DNA of 64,000 nt from Gautieria morchelliformis (lineage: Eukaryota; Basidiomycota; Agaricomycetes; Gomphales; Gomphaceae), in the NCBI GenBank assembly GCA_015179125.1, contig WHVA01000359.1, positions 1-64,000 on the forward strand. Direction: 5' to 3'. The first letter of the stretch is position 1. The number at the start of each line of letters is the position of its first letter. The notes below the pieces were generated by a model. That model saw only the letters and a program-made list of their open reading frames with translations. It was not told the origin of the DNA and searched no databases. Of this stretch, positions 1-64,000 are shown piece after piece. The translations under genes were made by a program, and so were the position numbers.

Positions 1-363
1 TCGAACCGAGCCGCCAGGATCAAGGAACTGGAGCAGCAGCTGAGCCCAGCCCAGCTCCAGGTTACCCTGGCCCATGCTGCCTCAAAAAAGGCCACGACAT
101 GACCCGGCCACGGACCCAGTGGCCAGGCCATCATCACCTCGCGCGACGGCGCCTTTGCTGGCGCGCGCAACATCGGGGCTAGCATCCTGATTGTCGGCGC
201 CAACCCCGACGACGACAACGATGGAAGGGCATAGAGCGCACCTTCCGACTCTGCATACGGCGTCCTATAAGGATGGGAGTCAGACTCGTCCGTCTGGAAG
301 ACGTACGACCTGGAAAGGGCACAGCAGCTGGCAGAGCAGCCAAAGAAAAAAGCGCAAGAAATT
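1..363. other. Degenerate 5-prime flank of a split ORF
   Basis: No complete gene is visible here. Frame 1 reads an alpha-helical, Glu/Gln-rich stretch (SNRAARIKELEQQL) that stops at about 102. Short open stretches in other frames continue toward 364. This is most simply the decayed upstream part of the ORF that begins at 364, with frameshifts. No LTR or terminal repeat is visible. Confidence 0.3.
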
Positions 364-849
364 GTGCAGCACCCCCAACACTGTCAATGTGTCAATGGGC
401 TAGCCATTGCAAGGGAAAGCGCAATTAGCGCTTACCTAGTGGCGTCATCATCACACACTATCAGCGACCCCGCCCTTCAACGGCAGATAGCACAGGTCGA
501 GGCCCAGTACATCGGGCATGGCATGGCCCTGCCTCCACCGGCGGGGACAGTTCACCCTCCCTACCCAGGGGAGGGGACGCTCATCCCACTTGGAGATCCA
601 CCGATCTCCGAGACGGGCCTCCTACCACGGCCGGTAGGGAAGGCCCAACAGCGTCGTACTCAATGGTACGACGTCTGCCCGCTCGACGACCCACGCCTCG
701 TTGAACTCCTAGCGCGGGCAAAAGAAACGCCACAGCTCGCGCGTACGCGCGAGATGATCAGCGTATTTAAACGCATCGAGCGTGAACAACGCGCTCGCAA
801 TCCCAAAAGGGATTGTCTCGTGATAGCGGGCGGTACCCCGCACGATATC
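364..849 (+). pseudogene. Upstream half of an uncharacterised ORF split by a gypsy element
   Basis: An open frame runs from 364 to 849 and is cut at codon ...HDI by the LTR that starts at 850. If the 850-7,078 element and one copy of the ATATC duplication are removed, the same frame continues without a break at 7,084 (VAILKGWIHNPEG...). The protein is rich in Arg, Pro and Ala and shows no domain I recognise. A gag-like or host-repeat origin is possible. It is called a pseudogene because the coding sequence is physically interrupted and further frameshifts lie downstream near 7,350. Confidence 0.6.
845..849. repeat. Left target-site duplication of the gypsy element (ATATC)
   Basis: ATATC directly precedes the TG of the LTR at 850 and recurs at 7079-7083 directly after the CA of the other LTR. 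A perfect 5-bp duplication is what Ty3/gypsy integrase makes. Confidence 0.93.
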
Positions 850-1329
850 TGTAAGGGCAACCCTGGCTAGTCGTGGAGATCACACTACCACACAACTGAC
901 AAGGGGAAATCCAAAGTATGTATAAATGAACAGAGCATACAAGAGAGGGGGTTCTCACCTGACAAGGGGAAATCCAAAGAGAAAAGTCTAAGGACCCCCA
1001 ATGTCAGCGAGCCCGTATTATACTACGCTGCGCAGCCAGGGACAACACTTAGCACCCGCCATCAACCCTGCATCCCCCTGACCCTTGATCGACCCTTGAT
1101 GCCGCCTATTATGCGAGTCGCTTGATTTCCGACACTGTTCCGGGGCGGAAGTCGGAAATTGGAGTGGAACTGGCAAGGCGAACGGAACTGGTGGAAGTTC
1201 TCCCAGAAGCGGAATCGTTCCCGAAAGCGGATGCGGAGATGGAATCGGAACCGGAAGCGGAGTCGGAAATGGAGTCGGAACTGGGTGTGGTGTCGGAACT
1301 GGAAATGGAAAACAGGGTGTCCCCTGACA
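850..1329 (-). repeat. 3-prime LTR of the gypsy element
   Basis: The LTR is 480 bp and begins TGTAAGGG and ends CCCCTGACA on the plus strand. The pol frame runs on into it and stops at 1109, so part of the LTR also encodes the Ser-rich C-terminal tail of Pol. It differs from the partner LTR only at 1051. Confidence 0.95.
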
Positions 1330-4300
1330 TCACCCCCCTTCTAGCGTGCTGCGTCCTCGAAGCGCGGGACACAAGGGATTGAAATGCCAGCGAGCGGATT
1401 CGGCGAGGGGCACCTGGATGTGTCCTATAGAACTCCCGGAGTTTGTCAGGAGCGGAAACATCTTGCTCCGGGACCCAAGAATTCTCCTCGTACCCATACC
1501 CTTCCCATTTCACGAGGAATTGGAGTCGTCCTCGCACAAACCGGCTGTCCAGGATCCGTTCCACCACGTAGTGCTCTTCCCCATCTACAATTTCTGGCGG
1601 AGGTGGCGGATGAGCCTTCCGATGTGGAATTGGGTCCTCAAGCATAGGGAGTAACTTCACCACGTTGAAGACGGGGTGGAGGCGGGACATGGACATCGGA
1701 AGTCGGAGGCGGTATGCATTCCGTCCAACCCTCCGCGTCACTGTGAAGGGCCCAAGGTAGCGGTGGGCAAGCTTCTGCGAAGGGCGTGTGGTGCGGATGT
1801 CACTTGCATCTAGGTACACCTTGTCTCCAACTTGGTACTCTGGGGCAGGAACCCGGCGTCGGTTGTAGTACCTTGCCATGTCATCCTTGGCCTTCGCAAG
1901 GGCCGACTTGGCTTCCGAAAGGGTGGAGTCCATGCGGTCTCGGAACTCGTTGACCGTCTCGAGTCGGGACTCAGCCTGGCGTGGTTCGAAGCCCATCCGC
2001 GGGTGTCGTCCGGAGTCAAGCATGAAGGGAGTCTGTTGTGTGGCGGAATGGACATGGTTGTTGTATTGGAATTCCGCCAGCGGAAGTAACTCATCCCAGT
2101 CATCCTGCCTCTCATTGACAAAGAGGCGGAGATATTGCTCTAACTCCTGATTGACCCGTTCCGTCTGTCCGTCACCCTGCGGATGGTACGCTGTGGTGGT
2201 AGCCAGCTTTATGCCGAGCAGGCGGTAGAGCTCCCGAGTCAGTTCCGCGACAAACTGCGGACCTCGGTCGGAAACAACTTGCTTCGGGAGCCCATGCAAC
2301 TTCCAGACATGTGCAAGGAACAGGCGGGCCGCTCCGAGGGCTGTGATCGTCGTGTGCGTCGGAATGAAGTGGGACACCTTGCTCACCGAATCCACGACGT
2401 TCATGATCGCATCGTAGCCATGAGACTCTGGGAGTTCAACGATGAAGTCGACACTGATGGTGTCCCAGCAGGATTCGGGAATCGGGAGCGGAACAAGTTC
2501 TCCGACGGGCGGACGTCGTTGCGCTTTGGTTCGGAGACAAAGGTCACACGTCTTCACGTACTGTCCGATGTAGCGGGACATCTGAGGCCACCAGTAATTC
2601 CGAGCCACTAACTCCAGCGTCTTCCACCTGCCAGCATGCCCAGCGACCCGTGTGTCATGGTGCTGGGACACGATGCGACGGCGGAGGTCCGCCCCACCCG
2701 GAACATAGACCTTGCCTCTGAAGTGGAGCAGTCCATCACGTTCCGACCATTCCGCTGCCCGTACAGACCGTGAGTGCCCTTTCCGGAGTTCCTCCACTGC
2801 CTTCACCACCGACTCCTCCTTCTCTCCATTCCGGTACTGCCTCCGGATATCCCGGAGCATTTCCGCTTCCGCCCCAACTGCAGTTACTCCTTCTAGGGCA
2901 CGGATTGCAAAGAGACTTGGGCGGAGCAGTGTCATATCCGCGTTGTCTCCACTTCCGCTTCCGTGATCCGCGCGGCGGGATAGGGCATCGGGCTTGCCCA
3001 TGGTGCGGCCGGGGCGGTGGTGGAGCATGAAGTCAAACCGGGACAGGTGTAGGGACCACCGTGCTTGTCGTCGGTTCAGCTTCTTAGACGTGCGGAAATA
3101 CTCGAGGTTCTTGTGGTCTGTCCAGATCTCAAAAGGGCATAGAGCACCCTCGAGGAAGTGTCGCCACTCCTCCAGCGCTCGGATGATTGCCAGCATCTCC
3201 TTGTCATGGATCTCATAGTTCCGCTCGACCGGACTAAGGCTCTTAGAGAAGAAGGCAATCGGATGCCACCCCCCACCATCTTCCGATGACTGCTGTGACA
3301 AGACCGCTCCGGTAGCTGCGTCGGAAGAATCTGCCTCGACTCGATAAGGGCGAGAGTCGTCGGGAAAGATCAGGACCGGAGCGGAAGTGATCAGCTCCTT
3401 GAGTTTGTCAAAGGAAGCCTGTTCCGGCTCTCCCCACCGCCATCCAACCTCCTTCTTGGTGAGGTCGAAGAGGGCACGGGCGTGGCAGGAGAAGTCCTTG
3501 ATGAACCGCCGGTAGAAATTGACAAACCCAATGAAGGACTGGACCTCCTTCTTGTTTCGCGGCACGGGCCAATCCGATACACCGGAAACTTTGACTGGGT
3601 CCATTTCCACCTTCCCTTCCGACACAATCACCCCAAGATACTCTATCCGCGTCCGCTCAAATTCGCACTTTTCCGGCTTGAGACACAGGTTGTACTCCCG
3701 GAGCCGTTCCAGCACTCTCCGCACGACTTCCCGATGTTCGGACATTGTTTTCGTGAAAATGAGGATGTCATCGAGGTAGACGCAGACAACCCCTTCTGCT
3801 ATCATGTCACGGAAAATGTCATTCATCATCGTCTGGAATGTGGCGGGACTGTTGGTGAGGCCAAAGAACATGACCTGTGGCTCAAAGAGTCCTCGATTGG
3901 TGCGGAATGCGGCCTTCCACTCGTCTCCCTCTCGGATCCGGACATTGTTGAAGCCCCAGCGGACATCCAGCTTAGTGAAGTACCTCGCCCCGCGGAGTTG
4001 TGTGATCAGTTCGGAAATGAGTGGGATGGGGTACCGGTTCTTGATCGTGATCGCATTCAAGGCCCGGTAGTCCTGCACAAGTCTGAGCGAGCCATCCTTC
4101 TTCTTGATGAAGAACACCGGAGATGCCATGGGTGACTTGGAGGGGCGGATCCTCCCTGTACGGAGGTTTTCCGCAAGGAATGCATCGAGCTCTACCTGCT
4201 CCTTGGGTGACAGCGGGTAGACCTTGCAGTTGGTGGGCTTTGACCCAGGCTCCAACTCGATGGCGTGGTCCCACAGCTTCCGTGGAGGCAGGGTATCAAA

Positions 4301-5239
4301 CGACTCCTTGGAAAAGACGTCCTCAAACTCCCGCAGGTACTCCGGAATTTCCGCCTCCACTCTATCATACCTCTTAGAGGCTTCAGCAAGGCGTTGCGAA
4401 ATATTTCCGGTGGCGCGGATGTGTTCCGCCTCCGGCGGAAGGTTTACGTACAGCAAGCGCTCCCCTTCCGTCAGAGTGTCTTCCAGGCCGAGTCGGATGG
4501 CGTCGGAACCGGAATTGGAAGGGGGATCCGGGTCAAATTCCGCTTCCGAGTCTTCTTCTGCAAGCAGTGGATGGGGGCCGGAACGACATGTCTGTATGAG
4601 CCGTTCGGTCTTCCGCTGCTCCTGGCGCTCCTTCCGCACTTCCGACCGGCACATGTGACACTTGGCTGGACACCGACTCATCAGTACCTTCCGAGTCTGC
4701 CAATCGATCTCCGGGTTGTGCTCTTGAAGCCAGGTAAACCCGAGGATGATGTCTTGCTTCCCCAGGCTGGTGACAGCGAAGGAAGTGCGTTCCGAGTGTC
4801 CATCGTAGCGGAGAATTGTGTCCACTATCTCGGTGATGGACCCTGCCTCATTGGGGCTTCCATCCACATTGAACACCGGGATTGCACGTTGCAACTTCCG
4901 CGTGGTCAGTCGGTTCCGTTCCACATAGTCCCGGTCCATAAACTGACCAGTGGCCCCGCAATCGACAAGGGCGGGTCCGGATTTGACTTCCGCCGTATCG
5001 GTCGTCTGGATCTCTACCTTAATGACTAGTGACTTGGGGCCAGGGGTGGCAGCAACAACATAGCGCTTCGGAAGGCGTCTCTCCCAAGGGCGGATGCGGG
5101 ATGGACGGGGTGTCAGATTTGGTTTTTGTGTGACTTTATCCGGTGGGTCTGTACGAAGTGAGGGGAGTGGGGGCTTTTCATTCTCTACTTCAAGACAGGC
5201 AAACCGGTTATGTACAGGCAGCAGGGGCACACATCTCAC
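1109..5239 (-). CDS. pol: Gypsy Pol polyprotein (PR-RT-RNase H-IN-chromodomain)
   Basis: This frame of about 1,376 codons encodes the enzymes that copy and integrate the element. Visible motifs, counted from 5239, are: protease DCGATG near residue 93 (Cys replaces the usual Ser of DSG); reverse transcriptase YLDD near 486; an RNase H core beginning VEADSSDAATG near 638; an integrase HHCC finger near 858-900; the integrase D,D,E core (SVDF near 932, VSDRGPQF near 992, then Glu in QTERVNQELEQ); and a chromodomain near 1222-1275 (VERILDSRF, LVKWEGYGYEENSWVPE). A Ser/Asp-rich tail is read from the LTR. The frame lies at -1 to gag, overlaps its end, and has no ATG at the overlap (the codon at 5239 is GTG). 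It is therefore probably made by -1 frameshifting or reinitiation. Confidence 0.93.
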   Translation of the reverse strand: MRCVPLLPVHNRFACLEVENEKPPLPSLRTDPPDKVTQKPNLTPRPSRIRPWERRLPKRYVVAATPGPKSLVIKVEIQTTDTAEVKSGPALVDCGATGQFMDRDYVERNRLTTRKLQRAIPVFNVDGSPNEAGSITEIVDTILRYDGHSERTSFAVTSLGKQDIILGFTWLQEHNPEIDWQTRKVLMSRCPAKCHMCRSEVRKERQEQRKTERLIQTCRSGPHPLLAEEDSEAEFDPDPPSNSGSDAIRLGLEDTLTEGERLLYVNLPPEAEHIRATGNISQRLAEASKRYDRVEAEIPEYLREFEDVFSKESFDTLPPRKLWDHAIELEPGSKPTNCKVYPLSPKEQVELDAFLAENLRTGRIRPSKSPMASPVFFIKKKDGSLRLVQDYRALNAITIKNRYPIPLISELITQLRGARYFTKLDVRWGFNNVRIREGDEWKAAFRTNRGLFEPQVMFFGLTNSPATFQTMMNDIFRDMIAEGVVCVYLDDILIFTKTMSEHREVVRRVLERLREYNLCLKPEKCEFERTRIEYLGVIVSEGKVEMDPVKVSGVSDWPVPRNKKEVQSFIGFVNFYRRFIKDFSCHARALFDLTKKEVGWRWGEPEQASFDKLKELITSAPVLIFPDDSRPYRVEADSSDAATGAVLSQQSSEDGGGWHPIAFFSKSLSPVERNYEIHDKEMLAIIRALEEWRHFLEGALCPFEIWTDHKNLEYFRTSKKLNRRQARWSLHLSRFDFMLHHRPGRTMGKPDALSRRADHGSGSGDNADMTLLRPSLFAIRALEGVTAVGAEAEMLRDIRRQYRNGEKEESVVKAVEELRKGHSRSVRAAEWSERDGLLHFRGKVYVPGGADLRRRIVSQHHDTRVAGHAGRWKTLELVARNYWWPQMSRYIGQYVKTCDLCLRTKAQRRPPVGELVPLPIPESCWDTISVDFIVELPESHGYDAIMNVVDSVSKVSHFIPTHTTITALGAARLFLAHVWKLHGLPKQVVSDRGPQFVAELTRELYRLLGIKLATTTAYHPQGDGQTERVNQELEQYLRLFVNERQDDWDELLPLAEFQYNNHVHSATQQTPFMLDSGRHPRMGFEPRQAESRLETVNEFRDRMDSTLSEAKSALAKAKDDMARYYNRRRVPAPEYQVGDKVYLDASDIRTTRPSQKLAHRYLGPFTVTRRVGRNAYRLRLPMSMSRLHPVFNVVKLLPMLEDPIPHRKAHPPPPPEIVDGEEHYVVERILDSRFVRGRLQFLVKWEGYGYEENSWVPEQDVSAPDKLREFYRTHPGAPRRIRSLAFQSLVSRASRTQHARRGVMSGDTLFSISSSDTTPSSDSISDSASGSDSISASAFGNDSASGRTSTSSVRLASSTPISDFRPGTVSEIKRLA

Positions 5240-6411
5240 CCGCTGCGTGTCACAAAATCCGACGCATCTTCCGCTTCCGGTAGACCATGTTCCGCATTTT
5301 CGGAAAGTTCTTCCGCAGTGGGCACTCCGTTTATGTCTGCAAGTGCGAGGAACTCTGGAAGGATCTCGAGTTTCTCCTCTGTGGTCATAAGCCGGATATC
5401 AAAGGCTTGGGGGCACTCGCGAGCATAGTGGCCTGGTTGTCGGCAGCGGAAGCAGGTGATAGTTCCGTGGCCTTTGCCGCGCATGCGGTCAACATCCATC
5501 GGGGCAGGGCCACTCTTCGAGGGAGGAGGGCTATGGTTCCTAATAGGAGCAGGCGGAGCAAGCATCGGAAATAATTTCCGTGTGGGAATGAATGCGCTTC
5601 CGGGTTTTGGCACAGGTGGAGTAGGACGAGCGGAACTGCGTGTCGTGTTCCGACTCGTCTCCACGAAGGCCTCATTTGCGTCCCTGTTCTGAGAAACCTT
5701 CTGCGCGGCTTGGTACCACCCTTCCGGGTCATCAAAATCCGGAGCTCCATCCCCAAGCAGCGCAACTTGGTTCTGGAGCGTCGGATCAAGTCCTCGTCGG
5801 AATTTGATGACGATCGTCTTGTCGTCGTCATATTCCGCAAGGTCGATGAGCTCCTGGAAGCGATCGATGTAGTCATCGACCGGATCTTTGGCCTGGTACC
5901 AGCTCGTCCCCTCGAGCTTTGTAAGGGCTGTGAGCTGCTCGTTTTTCGGGAAGAACTGGTCGGAAAATGTTTTCTCGAACGCGTCCCAGTCCCGGAAGTA
6001 GTTCCCCTTGCCCTTTGCTTCATGTCGGATCACCTTGTTTGCAAAACGGGCTGCGCGGTCCGATTTGAAAAAGGACAATGTCCAGTGAATCCGAGCCTGG
6101 TCGTTCGGAAAGAGGTCTCCGACAATTGCGAAGTAGATGCTGCATGTGTTGAAGAATGCGCGTCCCTTCTCCCGATCTCCGTCAAAGTCCGCCGGAGTTG
6201 CGGGTTTGACCTTTGCTAACTTCGCGGACATCCTCTTTTCCGCTAGTTCCGCTTTTCCGAAATCCGGATCATCCAGCATTTCATTTCCACCACCTTGTGG
6301 AATATCTAACTTAGCCAAAATCGCTTGTAAGGCTGTTTCAATCGCGTCGGTCTTCATCCGGTTCCGCGTCAATTCCTCCTCCATATTCCGAAGACGATCG
6401 TCCGGATCCAT
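5236..6411 (-). CDS. gag: Gypsy Gag with CCHC zinc knuckle
   Basis: The first ATG after the leader is at 6411 (MDPDDRLRNMEEEL), giving 391 residues. The frame is open further upstream to near the LTR edge but only with non-ATG codons. A coiled-coil-like N-terminus is followed by a retrotransposon gag region (FFNTCSIYFAIVGDLF ... WDAFEKTFSDQFF). A Pro-rich linker and a single zinc knuckle, CFRCRQPGHYARECP, come near the C-terminus. Gag would form the particle and bind the RNA. The stop TGA at 5236-5238 overlaps the pol frame, which is open on both sides of it. Confidence 0.92.
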   Translation of the reverse strand: MDPDDRLRNMEEELTRNRMKTDAIETALQAILAKLDIPQGGGNEMLDDPDFGKAELAEKRMSAKLAKVKPATPADFDGDREKGRAFFNTCSIYFAIVGDLFPNDQARIHWTLSFFKSDRAARFANKVIRHEAKGKGNYFRDWDAFEKTFSDQFFPKNEQLTALTKLEGTSWYQAKDPVDDYIDRFQELIDLAEYDDDKTIVIKFRRGLDPTLQNQVALLGDGAPDFDDPEGWYQAAQKVSQNRDANEAFVETSRNTTRSSARPTPPVPKPGSAFIPTRKLFPMLAPPAPIRNHSPPPSKSGPAPMDVDRMRGKGHGTITCFRCRQPGHYARECPQAFDIRLMTTEEKLEILPEFLALADINGVPTAEELSENAEHGLPEAEDASDFVTRSG

Positions 6412-6586
6412 GTTGGAAGGAGAAATATGGGACGGGATTTCCGGGGTTGGGAGCTCGACGTAAGAAGAGGGGCTGTCGTACACTGTATGTGCGGAAGAGG
6501 TTGCGATCTCCGAGTCGCTGTCTCCGATTCCGAACGCACCTATGGCGAATGCAACGTGCAGTACGACCGCCGGTCCTCTAGGGGAG

Positions 6587-6596
6587 AGACTTTTCT
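6587..6596 (-). other. Putative self-primer binding site of the gypsy element
   Basis: Three bases inside the 5-prime LTR edge, the RNA sense reads agaaaagtct. It is perfectly complementary to agacttttct inside the LTR at 6729-6738, which lies about 33 nt downstream of a TATA box and so is a plausible RNA start. Tf1 and sushi-type elements prime minus-strand DNA with the first ~11 nt of their own RNA folded back to a site just after the LTR. The spacing here fits that scheme. No tRNA-like TGG primer site is seen. Confidence 0.6.
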
Positions 6597-6598
6597 GC

Positions 6599-7078
6599 TG
6601 TAAGGGCAACCCTGGCTAGTCGTGGAGATCACACTACCACACAACTGACAAGGGGAAATCCAAAGTATGTATAAATGAACAGAGCATACAAGAGAGGGGG
6701 TTCTCACCTGACAAGGGGAAATCCAAAGAGAAAAGTCTAAGGACCCCCAATGTCAGCGAGCCCGTATTATACTACGCTGCGCAGCCAGGGACAACACTTG
6801 GCACCCGCCATCAACCCTGCATCCCCCTGACCCTTGATCGACCCTTGATGCCGCCTATTATGCGAGTCGCTTGATTTCCGACACTGTTCCGGGGCGGAAG
6901 TCGGAAATTGGAGTGGAACTGGCAAGGCGAACGGAACTGGTGGAAGTTCTCCCAGAAGCGGAATCGTTCCCGAAAGCGGATGCGGAGATGGAATCGGAAC
7001 CGGAAGCGGAGTCGGAAATGGAGTCGGAACTGGGTGTGGTGTCGGAACTGGAAATGGAAAACAGGGTGTCCCCTGACA
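6599..7078 (-). repeat. 5-prime LTR of the gypsy element
   Basis: This 480-bp LTR is 479/480 identical to the partner at 850-1329. If the RNA starts at 6738, U3 is 7078-6739 and R-U5 is 6738-6599. The terminal bases are TG and CA. Confidence 0.95.
6729..6771 (-). promoter_or_regulatory. LTR core promoter: TATA box and proposed RNA start
   Basis: On the minus strand tataata (6771-6765) lies about 33 nt upstream of agacttttct (6738-6729). That decamer is the complement of the site just inside the LTR. The spacing between TATA and start is typical for RNA polymerase II, which supports 6738 as the 5-prime end of the genomic RNA. Confidence 0.55.
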
Positions 7079-7083
7079 ATATC
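7079..7083. repeat. Right target-site duplication of the gypsy element (ATATC)
   Basis: Exact copy of 845-849, directly after the terminal CA at 7078. Confidence 0.93.
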
Positions 7084-7843
7084 GTGGCCATCCTAAAGGG
7101 TTGGATACACAACCCTGAAGGAATCCCATCAGCCATCCGTGACAACGTGGATGGCACCTTCAACCTAGATGACATGGACGTCTGGATGTGGTTGAAGGCC
7201 CTCGCGCCCCGGGTCAAAGGGGTCGCATCACCTCTCAGGGCGAGGCTACTCGACCTATTCAGCTCGACAGACCAATGGTCGAGCCTCGTCGACGCCAGGG
7301 AAGTGCTGACGCCTCAGAGCACCACCCTGCGGCTCTCCATCACGGGCCCATTCCCCCGTGGGGGGCCGAGCCGGCCCCGACATCCCCCTCGCCGAGATCG
7401 CGAGATGGTTGGCCCGCTACACGGGGGTCACTCGTGAGCGAGTGGCATGCATTGAACACTATGTTCAACGCAGCATCACCGGCGCGGCATTCAGTGCTGC
7501 CGCCCGCGAGGGCCAACAAAAGGTCCTCGAGACCAGCCATGTGAGGGCCACGGTGCCGTGACCCCTCACTCATGCTCAGCTCGACCAAGAGCTAGTACAC
7601 TTCCGGCCCCCTCCTCAGACTGAGGACCCGGTCGTTGAGGCCATGCTCCGTGAGGACGCTGGCCTCATCACCCAAGCAGATACCGCCGCTAGTGGTGAGG
7701 CCGACCAGCCTCACCCAATCACCACCGATGACGCGGAGGTGCCCCCGGAGGAGTCACGCACTCCACCGGCCCTGTACGACGACGACGTCATCGTATCGGC
7801 CACTCTAGAGGACTCCATTATGGATGACCTCTATGAGTCGTAG
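7084..7843 (+). pseudogene. Downstream half of the split uncharacterised ORF
   Basis: This continues the frame of 364-849 (VAILKGWIHNPEG, then a Trp/Asp-rich stretch MDVWMWLKALAPRVKG). Near 7350, in a G/C homopolymer (cccccgtggggggcc), the plausible coding frame shifts: one frame degenerates while another carries DIPLAEIARWLARYTG up to a stop at 7561. A third stretch, 7643-7843, ends DDLYES. The N- and C-terminal parts belong to one broken gene. I do not recognise the family. Confidence 0.5.
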
Positions 7844-8160
7844 TTGACCACTATAGTTGTCTATAGAGGGGGAGGGTGGAAATAACCTATGTATCTACAT
7901 GTACAATAGTTATTACATAATCCCAGTGGGCCCCTTAGGGACCCACTGTACAGTTTATGCATGGGAACCGGCCAGCGGTTCCCATCGCATCTTACTCTTA
8001 CCTGTCACTATGTAGCATTCAGAATACCACTCATTGGTCAAGTTCTGCAGTGCCCTTGTGATACAAGGTCCTAAGATCAACATCTTTACACAGGGACATG
8101 TATCAATATCTATTTTGTGACATATACAGACATAAATACAATAGTAAATGAAGCCATATT
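7844..8160. other. Noncoding tail after the split ORF
   Basis: No gene is seen. A purine-rich tract (gagggggagggtgg) at about 7864-7878 resembles the polypurine tract that precedes a 3-prime LTR, followed by an imperfect hairpin (cccagtgggccccttagggacccactg) near 7922-7948. I could not define an LTR here. Helitron leader microrepeats begin near 8161. Confidence 0.3.
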
Positions 8161-8244
8161 TAAGCAGCTGCTGTCATTAATTTTAGCAAAGTCAGGATTA
8201 TCTATTTTTTTGGAAAATGTCAAAACAAATGTCCAGTACATTTA
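8161..8244 (-). repeat. Helitron leader microrepeat, left of the Tc1-like unit
   Basis: One unit of about 84 bp starting taagcagctgctg and containing attttagcaaagtcaggatt. Units of the same kind resume at 15,303. Deleting 8245-15302 plus one TA joins the two sides exactly at a unit boundary (gtacattta/agctc, compare gtgtattta/agctg at 15,375-15,387). This is therefore Helitron leader split by insertion. Confidence 0.7.
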
Positions 8245-8341
8245 CAGCTGTTTCGGGTACACAAGGCAGAGTATGAAACTCATGCCGCGCGACGCCACCT
8301 GCAAAGATCGCACTGTAGCTCGTCAACCGTTGAAGAATAAG
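8245..8341 (+). repeat. Left terminal inverted repeat of the Tc1-like unit
   Basis: The first 23 bp are identical to the inverted right end, and about 97 bp can be aligned with scattered changes. It follows TA at 8243-8244. Confidence 0.75.
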
Positions 8342-8777
8342 ACATTAATTTTGGTAGATAGTTTTTCCTGTATATTATATACAATTTCATATAAAAATTG
8401 TAGCTTATCATGAAATATTGAATTTTTGGAAACTTGAGCCTATATGCATCATTGTGACCCCAAATAGCATCAATCTGGGAGGTAGCAGGCTCAAATAAAG
8501 TAAGGGTGTGCATTTAGAAAGTAAGGCCTTGCATGTATAAAGTTCTTGAACACTAATAACTAGTGTATAAGAGAAGTGGGGGGCTGCATAGTTTCCCAGT
8601 CTTTTAGCTTTCTATAAAGCAAAAATTCTAATTGAGAGAGTGTACTACATGTACATGTAATAAAATATATAATAAGCAGACACAAGTTTATACTTGCCTT
8701 GACTTCCCATCTTGTGTGGACTACACGCAACACATCACGTGATTCACATGACATTACATATCTTGTACTTGTACCAT

Positions 8778-10000
8778 ATGCCGCACTTTCTGCCTGAACA
8801 CCAACGGCAGCGTCAAACCTACTCTGAAGACCTTCGAAAACGAGTAATATATCAACGGTTCACGTGGGAGAAGAAGATCGACGAAATCGCGCTCGATCTG
8901 AACATGTCAAAACATGTGGTCGAGCGCATCCTCCATCTATGGTGTACTACTGGCGAGGTTATGTCGCAGGAACCTGGCAAGAAAGGCAAAAGGAGGAAGA
9001 TCATGACTCAAGAGGAATTGGAGGCAAGTAACAGGTCTTTCTGCCGTAGATTAAATGTACTCATAACTCCTTATCCTAGTTTCTTCTTCAACTTACAGAG
9101 GAGTTCCCTGACCTATATCTGGATGAGATACAGGGCCTATTGCAGTATCTGTATGGTGTGACGGTTGGAATTAGTACTATATGGGATACAATGACAGGCC
9201 TCGGCCTCACACGCAAAAGGTATGCCTCAATATATTCTTTTGCGTCATCCAATCTAATCAGCCTCTTTGTAGCTATCCAAGGTTGCTGCCGAGCGTAATG
9301 CAAACCTTCGAAGTCTATACTGTTTCAGGATTGGTCACGAGAGTCCCGAGCATTTGGTATTTGTCGACGAGAGTCGAATTGATTGTCGCACCACATATCG
9401 CCTGAATGGATGGGCTGCGAAGGGAAAAAGAGCTTCAGTAAAAGCTCGCTTCGTCCGAGGGACTGGGTAAGTACCTTCTCATTTGTTCATTTGCTGCTGA
9501 CTTACGCATGATCTAGTTATTCAGTCCTTCCTGCCCTCAGCGCTGAGGGTATCATATATTCCGACGTGCGTGAAGGCGCCTACGATATGGATGCATTTGT
9601 TCAGTTTATCCATGACCTGATGCCCCATATGAACCCATGGCCCCTACCACGCAGCGTGCTTGTGATGGACAATTGCGCCATTCATCATTCAGAAGAAGTG
9701 GCAGAACTTTGCCAGAAACAGTAAGTTTTCTTCTCCTAGTCTTCTGTATATCTCAAGGGAGGCTGAATCTTATGACAGCGGTGTCCGGCTATACTACTTA
9801 CCGCCTTATTCACCAGACTTCAACCCAATAGAGGAACCATTTTCTTTCCTGAAAGCCCACCTCCGGTGCCATGGTTCAGACTTTCGTGCAGCGATTGATT
9901 CTAAGGATGAGGGGCAATCTTGTTGTTCTTTCATAGTGCTCTTGCCACCATTACTCCAAAACACTGTGAAGGCTGGATGACCCATTCAAGGTATTTGTAG
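8778..10000 (+). pseudogene. Tc1/IS630 (DD34E) transposase, interrupted
   Basis: Start MPHFLPEHQ at 8778. The N-terminus is a helix-turn-helix region (TYSEDLRKRVIYQ, ALDLNMSKHVVERILHLW). The catalytic core is spread over five exons: FVDES (first Asp, about 9358), VMDNCAIHH (second Asp, about 9665), and [13 protein letters not shown] (Glu, 34 residues after the second Asp). Splices at 9028/9098, about 9470/9516 and about 9721/9778 keep frame with GT-AG ends. The exon 2-3 junction (donor 9220, acceptor near 9278) cannot be spliced in phase, and the C-terminus shifts frame before a family-like end ([12 protein letters not shown], stop at 10,000). The key residues survive, but the gene is probably dead as it stands. 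It would cut and join the inverted repeats of the unit around it. Confidence 0.8.
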
Positions 10001-10606
10001 ATGCAAGCAGCCTTGTAGTAGCAGTGTAGCACTTCATCACAATTGTAACCTCATATGCCCCTCTGAAAATTATGTTGCAAGGTTTTTATTAGCTAGTCAG
10101 TGTTGCCATGACAAGCTCAGAGTTGGGTTGAGCCTGTGTTTATTCAAGCTAGATGACTGGTTCAGTGTCACCAGATATTCAGGGCTCATGTGGCATCATC
10201 ATGTTTGATGTCACTTCAAGGATCATGTATAAGAATGTACACATGACATTCTGACCTGAGGGGCCTGTTGGCTGACCAGTGTGGCCAGACTATTCAGGGC
10301 CCGTGCGGCACTGTCATGTTTGATGTGTAGTAACTCGGTTTGGGAAAGTAGGAAGTTATAGACCAGTAGTTCGATGGATGGAACCTTCAGGAGACTATTT
10401 GGTGTTCTCCTCAGTGATAGTCAACATTAGTAATATAAGGGAAAGCTACCTATTTAGTGTTCTACATGCTTTTTCAGTTAAATACTACGAAGATACACTA
10501 TTAAACTCACCTCCTCAGTGATAGTCAACACTGAGGAGGGAAGGGCATGCATTGGCCTGTTTCACTCGCATATACGAAGTTCTGGCATGCACGTCAGGCA
10601 ATGGTG
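10001..10606. other. Noncoding, repeat-bearing stretch
   Basis: No gene. It holds minisatellite unit 1 (10200-10328) and a short inverted repeat, ctcctcagtg (10511-10520) against cactgaggag (10529-10538). A partial copy of the same motif lies near 10,415-10,435. Confidence 0.5.
10200..10328 (+). repeat. Minisatellite unit (about 115 bp), block 1
   Basis: The unit begins catgtttgatgtcacttcaa and includes gaggggcctgttggctgacc and gtggccagactattcaggg. One full copy and the first bases of a second are present. The same unit recurs twice in tandem at 12,051-12,269. The array has been split by about 1.7 kb that includes a gypsy fragment. Confidence 0.75.
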
Positions 10607-11061
10607 TAAAGGTCAAAGATGACATGGCAAGGTACTACAACCAACACCGGGTTCCGGAGTACCAAATTGGAGACAAGGTATATTTGGACACAAGTGATAT
10701 CCGCACCACATGCCCTTCACAGAAGCTTGCCCACCGCTACCTTGGGCCCTTCACAGTGATGCGGAGGGTCAGATGAAATGTGTACCATCTCCGACTTCCA
10801 AACTCCATGTCCCACCTCCACCTGTCTTCAATGTAGTGAAGTTGCTCCCAGCACCGGGGGATCCAATTCCAGGCTGGAGGTCTCATCCGCCACCTCCACT
10901 GGAAATTGTAGATGGGGAAGAGCATTATGTGGTGGAACAGATCCTGGAGAGCCAGTTCGTGCAAGGACGATTCCAATTCCTCGTGAAATGGGAAGGATAT
11001 GGGTATGAGGAAAATTCATGGGTCCCGGAGCAAGACGTCTCTGCCCCGGACAAACTCTGAG
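10607..11061 (+). pseudogene. Gypsy pol fragment (integrase end and chromodomain)
   Basis: Closely matches the 3-prime part of pol in the 850-7,078 element, but on the plus strand. It starts inside the integrase C-terminal region (DDMARYYNQHRV), lacks the Pro-Ala pair of the intact copy, shifts frame near 10,770 and then carries a recognisable chromodomain (VEQILESQF ... LVKWEGYGYEENSWVPE) ending about 11,061. Everything 5-prime of this has been lost. Confidence 0.88.
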
Positions 11062-11166
11062 AGTTCTACAGGACACACCCTGGAGCCCCTCATTGAATCC
11101 ATTCGCTAGCCTTTCAATCCCTCGTGTCCCGTGCTTCGAGGATGCAGCACACTAGAGGTGGGGTGA

Positions 11167-11588
11167 TGTCAGGGAACACCCTGTTTTCCAGTTCCGACCA
11201 CACCAAATTCTGACTCCATTTCCAACTCCGCTTCCAGTTCTGCTTCCATCTCTGACTCCGCTTTCAGAAATGATTCCGCTTCTGGGAGAACTTCCACATG
11301 TTCTGTTTGCCTTGCCAATTCCACTCCAATTTCTGACTTCCGCTCTCGGAACAGTGTCGGAAGTCAAGCGACTCGTGTAGTATGTGGCATCAAGGGTCGA
11401 TCAAGGGTCAGGGACGTCAGGGGGATGCAGGGTTGATGGCGAGTGCCGAGTGTTGTCCCTGGCTGCAGACTAGTGTAGTATAATACGGGCTCACTGACAT
11501 TGGGGGTCCTTAGACTTTTCTCTTTGGATTTCCCCTTGTCAATTGGGTGGTAGTGTGACCTCCACAGCCAGCTAGGGTTGCCCTTACA
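11167..11588 (+). repeat. 3-prime LTR of the truncated gypsy copy
   Basis: Runs from TGTCAGGGAACACC to GTTGCCCTTACA, about 422 bp, and is clearly related to the reverse complement of the 480-bp LTR at 850-1329 but shorter and diverged. No matching duplication can be tested because the 5-prime end is missing. Confidence 0.85.
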
Positions 11589-12050
11589 GGTGTGCAGTCA
11601 GGATACAAATAGATGAAATGCATATACAATAGAATAAAGGAGGAGTGCGAACATGAAACAATGTGGGGGAAAGAGCACAAAGGTACCTATGCAAGAAAAC
11701 ACGCTTTCAGACCTGCATACATGTTACCCTGCATGGACTCTTGGTCTGCTGGGTCAATCTCACATGATCTACAGGTAGGACGTCCCGCGAATGCATCCTG
11801 GCCATAGGAACACCAAGAGGGGGTTGAATTGGGAAGGTGAAAGGGCCAGTGATGAACATCATGCCAGGTAAAGGATGTTGATCGTGTTTGATGGTGTGCC
11901 TATTGGTGAATGATGCGAGTAGTGAATGGTCATTTCGGTGAATTCAGCGAAGAGAGAACGGAGTGAACATAGAGGTAGAGGGATAAAAAGGGAAAAAGGG
12001 GGTAACTTAATACAAGAATAAATGGGTCATGACACACATATGCACCCAAC
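11589..12050. other. Noncoding spacer
   Basis: No gene, terminal repeat or strong structure seen. Base composition is balanced. Short open frames here have no recognisable content. Confidence 0.4.
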
Positions 12051-12269
12051 ATGATGTCACTTCAAGGATCACATATAAGAACGTACACATTTGATATTCT
12101 GACCCGAGGGGCCTGTTGGCTGACCAGTGTGGCCAGACTATTCAGCCCGTGTGGCATTGTCATGTTTGATGTCACTTCAAGGATCACATATAAGAACATA
12201 CATATTTGACATTCTGACCTGAGGGGCCTGTTGGCCGATCAGTGTGGCCAGACTATTCAGGGCTCATGT
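12051..12269 (+). repeat. Minisatellite units 2 and 3 (about 110 bp each)
   Basis: Two tandem copies of the unit at 10,200, starting at about 12,051 and 12,161. The third is interrupted at 12,269 by a foldback element. After that element the unit sequence seems to resume (ggcatcatcatgtttg, from about 12,623). Confidence 0.75.
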
Positions 12270-12620
12270 CACTGGAGGCATATAAAAATTTTCTGGTCTG
12301 AAAAACTATCCAAAAACCTGTAAAGATATTCCAAATTTTTTTAGTGTTTTTAATGTAAAAAAACTTTGACAAAATTTTGTGCTTTTTTTAGAATTTGTTG
12401 AGCAAGAAAATTGTAAAAAAAATTTAAAGTTTTTTGCAGGGTTTTTTTATGTGTTTTTATAAGTTTCTTTGTGAAAACACAAAGAAACTGATAAAAAACC
12501 CTGAAAAAAACTTTGAACTTTTTTACAATTTTCTTGCTCAACAAGCTCTAATAAAAACATAATTTATTACAGTTTTTTGAACAGTTTTTCAGACAAGAAA
12601 AACTTTATATGCCTGCAGTG
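12270..12620. mobile_element. Foldback MITE, 351 bp
   Basis: The ends are inverted: CACTGGAGGCATATAAA on the left and CACTGCAGGCATATAAA as the reverse complement of the right. Most of the element is one long AT-rich inverted repeat with its centre near gtttctttgtgaaaacacaa (about 12,462-12,490). There is no coding capacity. It interrupts a minisatellite copy. A clean target duplication is not evident (left ...catgt, right tgggg...). Confidence 0.75.
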
Positions 12621-12702
12621 TGGGGCATCATCATGTTTGCATCATCATGCTTTTGTTCCTCACTTCAGTGTTTCTTTCCATGAACTCAAGATGTAGATTT
12701 CC

Positions 12703-14676
12703 CTAGCACTTGTGACAAACTATAGCCTTCTTGGCCCCCTTCTTTGAGCGACTCAACGGCGAGCCATGCGATGCTGGTGATGGGGGCCCCGAGGCTCTCC
12801 TCTCCGCAAATCTACCGTGCAGAAAATCGAACCTGGAATATTGGAGGCCTTGAGCCTCTAACTCTGCGAGCCAAACACCGATAGTGGGAGTGGGAGCGTT
12901 CTGCAAGAGAGGGTTGGCCTTGACATCGGGACTTGCCACGCGATCACTAGATGGCGGCGAGCGCGATCGCATTCTCTTTGGCGGTCGCAAGGAGGGGCGG
13001 AGGATCTGGATAAGCTCAGGGGGGAAGTTGATGTTGATAGGAGGAGGTGGGGGGATCTGCTGAGGTGCTGGGGGCTCACTGAAATACCATGCTCCACCTC
13101 GACGCAAAGGAGGCTCAGGCATTGAATTCGCAATGCCAGCGTTCACATGAAAGAACTTGAAGTACTCCACCTTCGGTGGGGTGTTCAGATCAACGCCTGG
13201 CGCATTTTTCAACTAATAATAATAATTAGTAAAAGAAGAAAAGAAGAAAAAAAAGAAAGAAAAAAAGAATAAAAATTTTCTCGCACCAGCTCGAGCACCC
13301 ATATCAGCTCTCCTTCGAAGTTAAGCACTTTGTGGTACCCATTAAGGGCACGTACTAAGCATATTGAACCTGGATGTTGTTTGCAAGACCAGGCGGCGAG
13401 TAATTGCTTGAGTTGAGCCTGGTATGCCTCGGTCTTCGTGTCATCGAGGCCGTGTTTATGGAGGGGGTGTTTGGTTTGGTCGGGTGGTTTTGGCGTGGGG
13501 AAGGGGTTAACAAGCTCTTTCTTCTTTGCCTTCGGTTTACTTGTGGTGACGGTCTGAGCCCTGACCGCTTCCTCTAAAAACTGGAAAAACTATAAAATTG
13601 CAATTGATTAGTGCAAAAATGTAAAAGAAATAAAAATTACTTACCTTGGGCATGAGAACAATCTCAATGGCGGCTTCAGAACCCCTTTTTGCCACCTGAC
13701 TGGCCCACTCATCCTTCAAAGTGATCCAATCGTTCTCGGTTTCCAGGGCGAAACACCATTTGGCCGGATCCTTGTAGAAGTGGGTCACCAGACCCGCTCG
13801 CTTCTCCTCGGGTATGGCGTAGAGCCCTAGGACCTCGTGGATGGTAGTCTTCACGATGTGGAGGGTGCTTGTCGGCTTGAGAAAATGCGTGCGATTGACA
13901 ATAACGCCGACCTGGTTACGAAAAGGGATGATAAATTTCATTTCTGTAGATAAAGTGTCAGGTAAACATCACAAATATACAATAAAACACTTACTATCAG
14001 GCATAGAAACCACTGCCTTTGCTTTGGCCGCCGCTTTACCCTTCTTCTTGGGAGGCTCGACCGGAGAGGAGAGCGGTTCCATGTCGCTGTCGGGATTATC
14101 GTCGCTGCTGGGGGACTCGAAGTCTTCTGACAGGTCTGCGACCTCTTCCTCCTCGTCCTCTTCTCTCTCAGAGTCTCCAAACACATCGGCACGCCCAAGG
14201 TCATCCTCACTGACTAACCCCAACCCTGGCTCTCGATCCCCCTCATCCTCCTGGTCCCCCTGGTCCCCCTCGTCCCCCTTTTGCTGGTCCTCCTTGGGAA
14301 TTGTGCTGAGAACGAGGCGGCCAACGATAGCGTCAGCGGCACCGGTTTTCCTGGTTGCAGGGTCGCCGGACTTGGAGGGCCCTTTGGAGGCAGAGGTGGA
14401 TGTTGGGGCAATAGAGGGAAGGGGGTCTTTGGCAACGGGTGGTTTGGAGGTGGAACCATCGTCAGTAGCCGGCACCTTGCTGCCTGCCTTCGTCTTTGAG
14501 GCAGGAGGTCGAATTGGGGGGATCACACCAGCGTCACGCAGTCGAGCTGACAGTGTGTGACTACACTTGCCATCGACGATGAGAGCAGGGTCAACCGAGT
14601 CCCGCTGGCGGGTTTTCAGCATGTTTGAATCCCCAAGTAGCTCAGCTTTAGCTTTCTTTTTCTTTTTGCCAGCCAT
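12703..14676 (-). CDS. Uncharacterised 594-residue protein, four exons, inside the Tc1-like unit
   Basis: Exons are 13995-14676, 13645-13943, 13287-13580 and 12703-13212. All three introns have GT-AG ends, and the phases add up to an uninterrupted 594 codons from ATG at 14676 (MAGKKKKKAKAEL). The N-terminus is Lys-rich and could be a nuclear signal. Residues about 140-225 are strongly acidic, followed by a second Lys-rich patch (PPKKKGKAAAKAK). The middle (FIIPFRNQ ... AWSCKQHPGSICLV ... FEGELIWVLEL) looks globular. The C-terminus is Pro-rich and ends IVCHKC. I do not recognise a family. Its position between the inverted repeats suggests a passenger gene or part of an undescribed element. That it keeps intact splice phases argues for recent selection. 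Confidence 0.6.
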
Positions 14677-15205
14677 GAGAGGGTTATAGATAAAGCAGAA
14701 GAGAGGAAGGTGTCGAGTGGTTGTGGTAGGAGGGAAGGCTGCTCGTCGTGTGTGGCAGGAGCGAGGCTGCAACGAGGCGCCAGGCAGTCACGTGACTCAG
14801 TCGCACTACCCCGCGTCATAGCACAACGCGCTGCTGTCATGCCAGGTATGCTGAAACTACAGGTATTATATTTTGTTATGTATAAATATGTACTTTATTC
14901 TTATGTAAAGCTGAGGACTTGATGTAGAAGGCTAAAAGGGCTGGGAGCAGGCAAACAGACATGCACATGATGCACCTCTTCCCCCTTCCACAGCCAGATG
15001 ATTTCACCCTTGTTTTCTGTTTAAAACATTTGTATATGTATATTACTATAATCTGACCAATTTATGGCCTTTATTGAAAGAATTTGAGGTCATAATGATG
15101 CATATAAGTGAAATTATCCACATATTAAATAAATCATAATAAGCCAAAATTTGTATATATAATGTTAGCTAATATATAGTACAGATTATATACAAAGTAT
15201 AAACC
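14677..15205. other. AT-rich noncoding stretch
   Basis: Upstream side of the 594-residue gene, so its promoter should lie here. The sequence becomes AT-rich from about 14,860. No coding frame or repeat was recognised before the right inverted repeat. Confidence 0.4.
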
Positions 15206-15302
15206 CTTAATCTCCAATGGTTGTGGAGATACAGGTCGATTCTTGTAGGCGGCACCGGGTGGCATGAATTTCATACTCCGCCTTGTGTACCCGAAACAGC
15301 TG
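15206..15302 (-). repeat. Right terminal inverted repeat of the Tc1-like unit
   Basis: Inverted copy of 8245-8341 that ends in CAGCTG at 15297-15302 and is followed by TA. Confidence 0.75.
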
Positions 15303-16323
15303 TAAGCTCAAGTTGTTATTAATTTTAGCAGAGTCAAGATTATCTATTTTTCGAAAAATGTCAAAAAATGCACTGTGTATTTAAGCTGGAGCTGTTGTCA
15401 ATTTTCACAAAGTCAGGATAATTTATTGACATCTATCAAAAAATGTCAAAAAAGTACAGTACATTGAAGCAGAAGCCGTTATTAATGCCCAGCCGAAGCC
15501 AGAGAAGCCCAGAGAGTGACAGAGAAACCCAGAGCCCAGCCAAAGCTATGGCATAGTAAGCCAGCCACCAGTATAGGTAAGCAGCTTTACAGTAAATAAA
15601 ACAACAAAACAAACCACATTTAAAACAGAACCTATTGCCATTAATTTTAGAAGAAACTTATTGATGTCTATTTTCAAAAAAAAACCTGAACAATATATAT
15701 ATTAAAATACTTTTTTTTCAGCAAGCTCTTGGGATTTTATTTACATCTATCTTCGAAAAAAAAAAATCACAAAAATATAAAGCACATATGTGACAATACA
15801 ATATGATGAAAAAAAAAAGGAACCACTAAAATTACAAACACAAATAAAACAAAATTCATGGCAATGCATTAAAAAAGAGACATTTCCTACCAATAGAAAG
15901 CCAGCCAAGCAAACCAATAGATAGCCAGCCTGCCAAAGCAATAGACAGCCAGCCAGCTAAAGGAGGAGACACCAGACAGAGCAGACAGAGCAAACAGAGC
16001 AGACAGCAGAGAGAGGAATTGCCAGTCAAACAGATTCCTAGTGTTCTAGGCTTACCGTTCTGCCTTTATATACCGCCCGCGCATGTCATGCACGGACCAC
16101 GCTCGCATATGCACGCGATGCTCGCGAACGGGTCATGTGACCGCTGCGCAGCATTCATGCTCACAGCTGCGCCACTCGCCGCTGACCTAAAGAGAGAGCG
16201 CTGGAGCTGGCAGACCAGCGTAAACCGGTGATAGGGGCTCGCGGCTGCACCACGACAAACTAATGACCAAGCATTGGTCAGCATGGCCACAACCTCCCAC
16301 CGAGCTACTTTCATATGGCAGAA
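15303..16323 (-). mobile_element. 5-prime leader of a third Helitron copy (truncated)
   Basis: On the minus strand this starts at about 16,322 with TC and aligns to the 5-prime ends of the two Helitrons downstream (AAAG-AGCTCGGTGGG-GTTGTGG; GACCAATGCTTGGTCATTAG; GCAGCCGCGAGCCCCT). It then becomes AT-rich, with simple repeats (agacagagc-type, 15,960-16,010) and about 80-bp microrepeats from 15,303 to 15,470. It continues at 8161-8244 on the other side of the Tc1-like unit. Its Rep/helicase ORF and 3-prime end are absent. Confidence 0.65.
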
Positions 16324-16334
16324 CTAGGTGGGTA

Positions 16335-16351
16335 CCCGCGCTTCGCGCGGG
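16335..16351 (-). other. 3-prime terminal hairpin of Helitron A
   Basis: cccgcgc-ttc-gcgcggg, 7-bp stem, 7 nt from the terminal CTAG. Such hairpins end rolling-circle transfer in Helitrons. The identical hairpin occurs at 22344-22360. Confidence 0.85.
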
Positions 16352-16472
16352 GGTGTAGGTCAAACGCATCGGTAAGGTCAAGTGCATTGGGGAAAATAAA
16401 AGTAACCAATTTGCATCAAGTAAAATCAAGTAACACACATAAACCATATCAAGAGAAGTGGATATAATAAAA

Positions 16473-19400
16473 TCAAGGAGCTCTAAGTAATACATCTTTA
16501 TATACAATGTTGGTTGTGTCCAAACCCTCCTCAAGCAAGACCTTCACTCTGTTCCAATTGGTCCCTCTTGATACACCAACATACAACTGACCATGTCCAA
16601 ACACTGGATATCTCAGGTCCAGCCCAACCGTACCCAAAGACTGTCCTTGAGACTTGTTGATAGTCATTGCAAATGCCAAACGCACTGGAAACTGCCTCCT
16701 TTGCAGCACAAATGGCAACTCTCCCTCTGATGGCTTAATGATGATCCTGGGGATGAAAGCAATATTGCCTGCACATGGACCTGAGATGATCCTGACCTCC
16801 AACACTCTAATGCTTATCCTCACCAACCGCAACCTTGTCCCATTGCATAGTCCTTGCTTCTGATCCAAATTGCGCAACAGCATCAGAGGCACTCCAGGCT
16901 TGACTTCCAAGCGAGCAGGAGGAAGACTGCCCATCTCTATGGAATTCAGATACTCCACAGGATACCGATCTGCATCATCGGATTCTTCAATGGAATTTGC
17001 GCAGTGCAAGACCTGAGCATCACCTGGAAACTCCCTAAACACCATGGAATTGATCTCATTGACCTCAGTGTTTCTGGCACAGAGGATGGCACGCTCCAGA
17101 AAGTAATTGTCCTGGACAGGGACTTGATTGCCAATGCCAGGGTATATTTCCTGGATCAGATCTTCAATTCCAGGGCCACAAACCATGTGAGGAGGGAGTG
17201 AGCACGTATGATCTAGGGGGAGATCCTTTCCCTGGCCCACATTCTGCAGCCATTCTGCAAACCTGGCTCTGTCAGGGTCATTTCTCACCCGCATGTTCTC
17301 TGTCAGATGGAGGACCTTGATCTTTGGCCACAGATATGACTTCTGAAGGGTAGCTCCCACGATATCCTCCTTGGAGCCTTTAGGGACAATTGGGAGAGTC
17401 TGCTGAAAGTCACCTCCAAAGGCGACTGTGATGCCACCAAAGGGTCTGTCAGGCTGGTCAAGGAAATCCCTCAGTGTCCTGTCAATGGCCTCTATGGCAT
17501 GGCGATGCTGCATTGCAGCCTCATCCCAGATGAGGAGACTGGCCTGTCTCAGCATGCCAGCCTTGTCAGAGTTCTTTTTGATGGAGGAGAAAGAGCGCTC
17601 ATGGACAGGAATGGGAATTCCAAGCATGCTATGAGAGGTTGTACCCTTAGTGAGGATAAGTGCAGCCATTGCAGATGAGGCTACTGCAATCACAATGAGG
17701 CTCTCCGCTCTACAGGAGTGGATTAGAGTGTTCCATGTGAATGATTTCCCGGCGCCACCTGAGCCAGTGACAAAAAACATTTGTCCATCAGGTTTCCCAT
17801 GAGCATCTCTGGTCAGTGCCGACCGTAATATCTGATCATGCGTGGACCTTTGCCCCTCATTCAGCCTGGGAACCTCCTCATCAGCCATGTTCCTCTCTTC
17901 AACACGGTCATAGTCCCTCTGCTCAGCTATGAACCTGTTTCCAATGAGGGCCTCCCACTCGCCTGCCACCCGAGGCATATCATCAAAGCTGCTCAAGGAC
18001 ATTCCACCCTGCTGGAGGATTTTTTCCAAGAGAAAGAGGCCAAAATCATAAACCTGATCGTCCTGTGGATCCTGCATACCATGTCTGATTTGGAGCTGAT
18101 GTCTGAGATCATCACATATGTGCTCCCTGAAGCCATCCCATAGTCTGCCGGGCCCGATGGATTGCAATGGCCAAGGATGGTGGCAAAGAGATGTCTGAGC
18201 TGAGCACCTGTTTTCATGCACTGGCTTCCTGGAGACACAACCTCAACTCCTGATCATCATCCAGAAGTCCCCTTGCACGACAGGCCTCCTTGTAAGTAGC
18301 ATATTGTATGCCATCCACCGACCTAAGCTCCTCAAAGGATCTAGCCCCCTTGACCACTGTGAGGAGAGTCCGCACAAAAAATCTCTCTCCTGATCTAGGG
18401 TTTGCAAAGTGAAGGCGACCGATGCTATAACCTCCTTGGCGTGGTGTCCATACCTTGTCCTGTGAGTGCCAGGTAAAATGCTCAGGAAACTCCACATAGA
18501 GCAGATCACGTGCTTCAGGGTAGATATCATTGGCCTCAAAGTAAGCCATGAGCGGTGTCTTTTTCGCCTCAGCCCTTTCCAGGATGTTGTCCACATCCTG
18601 GTTGGGATCAAAGATGATTGTGTGGTGGTCCTTTTCATGGACTGGCAGTGCCATGACTGCAGGCACCTGGGTGTGGATTTCCCGCTCCAGCAACCTCCAA
18701 CAGGCCTCATGAGCACTGACATAGCGAGCGTCCAGGTACTGCTTAATTTCATCCTGGGTGCGACCAAACTCCATGGTGGTCCGATCATGGCCCTTGTAGA
18801 GATACTTGTGGATATACTTGATACACCTCACATTGATGGTGAGTTCAGGGTTGATGTGACACCAGAATTTGAGCAAGAGCAGGGCAGAGTATGGCACAAC
18901 CCATCTGTTGTCCAGCATGTCACCTCTGACATTGTGCAGCCTTCCATCATTGCGACGACGATATTTTGGATATCCATCCTCATTCAGACTGGTTTCCTCA
19001 CAGAATGGCTTTGGGAAGTTTTTCTTGCACTTGCCATTTTCCATGCAGGGTGCGTTTGGTTTCATTTGTCCACAGGGACCATGTGTCATCAGCTCACAGA
19101 CCAACCGGTAGAGGACAGGATGAGTCTCTGGATCAGGGAACTCTGCCGAAATCATTGAATCCACCTCATGTGGATGTCTGATCTTGGAATCTCTTTCAAA
19201 CCAGATAAGAATATGCATGTGTGGGAGTCCCCTTTTCTGGAATTCAATGGTGTGGACGCGAGTGACGGTTTCCCCAAAAATCTTTTCCTTGACGATCAAG
19301 TCAATGAGGTATTTCTTTTGAGCTGGAACACCCGCGACACCAGGTCAGGTCTGTCCTGAGGAGTTTGTCCGGGCAACAATGCATCCAATACCTCCTGCCA

Positions 19401-21410
19401 GTTGGGATTGGCAGTCATGGTAATAAAGAGATCTGCCACACCATACTTCCTTGAAATGGCCAGAGAGTTCTGCAGGTTTTCCTGCATGTCCCGTGTCCCC
19501 CCCTGAAATGTGGCAGGCAGAATGGATCTTATGCCCAAGTTGTTTGGATCTCTGTCATTGTCATTGCGATGAAAGGCATCCATCATCTGGTTATACATCT
19601 CAGCACGGAGAGTGTGTTGATTTGTCCTGATCCACCACAGCCTGCTTTGCTCTGCAGCGGCCCAAGAGTCTACAATGTACTGCTGGAATAATTTGCCAGC
19701 ACGCAGGAGTGTTGTAGGTTCTTCTGTTCTCTGGAAGAGACGATAGGAATGGAACTGAATTTGGGTGACACGCCCAGGTCGCTCACGCCCGCCTGGTAAT
19801 TGGCGATAGCGAATACCAGGTTGCCACCCCAACTCTCCCCTGGGAAAGAGCAAGACATAGTGAAGAGAGGCATAGTTTGGATTCATATCGGATACCCTTT
19901 TAAAACGTCCACCTTTGAGCTGGACAATAATATCCCTAGGTTCAGGGATGATGCCATCTCCAGGAAGAACCACCGCAATCTCATCCGCAGTAGGGATATT
20001 ATACCTCCTAGGATCCCTGTGTTCCCTGTACGTGAGCCTAGCCCGGATCTCACCATTCTGTCCCTGAGCTCTGAGCCTCTCGGCCGCTTGTCTATATATG
20101 GGAACATGAGGATTGCATAAGAGGAGCATTTCCTGCAAGTCTCCCATGATAGTTGGAGACAGACCTGGGTTACGGGTGTTCCTCTGTGCCAAAGCCAATG
20201 CTGGATCATATATATAAAGTTGGGCATACTGTATCCGCCTCCCAGGGTTAGGGATGAGAGAGCCATGAATATGATACAGTTCGCCCTGCAGCTTGAGGAC
20301 ATATGGACCACGACCCTCCCGAAGCAAATCTAGATCAAACTCGGCTCCCAAGGAAGTGAATGCAAATGCAGCATTGTACTGCCTGATGTTCTGGCGAAAC
20401 TGTTTGGCCTCAGGGTCCTGGCCCTCTAAGAGCCGTCTCAATGGCTGAGGGAGCACTGGCAGCTCTGGAAGCTGCACCTTTCCTTCCATACAGCAATCAC
20501 CAAATCTGGGCCGCCGATTTGAGGATCTCTGCAGGCGTTCTGCCATCCAGTGTAATGCTCCACAGTCAGGGCAGGGAACAACCATGGGACCCAGATCATG
20601 ACGCAGCACATCTGCCTCGATTATTCTAGAGCGACCGAGTGGAATAAAAGGAGGAAGTCGCTGAGGACGCTGCCGAGGTACAGGGTGTGGCAGAAGAGGC
20701 TGTGGAGGTGCAGGGAGTGGCAGAGGAGGCTGAGGAGGTGCAGGGTGTGGCAGAAGAGGCTGTGGAGGTGCAGGGAGTGGCAGAGGAGGCTGAGGAGGTG
20801 CAGGGAGTGGCCGAGGAGGCTGAGGAGGTGCAGGGAGTTGCTGAAGAGGCCGCAGAAGTGCAGGGAGTAGCGGAGGCATTGGTCTTATTGCATTGGCCTG
20901 AGCACGCAATGCTGCCACTCCTGCAGAACCTACTACAGGAGGATTAGCTGCCTGTCTACCTCTTCCCAATTGCTGCAATATAGCAGACTGCTCAGCAGCC
21001 TGAGCACGCAACTGTGCAATTCCTGCAGAACCAACCACAGGAAGATTGGGAGGTGGCTGTATAGGCGCCTGCCTGTATCTTCTCACGGGCTGTGCTGCTG
21101 GGATTGCTGCTAACTGAGCACGAAGAGCTGCCACCTGCTGTCCAGGACTGGGATCAGGAGGACGTAATGGCCCTGCAGCAGGTTGTTGAAAAGGATCAGC
21201 CGCATTGCTTCTAGGAGGAGGGTGAGGGATGGCAAAAGGAGGTGGTGGAGGGGGTGGCTGGTTCCGAGCTCTGGCAGCAGCCACAGCAAGGGCACGCGCT
21301 CTCCGATCAGTAGGCGACGTCATACGACCCTCCTGCTCCTCCCTCGCCCTTTCACGCTCCTGCTGACGATTTCTCTCTGGAGTAGAAGGATCCCTGAGAA
21401 ATGCAGGCAT
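16473..21410 (-). pseudogene. Helitron A Rep-helicase, broken by frameshifts
   Basis: It starts MPAFLRDPSTPERN at 21410. A Pro-rich region with repeated LPAPPQPPLP units (about 20,640-20,870) is followed by a Cys pair (CPDCGALHW), then the HUH endonuclease motif (RGLPHMHILIWF), the Tyr region (KQYLDARYVSAHEACWR), and a PIF1-type helicase with Walker A (GSGGAGKSFTW), Walker B (LIWDEAAMQHR) and a C-terminal NKSQGQSLGTVGLDL. Against copy B, one base is lost in an A-run near 19,313-19,319, one base near 18,219, and a compensating change lies near 18,150. The frame is therefore carried by three segments (21410-19296, 19299-18214, 18221-16473). It would be a rolling-circle replication initiator if intact. 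Confidence 0.88.
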
Positions 21411-22332
21411 AAGCTTAGAGGAACAATCAAGCTACCCCACTTCAACTTACATTTGCAAGCAGATGCTGTTGTTGTTAATTTTTCTTGGGCAAAGTCAGGG
21501 GAATTTATTAATTTCTAATTAAATAAATGTCAGACGGCTCACACCAGACCACAGAGAAATACATACATACCAAGGAAGGGATGGGGAGTCTGTTTGTTAG
21601 GCAAAGTCAAGGGAATTTAATAATTTCTATTTAAAAGAAAAAGAAAAACTGTCAGATGGCTCACACCAGACCACAGAGAAATATATGTACCAAGGAAGGG
21701 ATGGGGAATTTTTTTGATGAAAATATCCAAGTCTTCTTCGGCTATCCAACTGGAATAATTCTTCCAGTAAAAGGTCCTGGTCCTGGTCCTGGTCCTGGGG
21801 AGATGTCTTCTTCAGCCACCAGTAGTGCAAGTCAACACTGAAAGAACTGCAATGCAATTGTGGCTCCCTCTAAGGCAGCCTGGGATGACTACCTGGCTCC
21901 GTAGCAGAGAAAAAGCTGCCCCAATGAAGGGGTCAACCCCAATAGTTCACTGCAGAGACCTCCCTGGGAAGAGATCTTTTGTGTACTACACTATATAGGC
22001 TATCTATTAATTCAGTCTCACGCAATTTTTATTCTATCTAGTAGTGGGCAGAGAGGAGAGGAGAGGAGGGTGGTGGTGGAGTACGCAAAGCGGCTGGCTG
22101 CGCAGCGATCTGCCAGCGCAGCGCTGCTTTGAGCGCCTGAGCCGGCAAACCGGCGTAAACCGCTCGCGGCTGCGCCGCTCGCACGCTCCAGAACACTGCG
22201 CAGCGCTGGAGCCGGCAGAGTGGCGCAAACCGCCGGTAGGGCCCAGGGGCTCGCGGCTGCGCCGCTGACAAACTAATGACCAAGCATTGGTCAGCAGCGC
22301 CCACAACCCACTGAGCGCGTTTCACTCTTAGA
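21411..22332 (-). repeat. Leader of Helitron A with tandem repeats
   Basis: A noncoding leader between the 5-prime tip and the Rep start. Two copies of a unit of about 120 bp (gacggctcacaccagaccac / gatggctcacaccagaccac; ccaaggaagggatgggga) lie at 21,530-21,715, with agtcaaggggaattta-like spacers. A CCTGGT triplet run (about 21,775-21,798) follows. The outer 300 bp is GC-rich with short inverted repeats around gcggctgcgccgc. Confidence 0.6.
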
Positions 22333-22343
22333 CTAGGTGGATA

Positions 22344-22360
22344 CCCGCGCTTCGCGCGGG
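22344..22360 (-). other. 3-prime terminal hairpin of Helitron B
   Basis: cccgcgc-ttc-gcgcggg, 7 nt from CTAG. Identical in stem and loop to Helitron A. Confidence 0.85.
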
Positions 22361-22510
22361 GGTGCAAGTCAAACGCCTCGGTAAGGTCAAACGCATCAGT
22401 AAGTCTAATGCATCAGTAAGTCTAACGCATCAGTAAGTCTAACATATCAGTAAGGTCAAGTGCATTGAGAAAATCAAAGTAATCAATTTGCATCAAGTAG
22501 ATATCAGAAA

Positions 22511-25500
22511 TCAAGGAGCTCTAAGTAATACATCTTTATATACAATGTTGGTTGTGTTCAAACCCTCCTCAAGCAAGACCTTCACTTTGTTCCAGCTTGT
22601 TCCCCTTGAAACACCAACATACAACTGGCCATGTCCAAACACTGGATATCTCAGGTCCAGCCCAACCGTACCCAAAGACTGTCCCTGGGACTTGTTGATG
22701 GTCATTGCAAATGCCACACGCACTGGAAACTGTCTCCTCTGCAGCACAAATGGTAATTCTCCCTCTGATGGTGAAATAGTGATCCTGGGGATGAAAGCAG
22801 TATTTCCTGCACGTGGACCTGAGATGATCCTGACCTCCAACACTCTATTCCTCATCCTCACCAACCGCAACCTTGTCCCATTGCATAGTCCTTGCTTCTT
22901 ATCCAAATTGCGCAACATCATCAGAGGCACCCCAGGCTTGACTTCCAAGTGAGCAGGAGGAAGACTGCCCATCTCTATGGAATTCAGATACTCAACAGGA
23001 TACTGCTCTGCAAAGTCGGTTTCCTTGACAGAATCTGCACAGTGGAAGACCTGAGCATCACCTGGAAACTGCCTCAACACCATGGAATTGATCTCATTGA
23101 CCTCAGTATTTCTGGGACAGAGGATGGCCCGCTCTAAAAAATAATTGTCCTGGGCAGGGATTGCATTGCCAATGCCAGGGTATATTTCCTGGATCAGCTC
23201 TGCAATTCCAGGGCCACAAACCATGTGAGGAGGGAGTGAGAACGTATGATCTAGTGGGAGATCCTTTCCCTGACCCACATTCTGCAGCCATTCTGCAAAC
23301 CTGGCTCTGTCAGGGTCATTTCTCACCCGCATGTTCTCTGTCAGATGGAGGACCTTGATCTTTGGCCACAGATATGACTTCTGAAGGGTAGCTCCCACGA
23401 TATCCTCCTTGGAGCCTTTGGGGACGATTGGGAGAGTCTGCTGAAAGTCACCTCCAAAGGCGACCGTGATGCCACCAAAGGGTCTGTCAGGCTGGTCAAG
23501 GAAATCCCTCAGTGTCCTGTCAATGGCCTCTATGGCATGGCGATGCTGCATTGCAGCCTCATCCCAAATGATGAGCCTGGCCAGTCTCAGCATATCAGCC
23601 TGGTCAGAGTTCTTTTTGATGGAGGAGAGAGAGCCCTCATGGACAGGAATTGGAATCCCAAGCATGCTGTGAGAGGTTGTCCCATTAGTGAGGATAAGTG
23701 CAGCCATTGCAGATGAGGCTACAGCAAGCACAATGAGACTCTCTGCTCTACAGGAGTGGATTAGGGTGTTCCATGTGAATGATTTCCCAGCGCCCCCTGA
23801 GCCAGTGACGAAAAACATTTGTCCGTTAGGTTTCCCCTGAGCATCTATGTCCAGTGCTGACCGTAATATCTGATCATGCGCAGACCTTTGCCCCTCATTC
23901 AGCTTGGGAACCTCCTCATCAGCCATCTGCCTCTCTTGAACAGGGTCATAGTCCCTCTGCTCAGCTATGAACCTGTTTCCAATCAGGACCTCCCACTCGC
24001 CTACCACCCGAGGCATATCTTTAAAGCTGCTCAAGGACATTCCATTACGCTGAAGGAGTTTATCCAAGAGAAAGAGGCCAAAATCATAGACCTGATCATC
24101 CCGTGGCTCCTGGATATTGTGTCTGACTTGGAGCCGATGTCTGAGATCATCACATATGTGCTCCTTGAAGGCGTCCCATAGTCTGTCAGGCTGTGAGGGA
24201 ATGCAATGACCAAGGATGGTGGCAAAGAGATGTCTGAGCTGAGCACCTGTTTTCATGCCACTGGCTTCCTGGAGACACAACCTCCACTCCTGATCATCCT
24301 CCAGAAGTCCCCTGGCAAGACAGGCCTCCTTGTAAGTAGCACATTGTATGCCATCCACTGTCCTAAGCTCCTCAAAGGATCTGGCCCCCTTGACCACCGT
24401 GAGGAGAGTGCGCAAATAAAATCTCTCTCCTGATTTTGGGCTTGCAAAGTGAAGGCGTCCAATGCTATATCCCCTTTGACGTGGTGTCCATACCCTTCCC
24501 TCTTTTTGCCAGGTAAAATGCTCAGGAAAATCCACATAGAGCACATCGCGTGCATGAGGGTAGGCAGCATTGGCCTCAAAGTAAGCCATGAGCGCTGTCT
24601 TTGACCCCTCAACCCTGTTCATGATGGTGAGCGGATCAGCATCAGGATTGAAAACGACTGATTGCTGGTCTTTTTCATGGACTGGCAGTGCCATGACTGC
24701 AGGCACCTGGGTGTGGATTTCCCGCTCCAGCAACCTCCAACAGGCCTCATGAGCACTGACATAGCGAGCGTCCAGGTACTTCTTTATCTCATCATGGTTG
24801 ACACCAAACTCCATCGTGGTCCGATCGTGGCCCTTGTATAGATACTTGTGGATATACTTGACGCACCTCACACTGAAGGTGAACTCAAGGTTGATGTGAC
24901 ACCGGAGTTTGAGCAAGAGCAGAGCAGAGTATGGCACAACCCATCTGTTGTCCAGCATGTGACCTCTGACATTGTGTAGCCTTCCATCATTGCGACGACG
25001 ATATTTTGGATATCCATCTACATTCACAACAGTCTCCTCACAGAGTGGCTTTGGGAAGCCTTTCTTGCACTTGCCATTTTCCATGCAGGGTGCATCTGGA
25101 TTCATTTGTCCACAGGGACCATGTGTCATCAGCTCACAGACCAACTGGTAGAGGACAGGATGTGTCTCTGGATCAGGGAACTCTGCTGAAATCATAGAAT
25201 CCACCTCATGTGGATGTTTGACCTTGGACTCCCTATCGAACCAGGTAAGCAGGTGCATGTGTGGGAGCCCCCTCTTCTGGAATTCAATAGTGTGAACGCG
25301 AGCGACAGTTTCTCCAAAGATCTTGTCCTTGACGATCAAGTCAATGAGGTATTTCTTTTTGAGGTGAAACACCCGCGACACCAGGTCAGGTCTGTCCTGA
25401 GCAGTTTGTCCAGGGAGCAACTCAGCCACTATCTCATCCCACTTTGGATTGGCAGTCATGGTAATAAATAAATCAGGGGGACCCTTCTTTGTTGCAATGG

Positions 25501-27429
25501 CCAGGGAGTTCTGGCAGTTTTGATTCATGTCCCGTGTACTCCCTTGAAATGTCGCAGGCAGAATGACTTTTACACCCAAGCTGTTTGCATCTCCAATGTC
25601 ATTGTCCAAGCCTCCATATGAATCTACCATCTGGTTATACTGCTCAGCACGCAGAGTGTGTTGATTGGCCCTGATCCACCTCAGTCTGCTTTGCTCTGCA
25701 GCAGCCCAGGAGTCTACAATGTACTGCTGGAACAATTTGCCACCACGCAGGAGTGTTGTAGGTTCTCTCGCTCTCTGGAACAGACGATACGCATGGTACT
25801 GTATTTGGGTGACCTGTGTCCGTCTGTTTGGATTGGGATTGGCCTGCCGAGCACGCTCTGGCTCATGATAAGGAATATCTGGTTCCCATCCCAACTCTCC
25901 CTTGGGAAAGAGCAAGACATAGTGCAGCGAGGCATAGTTTGCATTGGTATCCAATACCCTTCTGAAACGTCCACCTCTGAGCTGGACAATAATATCCCTA
26001 GGTCCAGGGTCGATGCCATCTCCAGGAAGAACGACTGCAATCTCATCTGCAGTTGGGACATTATATCTCCTAGGATCCCTGTGCGCCCTGTATGTGAGCC
26101 TTGCCTGGATGTCACCATTCTGTTCTTGAGCTCTGAGCCTCTCAGCTGCTTGTTTATATGTGCGCACATGAGGATTGCATAGCAGGAGCATTTCCTGCAA
26201 GTCTCCCATGATAGTTGGAGACAGACGCTCATTACGATTTTTTCTCTTTGCCAAAGCCAGTGCAGGATCATATATGTAAAGCTGGGCATACTTTGGATCG
26301 TCTTCATTGTCAGGGAGGAGAGAGCCATGGAGATGATACAGTTCACCCTGTAGCTTGAGCACATATGGACCACGACCCTCCCGAAGCAAATCTTGGTCAA
26401 AGTCGGCCCCCACAGAAGTGAATGCAAACGCAGCATTATACTGCCTGATATTCTGGCGAAATCCTTTTGCCTCAGGGTCCTGGCCTTCTAAGAGCTGTTT
26501 CAATGGCTGAGGGGGCTCTGGCAGGTCTTCCAGCTGCACCTTTCCTTCCATACAGCAATCACCAAACCTGGGCCGCACATTTGAGGATTTCTGCAGGCGT
26601 TCTGCCATCCAGTGTAATGCTCCACAGTCAGGGCAGGGAATAACCATGGGACCCAGATCATGACGCTGCACATCTGCCTCAATTATTCTTGAGCGACCAA
26701 GTGGAATAGGACGCTGCCGAGGGACAGGAGGACGCTGTGGAGGTGCAGGGAGGGGTTGAGGAGGCTGCTGAGGGACAGGGGGAGGCTGAGGAGGCTGCTG
26801 AGGGACAGGGGAGGCTGAGGAGGCTGCTGAGGAGGGACAGGGAAAGGCGGGTGAGGGGGGAGCTGGGGTGCAGCGACTGGTTGAGGATTGGGAGCTGGGA
26901 GTGGATTAGCTGCAGCCTGAGCCCGCAAAGCAACCACCGCTGCAGAACCTACTACAGGAGGAGGTGGTGGTGGTTGTACAGATGCTGGCCTGTGCCTTCC
27001 CAAAGGCTGCAATGCAGCTGCCTGAGCACGCAACTGTGCAATTCCAGCAGAACCAACTATAGGACGAATAGGAGGTGGCTGTATAGGCTCCTGCCTGTAT
27101 CTTCTCAAGGGTGGTGCTGCTGGGATAGCTGCTAACTGAGCACGAAGGGCTGCCACCTGCTCTCCCGGACTGGGATCAGGAGGACGTGATGGCCCAGCCA
27201 CAGGTTGTTGAAAAGGATCAGCAACATCACTTCTAGGAGGAGGGTGAGGGATGGCGAAAGGCTGCGGTGGGGGTGGCTGGTCCTGAGCTCTGACAGCAGC
27301 AGCAGCAAGCACACGTCCTCTACGATCATTGGGCGACGTCATACGACCTTCCCACACCTCCCTTGCCCTTTGACGCTGCTGCTGGCGATTTCTCTGTGGA
27401 GTAGATGGATCCCTGAGGAATGCAGGCAT
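22511..27429 (-). CDS. Helitron B Rep-helicase (one frameshift in the Pro-rich region)
   Basis: ATG at 27429 (MPAFLRDPSTPQRN). The Pro-rich N-terminus is in one frame up to about 26,811. There, a G-run that has five bases in the neighbouring repeat (26778-26782) has four (26808-26811), and the frame shifts. The long frame then runs to 22511. Domains, counted from 26671: HUH endonuclease RGLPHMHLLTWF near 465-475; Tyr motif KKYLDARYVSAHEACWR near 630; Walker A GSGGAGKSFTW near 955; Walker B IIWDEAAMQHR near 1035; GGDFQQTLPI near 1075; and the PIF1-like C-terminal motif NKSQGQSLG near 1325. It nicks, transfers and unwinds one strand during rolling-circle transposition. The frameshift could be a homopolymer reading error, in which case the copy is full length. 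Confidence 0.9.
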
Positions 27430-27617
27430 AAGAGTAGAGCGACAATAAAGCTGCCAATATCAGACATACATGGCAAGCACAAATTTAAAGATATCTATTT
27501 CAAACAGAAACAGAAACAAAATTAGCCTAAAAGAGGGAAAATGATAGGAGCATGAAAACATACCCAAGGGAGAGCAGCCAGGGGGGGTATATCTGGCATG
27601 AGAGGCTAAATAAGCCT

Positions 27618-28260
27618 AAAAAGGCCAAATAAAACAATAACCTTTACCAGAGGGCTTGCAGAGACACTGGTCCTCATATAAATACTTAAATAGCAGATAC
27701 AGTAGCATCAAACTCACAGAATAGGGGAATAATGCACAGGTAGAATGGACAGCAGTGAAAGGACCAAAGTCACCTGCAAAGAGCCTAAAAAATGCCAAAA
27801 AAAGTGAAAATGTAAGAAATAAAAACAAAACAGACATTAAAAGGGCAGAAACAGCAGCATAAAACTCACCAGGAGTGGGGTATAATGCCCAGGTAAGAAG
27901 TACAGCAGTGGAAGGACCTATGTCACCTGCAAAGAGCCTAAAAAAGGCAAAAAAAAGCGAAAATATAAGAAATAAAACCAAAACAGACATTAAAAAGGCA
28001 TAAACAGTAGCATAAAGCTCACCAGGAGTGGGGTATAATGCCCAGGTAGGAAGTACAGGAGTGGAAGGACCTATGCCACCTGCAAAGAGCCTAAAAAAGG
28101 CAAAAAAAAGCGAAAATATAAGAAAATAAAAACAAAACAGACATTAAAAAGGCAGAAACAGTAGCATAAAGCTCACCAGGAGTGGGGTATAATGCCCAGG
28201 TAGGAAGTACAGGAGTGGAAGGACCTATGCCACCTGCAAAGAGCCTAAAAAAGGCCAAAA
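27618..28260 (-). repeat. 153-bp tandem repeats in the leader of Helitron B
   Basis: About four copies of a unit containing caccaggagtggggtataat, cccaggtaggaagtacagga and cacctgcaaagagcctaaaa. The marker cacctgc recurs at 27,771, 27,924, 28,077 and 28,231, a spacing of 153-154 bp. It lies upstream of the Rep start on the minus strand. Confidence 0.85.
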
Positions 28261-28706
28261 AAAGCGACATAGCCACATAAGAAACATGACAACAAAAGGC
28301 AGGTCCAAAACTCACCAGAATGGCACTATAACACCCCAGTAGAATGCTAACAGGTGGGGATGGTGGTGGTGGGAGGGAAGAATGGGCGGCAGGCTGCGCA
28401 GCTGTTCCTGCGGAGGAACGGAAGACCGATGGGTCCTCGCGAGACCGGTTCTGGACCGCAGCCAGCGCCGGACCGGTAGACCGGCGTCAACCGGTCAGGC
28501 CAGGGGCTCGCGGCTGCGCCGCTCGCGCGCTCCGCTGACAAACTGATGACCTAAAAGCTGACATAAGCTCGACGCCCACAACCCACCGAGCCGCTTTCAC
28601 CTATAGGAATGGCGGAATACAGTGACAGCAAGAAACAAGACACAGCCAAGAATACAAGTATGACACAAAAAACAGTATAATGCAGAGATAAATGGCACAG
28701 GTAAAA

Positions 28707-28785
28707 CACAATGAAAAACAGCAAAGATACACGCAATGAAAAACAGCAAAGATACACACAATGAAAAACAGCAAAGATACACGCA
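28707..28785 (+). repeat. 25-bp tandem repeat, three copies
   Basis: Three copies of cacgcaatgaaaaacagcaa-agata with small changes, just outside the Helitron B 5-prime tip and before the next gene. The region 28,620-28,830 is A-rich and noncoding. Confidence 0.75.
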
Positions 28786-28855
28786 ACGACAAACCGCACA
28801 GATAAAACAGCAAAAAGATAGAAAAGATGAACAGCTGCGATGATGAGTGATCTCC

Positions 28856-30204
28856 TCATCTGGAGGAAGGCGGGGGTTCCTGATAAGGATCAGGGGCTGG
28901 GCCAGGGACATGGGTCTCAAGCATGTCGTTCACGGTCAGTTCTAGTGGCGACGGCATGCGGAAGTAGTCGATCATCCCCGACGACTCCTCCGTCAACACG
29001 TTCTGCGCAGGGAGGAGCCCAGGATTCGCAAGCAAGGAAAACTTCGGCATATTGGCCCAATCAGTCGAGTCCCAGTCCCACTCACCGCTTCCCGATGGTA
29101 TGGAATCGCTATATGGCTGATAACCAATTCTTCCATATTACCAAATGACCCTGTGAGTGGCTCTTGTACAGCCGTAACTTCCTCTTCCGCCTGTGGCAAT
29201 ACGTCCTGAGCGTCCTGAGCCTGCCAATACTCGTCACGTATGGGGGTGTAGGACGGTGGCACTTGCGGAGCGCAAGATGGCTCTGCTACAAGGAAGTCGG
29301 CTGGCGTGAATGAACGAAGGCTGGACTGTCGATCCATAAGAGATGCCACGTCTAACTCGGGATCAAGTTCCATCTGAGGTGTCGTGTATGATGCCTCAGA
29401 CGGAAAAAGCTCAGGGTGGGGGACTTCGACTGTAACGCTACGGGCACGACCCAAAGGTTTACGGGCATCGCACCGGGTTCGGCGCAAGGTATGAAGACAG
29501 GTGCATGTAGCTACGGATAAACCTCGCATCGGGAGATGAATATAGTTTGTCATCACTGGAGGGACTAAACACCGCCGTGAATAGTGTGGCATTGTGTATC
29601 GAGTACCGTTTCCTGGGGCGCTTGCGATGTAGAGCCATCGGTCCAGAAGTACACATAAGCCTCAGTGGTAAGAGGGTGAACATCAACATACCCTGCCCTT
29701 CCACCGACATTGTTCACGTGCTCCATCACGGAGTGTACATCTGTTAATATTAGAGGTTTCCATTTAGCCATGGAACAAAAACGGCAACGTGCACATACCG
29801 CCCGGTCCTGTGGGGCTCGGGTCTTCGGTGAGAGCAGCGGTGGAAAAAGACGGTGCATGTAATTCCAAATCAGAGTCACGTGACGTGGACCCTAATGAAA
29901 AAAAGTGAGACACAATGCACATCGTGTCTCACTTTTTTTCATTAGGGGTGGGTGGCGTCGCGTGGCGAGACACCCAGTCTCACCTGATTGTAGCGCTCGG
30001 TCATCCTGAGACGGTATATCTGGTGGTATGTCTGATGGTGGTATATTTTCTTTTAGGTTCCACAGCGGTCTCAAGTCGCGACTGTTTTCGATCGGGTTGT
30101 TCTACGGACTCCTCGATTTCTGCATCAAGTTGTCGCTTCTTAGAGCGTGTAGAGACCCCCTGGTGTTGGTATTCAGAGGTGCTAGGTGTTGTTGTCGAAG
30201 ACAT
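28856..30204 (-). CDS. Uncharacterised five-exon gene
   Basis: The last four exons fit together in phase with GT-AG introns: 29799-29891, 29573-29740, 29086-29522 and 28856-29002 (stop). The preceding exon ends at 29984. A likely start is ATG at 30204 (MSSTTTPSTSEYQHQ, with a basic patch RSKKRQ). The join between that first frame and the frame that ends at 29984 (IPSQDDRALQS) needs one more splice. A 98-nt GTAGAA...CTCAG intron would do it but is unproven. The protein is acidic and Pro/Ser-rich, with one ordered-looking stretch (GRAGYVDVHPLTTEAYVYFW). No family recognised. Confidence 0.6.
29890..29947. other. Perfect 24-bp hairpin across a splice acceptor
   Basis: Arms 29890-29913 and 29924-29947 are exact reverse complements around a 10-nt loop. 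The left arm contains the 3-prime splice site (CATTAG/GG on the minus strand) of the intron 29892-29983, so the acceptor would be buried in a stem in the pre-mRNA. Confidence 0.85.
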
Positions 30205-33144
30205 TGCCGGGTGGCTTTTGTGGTGGGGGTTGTGGAAAGGAGAGACGGTGTCCCGTGTCGGTGTGCGAAAATCCTTTTAGCTTATCGTTAGCGACTTCAA
30301 AGTCCAGGCAGCTCCGCACGAAAACAGAGACGACGAGCAGCATTGCAGATTGACTGTCTGTAGCCATGGGGGGAGGGGAAGAGTAAAGGGCTGGGCGTGT
30401 ACTCGCTCACGGGTGGTATCTTTTATAGCCAGGAATCGGCAACCTCGATCGCGCCATTGGAGCCGATGTCCCTGGATCTGCAACGATTCCTATTTGGCTG
30501 CATTACTTAAAAAGCTGTCCCCCGTGTTCCCTTCTGCAGTACATAAGTGAGCATTGTCTATCGTGTGACTCAAAGATGGACTCACGGTTCCTATCATTAT
30601 TGGCAACTGGGTGCACTGCTTCTTGTATTCTCACCTGTTAAACATAGAGGCGCGCCTGATTTGACACCAGAGCTTTCCCCACGTCTAAATCTACCTGATG
30701 AAGGTAGAGGCTCGGGGAGCCGCGAGTCCACTAGCCCTCGGGAGCCACGAACACACAAGCGCAGGGGATCTTGGGACCGGGTCTGTACCATTCCAGCATT
30801 TATATAACACGTATGTAATGGCCCCAACGGCCTCAGCGAGCTGCCAGTTCAGCGCCCACGATAGCGTAAGAACACGGAGCTGGCGGGTCCTTGCATGGCG
30901 CTCTCCATCGCCGCGGCAGCGCTCTGCGGCGAGGCCTTGGCAATGGGAGACGGGCATGGAACCACCACCAATACTTATTTGACAGCTCATCCCAGAACGG
31001 CATACCGTCCCCCCATATTCCCTCTCGGTCCATCTCAGCCACTAATTAGTCCGTACCAAGTCCTCGGAGCTCGGTAAACGAGCTGCCGTGCGCAGCCGGT
31101 GACAGGTTAACTGAAAATTAGATTTTGGTCTTACGGTAGTGGGTACAACAGCCCGGTGATCACAGGCTTTGCTGTTCGTCCAGACAGATGGCGACAGGCT
31201 CACATACTCGTTATATGCAGGTCTACTGGGCGAGGCCGCTGCCACACGCCAGTGCAGCAGCAGAATGATAGACGCATGGCGTCTGGCATCATCCTCGTAC
31301 CCTTGTTCATCGCTCCCTTGACTTTATATCAAGGCAAACAAATACAATAACAACAATTGGACATCAAACATCAGCAATGTAAGCACTTGCAGGAGGCATA
31401 GACGACAGCCTGATGTTCCGCGTGTTTCCGCTTAATACGTGTGAGCACTTACACACTCTCGATTGTCCGCGGCGTTCTAAAGCCTCACAAGTGGCGTTGA
31501 CTGCACCATTCAACGCCACATCCCGGTACTGCTGAGCCCAGGGACTTGGTCAGGCTTCTCATTACACACCCAACAGTGCCAGTCAACTCCTATAATAATG
31601 TATACTCATGCTTCTCGGCGGGGCTCAGTTCATGCTCACCAAATATTCTTCTCCAATGTCAAGGTGTCCGTTGATGCTCCCTCGTCCATGCAAAGACAAT
31701 CGCAGCAACACACTAGTGCCCGACCCGAATAGTTCAGTATTACAGTATGCCACCGGAATTTCACGAGCATGCTCACTATTGTTGCCATTCGCGCGCGATC
31801 ATTTCATATATGCGCATCGGCGGCTTGTTGCTGCCGGTCACAGCAGAGGGCACCACTTCCACCATTCTAACCGCTTGCATGTAAGGCCACAATCGAAGAA
31901 CCGTCGCCCTCACTTTCTGGCTATGTCCACATCCCACACGCAGACCCCATCCTTGTTGCGCACATGGACCATGTGTGGACCTATGTCCAAACACAGACGA
32001 TCGACTGCAGGAAATGTCGCAAGAGCACATGCTGCTGGGAAGTGATGTGCCAACTTTGTTACCATCTCGTCACTAGCGTGAGCGGCCGGCAGGGCCAAAG
32101 TTTCGAGTAAATCGCTGCGTTTGGCCTCTGGGACAAATCTTTGAACCTCCATGGCCGGGCTATCGAACTGCATGGAATTGTCCATGAATAGAGGTCCTCT
32201 AGGTCCCCAGTCAACCCTTCGAAGACGCGGCTAAGATGCAGTTCAACGTCTCGTGCATAAATGCTACCATGATCAAAAACAAGGTTGCTCGGTGGCGCTA
32301 TTACACCCTTATCTCGGCCTGCAATGGGTTATTAGATGCACATCTGGAGCCATGGCGGACGCTTCCTCTTGACAAGGCTGCCTCTGAACAATCGTGTAGC
32401 CTGCAGACTCTGCCATGAGCCACAGCCGCCTCAAACCCCCCGCCAAGACACTCGTCCGGATGCGACGTCAAGGGGCTTCCCCAGCCCAGACATGATTGTG
32501 AGTCTGCGCCACAGAGTCTCGTGGTACAAAGCATGTATATGAGAATGCGAGATGACATCTGAGGTCTGGGAAGAAAGCGAGCTGATAGAGAATGAGTTCG
32601 TGTGGGAGCCTAGCAAGTAGACACGGCGGCTGGATCATGTTGGATCGATGGGGGAGGAGCACCAGATGAAACCTGCGCTACCAAGCCCTTGCGAGCTCAG
32701 ACGCGATGGTGGCCTAGCAGCTGTATGATGCTTCGAGGCCGCGGGCTCATACGCCCAGTTGGAAAGCTTCTGCAGTTCAGCAAAACTCGAACAGATTGGA
32801 CCCAGAGCCAGAGAAGGACTTGTACTACCGAGTTTGCTCAGAACATCTACTCCAGGAGCAAATGGCAAGTCTGCCAAGTGCCGGGCATGGCGACGACGCC
32901 GTGGGCCATCGGATTTGTCCCAGCGGGTCGATTCTGTACGACTTGCCAGGCAATTCTGGAAGTAAGACTTACGTTCCAGGGAGTAAATACAAGGAAAGGC
33001 AGCCATAGCCGGAGTTTCGAATCCTGGGCCTGAGCACCTGTCCGCTTGCGGTCACGTGATTTTTTGAGCAGACTGACTCGGGTTAAAGGTAGACTCGAAC
33101 GAGCGTTCTTATAGGGTCAGGCTCTACGCTTAAATTCTCTGGTC
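30205..33144. other. Gene-poor stretch of 2.9 kb
   Basis: I see only short open frames with no recognisable content, on both strands, and no terminal repeats. The region just above 30,204 should hold the promoter of the minus-strand gene (a TATA-like tcttttatagcc lies near 30,418). The region just below 33,145 should hold the ILV1 promoter. Decayed repeats cannot be excluded. Confidence 0.4.
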
Positions 33145-35079
33145 ATGCCCGGGTCCATGCTTGAATACTCATCTACCGCTCCTATCCCACTCACCAAGCC
33201 TTCAGTATATCCCCGCCTTGCAGACCATGACCTCCTGCCGTCTGGAACCCCAGATTATCTACGGCTCATTCTTACATCAAAGGTTTATGACATTCTAAAA
33301 GAGACACCCCTCACCTATGCTCCAAATTTGAGCACGAAGCTGGGCAATCAGATATGGCTCAAAAGAGAGGATTTGCAGGAAGTCTTTAGCTTCAAGATTA
33401 GGGGTGCCTACAACTTTATGGCCAACTTGGCATACGAGGAGCGGTGGAAAGGCGTAGTGACTTGCAGTGCGGGTTAGTGTGCGTAGCTTGTGTCGATCAA
33501 TGGGCTCCCTGAACATTACTTTCTTACTGACCCACCTTTTCATTTCAAGGTAACCATGCACAAGGCGTCGCGCTCTCGGGAATGCACCTCAAAATTCCAT
33601 GTACAATTGTTATGCCAAAGGGTACACCAACGATCAAGGTCAACAATGTTGCCCGCCTGGGTGCAAAAGTTGTCCTTCATGGCGACGATTTTGATTCTGC
33701 CAAGGCTGAATGCGTTCGTCTCGCTGCGGCCCATGGCCTTATTTTTGTTCCACCATATGATGACCCTTTGGTCATCGCAGGTCAAGGAACTGTGGGTATG
33801 GAGATCATCAAACAAATGGGTAATGCTCAGGATCTGGATACTGTATTTGCCAGCGTCGGTGGAGGCGGGTTGGTAGCGGGCATCAGTGAATATGTGAAAC
33901 GTATTGGAGCACCGCATACAAAGGTTATTGGGGTCGAGACCGTAGACGGGGACGCTATGGCTAGGAGCTTGGAAAAGGGTGAGCGAGTGACCCTCAACGA
34001 GGTTGGGCCATTCAGCGATGGTACGGCGGTTAAAATCGTGGGCGAGGAACCATTTCGGGTTTGCAAGGAAATTTTGGATGGCATTGTTAAGGTAGACAAT
34101 GACGCGATATGCGCTGCTATTAAAGACATTTTTGAGGGTGTGTCAAATTTGTTTTCGCGTTCCTGACGCTAGAATAATTTATTTTTTACCCAGAGACTCG
34201 ATCTTTAGCTGAACCGGCGGGTGCCTTGGCTCTCGCTGGTTTGAAGCAATATGTCACGGATAACAAGCTCATCGGTGCGGGCAAGCAATTCGTTGCTGTT
34301 GTGAGCGGGGCCAACATCAACTTTGGTCGCTTGCGGTTCGTGGCAGAACGTGCCGAACTAGGAGAAGGTCGGGAGGCCCTCTTTACTGCGGAGATTCCGG
34401 AGCAAAGGGGAAGGTGGGCCGTCACTTCGTGTATCATCCACGATCTCACCATTTTTGACACAGCTTCTTTACTCTTCATACCATTATACACCCGCGTGCA
34501 GTCACTGAGTTTAGCTACCGATATCACGGCGGCGAGACAGCTCACATATATCTTTCGTTCACACTCGATGCGACAACTCCGGCATTACGAGCAGGCGAAA
34601 TTAATGACACTTTGGCGCGTTTACAGGCGAACGGCATGCGGGGACGAGATATCAGTGATGACGAGTTTGCCAAAAGCCACGCCCGTTACCTCGTAGGTGG
34701 AAAACACGAGGTACCCCATGAGAGGATATTCCGCTTTGGTGAGTGGGGTAAATTGTTCAGCTGTGATCGCAACCCATGTAAGCTCGCAGAATTTCCGGAG
34801 AGACCTGGCGCTTTACGTGCATTCTTGTCGGGCTTGCATTCGGCGCTGAATTGGAATGTAACTTTGTTTCACTATCGTAACCACGGTGCAGGTATGGATC
34901 ATCTATAGGTGTTGTTGACCTGGAAACTCATACACATTGCAGACCTAGGAAAGGTACTCGCCGGTGTTCAAGTCCCTCCAAATGAGTCGGAACAATTTGA
35001 CCTTTTCCTCTCAAATCTGGGATACCGTTATGTTGAGGAAACGGAAAATGAAGTTTACAAAAGATACCTCAAGGGATAG
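33145..35079 (+). CDS. ILV1: Threonine dehydratase (threonine deaminase)
   Basis: Six exons: 33145-33472, 33550-34137, 34194-34413, 34464-34738, 34790-34891 and 34943-35079. All introns are GT-AG and 50-77 nt, giving 549 residues. The enzyme turns threonine into 2-oxobutyrate with pyridoxal phosphate, the first step of isoleucine synthesis. The cofactor lysine is in FSFKIRGA (Lys 84). The phosphate-binding glycine loop is [10 protein letters not shown]. The catalytic domain ends with [18 protein letters not shown]. The C-terminal ACT-like regulatory domains ([16 protein letters not shown] and [15 protein letters not shown]) bind isoleucine and valine in the family. In yeast the enzyme is mitochondrial. 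No strong targeting peptide is obvious at this start ([10 protein letters not shown]). The gene looks intact. Confidence 0.95.
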
Positions 35080-35275
35080 AGAACAGATCAAAGTCCTGCA
35101 CGTCGACTGGTTGAGCGTTAGAGCTTAGAGCTTCAGTAAGATAGAATCCAAGTAAAATATATTTGTTTCATTAGTGTCTGGATTATTTGAGGACGTTGGC
35201 GTTACTGGGAGCAAGGTCTATCGACCTGTGGACCTGGACCACTATGGGTGCTGAAGGAACGCTGAGGTCACACCA

Positions 35276-36033
35276 GTGAGGTCACACGTGCCGCGCAAAT
35301 ATATCCCACGCCGCCGGCTGTCTGGCTTCAAGACGCTCCGTTGGCAAACCTGGCAGTCAGTAAGATCACAAATGACGACCATGTGTGTTCTCCTATTAGC
35401 AACAGCTTGGCTCACCCGTCAAACATTTTGCCAGTGGTTCAAGCATTGGTTTTATGTCTCGCTCAGCGGGCCAGTGACTTGTAATAAACGGGCATGTCGT
35501 TCCGTGTCTGAGTCAGAGAACGTTTTCTTTGAGGCAGCGAAGTTTGCGTACCACGGCAATTACAGGAAGGCACTCCGAGCGATCAATAAATGCAGGGCAG
35601 CTTGTAACCTTGCTACCCCACTTTCGAGGTAACAACCATGTGTCCTATGGGACCACGGTGAAGAACCCGCCAATGGAAGAGACTGACGAATACCTTCAGC
35701 ATCATGGCTTCGATGCGCCAAAGTTAGAAACAGTGGTCTATGGGACCCAGATACACATCCCTTCCGGCCTCCATATTCCAGGATACCCAAGGTCTGACAG
35801 TCCCCTCTCCAACCTTCCAGATGACGATCAAATCATGCTAGAACATCCGGGTATGTGTTATACATGATAACGCTGAAGTGCCAATGGCTAATATTCTTTG
35901 CGCGATAGAAGATGATCCTCTGGGCCGTGGTCGTGGACGCTCACCCAAATTGAGAACTCTTTCTGTGACGCCGGCTCGCTTGAGAGAAAAGGACTGTTCG
36001 GCTACACTTGAGACGGAAGACTTTAAGTTATAG
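35276..36033 (+). CDS. Uncharacterised gene, 5-prime end unresolved
   Basis: The last two exons are convincing. An open frame through 35,640-35,851 (EETDEYLQHHGFDAPKLETV ... LPDDDQIMLEHP) ends at a GT donor at 35,852, and a final exon from about 35,909 reads EDDPLGRGRGRSPKLRTLSV to a stop at 36031-36033, in phase. Upstream, a second frame (FFEAAKFAYHGNYRKALRAINKC, up to 35,632) looks coding but I could not find a splice that joins it in phase. The start is therefore only a guess. No family recognised. Confidence 0.45.
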
Positions 36034-36391
36034 GGATCCGAGCCCCCCACAAACACAAACCAGCGATATGCGTCGTGCGATGCCGAACCTTTCACTTGAG
36101 AACTCGAAGACAAGCATAAAACGGAACAAGGAAAGGCAGGGAGCGTCTCATCAAGCAAGTTGCGCAAATGGAAGGTAAGGCCAGTCTCCAGTAGTGATGT
36201 TGGGCGGATACATCTAGCATCTAATTAATCAACAATCAGAATTTCCTGGTCATCCTGGATCAGCACTTGGTATGGTATTTCTTCTGATTCCTCCTTCACA
36301 CGTCCCTAGCTCCATTCCGCTTTCCCATGTACCTTCGCCTTTCCTTTCCCTTTTCCTTGTGATACCGCTTGTTCAATATCATCGTCGGAGG
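36034..36391. other. Spacer between convergent genes
   Basis: 358 bp holding the 3-prime ends of a plus-strand and a minus-strand gene. Nothing else recognised. Confidence 0.4.
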
Positions 36392-37493
36392 CTACAAGGT
36401 TTGACGCCCATACTCGGCACTTGACTCCCATGTCTCCATCGCGCCGTCAGGATCGAGGTCAAGATCAGAAGCAATGAGCAGCATTGAAACCTCAGGCACT
36501 AAGACCAGCTCAAGGAATTCCTTGAGTAACAGTGGCCGTATACGCTCAAGCTGGAGCGTTGGACCGTCGAGGCCCAGTGCCGCCTCCGGAAACATGTTCT
36601 GCAGGGCCTGAAAGATCAGTAGAGCTCCCGTTTCCCCATAGCTGTCAAGGACGGTTAACACGCACGGGAATAGCAACGGTATGTCACTTATAGCCAGCAT
36701 GAGAAGTGCTGAGACGAGCATATTGGCCGTCTATCCCACGTGCCTTCAGCATGCCAAACTCGCGGAACTGCTCCTTCACGCGTTGAAAATGAATACTTGA
36801 AGCTGGGTCCAATATGTATTTGTTCGTTATAGAAGCCCTCAACGCATTCATGAAGAGAAGTGAAATCGATATTTGTAGGCCAATTCTCAGCGCGAGCACG
36901 ACTAAGGTGCTGAGTTTCGAAAACATGCTGGCTACAATGACGTCCCAGGAGAACCAGCCAGCCATGTTTTGGCAGACGTCCATACGCGCAGGTCAATGTG
37001 GGCATAGGTATGCTGTTTGAATTGAGATCCAGCTCCGTGCGTAACATTTGAAGCATTGCCGACGGTAAATCAGGTAATTGTCCCTCGCAGTAAGGACATA
37101 CATCCTTGGGAGGGGAGATGCTTCGTGCCGTGTCCCGTAGTGCAATCGGTAGCCCATTCTCATCTCTGGATGGGCTGCGGACATCACTGCCTTCATCGCT
37201 AGAGGATACAATATCTGACGCACGGAGTGCAGCAACAAATTTACCCCAAAGACCCCGTGGAGTTCGCCCATAGCCAATGAATTGCTCTTGAACGACTTCG
37301 TGGGCACTGTCAAGCTTTTTGCGGACAAGCCAGACAGTGGCCTTGTGATATGGACGACCAAAGATCTCCGGAAACAAGTCCTTTTGGGTCTGAGGAGGTT
37401 TCAGCATCCGTGCTTTACGAAGCCATCCGTAATTTCTTTGACGGTCCAATCACCTGGCCATACGCGTTCCTTTGCGTCCAAAGATAATGCATC
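36392..37493 (-). pseudogene. RTC4-like domain gene, split by a copia element
   Basis: It reads FPEIFGRPYHKATVWLVRKK, then CPYCEGQLPDLPS, LTCAQHVFETQHLSRARAENWPTNIDF (via a GTATGG...TTGTAG intron), HFQRVKEQFREFGMLKARG and, after a short intron, YGETGALLIF ... VLVPEVSMLLI ... SAEYG, stopping at 36392. The Cys pair, the C-x-H region, the WPTNIDF block and the C-terminal VLVPE block match my memory of the Rtc4-like domain in fungal proteins (restriction of telomere capping). At 37493 the sequence is cut by a copia LTR. A plausible exon end resumes at 38765 on the far side. One internal junction near 36,790-36,850 also does not splice in phase. Likely inactive in this haplotype. Confidence 0.6.
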
Positions 37494-37616
37494 TGTTAGA
37501 GAATCAGACAAGATGATAGCAGGTTCCAACTGCGTAAGGAGCTAATGTACAACGCAATAACCAATAAACCGTTTTTTTGTAAATGACGTCATGTTGACGT
37601 CGCTCGTATTCCAACA
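37494..37616 (-). repeat. 3-prime LTR of the gag-only copia element
   Basis: 123 bp, TGTTAGAG to ATTCCAACA on the plus strand. It differs from the partner at a few sites (for example one T in a T-run, and gctcgtatt against gctcatatt). Confidence 0.93.
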
Positions 37617-37664
37617 CACCTCCTCGAGCGACGGCTTCTAGAGTGACAGAAAGTCGAAATGTAA

Positions 37665-38417
37665 TCAGAATAAAGAAGCTGCGATTTTATCGCCCGTTTC
37701 CTCCTTCTTCGGTTCGGGACAATTGGACTTGTAATGACCTTTCTTGCCACAACTGTAACAAGTGATCTCGGAAAGTTGTGTCTTGATCTTCTTGTTCTTG
37801 ACATCTTGTACAGAATAGATAGGTCTTGAGAGTTCTACGACATCTTCGTGGGCATTTTGTCGCACCTCCTCATTCAAAAGACGGGTGATGACATTTGGAA
37901 GTGTGAGTTCATTCGGGGGCAGGTTGTCAAGCGTGACGATGAGCGTGGAATACGAATCTGGTAGTCCAGCTGTGAGTGCAAGAATGATGTCTTCATCGAT
38001 AACCGTAACTCCAGCAGTGTCGAGACGGTATGCGGTATTTTTGACATCGGCAATCCATGAATTCATGACCTGGTCGTCCTGTTTCTTCATATACAGGAAT
38101 TCGCGGCGAAGGGCAAGGCGGGTCGCAAATCCACGAGCGTGATGGACTTGTTCAAGGTTCTCCCAAATCTCCGTTGGGTTACTGAACCGAGCATGAGGAA
38201 GCTGGGACGCTTCGATGTGGAGAATGATTTTCGTGCGGGCCACTTGTTGCTTCTTGATGTAAGCACGAACAGCCTTAGAGCTGTCAGTGCCCGCAGGGTG
38301 ATGCTCAGTCCCATCAACTACATCCCAAAGGTCCTTCTCAATGAGCAGGGCCTCCATCATATAACGTCAGTCCACATAATTCTTTTCATTCAGCTTCTCA
38401 AACTGAGTCTCCGGCAT
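37665..38417 (-). pseudogene. gag: Copia Gag with zinc knuckle and a nonsense codon
   Basis: UBN2-type copia gag. The natural start appears to be ATG at 38417 (MPETQFEKLNEKNYVD), followed in frame by TGA at 38369-38367, where the family has the Trp of the NYxxW motif (TGG). After the stop the frame continues RYMMEALLIEKDLW to a CCHC knuckle (CYSCGKKGHYKSNCP) and a stop at 37665. Translation from ATG 38360 would give a 231-residue N-terminally shortened Gag. A single G-to-A change explains the break. Confidence 0.85.
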
Positions 38418-38429
38418 GATTGCAAGTGA

Positions 38430-38625
38430 TTTGAGCTTTCAATAGGCTCAACAACGGTGCACGCTTTCAGCAGGCGTGACTTTCAACAATTGAGCTTTCG
38501 GTAGGCTCAACGACAGTGCACGCTTTCGATAGGCGTGTCTTTCGATGCGTGAGCGCGCTTTCGTTAGGCGCGACGCGCTCTCGGTAGGCGCGATTTTCGA
38601 GTGTCGACTTCGGCCTCGACAGGCA
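38430..38625 (-). repeat. Degenerate short repeats in the copia leader
   Basis: A motif of the form gctttcg-taggc-tgac occurs about six times (ctttcaataggctcaac, ctttcagcaggcgtgac, ctttcggtaggctcaac, ctttcgataggcgtg, ctttcgttaggcgcgac, ctctcggtaggcgcg) between the 5-prime LTR and gag. Noncoding. Confidence 0.7.
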
Positions 38626-38642
38626 AGGGGGTCACGCAGTTG

Positions 38643-38764
38643 TGTTAGAGAATCAGACGAGATGATAGCAGGTTCCAACTGCGTAAGGAGCTAATGTACA
38701 ACGCAATAACCAATAAACCGTTTTTTGTAAATGACGTCATGTTGACGTCGCTCATATTCCAACA
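38643..38764 (-). repeat. 5-prime LTR of the gag-only copia element
   Basis: 122 bp, bounded by TG and CA and followed by the GCATC duplication at 38765-38769. Confidence 0.93.
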
Positions 38765-39094
38765 GCATCGCGTGTCTTGGGTAGAACGATTTCTTGGGAT
38801 CATTTTTGAGACCGATTGCATGAGGTACCGCAAACCATAGTAGTTTCATAGCTTGTGAGGTGCTGAGTAGTGCAAAACACTTGAAGAATGAAATTTTTTT
38901 ACGCAGTTCCACAATGTATACTAATTATATACACATTAGTGTATTGATCTGTGTACACGTTATGTATCTATCTGTGTGGGAATGGGTGCTAGCTCCCAGC
39001 GGCGCGGAACTTCTGGATTATTTTGTGTGGTAGTCACGAGTCCTGGTGACAATGTGTCACAGATGTGACCTAGGCTTTCTCTAAATTCGCGGAC
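38765..39094. other. Flank of the copia insertion and RRP43 promoter
   Basis: The part up to about 38,910 reads, on the minus strand, MKLLWFAVPHAIGLKNDPKK and is the candidate first exon of the split RTC4-like gene. The rest is AT-rich (tatactaattatatacac) and should carry divergent promoters. Confidence 0.45.
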
Positions 39095-40213
39095 ATGGCG
39101 TCTTCAAGCCAACTATCACAAAGCAAAATTGACCCATCGGTTTTTCAGCGACTTCACCCCCGCGCGTATTTGGAGCGATTTTTGAGTGAAGGTATCAGGC
39201 CAGATGGTCGTGATCCTGGTGCGTGGAGAGGCGTGAGTGTCAACGTCGGTGAGGCGAGCGTGACAGGAGCTTCGGTCGGATGTGAAAACGTAACACGACA
39301 GGTTCAATATCTACTGCTGAGGGTTCAGCATTGGTACGAGTGGGAGACACAACGATCGTGTGTGGTGTAAAAGCTGAAATTGCTGAACCTGAACTGGATC
39401 GCCCAGAGCATGGCTTCTTAGGCAAGTAAGAAATAGTTTGTTCCCTCCAAAGGATCTGGCTAAGCTTTATTGCCAGTGCCAAATATTGACCTCCCTGCCA
39501 TGTGCTCACCTCGTTTCAAACCTGGGCCTCCTGGAGAGGAAGCTCAAGTTCTGTCAGACAGACTCAACAATGTCCTCATATCGTACGTCAGTTTCAGCGT
39601 TTCTGGCGTTGTGGGGGACCTTTATGCTAATGTTGAGAAGTTTAGAAGTGTTGTCTACAGCTTCGTTATGCATCCATCCTGGTAAGGCCGTATGGGTGCT
39701 ATACGTCGATGCGACGTGTTTAAACTATGATGGCAACGCATTCGACGCCACGCTGCTTGCCATGATTGCTGCCTTAAAAAATAGTAAGCCTCCAACATAT
39801 GGCACACGTGAGTACGCCCAACCAATGATTACTACAGCAAAACTCCCGATGGCTAAATTCAACGAGGAGACTGGTCGAACAACTTGCTCGCACTCGAGTT
39901 CTGTACCCCTTGATATCCGACATTTGCCGTTGTCAGCATCTTTTGGAATATTTGACTCGTGCGTTTTACTATTATATTCAGTGCTTAGCAACGATAATTT
40001 TGTGTCAGATCACATATCCTTGCGGACCCTGCATCGTTCGAGGAACCATTACTGGATGCCTTCATCACGGTGATTTTAAACGAGGATGGTGCCCTTAATT
40101 CGATAGCGCAATCTGGTCTAGCTACGGTGGGAGAGAAAAGCAGTGAAGAAGTCGTGGCTGGCTGCGTTGCAGAAGCCAAAAAGAGATGTGCTGATACACG
40201 AAAGTGCATATAG
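39095..40213 (+). CDS. RRP43: Exosome core subunit Rrp43
   Basis: Six exons (39095-39248, 39302-39421, 39477-39582, 39641-39783, 39838-39958, 40009-40213) give 282 residues, the size of human EXOSC8. It is an RNase PH-like ring subunit of the RNA exosome, a catalytically silent scaffold in eukaryotes. Blocks matching the family are FLSEGIRPDGRD, VRVGDTTIVCGVKAEIAEP, FLVPNIDLPAMCSPRFKPG, EEAQVLSDRLNNVL, LYVDATCLNYDGNAFDA, LPLSASFGIF and SSEEVVAGCVAEAKKR. Intron 2 (39422-39476) begins GCAAGT, a GC-AG intron. Using the nearby GT two bases later would put a stop in frame. The other introns are GT-AG. The gene appears intact. Confidence 0.93.
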
Positions 40214-40308
40214 GTGCAGATTAGCTAAAATAAAATTTCCGTAGACGCACGGCAACTGCCGAAAGGTTACTTCGAGTCACAGAAAAAATTCAAGGTGGTC
40301 GCTTGTGC

Positions 40309-42642
<2,334 letters not shown>

Positions 42643-43170
42643 GCGCCAAATCCTATTTCTGACGCCGCGTATGCCGAGCTCTCGTGTGGAGTCGTAGGTT
42701 CTTGGCATGTGGCGCTCGCCCATAATAATATGTCCTGCGAAGGACAGAAGTACCTGTTGGTAGTAGTAGACTTGCAAGAACCATCTTTTGGAATGCAAAC
42801 CGGTGCATGAACACTTGACATGATTGACAGCCTGACATGAGTCCATCATAATAACTATGGAGGACTTTTGACGTACTGGTACCGTTCGAATACCAAGTGA
42901 TATCATGACCTGATAGCAATTACTACGGGCCGTCACCTAGTCGGGCTACTATACTTAGCAGTTACACACAAGGACGAGGCTGACACGTTGACGGCGTGAC
43001 TGTTCTAATCGGTCCTCTACGGTGGTACCGAGGATTGGGCGCTCAGCTAGTGTCTCTATATTTGACTTCGTCCCCACTCGCAAATTCGAGCCCGGCTCGC
43101 AGCCCTTCCTTCTCACCAGTCGCTCATTACACTGTCCTCGCCGTGTTGCCAGTCCTACATCGACGCTGTG
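42643..43170. other. Intergenic stretch between KRS1 and a glycosyltransferase gene
   Basis: 528 bp. The part below 43,171 should carry the promoter and is C/T-rich. No gene or repeat recognised. Confidence 0.4.
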
Positions 43171-44773
43171 ATGTTGTATCTGACATCAGATAAATTTCCA
43201 GTCTGTAAGTCCACCCGCCACCTCCGCATTTCACCTCCTTCACCTCCTCTTCAGTTGTCCCATTCGGCGTAATTGGGTATGTACCGCTCGAGTAGATTTG
43301 CTCTAATTCTCACCGCTCTCTCTCAGTTTCTATCGATACCTTTGGTACTTGATCCGTCTCTCTGCCTCGGCTGCCTACCGCCCTGTCCCGCTCCCAGAGC
43401 ACCCTACTTACCTCGCTTCCGAAGACGTTACCATCATCGTTCCCACCATTGATGCAGGCGAGGAATTCAAGGAAGCAGCTCATTCATGGCTTGTTGGAAA
43501 TCCACGAGAGATCCTCATCATCACAGAGGAGAAGATGCTTGATCCGCTACAGGAGCTCGCAAATGCAGTCGACCCAGAGCGCATTCGGGTGCTCACTGTC
43601 CCCTTCGCCAACAAACGCCTTCAGATGTCTCACGGCATTCGCAATACCTCCACCGACATCATCGTTTTCGCCGACGACGATGCCATCTGGCCGCCTACAA
43701 TGCTACCGTACATGCTCGCATGTTTTGAAGACCAGAAGATTGGTGGTGTCGGAACTTCTCAACGTGTACAGCCTTGCGGGGACCGAATGACCGTTTGGGA
43801 GGTGCTGGCGGCCTTCCGGCTCACTATTCGTAATATCGAAATCTCTGCCTCCACCCATATAGATGGTGGTGTGCCTTGCTTGTCGGGTCGCACAGCAGCC
43901 TATCGGACAGTTATCCTAAAAGACCCTGATTTCTTGCACGGTTTTACCCATGACTACTGGCTGGGAAAGTACCATCTCAACTCAGGGGATGATAAATTCT
44001 TGACACGCTGGATGGTCAGCCACGGTTGGAACACATACATCCAGTGTTGTAAAGAGGCGGAGCTGCTTAGTACCATGAAGCCCAATTGGCGATTCCTGAA
44101 ACAGGTATTGAGGTGGACAAGAAATACCTGGAGATCAGACTTACGGTCCTTATTTATGGAACGCCAAATATGGACATCGCATCCATATACCGCGTATACC
44201 ATGGTGATTATCTTTTCCAGTTTGCGGTTCTGCAGGCTGATATCTTTTAGGTCGACAAACTATTTAATCCTTTTACATTGCTCGTCGGACCCACCCTGGT
44301 TATATATCTATGCTTCAAGAGTACAAAAGGCGCTCACACGGATGGATTTCACTTACCCGCGTGGTAGGCACACCAGCCAATAAAATATTCATGACTAACA
44401 TAGAGGTTTTAGGAATATTCTCGCCAGCTGGTTTGTATGGCTATCCGCGACACGAACAGCGAAACTCCTACCGCACTTGTGGCATCGGCCACAACATATC
44501 GTCTACGTCCCCGCCTTCATCTTGTTCGGGTACTATTTTGCGATCATGAAAATCTACGCCCTCTTGACACTCCACGAGGTACGCCACAACATTCTTTGAG
44601 GAGACTTTGCTAAAAACCGTTTTCCTTGTGTATTGCAGACGGGATGGGGTACTCGCGCTGGTATCGGTGATATTTCAGCTGCGACAGCGGCTATGGATCA
44701 AACCGAAAAACTCGAGCGGGAACGTGCACAACAGCAGTACGATCCGCAAGACCGATATGTACACGCACAATAG
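43171..44773 (+). CDS. GT2 polysaccharide synthase, Cps1/hyaluronan-synthase-like
   Basis: Exons 43171-43204, 43255-43276 (only 22 nt), 43327-44203, 44251-44363, 44413-44578 and 44639-44773 give 448 residues with all phases consistent. A membrane-bound processive family 2 glycosyltransferase: an N-terminal hydrophobic stretch (PFGVIGFYRYLWYLIRL), then VTIIVPTIDAG, the metal-binding FADDDA, the acceptor-site SGDDKFLTRW, and QVLRW of the QxxRW motif. C-terminal membrane segments follow (LLVGPTLVIYLCF, VYVPAFILFGYYFAIMKIYAL), then HETGWGTRAGIGD and a polar tail. It resembles fungal Cps1p, linked to cell-surface polysaccharide. The sugar it uses cannot be told from sequence. Confidence 0.9.
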
Positions 44774-45053
44774 CCTTTGATGAACCGTCACGATCCATTT
44801 ACCATCCACGTCGCATCATCCGAACATCACGTTGTAGAGTATCATGGATTTTCTGGTGCCCGTGTCCATTATCTCGATTTGCCACTACACTGTCACTTGC
44901 ATTACTTTACCCCTTATATACCGCACTTCATGGACACATTTTCCTCTCATCAATGTATCTTTTTTTTCGGCCGTCCTAGAGCAGATAGGGGGGCTACGAA
45001 CTAGCGAGTTCATTTCATTACTATAGCGCTAGTAATGCGACGTTAGAGCATTT

Positions 45054-46069
45054 TCACGTGAGCCGTATGACGAAGAACACGGAGACCCAGGCAATCGATA
45101 CCACCAGTAGCGCACCGAACACCATCCAGGTTGTCCCGAAACTCTTACCCCTGTGGTCTCTCAGACGCACACGCTCTTTCGTCATGGTGTCGTGGTTCTT
45201 TTCTAGCACGTCTGCCGCAGACAGAACGAGGCTTTTGTCTTTGTCCAGGGAATCAGAAAAATGCTGCGCATTTCGTTTGAGCTGCGTTGCCATCCGCGAC
45301 AATTCGTTGGACAACTCTTCGTGAGTCTGGAGAGATGAAGAGAGTAACGACGTAGCGGGCGGTGAGCGTGATGTTGGTGGGTCTTGTGCTAGCTCAGAAT
45401 TAAGATGCGACGATGGTGGTAGGAGGTCTAGCGTAGGGTCTTCCATCTGTCGATTGGAACCCGACAGAGAGTCAGACGGTATGAGCACTGCCTCAGGAAA
45501 TTGTTCCACAACTCCAGGTTCGGACATGGCTGCCTCTTCCTCCGTGGGTAACGGTACTAACGACAAGTATGATGTTTCCGCCATAGGTTCGGTCTCAAGA
45601 CGCTAAATATCACCCGTGAGCATGAAGACCACATCGGGGCGAAGACGCGAACCCGTTTGACTACGTCGACGAAGTTATCCAATTTATCGAGTGTTTCTCG
45701 TATTGACTGCAAGGAGTTCTGTTTGGAAACTCTGTACCAACGAAGTAAGCTCAATTTCTCACCCAAGAGAGGGGGGCTGACACACACGTTTGTGATTGTG
45801 TTCGTGGATCCAGTTCCTCATAGTAGTCGACATTGAGAAGTAGTTGTCTAGCATATCGAACTTTCTGGGAGGACGTAAGGCATGAGATGGTCGTATTCAT
45901 CAAAACATTGACCTACCTGAGCCATCCCTTCGGCCTTCACCCAGGCATCCTCTCCATATTGTTTACCTTCCTCATCCCAGTTGTCATTTGAAATAACACT
46001 CTCTAGTCTCTGGACGAGTCGCCCTAGATTTATTCGATCGTGCTTCAGTTGCTCTTTCGACAAGCTCAT
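45054..46069 (-). CDS. USE1: SNARE-like protein Use1
   Basis: Four exons: 45917-46069, 45788-45864, 45653-45731 and 45054-45602, 285 residues, phases consistent. Use1 is an ER-membrane Q-SNARE acting in Golgi-to-ER retrograde fusion with Sec20 and Ufe1. The N-terminal helical part (INLGRLVQRLESVI) is followed by a disordered Ser/Pro stretch, the SNARE-like helix (LSRMATQLKRNAQHFSDSLDKD) continuing to KNHDTMTKERVRLR, and one C-terminal membrane anchor (WMVFGALLVVSIAWVSVFFVIRL). The second splice uses a donor inside a GT repeat (ACGTGTGTG) and is the least certain. It is divergent from ADE6, whose ATG is 144 bp away, and convergent with the glycosyltransferase gene. Confidence 0.88.
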
Positions 46070-46213
46070 GTGTGACCATTTTCCCACGCCTCTGGGCAAA
46101 ATAATAAATACGCGGTGGCCTAAAAGAGCAACTAGCTTGACCTTTGCCTGCAAGCTTGTAAGATCATCCTAGCATTCTTGCTTTACATCAGCGATGCTCA
46201 AACTTTTCCTAGT
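46070..46213. promoter_or_regulatory. Bidirectional promoter of USE1 and ADE6
   Basis: Only 144 bp separate the two start codons. It must hold both 5-prime UTRs and both core promoters. No clear TATA box is seen on either strand. Confidence 0.6.
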
Positions 46214-49200
46214 ATGCAACTTCAAGTCTTCCTTGGTCCTTCCTGCTTTTCGCCTGTTAGGCAGGCAGCTCTTCTTCAGCAAATACAGAAGAGCACTTCT
46301 AGAGTGAGGGACTTGGAAGCCTTTTACGTCCACCTCGTAAAGTACCAAAAGGACTCCGATCTTGATCAGCTTGTGGCGCACGCCTCGGATTTGCCGTCTC
46401 TTCTTAGTTATGGGGATAACCTCGCGTCTCCGCAAGCCCGCGAGATAGCCCGGGGTGGCCTCGCTTCTCTGGAGAAAAATAACGTCTTGTACATCTTACC
46501 TCGTCCAGGATCAGTTTCTCCTTGGTCAAGTAAGGCTACTGACATTGCAAGGATTTGTAACCTAGGCTCCTTCGTGGAAAGGATAGAGCGGGGCATTGTC
46601 TTCGTGTTTTCTACATCGGACGCCTCAGCTTTAGCATCAGAAGATATTCTGACATTTCAGCATCTAATTCATGACCGCATGACTCAAGTCATCCGATTTC
46701 AGTCTTTGGACGAGCAGGCCGTCATTCGCGAATACTTCAGCCATCTTCCACCGAGCTCCCTAGGCTACGTCGACTTCCTTGGAGGATATGGGACCACAGT
46801 TTCTCTGGAGGATGCACGTGATAAGCTCCTGGCCGCTAACAAGACCTTGGGACTGGCATTAGCTCCTGATGAAATCGACTACCTTCTGCATGCATATGTT
46901 TCTGGACCAACGTCGTCAAATCGAAACCCCACCGATGCAGAACTGTTCATGTTCGCACAAGTTAACTCTGAACACTGTCGACACAAAATTTTCAACGCTT
47001 CCTGGACGGTTGGCGGGGTCACGAAGCCACATTCTCTCTTCCAAATGATCCGCAACACTGAGAAGGCCATTGCTGGCGCGCATACCGTCTCTGCATATTC
47101 CGACAATGCTGCCGTACTGGAGGGTTATACCGCACCACGGTTCCAACTAGCCCCGGGACTGAAGGGTAGCTATCGCACATCTGTTGAAGCGATGCCACTC
47201 CTGGTCAAAGTGGAGACTCACAATCATCCCACTGCGGTGTCCCCCTATCCTGGTGCCGCTACTGGCTCTGGGGGGGAGATACGAGACGAAGGGGCTGTAG
47301 GTCGCGGGTCACATCCCAAAGCGGGTCTGAGTGGCTTCACCGTCTCAAACCTCCTTATTCCAGGATACGTGCAACCCTGGGAGACAGATTTCGGGAGACC
47401 AGTCCACATTGCTAGTGCGCTTGACATTATGCTCGAAGCACCCCTAGGCGCTGCGGCATTTAACAACGAATTTGGCAGGCCAGCTCTTGCCGGTTATTGG
47501 AGATCGTTCGCTGAAAGGGTGCCTACCGGGCCCGATGGACTTCTTGAAGTCCGAGGTTATCACAAGCCCATAATGATAGCTGGCGGTGTCGGAAACGTTC
47601 GTCCCGAGTTTGCGAGGAAGTCCCCCACGATAGACCCTGGAGCAAAGATTGTGGTGTTGGGCGGCCCAAGTCTTTTGATTGGATTGGGTGGTGGTGCTGC
47701 TTCTTCTCAAGCGTCAGGTTCGGGTTCGGCAGAACTTGATTTCGCCTCTGTACAAAGGGATAATGCCGAAATGCAGCGACGTTGTCAACAGGTCATCGAC
47801 GCATGCATCGACCTATATCCTGGAGACAGCGAACTAGGGCTTCTTCGTAACCCCATACAGTCCATCCACGATGTTGGGGCAGGAGGGTTGTCCAATGCGC
47901 TTCCAGAATTGGTGCACGACTCGGGCTTGGGGGGGACATTTGAAATCCGAGATGTCCTCGTCGCGGACACGTCTTTGTCTCCCATGGAGATCTGGTGTAA
48001 TGAATCCCAGGAACGGTATGTTCTGGCGATCTCACCTATGCCACAAGCTCTAGAAGCATTCGAAATGATAGCAAGAAGGGAACGCTGTCCTTATTCTATT
48101 GTCGGGTCTGCCACAGAGAACCAGGAATTAATTGTCACTGATCGTTTGTTTGGAAAGGACGTCATTCGGTTGAGGATGGAAACTCTGTTCGGAAAATCAC
48201 CGAAAATGACGAGACATGATGTTACGCTGTCCCAATCACTAGTGCCCTTCGATTCTTCACTCCAGAGCTATCACAAACTTCCGCAAGTTCCCTCGTCTCA
48301 TATAGCAGAGGCCGTCGATCGTGTTCTCCGACTGCCCTCAGTCGGCTCCAAGGCTTTCTTGATTACCATTGGCGACCGTTCGGTTACTGGCCTAGTCACC
48401 CGTGATCAGATGGTCGGACCATGGCAGGTCCCGGTGTCCGACGTGGCGGTCACCCGTACGACCTATGGCTTTGACGTACGCACTGGAGAGGCTATGGCTA
48501 TGGGAGAACGGACACCGATCGCTTTGCTGGATGCTGCAGCATCGGCACGCATGGCCGTCGCGGAGTCATTGACAAACCTTGCATCGGCTTATGTTGAAGA
48601 TATCGCCAGGGTGAAGCTAAGCGCAAATTGGATGTGCGCCGCCTCGAAACAAGGTGAAGGGACTCGTCTCTATGAGGCCGTCGAATCAATTGGTCTGGAC
48701 CTTTGCCCTGCATTGGGTATTGGTATACCTGTTGGGAAAGACTCCATGTCAATGGCTATGAAATGGAAGGACAAAGATATTCAGAAAGAAGTTGTTGCCC
48801 CGTTATCACTCATTGTCACAGCGTTCGCACCGGTGAAGAATGTTGGGTTAACATGGACTCCCCAGCTTCGTTCAGACGTGAAAGATACCGTACTCGTTTT
48901 TTTCGACCTTGCAAAGGGTCGACAGCGCCTTGGTGGATCGTCTCTGGCACAAGTATATAAACAGATCGGTCACGAGGCCCCCAATGTTGAAGACCCGACA
49001 TTACTAAAATCGTTTTTCACTGGCTGTAATCGTATCAAGCAGCACCATCCTGAGGCCATACTGGCCTATCATGACCGTTCTGATGGAGGTCTGTTCACGA
49101 CATTGGCCGAGATGTGCTTCGCCGGGAGAGTTGGAGCTGAGATCTCTTTGGATGCATTTTCCCCTCATGATGACCCAATTGCATCCTTGTTTAACGAAGA

Positions 49201-50350
49201 ATTGGGTGCTGTCGTACAGATCCGAGCAACTGACCTCACTAAGCTGACCTCGGTCTATTCGGCTGAAGGCTTTCCATCCATCGCGATGCACGTAATCGGC
49301 AAAGTGCAGCAGGGTTCAGGAGTGGAATCTCTGTCGATCATCCATCACTCGCAGAGGATATTTTCAAGTACGCGTTCTTCACTACAACAAGTGTGGGGTG
49401 AAACTTCATATCAAATGCAGCGCAGACGGGATGATCCTATCTGCGCAGAAGAAGAGTATGCAGGAATCGCCCACGATGACAATCGCGGGCTCTTTTACAA
49501 GTTAAGTTTTATGGTTGATCCACATCTCTCTCGTCATTTGGTAGCTCGTCCGAAGGTAGCGATTCTTCGAGAGCAAGGTGTCAATGGTCACGTTGAAATG
49601 GCCTGGGCCTTCACTGCAGCTGGCTTTGATGCTGTCGACGTTCACATGTCGGATATTATAGGCGGTGCCGTGTCACTGTCGGAATTTCGTGGCATAGCGG
49701 CCTGCGGCGGCTTTTCATACGGAGATGTGCTAGGTGCAGGCAACGGTTGGGCCAGCTCAATTCGGTGGAACATCACTGCACGGGAAGAGTTTTCTAGCTT
49801 CTTCCTGCGGGATGACTCATTCGCTCTCGCCGTTTGTAATGGATGTCAGTTTCTCAGTCGGTTGCGCACCACGTTGCCAGGTATAGAGTCTTGGCCATAC
49901 TTCAAACTCAATCGGAGCGGTAGATTCGAGGCTAGAGTGTCGATGGTTGAGATCATGGACAGCACCGTTAATCGCAATTCAGTTTTCCTTCGAGACATGG
50001 CTGGATCTCAGTTCCCGATTGCCGTCGCCCACGGGGAAGGACGAGCTGCGTTCGACAGCCACGAAGCTCTAGAGAAGGTTCGGTCTGAAGGATTAATCGC
50101 GATTGGCTATATCGATGACCAGGGCATGTTGGCGGAGAAGTATCCTGCGAACCCAAACGGTAGTATTGAGGGCATTGCCGGCATGCATACCGCAAACGGC
50201 CGTTTTCTTGCTCTCATGCCCCATCCAGAACGTGTTGTAAGCCTAGAAAGTAACAGTTGGCATCCTTCTGCCTCTCAGGGTACCGAGAGCTGGAGGGGTT
50301 CCGGGCCTTGGTTCCGCATGTTTCAAAATGCTCGTCTTTGGTGCGGATGA
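46214..50350 (+). CDS. ADE6: Phosphoribosylformylglycinamidine synthase (FGAM synthase)
   Basis: A single-exon gene, 1,378 residues from ATG at 46214 ([14 protein letters not shown]), the usual size of eukaryotic PurL. It converts FGAR to FGAM with glutamine and ATP in de novo purine synthesis. An N-terminal PurS-like part is followed by the synthetase core ([88 protein letters not shown]). The class I glutamine amidotransferase domain has its nucleophile in AVCNGCQF (about Cys 1208) and the His-Glu pair in MPHPERV (about 1336-1338). The frame is open upstream of 46214 to 46178 only with a TTG codon. It is notable for lacking introns among intron-rich neighbours. Intact. Confidence 0.96.
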
Positions 50351-50585
50351 AATCCTGATCAGAGGGTCCGTATCGATTAGGTGAGGTTTAAGGTCAGCTA
50401 AGCTTAGTTCCTATCATTGAGTTTTTATATGATACAGTTCAAGTCGTGGCTTGGGTTACATGCACAGAATAAAGGTGTGGACATGCCTTAGACGACGAAG
50501 TCAGGGAGGTAAACAAAACAAACAAAACAAAGCAAAGCACTGAAAACGAATTAAGGAGACTGCAATGCATTGCATTCGAGGGAAA

Positions 50586-52629
50586 CTAATCATCCTCTGG
50601 ATCCCAGCGCGTGACTTTTTGCACAGGCTCAAAGTAATACTGCTTTGAACGCTTAGTTACGCTGCGTTTGTTAGGCATGAGGCCTTTCAGCAATTCCGCC
50701 CGACCATCTTCTTCATCATTCTCAGGGATATAGAACCACTGATCTTCAAGTGGTCGATCAGCAGCATCCTGTCAACAAAATTTCTTAACACGCCGTAGAA
50801 GGTAGTGCAATAATACTCACTGTTCCTCTTCTCTCAATTCTTCCAAACATCCGGACCTGTTCCAATATGCATCGCACCAAATCTGACCATCTGTCTCTTG
50901 AACGCTCTTCCAAAAGATGTGGTTGTGATTTAAGTACAGCACGGAGGAGTTCAGGTGCAGCCATGGCAGAGGCGCGAGAGAGTGCTAGCGTTTCGACGAG
51001 GAAACCAGTCACAGGCAGAGTGGCCAGCTCGGCCATCGAGAGGTTGTTGGGGTTTGGTAGGGTGCTATCCAACGCCGCTTCAGTGTTGGAACTCGATGTA
51101 AGCGGCAGAAGTTTGCTGCCCAGCGGGGGCCGATGAGCATCTGTTCGGGGTGCAACTCGATTTGATCTGGATAACGCCGAGGCAGAACCAGCTGATTTCT
51201 TGGCCTTCATTCTGGATTTTTGGAAAGGTCGAAGGTTCTCTTGATGACCTGCGCTTGACGTCGCCGTGCCCTTAGAACAGGAGGGAGAACGTGGAGAGGA
51301 GACACGCTGGACCTGAAAGGCACGGAGTACAGGGGATGATGGCGAAGACCGACGCCGTCGTTTTCGAGGCGTTGGCTCGGGTGGGGCCGTATCTGACCTT
51401 TGTGGTAGCTCCTTACTCATACCCCCACTCATTCGCCGACAAGGAGTACCAATAACATTCGTGGATGCCCTTCGTCCAGCACTCGCAGGCTTGACCGGAT
51501 ATCCATCATCCCCCATATCGGTCAAGGGACTCGTCGAACGAGAGGAGACGACGCTACTAGATACACTGAAATGACTCGACACAGCCGATGGCGGTTCTAG
51601 GTCGAACGGCTCGGAGAGTGGAGAGGACATCACGGAGCTCATGGGTGAGAGGATTGGATCGGCAAATAGTGGAGAGGGAGCATGAAGTGGAGAAAGAGAT
51701 CGTGTAGGCGAATCGAAACCGCTCCTCGGCCCATCAAGTCTGACCTCGGTCCGTTCAGCCTGTGGCATAGGCACATCCAAAGGTTCGGCTTTAAGTGCTA
51801 AACACTCCACCTGTACTTCTTGAGGTGTCTGGTCTTCTTCCAGACGTTTCTCCTGAATGGGAGCATCATGAGTGGCCATACTAGTATGAATAGTATGAAG
51901 GGCCGGAGAAGATATAGTCTTCTTCAAATAAGAAGGAGCAGGAGATGAAAGAGGGAGTGTTATCGACCGCTCTGAAGACGAAGTAAAGTCACAGGACATG
52001 CGATACGAGGGTGATGAGAATGAATGGGCCGTAGGAGAGGAGGGAAGGAAGTCTGAGGTGTAATCTGAACCGGCTGAAAGTCTGGGAGTAGGAATATAAT
52101 CCTCGACGTCCTCTGCCAGGATAGCGCAATGTAGCTCTGGAGCGGCAAGTGGCTTCTGTAGACCCGGATCTCGATAGACCTCGCCGTCTCCCATTATTCC
52201 ATGTCCAAAGGGGTAAGGGTGTTCGCCATAGTCACTAGATGGCGGTAACGTCGATGGGTCGATAACGCGAGGACTATTGGTCACCTCCCGGTCCGCTCTC
52301 GCGGTATCACATGGCTTAGATTGTTCTGAGTCGACATAACGATGTTTGTTTCCATCCCAATGAACACTGGGACTCGAGCATATTGCTGCTAAAAGGGCGA
52401 GGGCAGGGGGTGGGGAATCTACACGTGTTCGGACGCGTTCCGACAAGTTTGAGGACGGTAGAAATTCGGGAGAGCTCGGACAGAGCTCGCTGGGTGGCGT
52501 TGTATGGCGAATGGACGCGGGAGAGACAGGAGCTGCAACAGTATTGGAACTCCTGAGAATGTCAGTAGACGAAGGCTCTGTTGGACCCCCATTTAAATGG
52601 GATGTTACATCCACGATGCTGGTCATCAT
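50586..52629 (-). CDS. Uncharacterised 663-residue protein, disordered with a conserved C-terminus
   Basis: Two exons, 50821-52629 and 50586-50768, joined by a GTGAGT...ACAG intron in phase. The first 500 residues are Ser/Pro-rich and low in structure, with basic patches (PRKRRRRSS, KSRMKAKKS) that could be nuclear signals. The C-terminal 150 residues look folded: AELATLPVTGFLVETLAL, APELLRAVLKSQPHLLEE, VRCILEQVRMFGRIERRGT, then DQWFYIPENDEEDGRAELL and KRSKQYYFEPV. This resembles a winged-helix-like fungal domain but I cannot name it. The intron falls exactly inside this block. Confidence 0.75.
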
Positions 52630-53564
52630 GGACGCGACGAGGTGGATTGGTGCAGGTGTGGAGGTGGGAGAGCAGCAATTAAGCGCCAGAAAAGATAAAA
52701 GATACGTTTCACGTCACGTGAGTGTTGCAGTCATTGCAGCTATCTCCGCTGGAAATCTGGACTCACGCGTACGTCTCGCATCGGCCACACGCACATGCAA
52801 AGATTTGATAGGACTGGCTAGAAGTCCCCAGGCGGCAAGCCTCGCCCGCCAATGTCTACAGGTATTGATCCCGCTCCCGGTGGTTGTTCCTCTGGACCTG
52901 AGCCAATGGATGTGGACAATGTTTCCGATCATGCCGTTTCTTCGCCAACATCCAGACCGTCCTTGAATTTTCCAAATGCGTTCATGACCACCGTAGCCAG
53001 CTGCGAACGTCCTGTTCCTCTCCCGCTCGCTCATCTGAACCCTCTTGATCCTTCTAACTTCCCATCTGCCTCTTGTCCCAGGCTCCTTGAGATCACCCTG
53101 AAACGCGTGAGACCAGCTGGAGTTCGTAAGGTTCACAAATATTGAGAAGTCATTATCACTAGAGGAAGTTAAGGTATTTCGACTACAAGCTAAGGAGAGC
53201 CGGAACGCAGGCAGAGCCAGGTTTGGCGGGATATGCAAGAGGAGACTGCCTGCTCCATGACCTAATACCACGTAGCCAAAAATAAGTTGACCGAAAGCTT
53301 GAGCGTATAAAGCCAGTGCGCGGAAATAGTTCCTCCGCGAACGCGAATTCGAACGACTATCTTCGATCGTGTAACTGTAGGACTGAGTTCGAGTCTACAA
53401 CAAACTTAAGTTACTCGCTGGGAAAAACCTGGTTGATTCTATTGCACTGCTTTCCACTGGCGTTGATATTCGTCAAGGTACATGTAGTATAAAATGTCTG
53501 TATACCATAGTTCTCCCAATAATATTTATGTACCTGTGCAGCCGTTAGCATTTACTGTGTGAAA
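52630..53564. other. Intergenic stretch with an unconvincing plus-strand ORF
   Basis: It holds the promoter of the 663-residue gene and the 3-prime flank of COG2. A frame at 52852-53145 (MSTGIDPAPGGCSSGPEPMD) and an overlapping minus-strand frame of 185 codons exist, but neither shows a recognised domain. I cannot support either as a gene. Confidence 0.35.
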
Positions 53565-56500
53565 CTAGCTTGCCCACGAAATCCACATACTTTCTGCGTT
53601 TCCGTGAGCCGCCATCGTCTCCAACTCTCGAAACGTAGCATAGTTATCGACATCGATGTGTAACGAACGTGCATCATCTCCAAGCGCTGCGACGTCCAGC
53701 ACCATCTGTACTCTTAGCCGTTCCTCATCTTTGCTATCCTGGTCCTTATTTGCCGTAGGGGATCCGCTGAACAATGAGAAGGTCGATGTTTTGCCTTTTT
53801 TTAGACGGCGGAGAGACTCCTCTGTTTTCCTCATGGCCACCAAATACGAGATATAACTAAAAGGTCATGCGATATAAGCAGGCTGAAAACTGTTTACAAC
53901 GTCGGCTAACCGGTGGCACACGGCCCCAAAGACATCTGTCGCCCAGACTGGTCCAAGTTCTTGTTCTAGGCCACTTGGGATTGAGGATAGGAAGGATTTG
54001 ACGGGTCTCAGGACGTCCGGAATGAAATGACTCGGTTCCTTAGGCAGACGCTTGTTGGACATGGCACGGTATTGCGAAGGTATCGAACGGACCAGTACCA
54101 ACGCTTCACAGCTGCGACGGGTGAGTATTGCAATGATATGAGAGGAAAAGGATGGAATGAGGTCAGTGATCCCCGCGAGAGCGTGTTTAAGTGCATCTGT
54201 AGAGAATATCAATCAATCAGGTACATCAACGTGAGTTGTGCACACCTGAGGGTAATGCACCATCCTCCGCTTCTACGTCAGGCAGGATAATAGAAATTTC
54301 GGCCAGCCAAAATTCGAGGACTTTTCTTTTGAGTAGCGTGAGGTCGTGGATTACAGAAGCTGACCTGTTCAGTAAAGTATCGTCCGTAGCCGTGCTCTCA
54401 CCCGGTACTTCGGAGGGTGGGATTGGTGTTGTCGCCCTGGATGAGGGTGAAGCAGCTCCTGTTCCAGTCTTTAAACAGTATGGTTTGACAACTGCAGGGT
54501 GTACCGGCATGATGAAGAACGTACTTTTTCTGCGGCAATGGCCGCCACCACGTTCGCTGAGGGTTCCCGTGGTGGTTGGTTAGCATCGAGCCACGTTCTA
54601 TAGCGGCTCAAAATCTAGGAGTATCATTTGATGCGAGGGCAACAACCAAGCTTCAAGAATTACCTGGAGCGTTAACCGCCAGAATCGATGCCCGATCTCT
54701 GGGATATAAACATCTTGACTCCAACAAGTACGAATGGCTTCAAACACCACCGCCGCCTGGGAGGTCGTGAACTCGGGCGACGCGGTACCTGCACACGACG
54801 AGCTTAGCTTGAATATACGATAGAAGGATGATAGATCAGTCACCTTTGGGAAGAATAATGGTTGAATCTGATTTGGAAGAGAGTGCATCTTCCAGCTTTC
54901 CTACGATATCTTTCCATCGAAGCTGAAAGTAAACTGGCAATTGCCATCTCCGCTGGAAAGTCAAATAGACTGGATGTGCCCGCATGGACTCGACAGAGTG
55001 CAACGAAGGTGCCAAGAATTCAAGGGCAGCCAGGAAATTTTGGGTAGTGACATAATGCTATCATGGACACAATATGTCAGAGCCAATAAAGATCAAGGCG
55101 AGTTGAATACTAACTTGTCGAAAATCATCTGGTCGACCAGCTGCGAATACAACGGAGCCAAGTTCCTCCATAACCCCTCGCCCGATTTCTGCCCACACAG
55201 TGTTGGACATGAACTCGAATCCCTCACCTTGAGGGTATTGGTCAGTGTGTACCGTATGACCATTCGAGGCAGCCACCACTGGTAACGTAGGCTGACGGTG
55301 TCTCGCCGAGAAGACCTCGGCAATATCCATCAGACTCTTCATATCCCGCTCGACAAACCGCAGGACCTTGTTATACAACGCAGCTAGCGCATCTTCGGAA
55401 TCGTCCAGAAGAGGAAGATGTGATTCCGATGCAGATACGAATTGTGGCTCGAAAGGCGTTTTTCGAGGTCGTGAAGTAAACGGTGTATAAGGAGTTGCTG
55501 GTGTCAGTTGCCCAGATGTCAATGTACGCGTAGGAAATGGCGTCCGAGGAATGAGAGGCGAGTGCGGTACGGAAAGCGCTCCAGAAAAAATGGTCTGACA
55601 TAAGTTTGTCATTGAAATCACTAGCACGAAGTAACAACAAACCTGTTTAATGAAGCTTTTCACAATTTCACGCCGTACTACTGCCTCGGCCTCTCTCCAC
55701 CCACCAAGAATATCATAGGTCCGCAGGCACTCCTTGAGGTCAGACCTCCAACGCGCTTTGTCATGTTCAGAAGGCGTTGGCTTGCCACCACTATCCCCTG
55801 ACTTTAGTGAAAGTAGAGTCATTGCAAACAAATGGTCGAGGTCAGAAGATAATGTTGATTTTATCCTATCTACACGCTGCAGAAAAAATGGTTAGAGGGA
55901 CGATGCATTCCTGTCAGTGTAGTAGTGGCTCACAAACCCATTGGATCTCATCGACGAAGGCACATCGCTCAGATCGAGCTTTCTCCACATGGTATAGCAT
56001 TTGAGTGAACTCCGCGGCAACACGTGAGAGGTGCTTCACGCGATTCGTGTTTGACCTACTTACATGACATTGGATGAATGTGGAAGCGCATGAAGCTGAA
56101 TGAAGAGCTCGTCATACCTTTCATCGTGGCTCCCACTCTGTAATGAGTTGGTGTGCATGTCGATGTTAGGGTCGTGAGAAGTAGTGTCGATGTTGTCATC
56201 TTTGGGTGGTGGAGGGATTGATAGCAGCGACTCTAGACGTGTTAGAGATTCCGAAAGCTTGAGGAGAAGGTGAAGCAGTGCCTAATTCGCTGGGATGAGA
56301 TATGAGACGCGACATAGATCTTGCCAATCACCTTCTCCTCCCTCAAGGCTGACCTTTCCTCTAACCGTTGGTGCACCGTTTCTTGTATAAGCTTCAGTTG
56401 TCCCAAGGATGCCTGCAAAAGATTGCGTTGTGAGTTCTAACAGTGACATACTACACATACCTCAATCTCTCTCTTGACCCCCTTCAAAGGATACTTCAGC

Positions 56501-56832
56501 CGCTCTAGTCTTGCGCCCTCGCCCCGCAAGTCTGTGCTGAGGCTGATGAACGCAGCATAATCATCATTAATGAGCTGGACAAGCTCTTCCTTCAGTGTCC
56601 CGAGATAGTCGCGCAGCTCCTGACGAAGATCAGGTAGTGAAGTGTGTGAACGTGACACCAGAAAATCCTCCACTGAGAATGTGGAGGAAGATAGGTAATG
56701 GTCATTGTGCGACAGCGAGGCAACGATTGGGAGGTCAGCGTTGGGTTCTGAGAAGTGATCATCACTAGACGCGTCTGCAATTAATGTGGAAATCCGGTCT
56801 AACTGTGTTCCGTTCGGAAAGCTCAGAGACAT
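53565..56832 (-). CDS. COG2: Conserved oligomeric Golgi complex subunit 2
   Basis: COG2 is a lobe A subunit of the COG tethering complex that keeps Golgi enzymes in place. ATG at 56832 (MSLSFPNGTQLDR). Exon 1 (56461-56832) carries the hallmark N-terminus, VEDFLVSRSHTSLPDLRQEL, YLGTLKEELVQLINDDYAAF and LSTDLRGEGARLERLK. Exon 2 begins at 56412 (ASLGQLKLIQETVHQRLEE). Further exons include HLTRVAAEFTQMLYHVEKAR, FAMTLLSLKSG (about 55,830), a Pro/Thr-rich insert, FVERDMKSLMDIAEVFSARH, VWAEIGRGVMEELGSVVFAA, FLAPSLHSVESMRAHPVY, and near the end ILTRRSCEALVLVRSIPSQY and VWATDVFGAVCHRL. The last exon ends at 53565. I count about eleven short-intron exons. Not every junction was worked out base by base. 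Confidence 0.9.
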
Positions 56833-57003
56833 GTTTAAGTTAGCACGAGGAACGAGAGAGCTGTTAGTACTGTTCGGAATCTTCCGCGTACTCAGCCGTA
56901 GGAACACACCACACGGCGACAAGGCAGTCTATAGAGCACAGCTAGACGCGTCTTTCGATATAGGATACATGACACAGTATTTTGCAATGAAAAAGTAACA
57001 AGA

Positions 57004-57616
57004 TCACCGTCTGATTCCCCGAGCTGCGGGTGGTGCACCTCTGCCGCGACGAGCTGGTAAAAAGAAGCTTATTAGTATAAAACCAGATAAAACAATGAGG
57101 GTACACGCCGTTTGCTATTAAATGGGAAGGAAAGTTAACTGAAAGTAAGACATGAAACACAAAGCACGAACCCCGCATAATCGTCGCACGACCACGAGCT
57201 GTACCGATACCCCTCCCTTTCATGGCATTAGGTCCAACACGCTTGAACCTGTATAGCAGAAAAGGGTGTCAGTTGAGCGAACATCCTCAGACGACCGAAT
57301 GCTCACATTGGTGCATTTTGAAGCATATCTGGCACAATGAAAAAGCGGACCATGCTCCCTCTGATATAAACCTGGTCAAGTTGGGACACACGGCCATCTC
57401 GTCCCGTGACTGTGATGTCCCTAAGGGAAATGTTTAAGGAATCCTCCGCTGAACCATACCACAATGTCAGCTCGAACTACTTGAGAGACAGTACACTTGA
57501 ACCGTACCCTCAGCAAGTTTTCCACGATACAGCTGGCCAGTTTTAAGCTCCACAGTAATGATATGACCTAGAGACTCGTGTAGAAGCTTCACAGGTACAC
57601 CGAGGCTGCTCGCCAT
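57004..57616 (-). CDS. SMD3: Small nuclear ribonucleoprotein SmD3
   Basis: Four exons, 57508-57616, 57307-57448, 57172-57248 and 57004-57053, give 125 residues with all phases consistent. SmD3 is one of the seven Sm proteins that ring the U snRNAs of the spliceosome. The Sm1 motif is [18 protein letters not shown] through [15 protein letters not shown]. The Sm2 motif is [18 protein letters not shown] Gly-Arg-rich tail follows ([12 protein letters not shown] ... [12 protein letters not shown]), typical of methylated Sm tails. An optional four extra residues precede the usual GVPVKLLHE start (MASSLGVPV). Intact. Confidence 0.95.
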
Positions 57617-58410
57617 AATGAAGAAATAGGATGCGAAGCTGGAACAAGCAGCTTGGTCAGCGGCTGGCCTGCCGATTCAGCGCCCGACGCATCACAGATG
57701 TCTGGTTCAAGTACATAGAATGAACGTAAACTACACGAATAAAATGTTATATGTTTTCGGTTAGGCTTGCAGCCCAAGGCGCACGACGAGGACCGACCAT
57801 TCGCCGACCCTCCCCTCCCTCGCTGGGCTCATGGGGTCCCTGGAACCGGGTCGGCTCAGATCGGCACGCTAAAGCCTCGATTGTGGAGCTAATCTAAATA
57901 ATAGAGGGCGTGCGGTGCCGACTTGAGGGACCGGGAGTGCGGGGACATGGGCCACTCTGTAATTTTACATAATCCTTGCATAGGCCTAGCGATGAGAAAA
58001 TTTGATTGCAAAGCTATAAAAAGGTAGAAAACAACAGAATAACAACAAGACTTGCACCCCCACAGCCAAATGATAACAGCCTTAGCCACTACAAAATCTT
58101 CTCGGACCGTGGGAATATGGGTTGTGGGTCCAAGAGCCTCCGGTATTGGCTTATGTCAGCCCGCCGAAGTGCCGCCCTCTAAACAGAATTTGAGCCTAAT
58201 CAGGCAAGTTCAACGAAAAGCGCCGCCAGCGTAAAGCAAGCAAGGGACACTGCAGAATAATTATGGGACTACTGCTGGCTTCAAAAGCTCCCCCTATATA
58301 CCCTTTTGCTGCGGCTGTCTCACATATCCGCGCCCTTAAATAATCTGCCCCTCCAACAACACAAACATACAACACACTCCTGTACTCTCCCACATCATTT
58401 CACAGTCCAC
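57617..58410. other. Divergent promoter region of SMD3 and the 58,411 gene
   Basis: 794 bp without a recognisable gene. Near the plus-strand gene a TATA-like cctatata occurs at about 58,293, 110-120 bp before the ATG, and C/T- and CA-rich sequence leads to the start, as is common in basidiomycete promoters. Confidence 0.5.
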
Positions 58411-59440
58411 ATGGCCGCCCTCTTCTCCATCTTATTTTCTGCCTTCCTCGTTCCCCAGAGGATCATAACATGGGCGTTGACTGGCGTCCTTCGCTCGGTG
58501 GGTTACTGTATCTCACTAGTTTCCTTCACTCTTCCTCACCCTCGCTCAGTTCTCCAAACGTGACCAACCCATATTACCCACGGTCTCTAGCGATGTCAGT
58601 CGAGAAGTCGCAGAGATGGCATCTGCGGTGAGTCCAAGTTCACCACCGGTTCTCACACAGTACACAGCTTCTAATACCCTGCACATGCAGAAGAAGACCA
58701 GTGCCTACCATTCATATTCTATTTGCCCGAAGTTGCTTCAGCATGGCACTCCAACCCGGACCGAGGACGAATCCAGGGACTTATACCTGTTAGCCGTGAA
58801 CGAGGCAAGAAGGCTGGCCCTTCGAACTCGCCGTCGTTTCGACATGTATGGCCCTCCAGATTGGGTCGATCCAGCTTTGGTGTGTCTAATCCTAAGCTGA
58901 CGCACAATCCCCACTGACTGGCTCGCTTAGTCAATCCTGCCAAACATCGGGCTCCAAGAAGACTACTGCCATGGTTTTATTCCCTCTCAGTATCCCTTCC
59001 TCGCACCCCACATACTCATATCCGAACCCCTGGTTTCTGATCCGTATCCCGTCGTCGCACCGACTAGCATCCTGGATTCTCAAGACCATGACTACGGGAA
59101 TCGCCTCATTGTAGCTCAGGCTCCATCTGTGGGCAGTCCTCTTCCTCAGGTGTATAATCCTGCGCCGCAGGCGACTAGTACGGTGTTTGCAGATGAGGCC
59201 GCGGACGGGACTTGTTCGGCTTCTCCGGCTTCGGACTCCCTTCCGCCATTGGATTCGTCGTCAGAGTCGCATTCCGAATGTGACTCTGACTCCGACTCGG
59301 GTAGCGAGTGTCTGACGGTTGAGGATAGGAGGGCTTACTGGAAAAACTTACTGGGAAAGGACTGCCCTCTGCTCCCTGCGTCGACGTTCTGGATCGAGGA
59401 AGACGACGACGACTTGCCTGAGCTCCCTACAGACTGGTAG
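58411..59440 (+). CDS. Uncharacterised 287-residue protein
   Basis: Four exons, 58411-58497, 58550-58627, 58691-58879 and 58931-59440, with GT-AG introns that keep frame throughout. The N-terminus is hydrophobic (MAALFSILFSAFLVPQRIIT), which could be a signal anchor or mitochondrial signal. A conserved-looking basic middle follows (YLLAVNEARRLALRTRRRFD) and then an acidic Ser/Asp-rich C-terminal third (SDSDSGSE ... EEDDDDLPELP). No family recognised. Clean splice structure supports a real gene. Confidence 0.7.
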
Positions 59441-60847
59441 CTTGCTGTGGCTTGAATCATTTACTTCTGAATACGTCTCATCTAATATAAGCTTTTCGGC
59501 GTCTTTCTCTTCAAAGGAGGCTTAGCTGTACTCACTAACGAGCCTGAGGGTGGTTGTCTGTGCTCGGCGACGAGATCTGTGGTGACTCGCACTTCGGATG
59601 ACTGATCTATATCGACCCGATGTGGTGAGCGTGGTCGAGTCACATATAATATAAATATAGTCATCGTGGGTTTAGCGGTCCATGGATGGTGTCCTTGGGT
59701 TCTCGCTTCTTCGAGCTTCGCATCCAGGAAATAGTGGTTACTACGTAACTCGAGCACAAATTTCCTATAAGTACATAATCGCCACCAACACTTTCCACTT
59801 TGCCATGACACCTTACTTAGTCTCCTTGTTCTTCTCCGCTGCTTCTACAATGCTTCAGGGTCCTTTCTAAGAGGTCGTTCTTCATTTCTATCAGCCTCAT
59901 GCTTGTTACCATATGGGTATAGCTCACCTCCAAAAACGGTCTCTTTGAAGCTTCCTCTCTCTTTCAAAGCCTGGATGTAGGACCACACCTTCTTGAACTT
60001 GGAACCTGTACTCAGCAGCTCGTGCATTTTCTTTCCTTCACCAGGGGCGACCACTCCCGGTAGCAATTCGAGCCGTCTCACACGTCGGCATTCGTGAACT
60101 CATTCGATACGGCATACTTCGCGTCCTCGAGAAGAAGGGCTTGATCAAAGCCTCGCCCGTTCCTTCGCGGAAAATGAAAGCCGTGTATGCTGGGGCCAAA
60201 GAGGATGAGACCGTCTCGGTGAAAAACCGTATCCTGTATCGAGACAAGGGATCCTTGGGTAATAAAGCAGATTGAGGAAACTGATCTGCTACCCATTCTA
60301 TGGTTGCCAGGCTTTCGCGAAGTTTAATGGATTGGCTCGAAGGCTGATCGTCCGGGACCTCAGCTAGGACCCCCTACGGCAATCGCAGGGGTTGTGAAAC
60401 TACGTGTTTCAGAGGGATCGGTTAACTTATCTGTTAACTTACCCTTGGATACAGGATTTACTTTGGGCTGATACCATGTAGGCTTAGGTCGATCTCGTAC
60501 TCTCTGAACTTGGCGCCGCATTCACGCAACTCGACATTAGAATGACATGCAACGGGGGAAATTGACTAGAACGTACGTTGCGCGTATACAGTGTAATTGG
60601 ACCAACAGCAGTCATCATTTGGGAAGAGTGTGAGTTTAGCTTCATATGTTGCAAACCATCTAGCTTATGAGGTGCTCAGCATACTTATCTCACGCCGATA
60701 TTTCATCAGGCGGTTATATATACATGCTGCCATGCCCATTATGGCCAATGACGATTGCAATTCGAACTGCTCGCCTTCGGGGTGGATGCCTACTAATTGA
60801 CTCTATCAAAGCAGCATCACACTCAAGGTGGCGCAGAGAGAGTAACG
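59441..60847. other. Stretch with competing short ORFs, no confident gene
   Basis: On the minus strand 59845-60081 encodes 78 codons of balanced composition (PGVVAPGEGKKMHELLSTGS), starting only with GTG. On the plus strand, from a possible CACCAG acceptor near 60,032, a frame to 60,275 reads VAIRAVSHVGIREL, LRVLEKKGLIKASPVPSRK and NRILYRDKGSLGNKAD. The latter looks like a small winged-helix exon and could be the last exon of a gene. Neither is proven. The rest is noncoding. Confidence 0.3.
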
Positions 60848-60885
60848 TGTTGGGATTAGAGGGATGACGCCGGTAAGAACGCAGG

Positions 60886-61825
60886 GTTGCGTCTAGTGAT
60901 GTGCAGGGCCCGGCTCGGCCCCAAAGCCCGGGCTTGGGCCTGGCTCGCTCGGGCTTGGGCTTCCCAAATCCTGAGCCAGGCCGGGCTTGGGCCGCGGCCT
61001 GTGGATGGGGAACTAGAAATGGGTGGGGAACAAGAAATTTATACTGCACTCGCATCAGCATGCGCATGGCAGCACCAGCACGCGCAGCGGACCCACCAGC
61101 ACGCCGCCACACCCACACAACCCTTGCACCATACGCACCTGCAGCCGCAGCGGCATGTGCACGCGCGCCCACACATGCATGCGGAGGAGCAAGGCCCCTA
61201 CCGCGAGCACACTCTCACTGCAGCTCCTCGCGTACCTCAGCAAGTACCCGCATGTGCGCAGGTATTTTATAAGTCGCGCGCGCCGCGTGGTGTTCAACCT
61301 TGCGCTGGCGGCAAGGGTGGGGGCGGGTTTTTCAAGGTGCTGGCGGGGGCGAGGGTGGGGCGGAAGGAGAAGAAGGAGAAGAGCCGGGCAGTGAGGGCAG
61401 AAAAAGAGACCATTTTATGTAAGGCCACTGTAACTAACACTATGAGTAGTAAAATAATATAATTAAGTGCCATTTTTTTTTTTTTTTTTTTTTTTTTTGA
61501 ATTCCGTTTATTATACTGCCACCTTGGGGCCGTGCCCTATATAGGCAGTCTCTACCCGGAACGCGGAATAGAGTAATCAAAGTGTTTTACATGCTAGGGT
61601 ATCGTAGTTACCAAAGTAAGCCAGGGATATGCTGGCACCAACATAGGATACTTCCTGTTTGTTTACAAAATTAAGTGCCATAACTGAGTAGAAGTCTCCT
61701 TTTTAGCCACCGAAGATCCTGGTTCGGGCGCCTATGAGCCCGCGGCTTCCCGGCTCGGCTCGGGCTTGTCAAAACCCAAGCGCCAGGAAACCCGGTGCGT
61801 CAACGGCTTCATCACTAGTTGCGTC
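60886..61825. mobile_element. Non-autonomous hAT element with 8-bp target duplications
   Basis: The element proper is 60894-61817 (924 bp), beginning TAGTGATG and ending CATCACTA. It is flanked by perfect GTTGCGTC duplications at 60886-60893 and 61818-61825, the hAT signature. The subterminal parts are GC-rich repeats (gcccgggcttgggcctggct). No transposase is encoded. It holds an inserted retroposon at 61474-61668. Confidence 0.93.
61461..61681 (-). mobile_element. Poly-A retroposon (SINE or retrocopy) inside the hAT element
   Basis: A 195-bp body (61474-61668) is flanked by a perfect 13-bp duplication, aattaagtgccat, at 61461-61473 and 61669-61681. On the minus strand it ends with aataaacgg, then about 25 A residues. 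This is what target-primed reverse transcription leaves. I see no convincing tRNA A and B boxes, so it may be a copied short mRNA and not a SINE. Confidence 0.85.
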
Positions 61826-61895
61826 GGACACGCCGGACATGTAGTTAGGTAGCCACGGTTGTAGCGGTTATGCGCAGTACGAGTATGAACAGAGT

Positions 61896-61920
61896 CTCAG
61901 TGAACGGTCAGTTCACTGAG
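61896..61920. repeat. 25-bp hairpin, copy 1
   Basis: ctcagtgaac-ggtca-gttcactgag, 10-bp stem with a 5-nt loop, downstream of the LTR TATA box on the minus strand. Identical to 62017-62041. Confidence 0.8.
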
Positions 61921-62016
61921 CGTGTATGAATACTCTACCTAGTATGAACAGAGTCTACAATATATTTTTATATGTAAGTATCTGTTCATAAGGCATAATG
62001 GGACGGGGACACGTAC

Positions 62017-62041
62017 CTCAGTGAACGGTCAGTTCACTGAG
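62017..62041. repeat. 25-bp hairpin, copy 2
   Basis: Exact copy of 61896-61920, on the upstream side of the LTR TATA box. Confidence 0.8.
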
Positions 62042-62072
62042 GGATTTGTAACTGTGGAGCGAGTAGATATAG

Positions 62073-62098
62073 GGCCTCGGTCAAGCTTGACCGAGGCC
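62073..62098. repeat. Perfect 26-bp palindrome
   Basis: ggcctcggtcaag joined to its exact complement cttgaccgaggcc, with no loop, within the copia LTR upstream of the hairpins. Confidence 0.85.
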
Positions 62099-62114
62099 AG
62101 TAATCCTATATTAC

Positions 62115-63178
62115 TAGACACTATGAAAAGGATGAAATTCTCAATTTGGAAATACATGATGAAAACACATCCTTTACATTTAGTACACACATGGTTCTCA
62201 AAATTGCCCATACATGTCAAAAACTTTTTGTTCCATGTATGTATTAGAGTGTGTTACGACCGTTCATTTCCGACTTCCGACCCTCAGTTCCGCCACACCT
62301 TTCTGCCCCTCCGACATTTCCGCGACACATTCCGCCCCTCCGATATTTCCGACATTCCGCCCATTGTACATTTCCCTTGTTCTTTCGACTCTATTACTCG
62401 GACCAACCGGACCCACTTCATCGTTCATCAAAACCATATTCCGGTCACCCTTGTAGTTCGTTGTCAGATATGTTTTCCCAACCCCTTGTTCTTTTCCATT
62501 GTTCTACCTTACCCTGAACCCCCTTGTAGTCCCATTGTTCCCAATAGTTAGTTCCCACACATTGTTCTCGACTTCCGCTTCCTCTGGGACTTGCTTAGTA
62601 CCATACCATTACTTGTTGTTCTGCGCTTTGTATAAAAACCCCCTCATGTATGTCTCTTTCTGAAATCTGATAATCACCTTCGATACTTGATTTCCTTCGC
62701 TCCATCTCCTGTTCTTAGCACAGCGAGTCTAGCAAGATCTCAGTCTCTCTCAGCCTTCCGTATTCCGTCTTCCACCTCAGTTCCGACTCAAGTTCCAACC
62801 AAACCTTTGGTCCAGTACTTTCCGACTTCCGACTCACTTTCGAAATACCTAGGACGATAGTTCATTGGGGGCGCAACCTATAAGTTGAAGCCACTGTCCT
62901 TTCCAGTTCCGACTTAGCGGAAATCTCGATACGTAACAGAGTGTTTTGGAAAACTTTATGTTTTCTGGAATGTTTTAAAGACCAGGTGACAAGCAGACTA
63001 CCCTTATATTCATGTCTCCTAATGTCTAGAACATTCCACAAAACATAAAGTTTTCCAAAACACTCTAATACATACATGGAACAAAATGTTTTTGACAACC
63101 ATATGTGTACTAAATGTAAAGAATGTGTTTTCATCATGTATTTCCAAATTGAGAATTTCATCCTTTTTGCAGTGTAGA
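62115..63178. mobile_element. Foldback MITE with 4-bp target duplications
   Basis: The element is 62119-63174 including an inserted solo LTR, or 364 bp without it. Its ends are CACTATGAAAAGGATG and, inverted, CACTGCAAAAAGGATG. Arms of about 180 bp share ttctcaatttggaaatacat and ttccatgtatgtattagag. TAGA at 62115-62118 and 63175-63178 are perfect duplications. Noncoding. It inserted into the copia LTR. Confidence 0.85.
62247..62943 (+). mobile_element. Solo LTR nested in the foldback MITE
   Basis: The LTR is 62252-62938, 687 bp, with 7-bp inverted ends TGTTACG and CGTAACA and perfect GAGTG duplications (62247-62251, 62939-62943). A TATA box, tataaaa, lies at 62631. The MITE arm resumes exactly after the duplication. 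The rest of the element was lost by LTR-LTR recombination. The repeated ttccgacttccg words recall gypsy LTRs of this genome. Confidence 0.9.
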
Positions 63179-63252
63179 TGTCTGATAAACCTTTCCATAT
63201 CCTACTTGACCCTGCGTTCAACGCTTACCGACCCTGACTCCAACACTCCCCC

Positions 63253-63481
63253 TTAAGCTGAACGTAGACCAAGTAGGGTGTTCAGGTGCAGAACCTTGTG
63301 TCGGGGAAGAGCTTTCGTGAATAAGTCAGCAGCCATGTCGTCTGTCGGTACGTAGTCGATATACAGTAACTTTCTCTGTACTGCGTGACGTATGAAGTGA
63401 TACCGTATGTCGATGTGCTTGGTCCTCAGGTGATATGCGTCATTCTTTGTGATGGATATCGCAGAGAGGTTGTCGAGGTGA
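63253..63481 (-). pseudogene. Copia RNase H C-terminus
   Basis: It reads HLDNLSAISITKNDAYHLRT, KHIDIRYHFIRHAV, DYVPTDDMAADLFTKALPRHK and stops at 63253. This is the invariant 3-prime end of Ty1/copia Pol. It is cut at 63481 by a gypsy LTR. After the LTR only 27 bases remain in the window, so the upstream part cannot be judged. Confidence 0.88.
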
Positions 63482-63971
63482 TGTAAGGGCAACCCTGGCT
63501 GGTTGTGGAGATCACACTACCACACAACTGACAAGGGGAAATCCAAAGTATGTATAAATGAACGGAGTATACAAGAGAGGGGATTCTCACCTGACAAGGG
63601 GAAATCCAAAGAGAAAAGTCTAAGGACCCCCAATGTCAGCGAGCCCGTATTATACTACGCTGCGCAGCCAGGGACAACACTTGGCACCCGCCATCAACCC
63701 TGCATCCCCCTGACCTCCCCAACCCTTGATCGACCCTTGATGCCACCTATTATGCGAGTTGCTTGATTTCCGACACTGTTCCGGGAGTGGAAGTCGGAAA
63801 TTGGAATGGAACTGGCAAGGCGAACAGAACTGGTGGAAGTTCTCCCAGAAGCGGAATCATTTCCGAAAGCGGAGGCGGAGATGGAATCGGAACCGGAAGC
63901 GGAGTCGGAAATGGAGTCGGAACTGGGTGTGGTGTCGGAACTGGAAATGGAAAACAGGGTGTCCCCTGACA
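63482..63971 (-). repeat. Solo gypsy LTR inside the copia element
   Basis: 490 bp, TGTAAGGG to CCCCTGACA, the same family and orientation as the 480-bp LTRs at 850 and 6599 with scattered changes and a small insertion (ctcccca, about 63,715). The flanks do not form a duplication (ggtga left, gagct right). Confidence 0.88.
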
Positions 63972-64000
63972 GAGCTTAGTCCCCATGAGTCGCTGTAGTT

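Follow-up and report, generated by a model that had tools for sequence, protein, structure and literature searches.

Organization of the unit at 8245–15302

The DNA analysed here is a window of 64,000 nucleotides from Gautieria morchelliformis, a truffle-like mushroom, and the coordinates throughout are positions on its forward strand. The window contains a mobile unit with inverted ends, in which two intron-bearing genes converge on a spacer. The features are as follows.

8243–8244, no strand: left TA target duplication (joined-flank match)
8245–15302, no strand: whole mobile unit, subfamily A, 7,058 bp
8245–8465, plus: left terminal inverted repeat, 221 bp, 77% identical to the right repeat
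8778–9026, plus: transposase exon 1, N-terminal part
9101–9220, plus: transposase exon 2, with an HTH_33 stretch that scores below the Pfam cut-off
9273–9467, plus: transposase exon 3, with the first triad D, FVDES
9518–9721, plus: transposase exon 4, second D, VMDNC
9780–9997, plus: transposase exon 5, with the triad E, NPIEE; reading frame disrupted close to the C-terminus in the window copy
10525–11060, plus: Ty3-like retrotransposon fragment, SH3_Tf2-1 and chromodomain by Pfam; common to other A copies
12270–12638, no strand: small fold-back (MITE-like) insert, inverted repeats I2–I4
12703–13212, minus: second gene exon 4, where the SAM-like C-terminus starts; shortened and with a frameshift in the window copy
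13287–13589, minus: second gene exon 3, Cys/His motif C-x2-H-x4-C
13645–13943, minus: second gene exon 2; the Ramaria homologue has a predicted PB1-like fold here
13995–14676, minus: second gene exon 1, acidic; conserved RQRD..DP..I.G.RSRTPS motif
15082–15302, minus: right terminal inverted repeat, 82–85% identical to the B ends compared
15303–15304, no strand: right TA target duplication (joined-flank match)

The transposase matched the Pfam family DDE_3 (E = 5.6e-29, 101.3 bits against a cut-off of 28.6), and 34 residues separate its second D from its E; the match and the spacing together bear out the DD34E transposase reported in the initial annotation. An HTH_33 match (E = 3.3e-4, 20.6 bits), the candidate for an N-terminal helix-turn-helix DNA-binding part, fell under the cut-off of 25. 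Several database matches of the transposase bear the name Tc1-like transposase, and of the features of the Tc1/IS630 class, a DDE_3 transposase, a TA target-site duplication, and terminal inverted repeats are present. In the window copy, the transposase is frameshifted near the C-terminus, and the phase of the splice between exons 2 and 3 is uncertain.

The second gene lies on the minus strand, convergent to the transposase. The initial annotation had described it as a four-exon frame of 594 codons with all phases intact. The four exons are indeed open in phase, but our splicing gives 597 codons, and compared with other A copies such as C537, C356, and C195, the final stretch is truncated and in the wrong frame, so that the SAM-like C-terminus is lost in the window copy. 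Because of the frame damage in both genes, the window copy is a decayed one and not an intact autonomous element. In C329, a copy with D-type ends, the second gene is open with our splicing.

Part of the spacer between the genes in subfamily A has been enlarged by the Ty3-like fragment, recognized in a Pfam scan that covered two retro-like ORFs, and by the fold-back element, which is missing from the C382 copy (the copy jumps from unit position 4025 to 4395). Another copy, C308, has further insertions and reaches 13.2 kb. The spacers of different subfamilies do not match each other.

Target site and terminal inverted repeats

The unit starts with CAGCTGTTTCGGGTACACAA at 8245 and closes with the inverted copy at 15302, each directly bordered on the outside by TA, as had been noted. 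For an empty-site test, 120 bp of each flank were joined through a single TA into a 240-bp query. The first look gave 864 candidate places in the genome; 40 were scored, and all 40 matched over 240 of the 240 bases with 95–96% identity and a single TA at the junction. Since the joined flanks match every scored place end to end, the unit was inserted once, into a high-copy repeat; the single-TA empty site rules out a construction by two adjacent insertions. The claims that the unit had moved as one piece, that an empty site with a TA join exists, and that removal of the unit with one TA restores the interrupted repeat were all upheld at these 40 places.

The ends are inverted as noted, but a length of about 221 bp at 77% identity was measured instead of 97 bp. 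The second gene and the transposase occur together in six diverged subfamilies, and ends were found for five of them (A–E). The terminal inverted repeats are about 200–221 bp long in eight A units and 282–518 bp in six B units, and are also present in C, D, and E; a search for inverted ends of the F copy (L054) found none. TA flanks both sides of 12 of the 14 A and B units and also borders the three units read from C, D, and E. The left repeat of the window unit is 67–72% identical to the compared B, C, and D ends and 59% identical to that of E. The unlike ends of subfamily A suggest a hybrid origin, a point that the sequence distances do not settle. A 60-base query made of three tandem 20-base ends gave no matches.

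Association of the second gene with the element

Tc1/mariner elements are known as short elements with a single gene, and longer cargo is usually thought to lower their mobility. In the Gautieria genome, all 29 facing end pairs that were found enclose the second gene, and 28 of them also enclose transposase exon 1; the best 40 candidates were scored per end search, and short derivatives may lie among the unscored ones. The 29 pairs span 3.9–15.1 kb (minimum 3,867 bp, median 7.06 kb), and none has the spacing of 1.5–2 kb that, according to the initial annotation, would have refuted cargo status. A typical short Tc1 element (1–2.5 kb, one gene) is therefore rejected as a description of these pairs. 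Seventy of the 128 ends found are unpaired. In unit C992, the second gene is present and no transposase was matched; unit C146 is without the last two transposase exons.

A transposase exon 1 lies no more than 15 kb away from 47 second-gene loci, and at 43 of these the two genes converge (P about 7.5e-22, with 1/4 expected). Of all 77 second-gene loci, 60 have an end in the correct orientation at up to 4 kb or a transposase that converges on them at up to 15 kb; the gene is mostly associated with such ends or such a transposase. The remaining 17 loci have neither, although one counted among them (C658:12598) in fact sits behind a B end and a B transposase; conversely, C537:128818, counted among the 60, has as its sole link the transposase belonging to a nested A copy. 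The 7-kb unit is a genuine mobile element, one among many copies of a cut-and-paste transposon with a second gene. Of the two possibilities raised initially, an undescribed large Tc1-like element is supported by the 29 pairs, whereas a small element swollen by insertions describes part of the spacer but not the unit. The suggested passenger gene does travel in the unit, but as a standing, selected gene of six subfamilies it is not a chance passenger.

Between B and D, the dN/dS of the second gene is 0.16–0.18, as low as that of the transposase, and the sequence comparison indicates that both genes are under purifying selection there. The transposase of C-type copies is near that of A (76–79% in exon 1) whereas their second gene is far from it (50–53% in exon 2), which points either to different rates of evolution in the two genes or to an exchange. 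Seven A copies were each compared with the window; CpG-context transitions make up 55–63% of the base differences in every case, and the family therefore appears subject to methylation pressure.

Two full-length Sphaerobolus transposases are 57–61% identical to that of the element, and no match of the second gene was found in Sphaerobolus in database searches scoring about 7,990 candidates each. Given these transposases, the enzyme may not depend on the second gene everywhere.

Predicted folds of the second protein

With the same number of candidates scored per search, the second protein was found only in Gautieria, in one Ramaria protein, and in three JGI proteins on short contigs; one search missed P0004–P0006, members of its own query, which makes absence elsewhere weak evidence. 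A Pfam scan of eight members gave no family at E 0.001, including no TET/JBP dioxygenase and no recombinase, and no significant sequence match was obtained in the PDB. In predicted structures, the middle part appears PB1-like and the C-terminus SAM-like, resembling at the fold level the PB1 domains of aPKC and Cdc24 and the SAM domains of Scm and tankyrase, respectively. The confidence of the models is low (mean pLDDT 44.5 and 46.6), and the best E-values in the Foldseek searches were 0.013 and 0.33; the top SAM-like matches were the Scm/Ph and Scm/Sfmbt SAM domains. Compared with such PB1 and SAM proteins, the second protein has in addition an N-terminus that is long and acidic, as well as a Cys/His motif; no fold match covers either of them.

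Probable role of the second gene

The unit belongs to a family of large two-gene Tc1/IS630 transposons, and we consider it probable that the second gene encodes an oligomerising accessory factor for the element. The standard plan of the family comprises ends beginning with CAGCT, long inverted repeats, a TA target, and cut-and-paste movement of the Tc1/IS630 type; the DD34E transposase gene begins some 0.5 kb in from one end, and the second gene, which converges on it, some 0.6 kb in from the opposite end. The window copy is a decayed member with a spacer enlarged by the two inserts. The second protein, with its PB1-like part, Cys/His motif, and SAM-like part, would serve the element itself, most likely as a self-assembling factor that unites the transposase or the two ends, 6–8 kb apart, in one complex; alternatively within the same role, it may keep the element active.

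The Ty3-like fragment, the fold-back insert, and copies such as C308 would fit an originally small Tc1 element that grew through later insertions unrelated to it, with a trapped neighbour as the second gene; we give this hardly any credence, since the 29 end pairs found (best 40 candidates per end search) all enclose the gene, none being shorter than 3.8 kb, and rule out a swollen short element, and since subfamilies with non-matching spacers share the gene, on which purifying selection acts between B and D. It is also unlikely, though less so, that the second gene is a true passenger, beneficial to the host or neutral, that was captured and merely hitch-hikes. The 17 loci untied to ends or transposase would agree with this, as would the lack of a known transposition function and of a Pfam family, but the position and convergent orientation are kept across subfamilies, the constraint between B and D equals that of the transposase, and no host parent gene is visible (weak evidence, with about 7,990 candidates scored per search).

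A somewhat stronger, still minority possibility is that the second protein acts as an anti-silencing factor against methylation or heterochromatin rather than as a part of the transposition complex. Such an activity has been described or proposed for plant Vandal elements and for fungal transposons with TET genes (PMC12730594, in part), and the CpG-context transitions and the predicted likeness to the Scm/Ph and Scm/Sfmbt SAM domains point in the same direction. Returning to the accessory-factor explanation, we tentatively extend it to a two-component machine, in which the transposase would need, or be strongly helped by, an element-encoded PB1/SAM polymer bringing together ends that lie 6–8 kb from each other, and in which separate Tc1 lineages in Gautieria would have fixed different second genes, either the PB1/SAM protein or a FunK1 kinase. 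If this is true, the polymer would let a normally tiny class of elements carry genes. A fungal two-gene lineage with at least six diverged subfamilies, under selection where measurable, offers a natural system for studying the role of accessory proteins in Tc1 transposition.

Comparison with known elements and a sister family

Typical Tc1 elements share the DDE_3 DD34E transposase, the TA duplication, and the inverted repeats with the Gautieria unit, but they average about 1,300 bp and have just one ORF according to the sections consulted of PMC7325037, whereas the second gene is present in all 29 Gautieria end pairs found, none of which is shorter than 3.8 kb. Inverted repeats of several hundred bp occur in some Tc1 elements such as Minos, according to the same sections. 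The ciliate elements Tec1/Tec2, TBE1, Sardine, Thon, and Anchois are described, in the portions of the literature consulted, as combining an IS630/Tc1-type transposase with extra genes, as the Gautieria unit does: Sardine measures about 6.7 kb, has inverted repeats of 425 bp, and contains as many as four ORFs (PMC3464196, in part), and Tec and TBE have three ORFs, their inverted repeats being about 700 bp long (PMC7325037, in part). The extra genes of Sardine, Thon, and Tec are given there as a tyrosine recombinase and otherwise hypothetical ORFs, while in the Gautieria unit, which has a basidiomycete host, one intron-bearing, PB1-like/SAM-like gene was found.

Fungal KDZ, IS3EU, EnSpm, hAT, Harbinger, Plavaka, and Helitron transposons have captured TET/JBP genes, which are kept in many families, and TET-bearing IS3EU families also have an alpha-kinase oriented opposite to the transposase (PMC12730594, in part). 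These transposons resemble the Gautieria unit in having an extra gene beside the transposase, but the second protein of the latter has no TET match, and the words mariner and IS630 do not occur in the main text of that article as consulted. Multi-gene Tc1 elements are thus already known in ciliates; searches of the open-licence PMC literature gave no description of a two-gene Tc1 element in fungi.

A sister Tc1 family in Gautieria has a FunK1 kinase gene beside its transposase. Its inverted ends (L052, L058) were looked for and not found, and a boundary search with L058 ran into another repeat. Two copies of the repeat are 98% alike across all 3,001 bases compared, and thus its length is at least 3 kb. 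This family raises the possibility that transposons carry part of the lineage-specific FunK1 kinase expansions seen in mushrooms.

Boundaries and insertion of the unit

The initial annotation placed the ends of the Tc1/IS630-type unit at 8245 and 15302, inverted relative to each other and each bordered by TA, and all of this was borne out on re-reading the sequence. The terminal inverted repeat extends over about 221 bp with 77% identity. The main features of the window unit and its surroundings are as follows.

8125–8244 and 15305–15424: insertion target, within a repeat of very high copy number (864 candidates at first look)
8245–8465 and 15082–15302: terminal inverted repeat
10525–11060: Ty3-like fragment (SH3_Tf2-1, chromodomain) between the two genes, common to other copies of subfamily A
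12270–12638: MITE-like fold-back insert, about 370 bp long, absent from copy C382

The predicted empty site with a single TA was found in the 122-Mb assembly (1,113 contigs, with the window as contig C403): the joined flanks (120 + 120 bp, one TA) matched 240/240 bases at 95–96%. The best 40 of 864 candidates were scored and all 40 matched over 240/240 bases, which led us to conclude that a single event placed the unit in a high-copy repeat that was already there. Fourteen A and B units were read from end to end, and 12 of them had TA on both sides; one unit had lost 9 bases at its right end and another 2 bases at its left end. TA also bordered both sides of the units read from C, D, and E, three in all.

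The window unit is a decayed copy. Its transposase has a frameshift near the C-terminus. The 594-codon frame reported for the second gene is indeed open (597 codons here), but the gene is not intact: compared to other A copies, its final stretch has slipped out of frame and is shorter, and the SAM-like part is thereby missing. All four second-gene exons are open in the D copy on contig C329, according to our own splicing. Since the Ty3-like fragment is common to other A copies, it became part of the mobile unit after insertion. In copy C382, unit position 4025 joins 4395, providing a natural empty site for the fold-back insert.

Linkage of the second gene to the transposase and the ends

The transposase matches Pfam DDE_3 (E 5.6e-29) and, weakly, HTH_33, and its second D and E are separated by 34 residues. 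The second gene lies on the opposite strand, convergent with it. Four end queries (left, right, C-type, and D-type) were searched against the genome, and the best 40 of 114, 126, 57, and 120 candidates, respectively, were scored, so that the resulting counts of at least 128 distinct ends and at least 29 facing neighbor pairs within 20 kb are lower bounds and short derivatives may be missed. All 29 pairs found enclose the second gene, answering the question of whether other units with the same ends carry it. Their spans range from 3,867 to 15,139 bp (median 7,058); the spacing of 1.5–2 kb that would oppose cargo status did not occur among them. Seventy of the 128 ends had no partner within 20 kb, a figure that takes contig edges, truncations, and unscored partners together. 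Transposase exon 1 was detected within 28 of the 29 pairs. The exception is a B-type unit (G000:C992:129924–137308, L044) that retains the second gene and its two ends; having no transposase match inside, it represents a copy without its own transposase.

Merging the 155 matches listed gave at least 77 second-gene loci. Among these matches, a transposase exon 1 lay within 15 kb in convergent orientation at 43 of the 77 loci, an end facing the right way lay within 4 kb at 47, one or the other was present at 60, and neither at 17; the gene thus mostly accompanies such ends or such a transposase, whereas the initial annotation had considered a location mostly outside such ends as the opposing case. 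Where a transposase exon 1 in any orientation lay no more than 15 kb away (47 loci), the two genes converged in 43. Conversely, a convergent second gene within 15 kb accompanied 41 of the 77 transposase loci ranked closest by exon 1 and 1 of the 72 ranked as more distant, the two classes being separated by our own rank cut-off among the best 150 of 259 exon 1 candidates scored. One locus counted among the 17 (C658:12598) does sit behind a B end and a B transposase, and one of the 43 (C537:128818) was paired with a transposase belonging to a nested A copy. In the latter region (G000:C537:128818–145979), a complete A unit (131137–139346) has an E-type match to the second gene on one side and a transposase exon on the other, suggesting that the A copy is nested in an E-type element.

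Divergence and constraint among the subfamilies

The second gene is common to subfamilies A, B, C, D, E, and F, and in the joined alignment the members are 25–53% identical to the D copy. DNA matches between A and B copies (E 1e-10) are confined to the ends, the transposase, and the second-gene exons. Between B and D, dN/dS was 0.16–0.18 for the second gene (dS 0.74–0.84) and 0.17–0.20 for the transposase (dS 0.34); synonymous sites were saturated in most other pairs. Third codon positions had changed the most in all pairs, clearly so among A–D and only slightly in pairs with E.

In the second-gene tree, E and F are set apart from A–D (100/100). The transposase tree groups A–D (94/100) and groups E and F with one Sphaerobolus protein (88/93), and a sister Tc1-type family on contig C981 falls outside both. 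Among the units compared, the first 220 bases of a unit's own two ends match at 96–100% in subfamilies B, C, D, and E and at 77–80% in A (three units). The right ends of A are B-like (82–86% to B) and the left ends are not (69–73%). Judging from these sequences, subfamily A may have arisen as a hybrid between two elements.

Proposed role of the second protein

Transposases of the Tc1-type superfamily bind inverted repeats and cut and paste at TA, and the transposase of this family would likewise bind the long inverted repeats; insertion of the element at TA is shown by the window unit. The starts of both genes lie 0.5–0.6 kb inside opposite ends, from which we infer that transcription of each gene probably runs inward from the end nearest to it. 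PB1-like and SAM-like folds, both predicted in the second protein, are typical of partner binding and self-assembly. Together with a constraint equal to that of the transposase between B and D, they suggest that the protein likely serves the element itself. It might bridge or stabilize the complex of the two distant ends, or defend expression. A dedicated anti-silencing factor seems to us a less likely alternative, and what speaks for it is the decay of the A copies: CpG-context transitions make up 55–63% of the base changes that separate each of seven A copies from the window, suggesting methylation pressure. An identical TGA stop in transposase exon 1 of A copies C195, C537, and C146, taken with these transitions, fits either methylation-driven decay or the movement of defective copies by transposase in trans.

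Earlier reports describe multi-gene Tc1 elements in ciliates (PMC3464196, PMC7325037), which resemble the Gautieria family in having more than one gene. In fungi, extra genes are borne by DNA transposons that belong to other superfamilies (PMC12730594). Our searches of open-licence PMC articles turned up no fungal Tc1/IS630 family with two genes.

Other observations

The sister-family transposase, about 48% identical to that of the window in exon 1, has a convergent FunK1 fungal protein kinase (Pfam PF17667; L052:2350–3155, G000:C981, minus strand, two exons scored). The ends of this element were looked for and not found, so the kinase is a candidate component of the mobile unit. The 1,179-bp segment holding the kinase was matched at at least 40 places (best 40 scored), 35 of them at full length. 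In the D copy on C329, the end of the second gene is duplicated in inverted orientation (L056:4160–4480), on the transposase side of a simple-repeat spacer.
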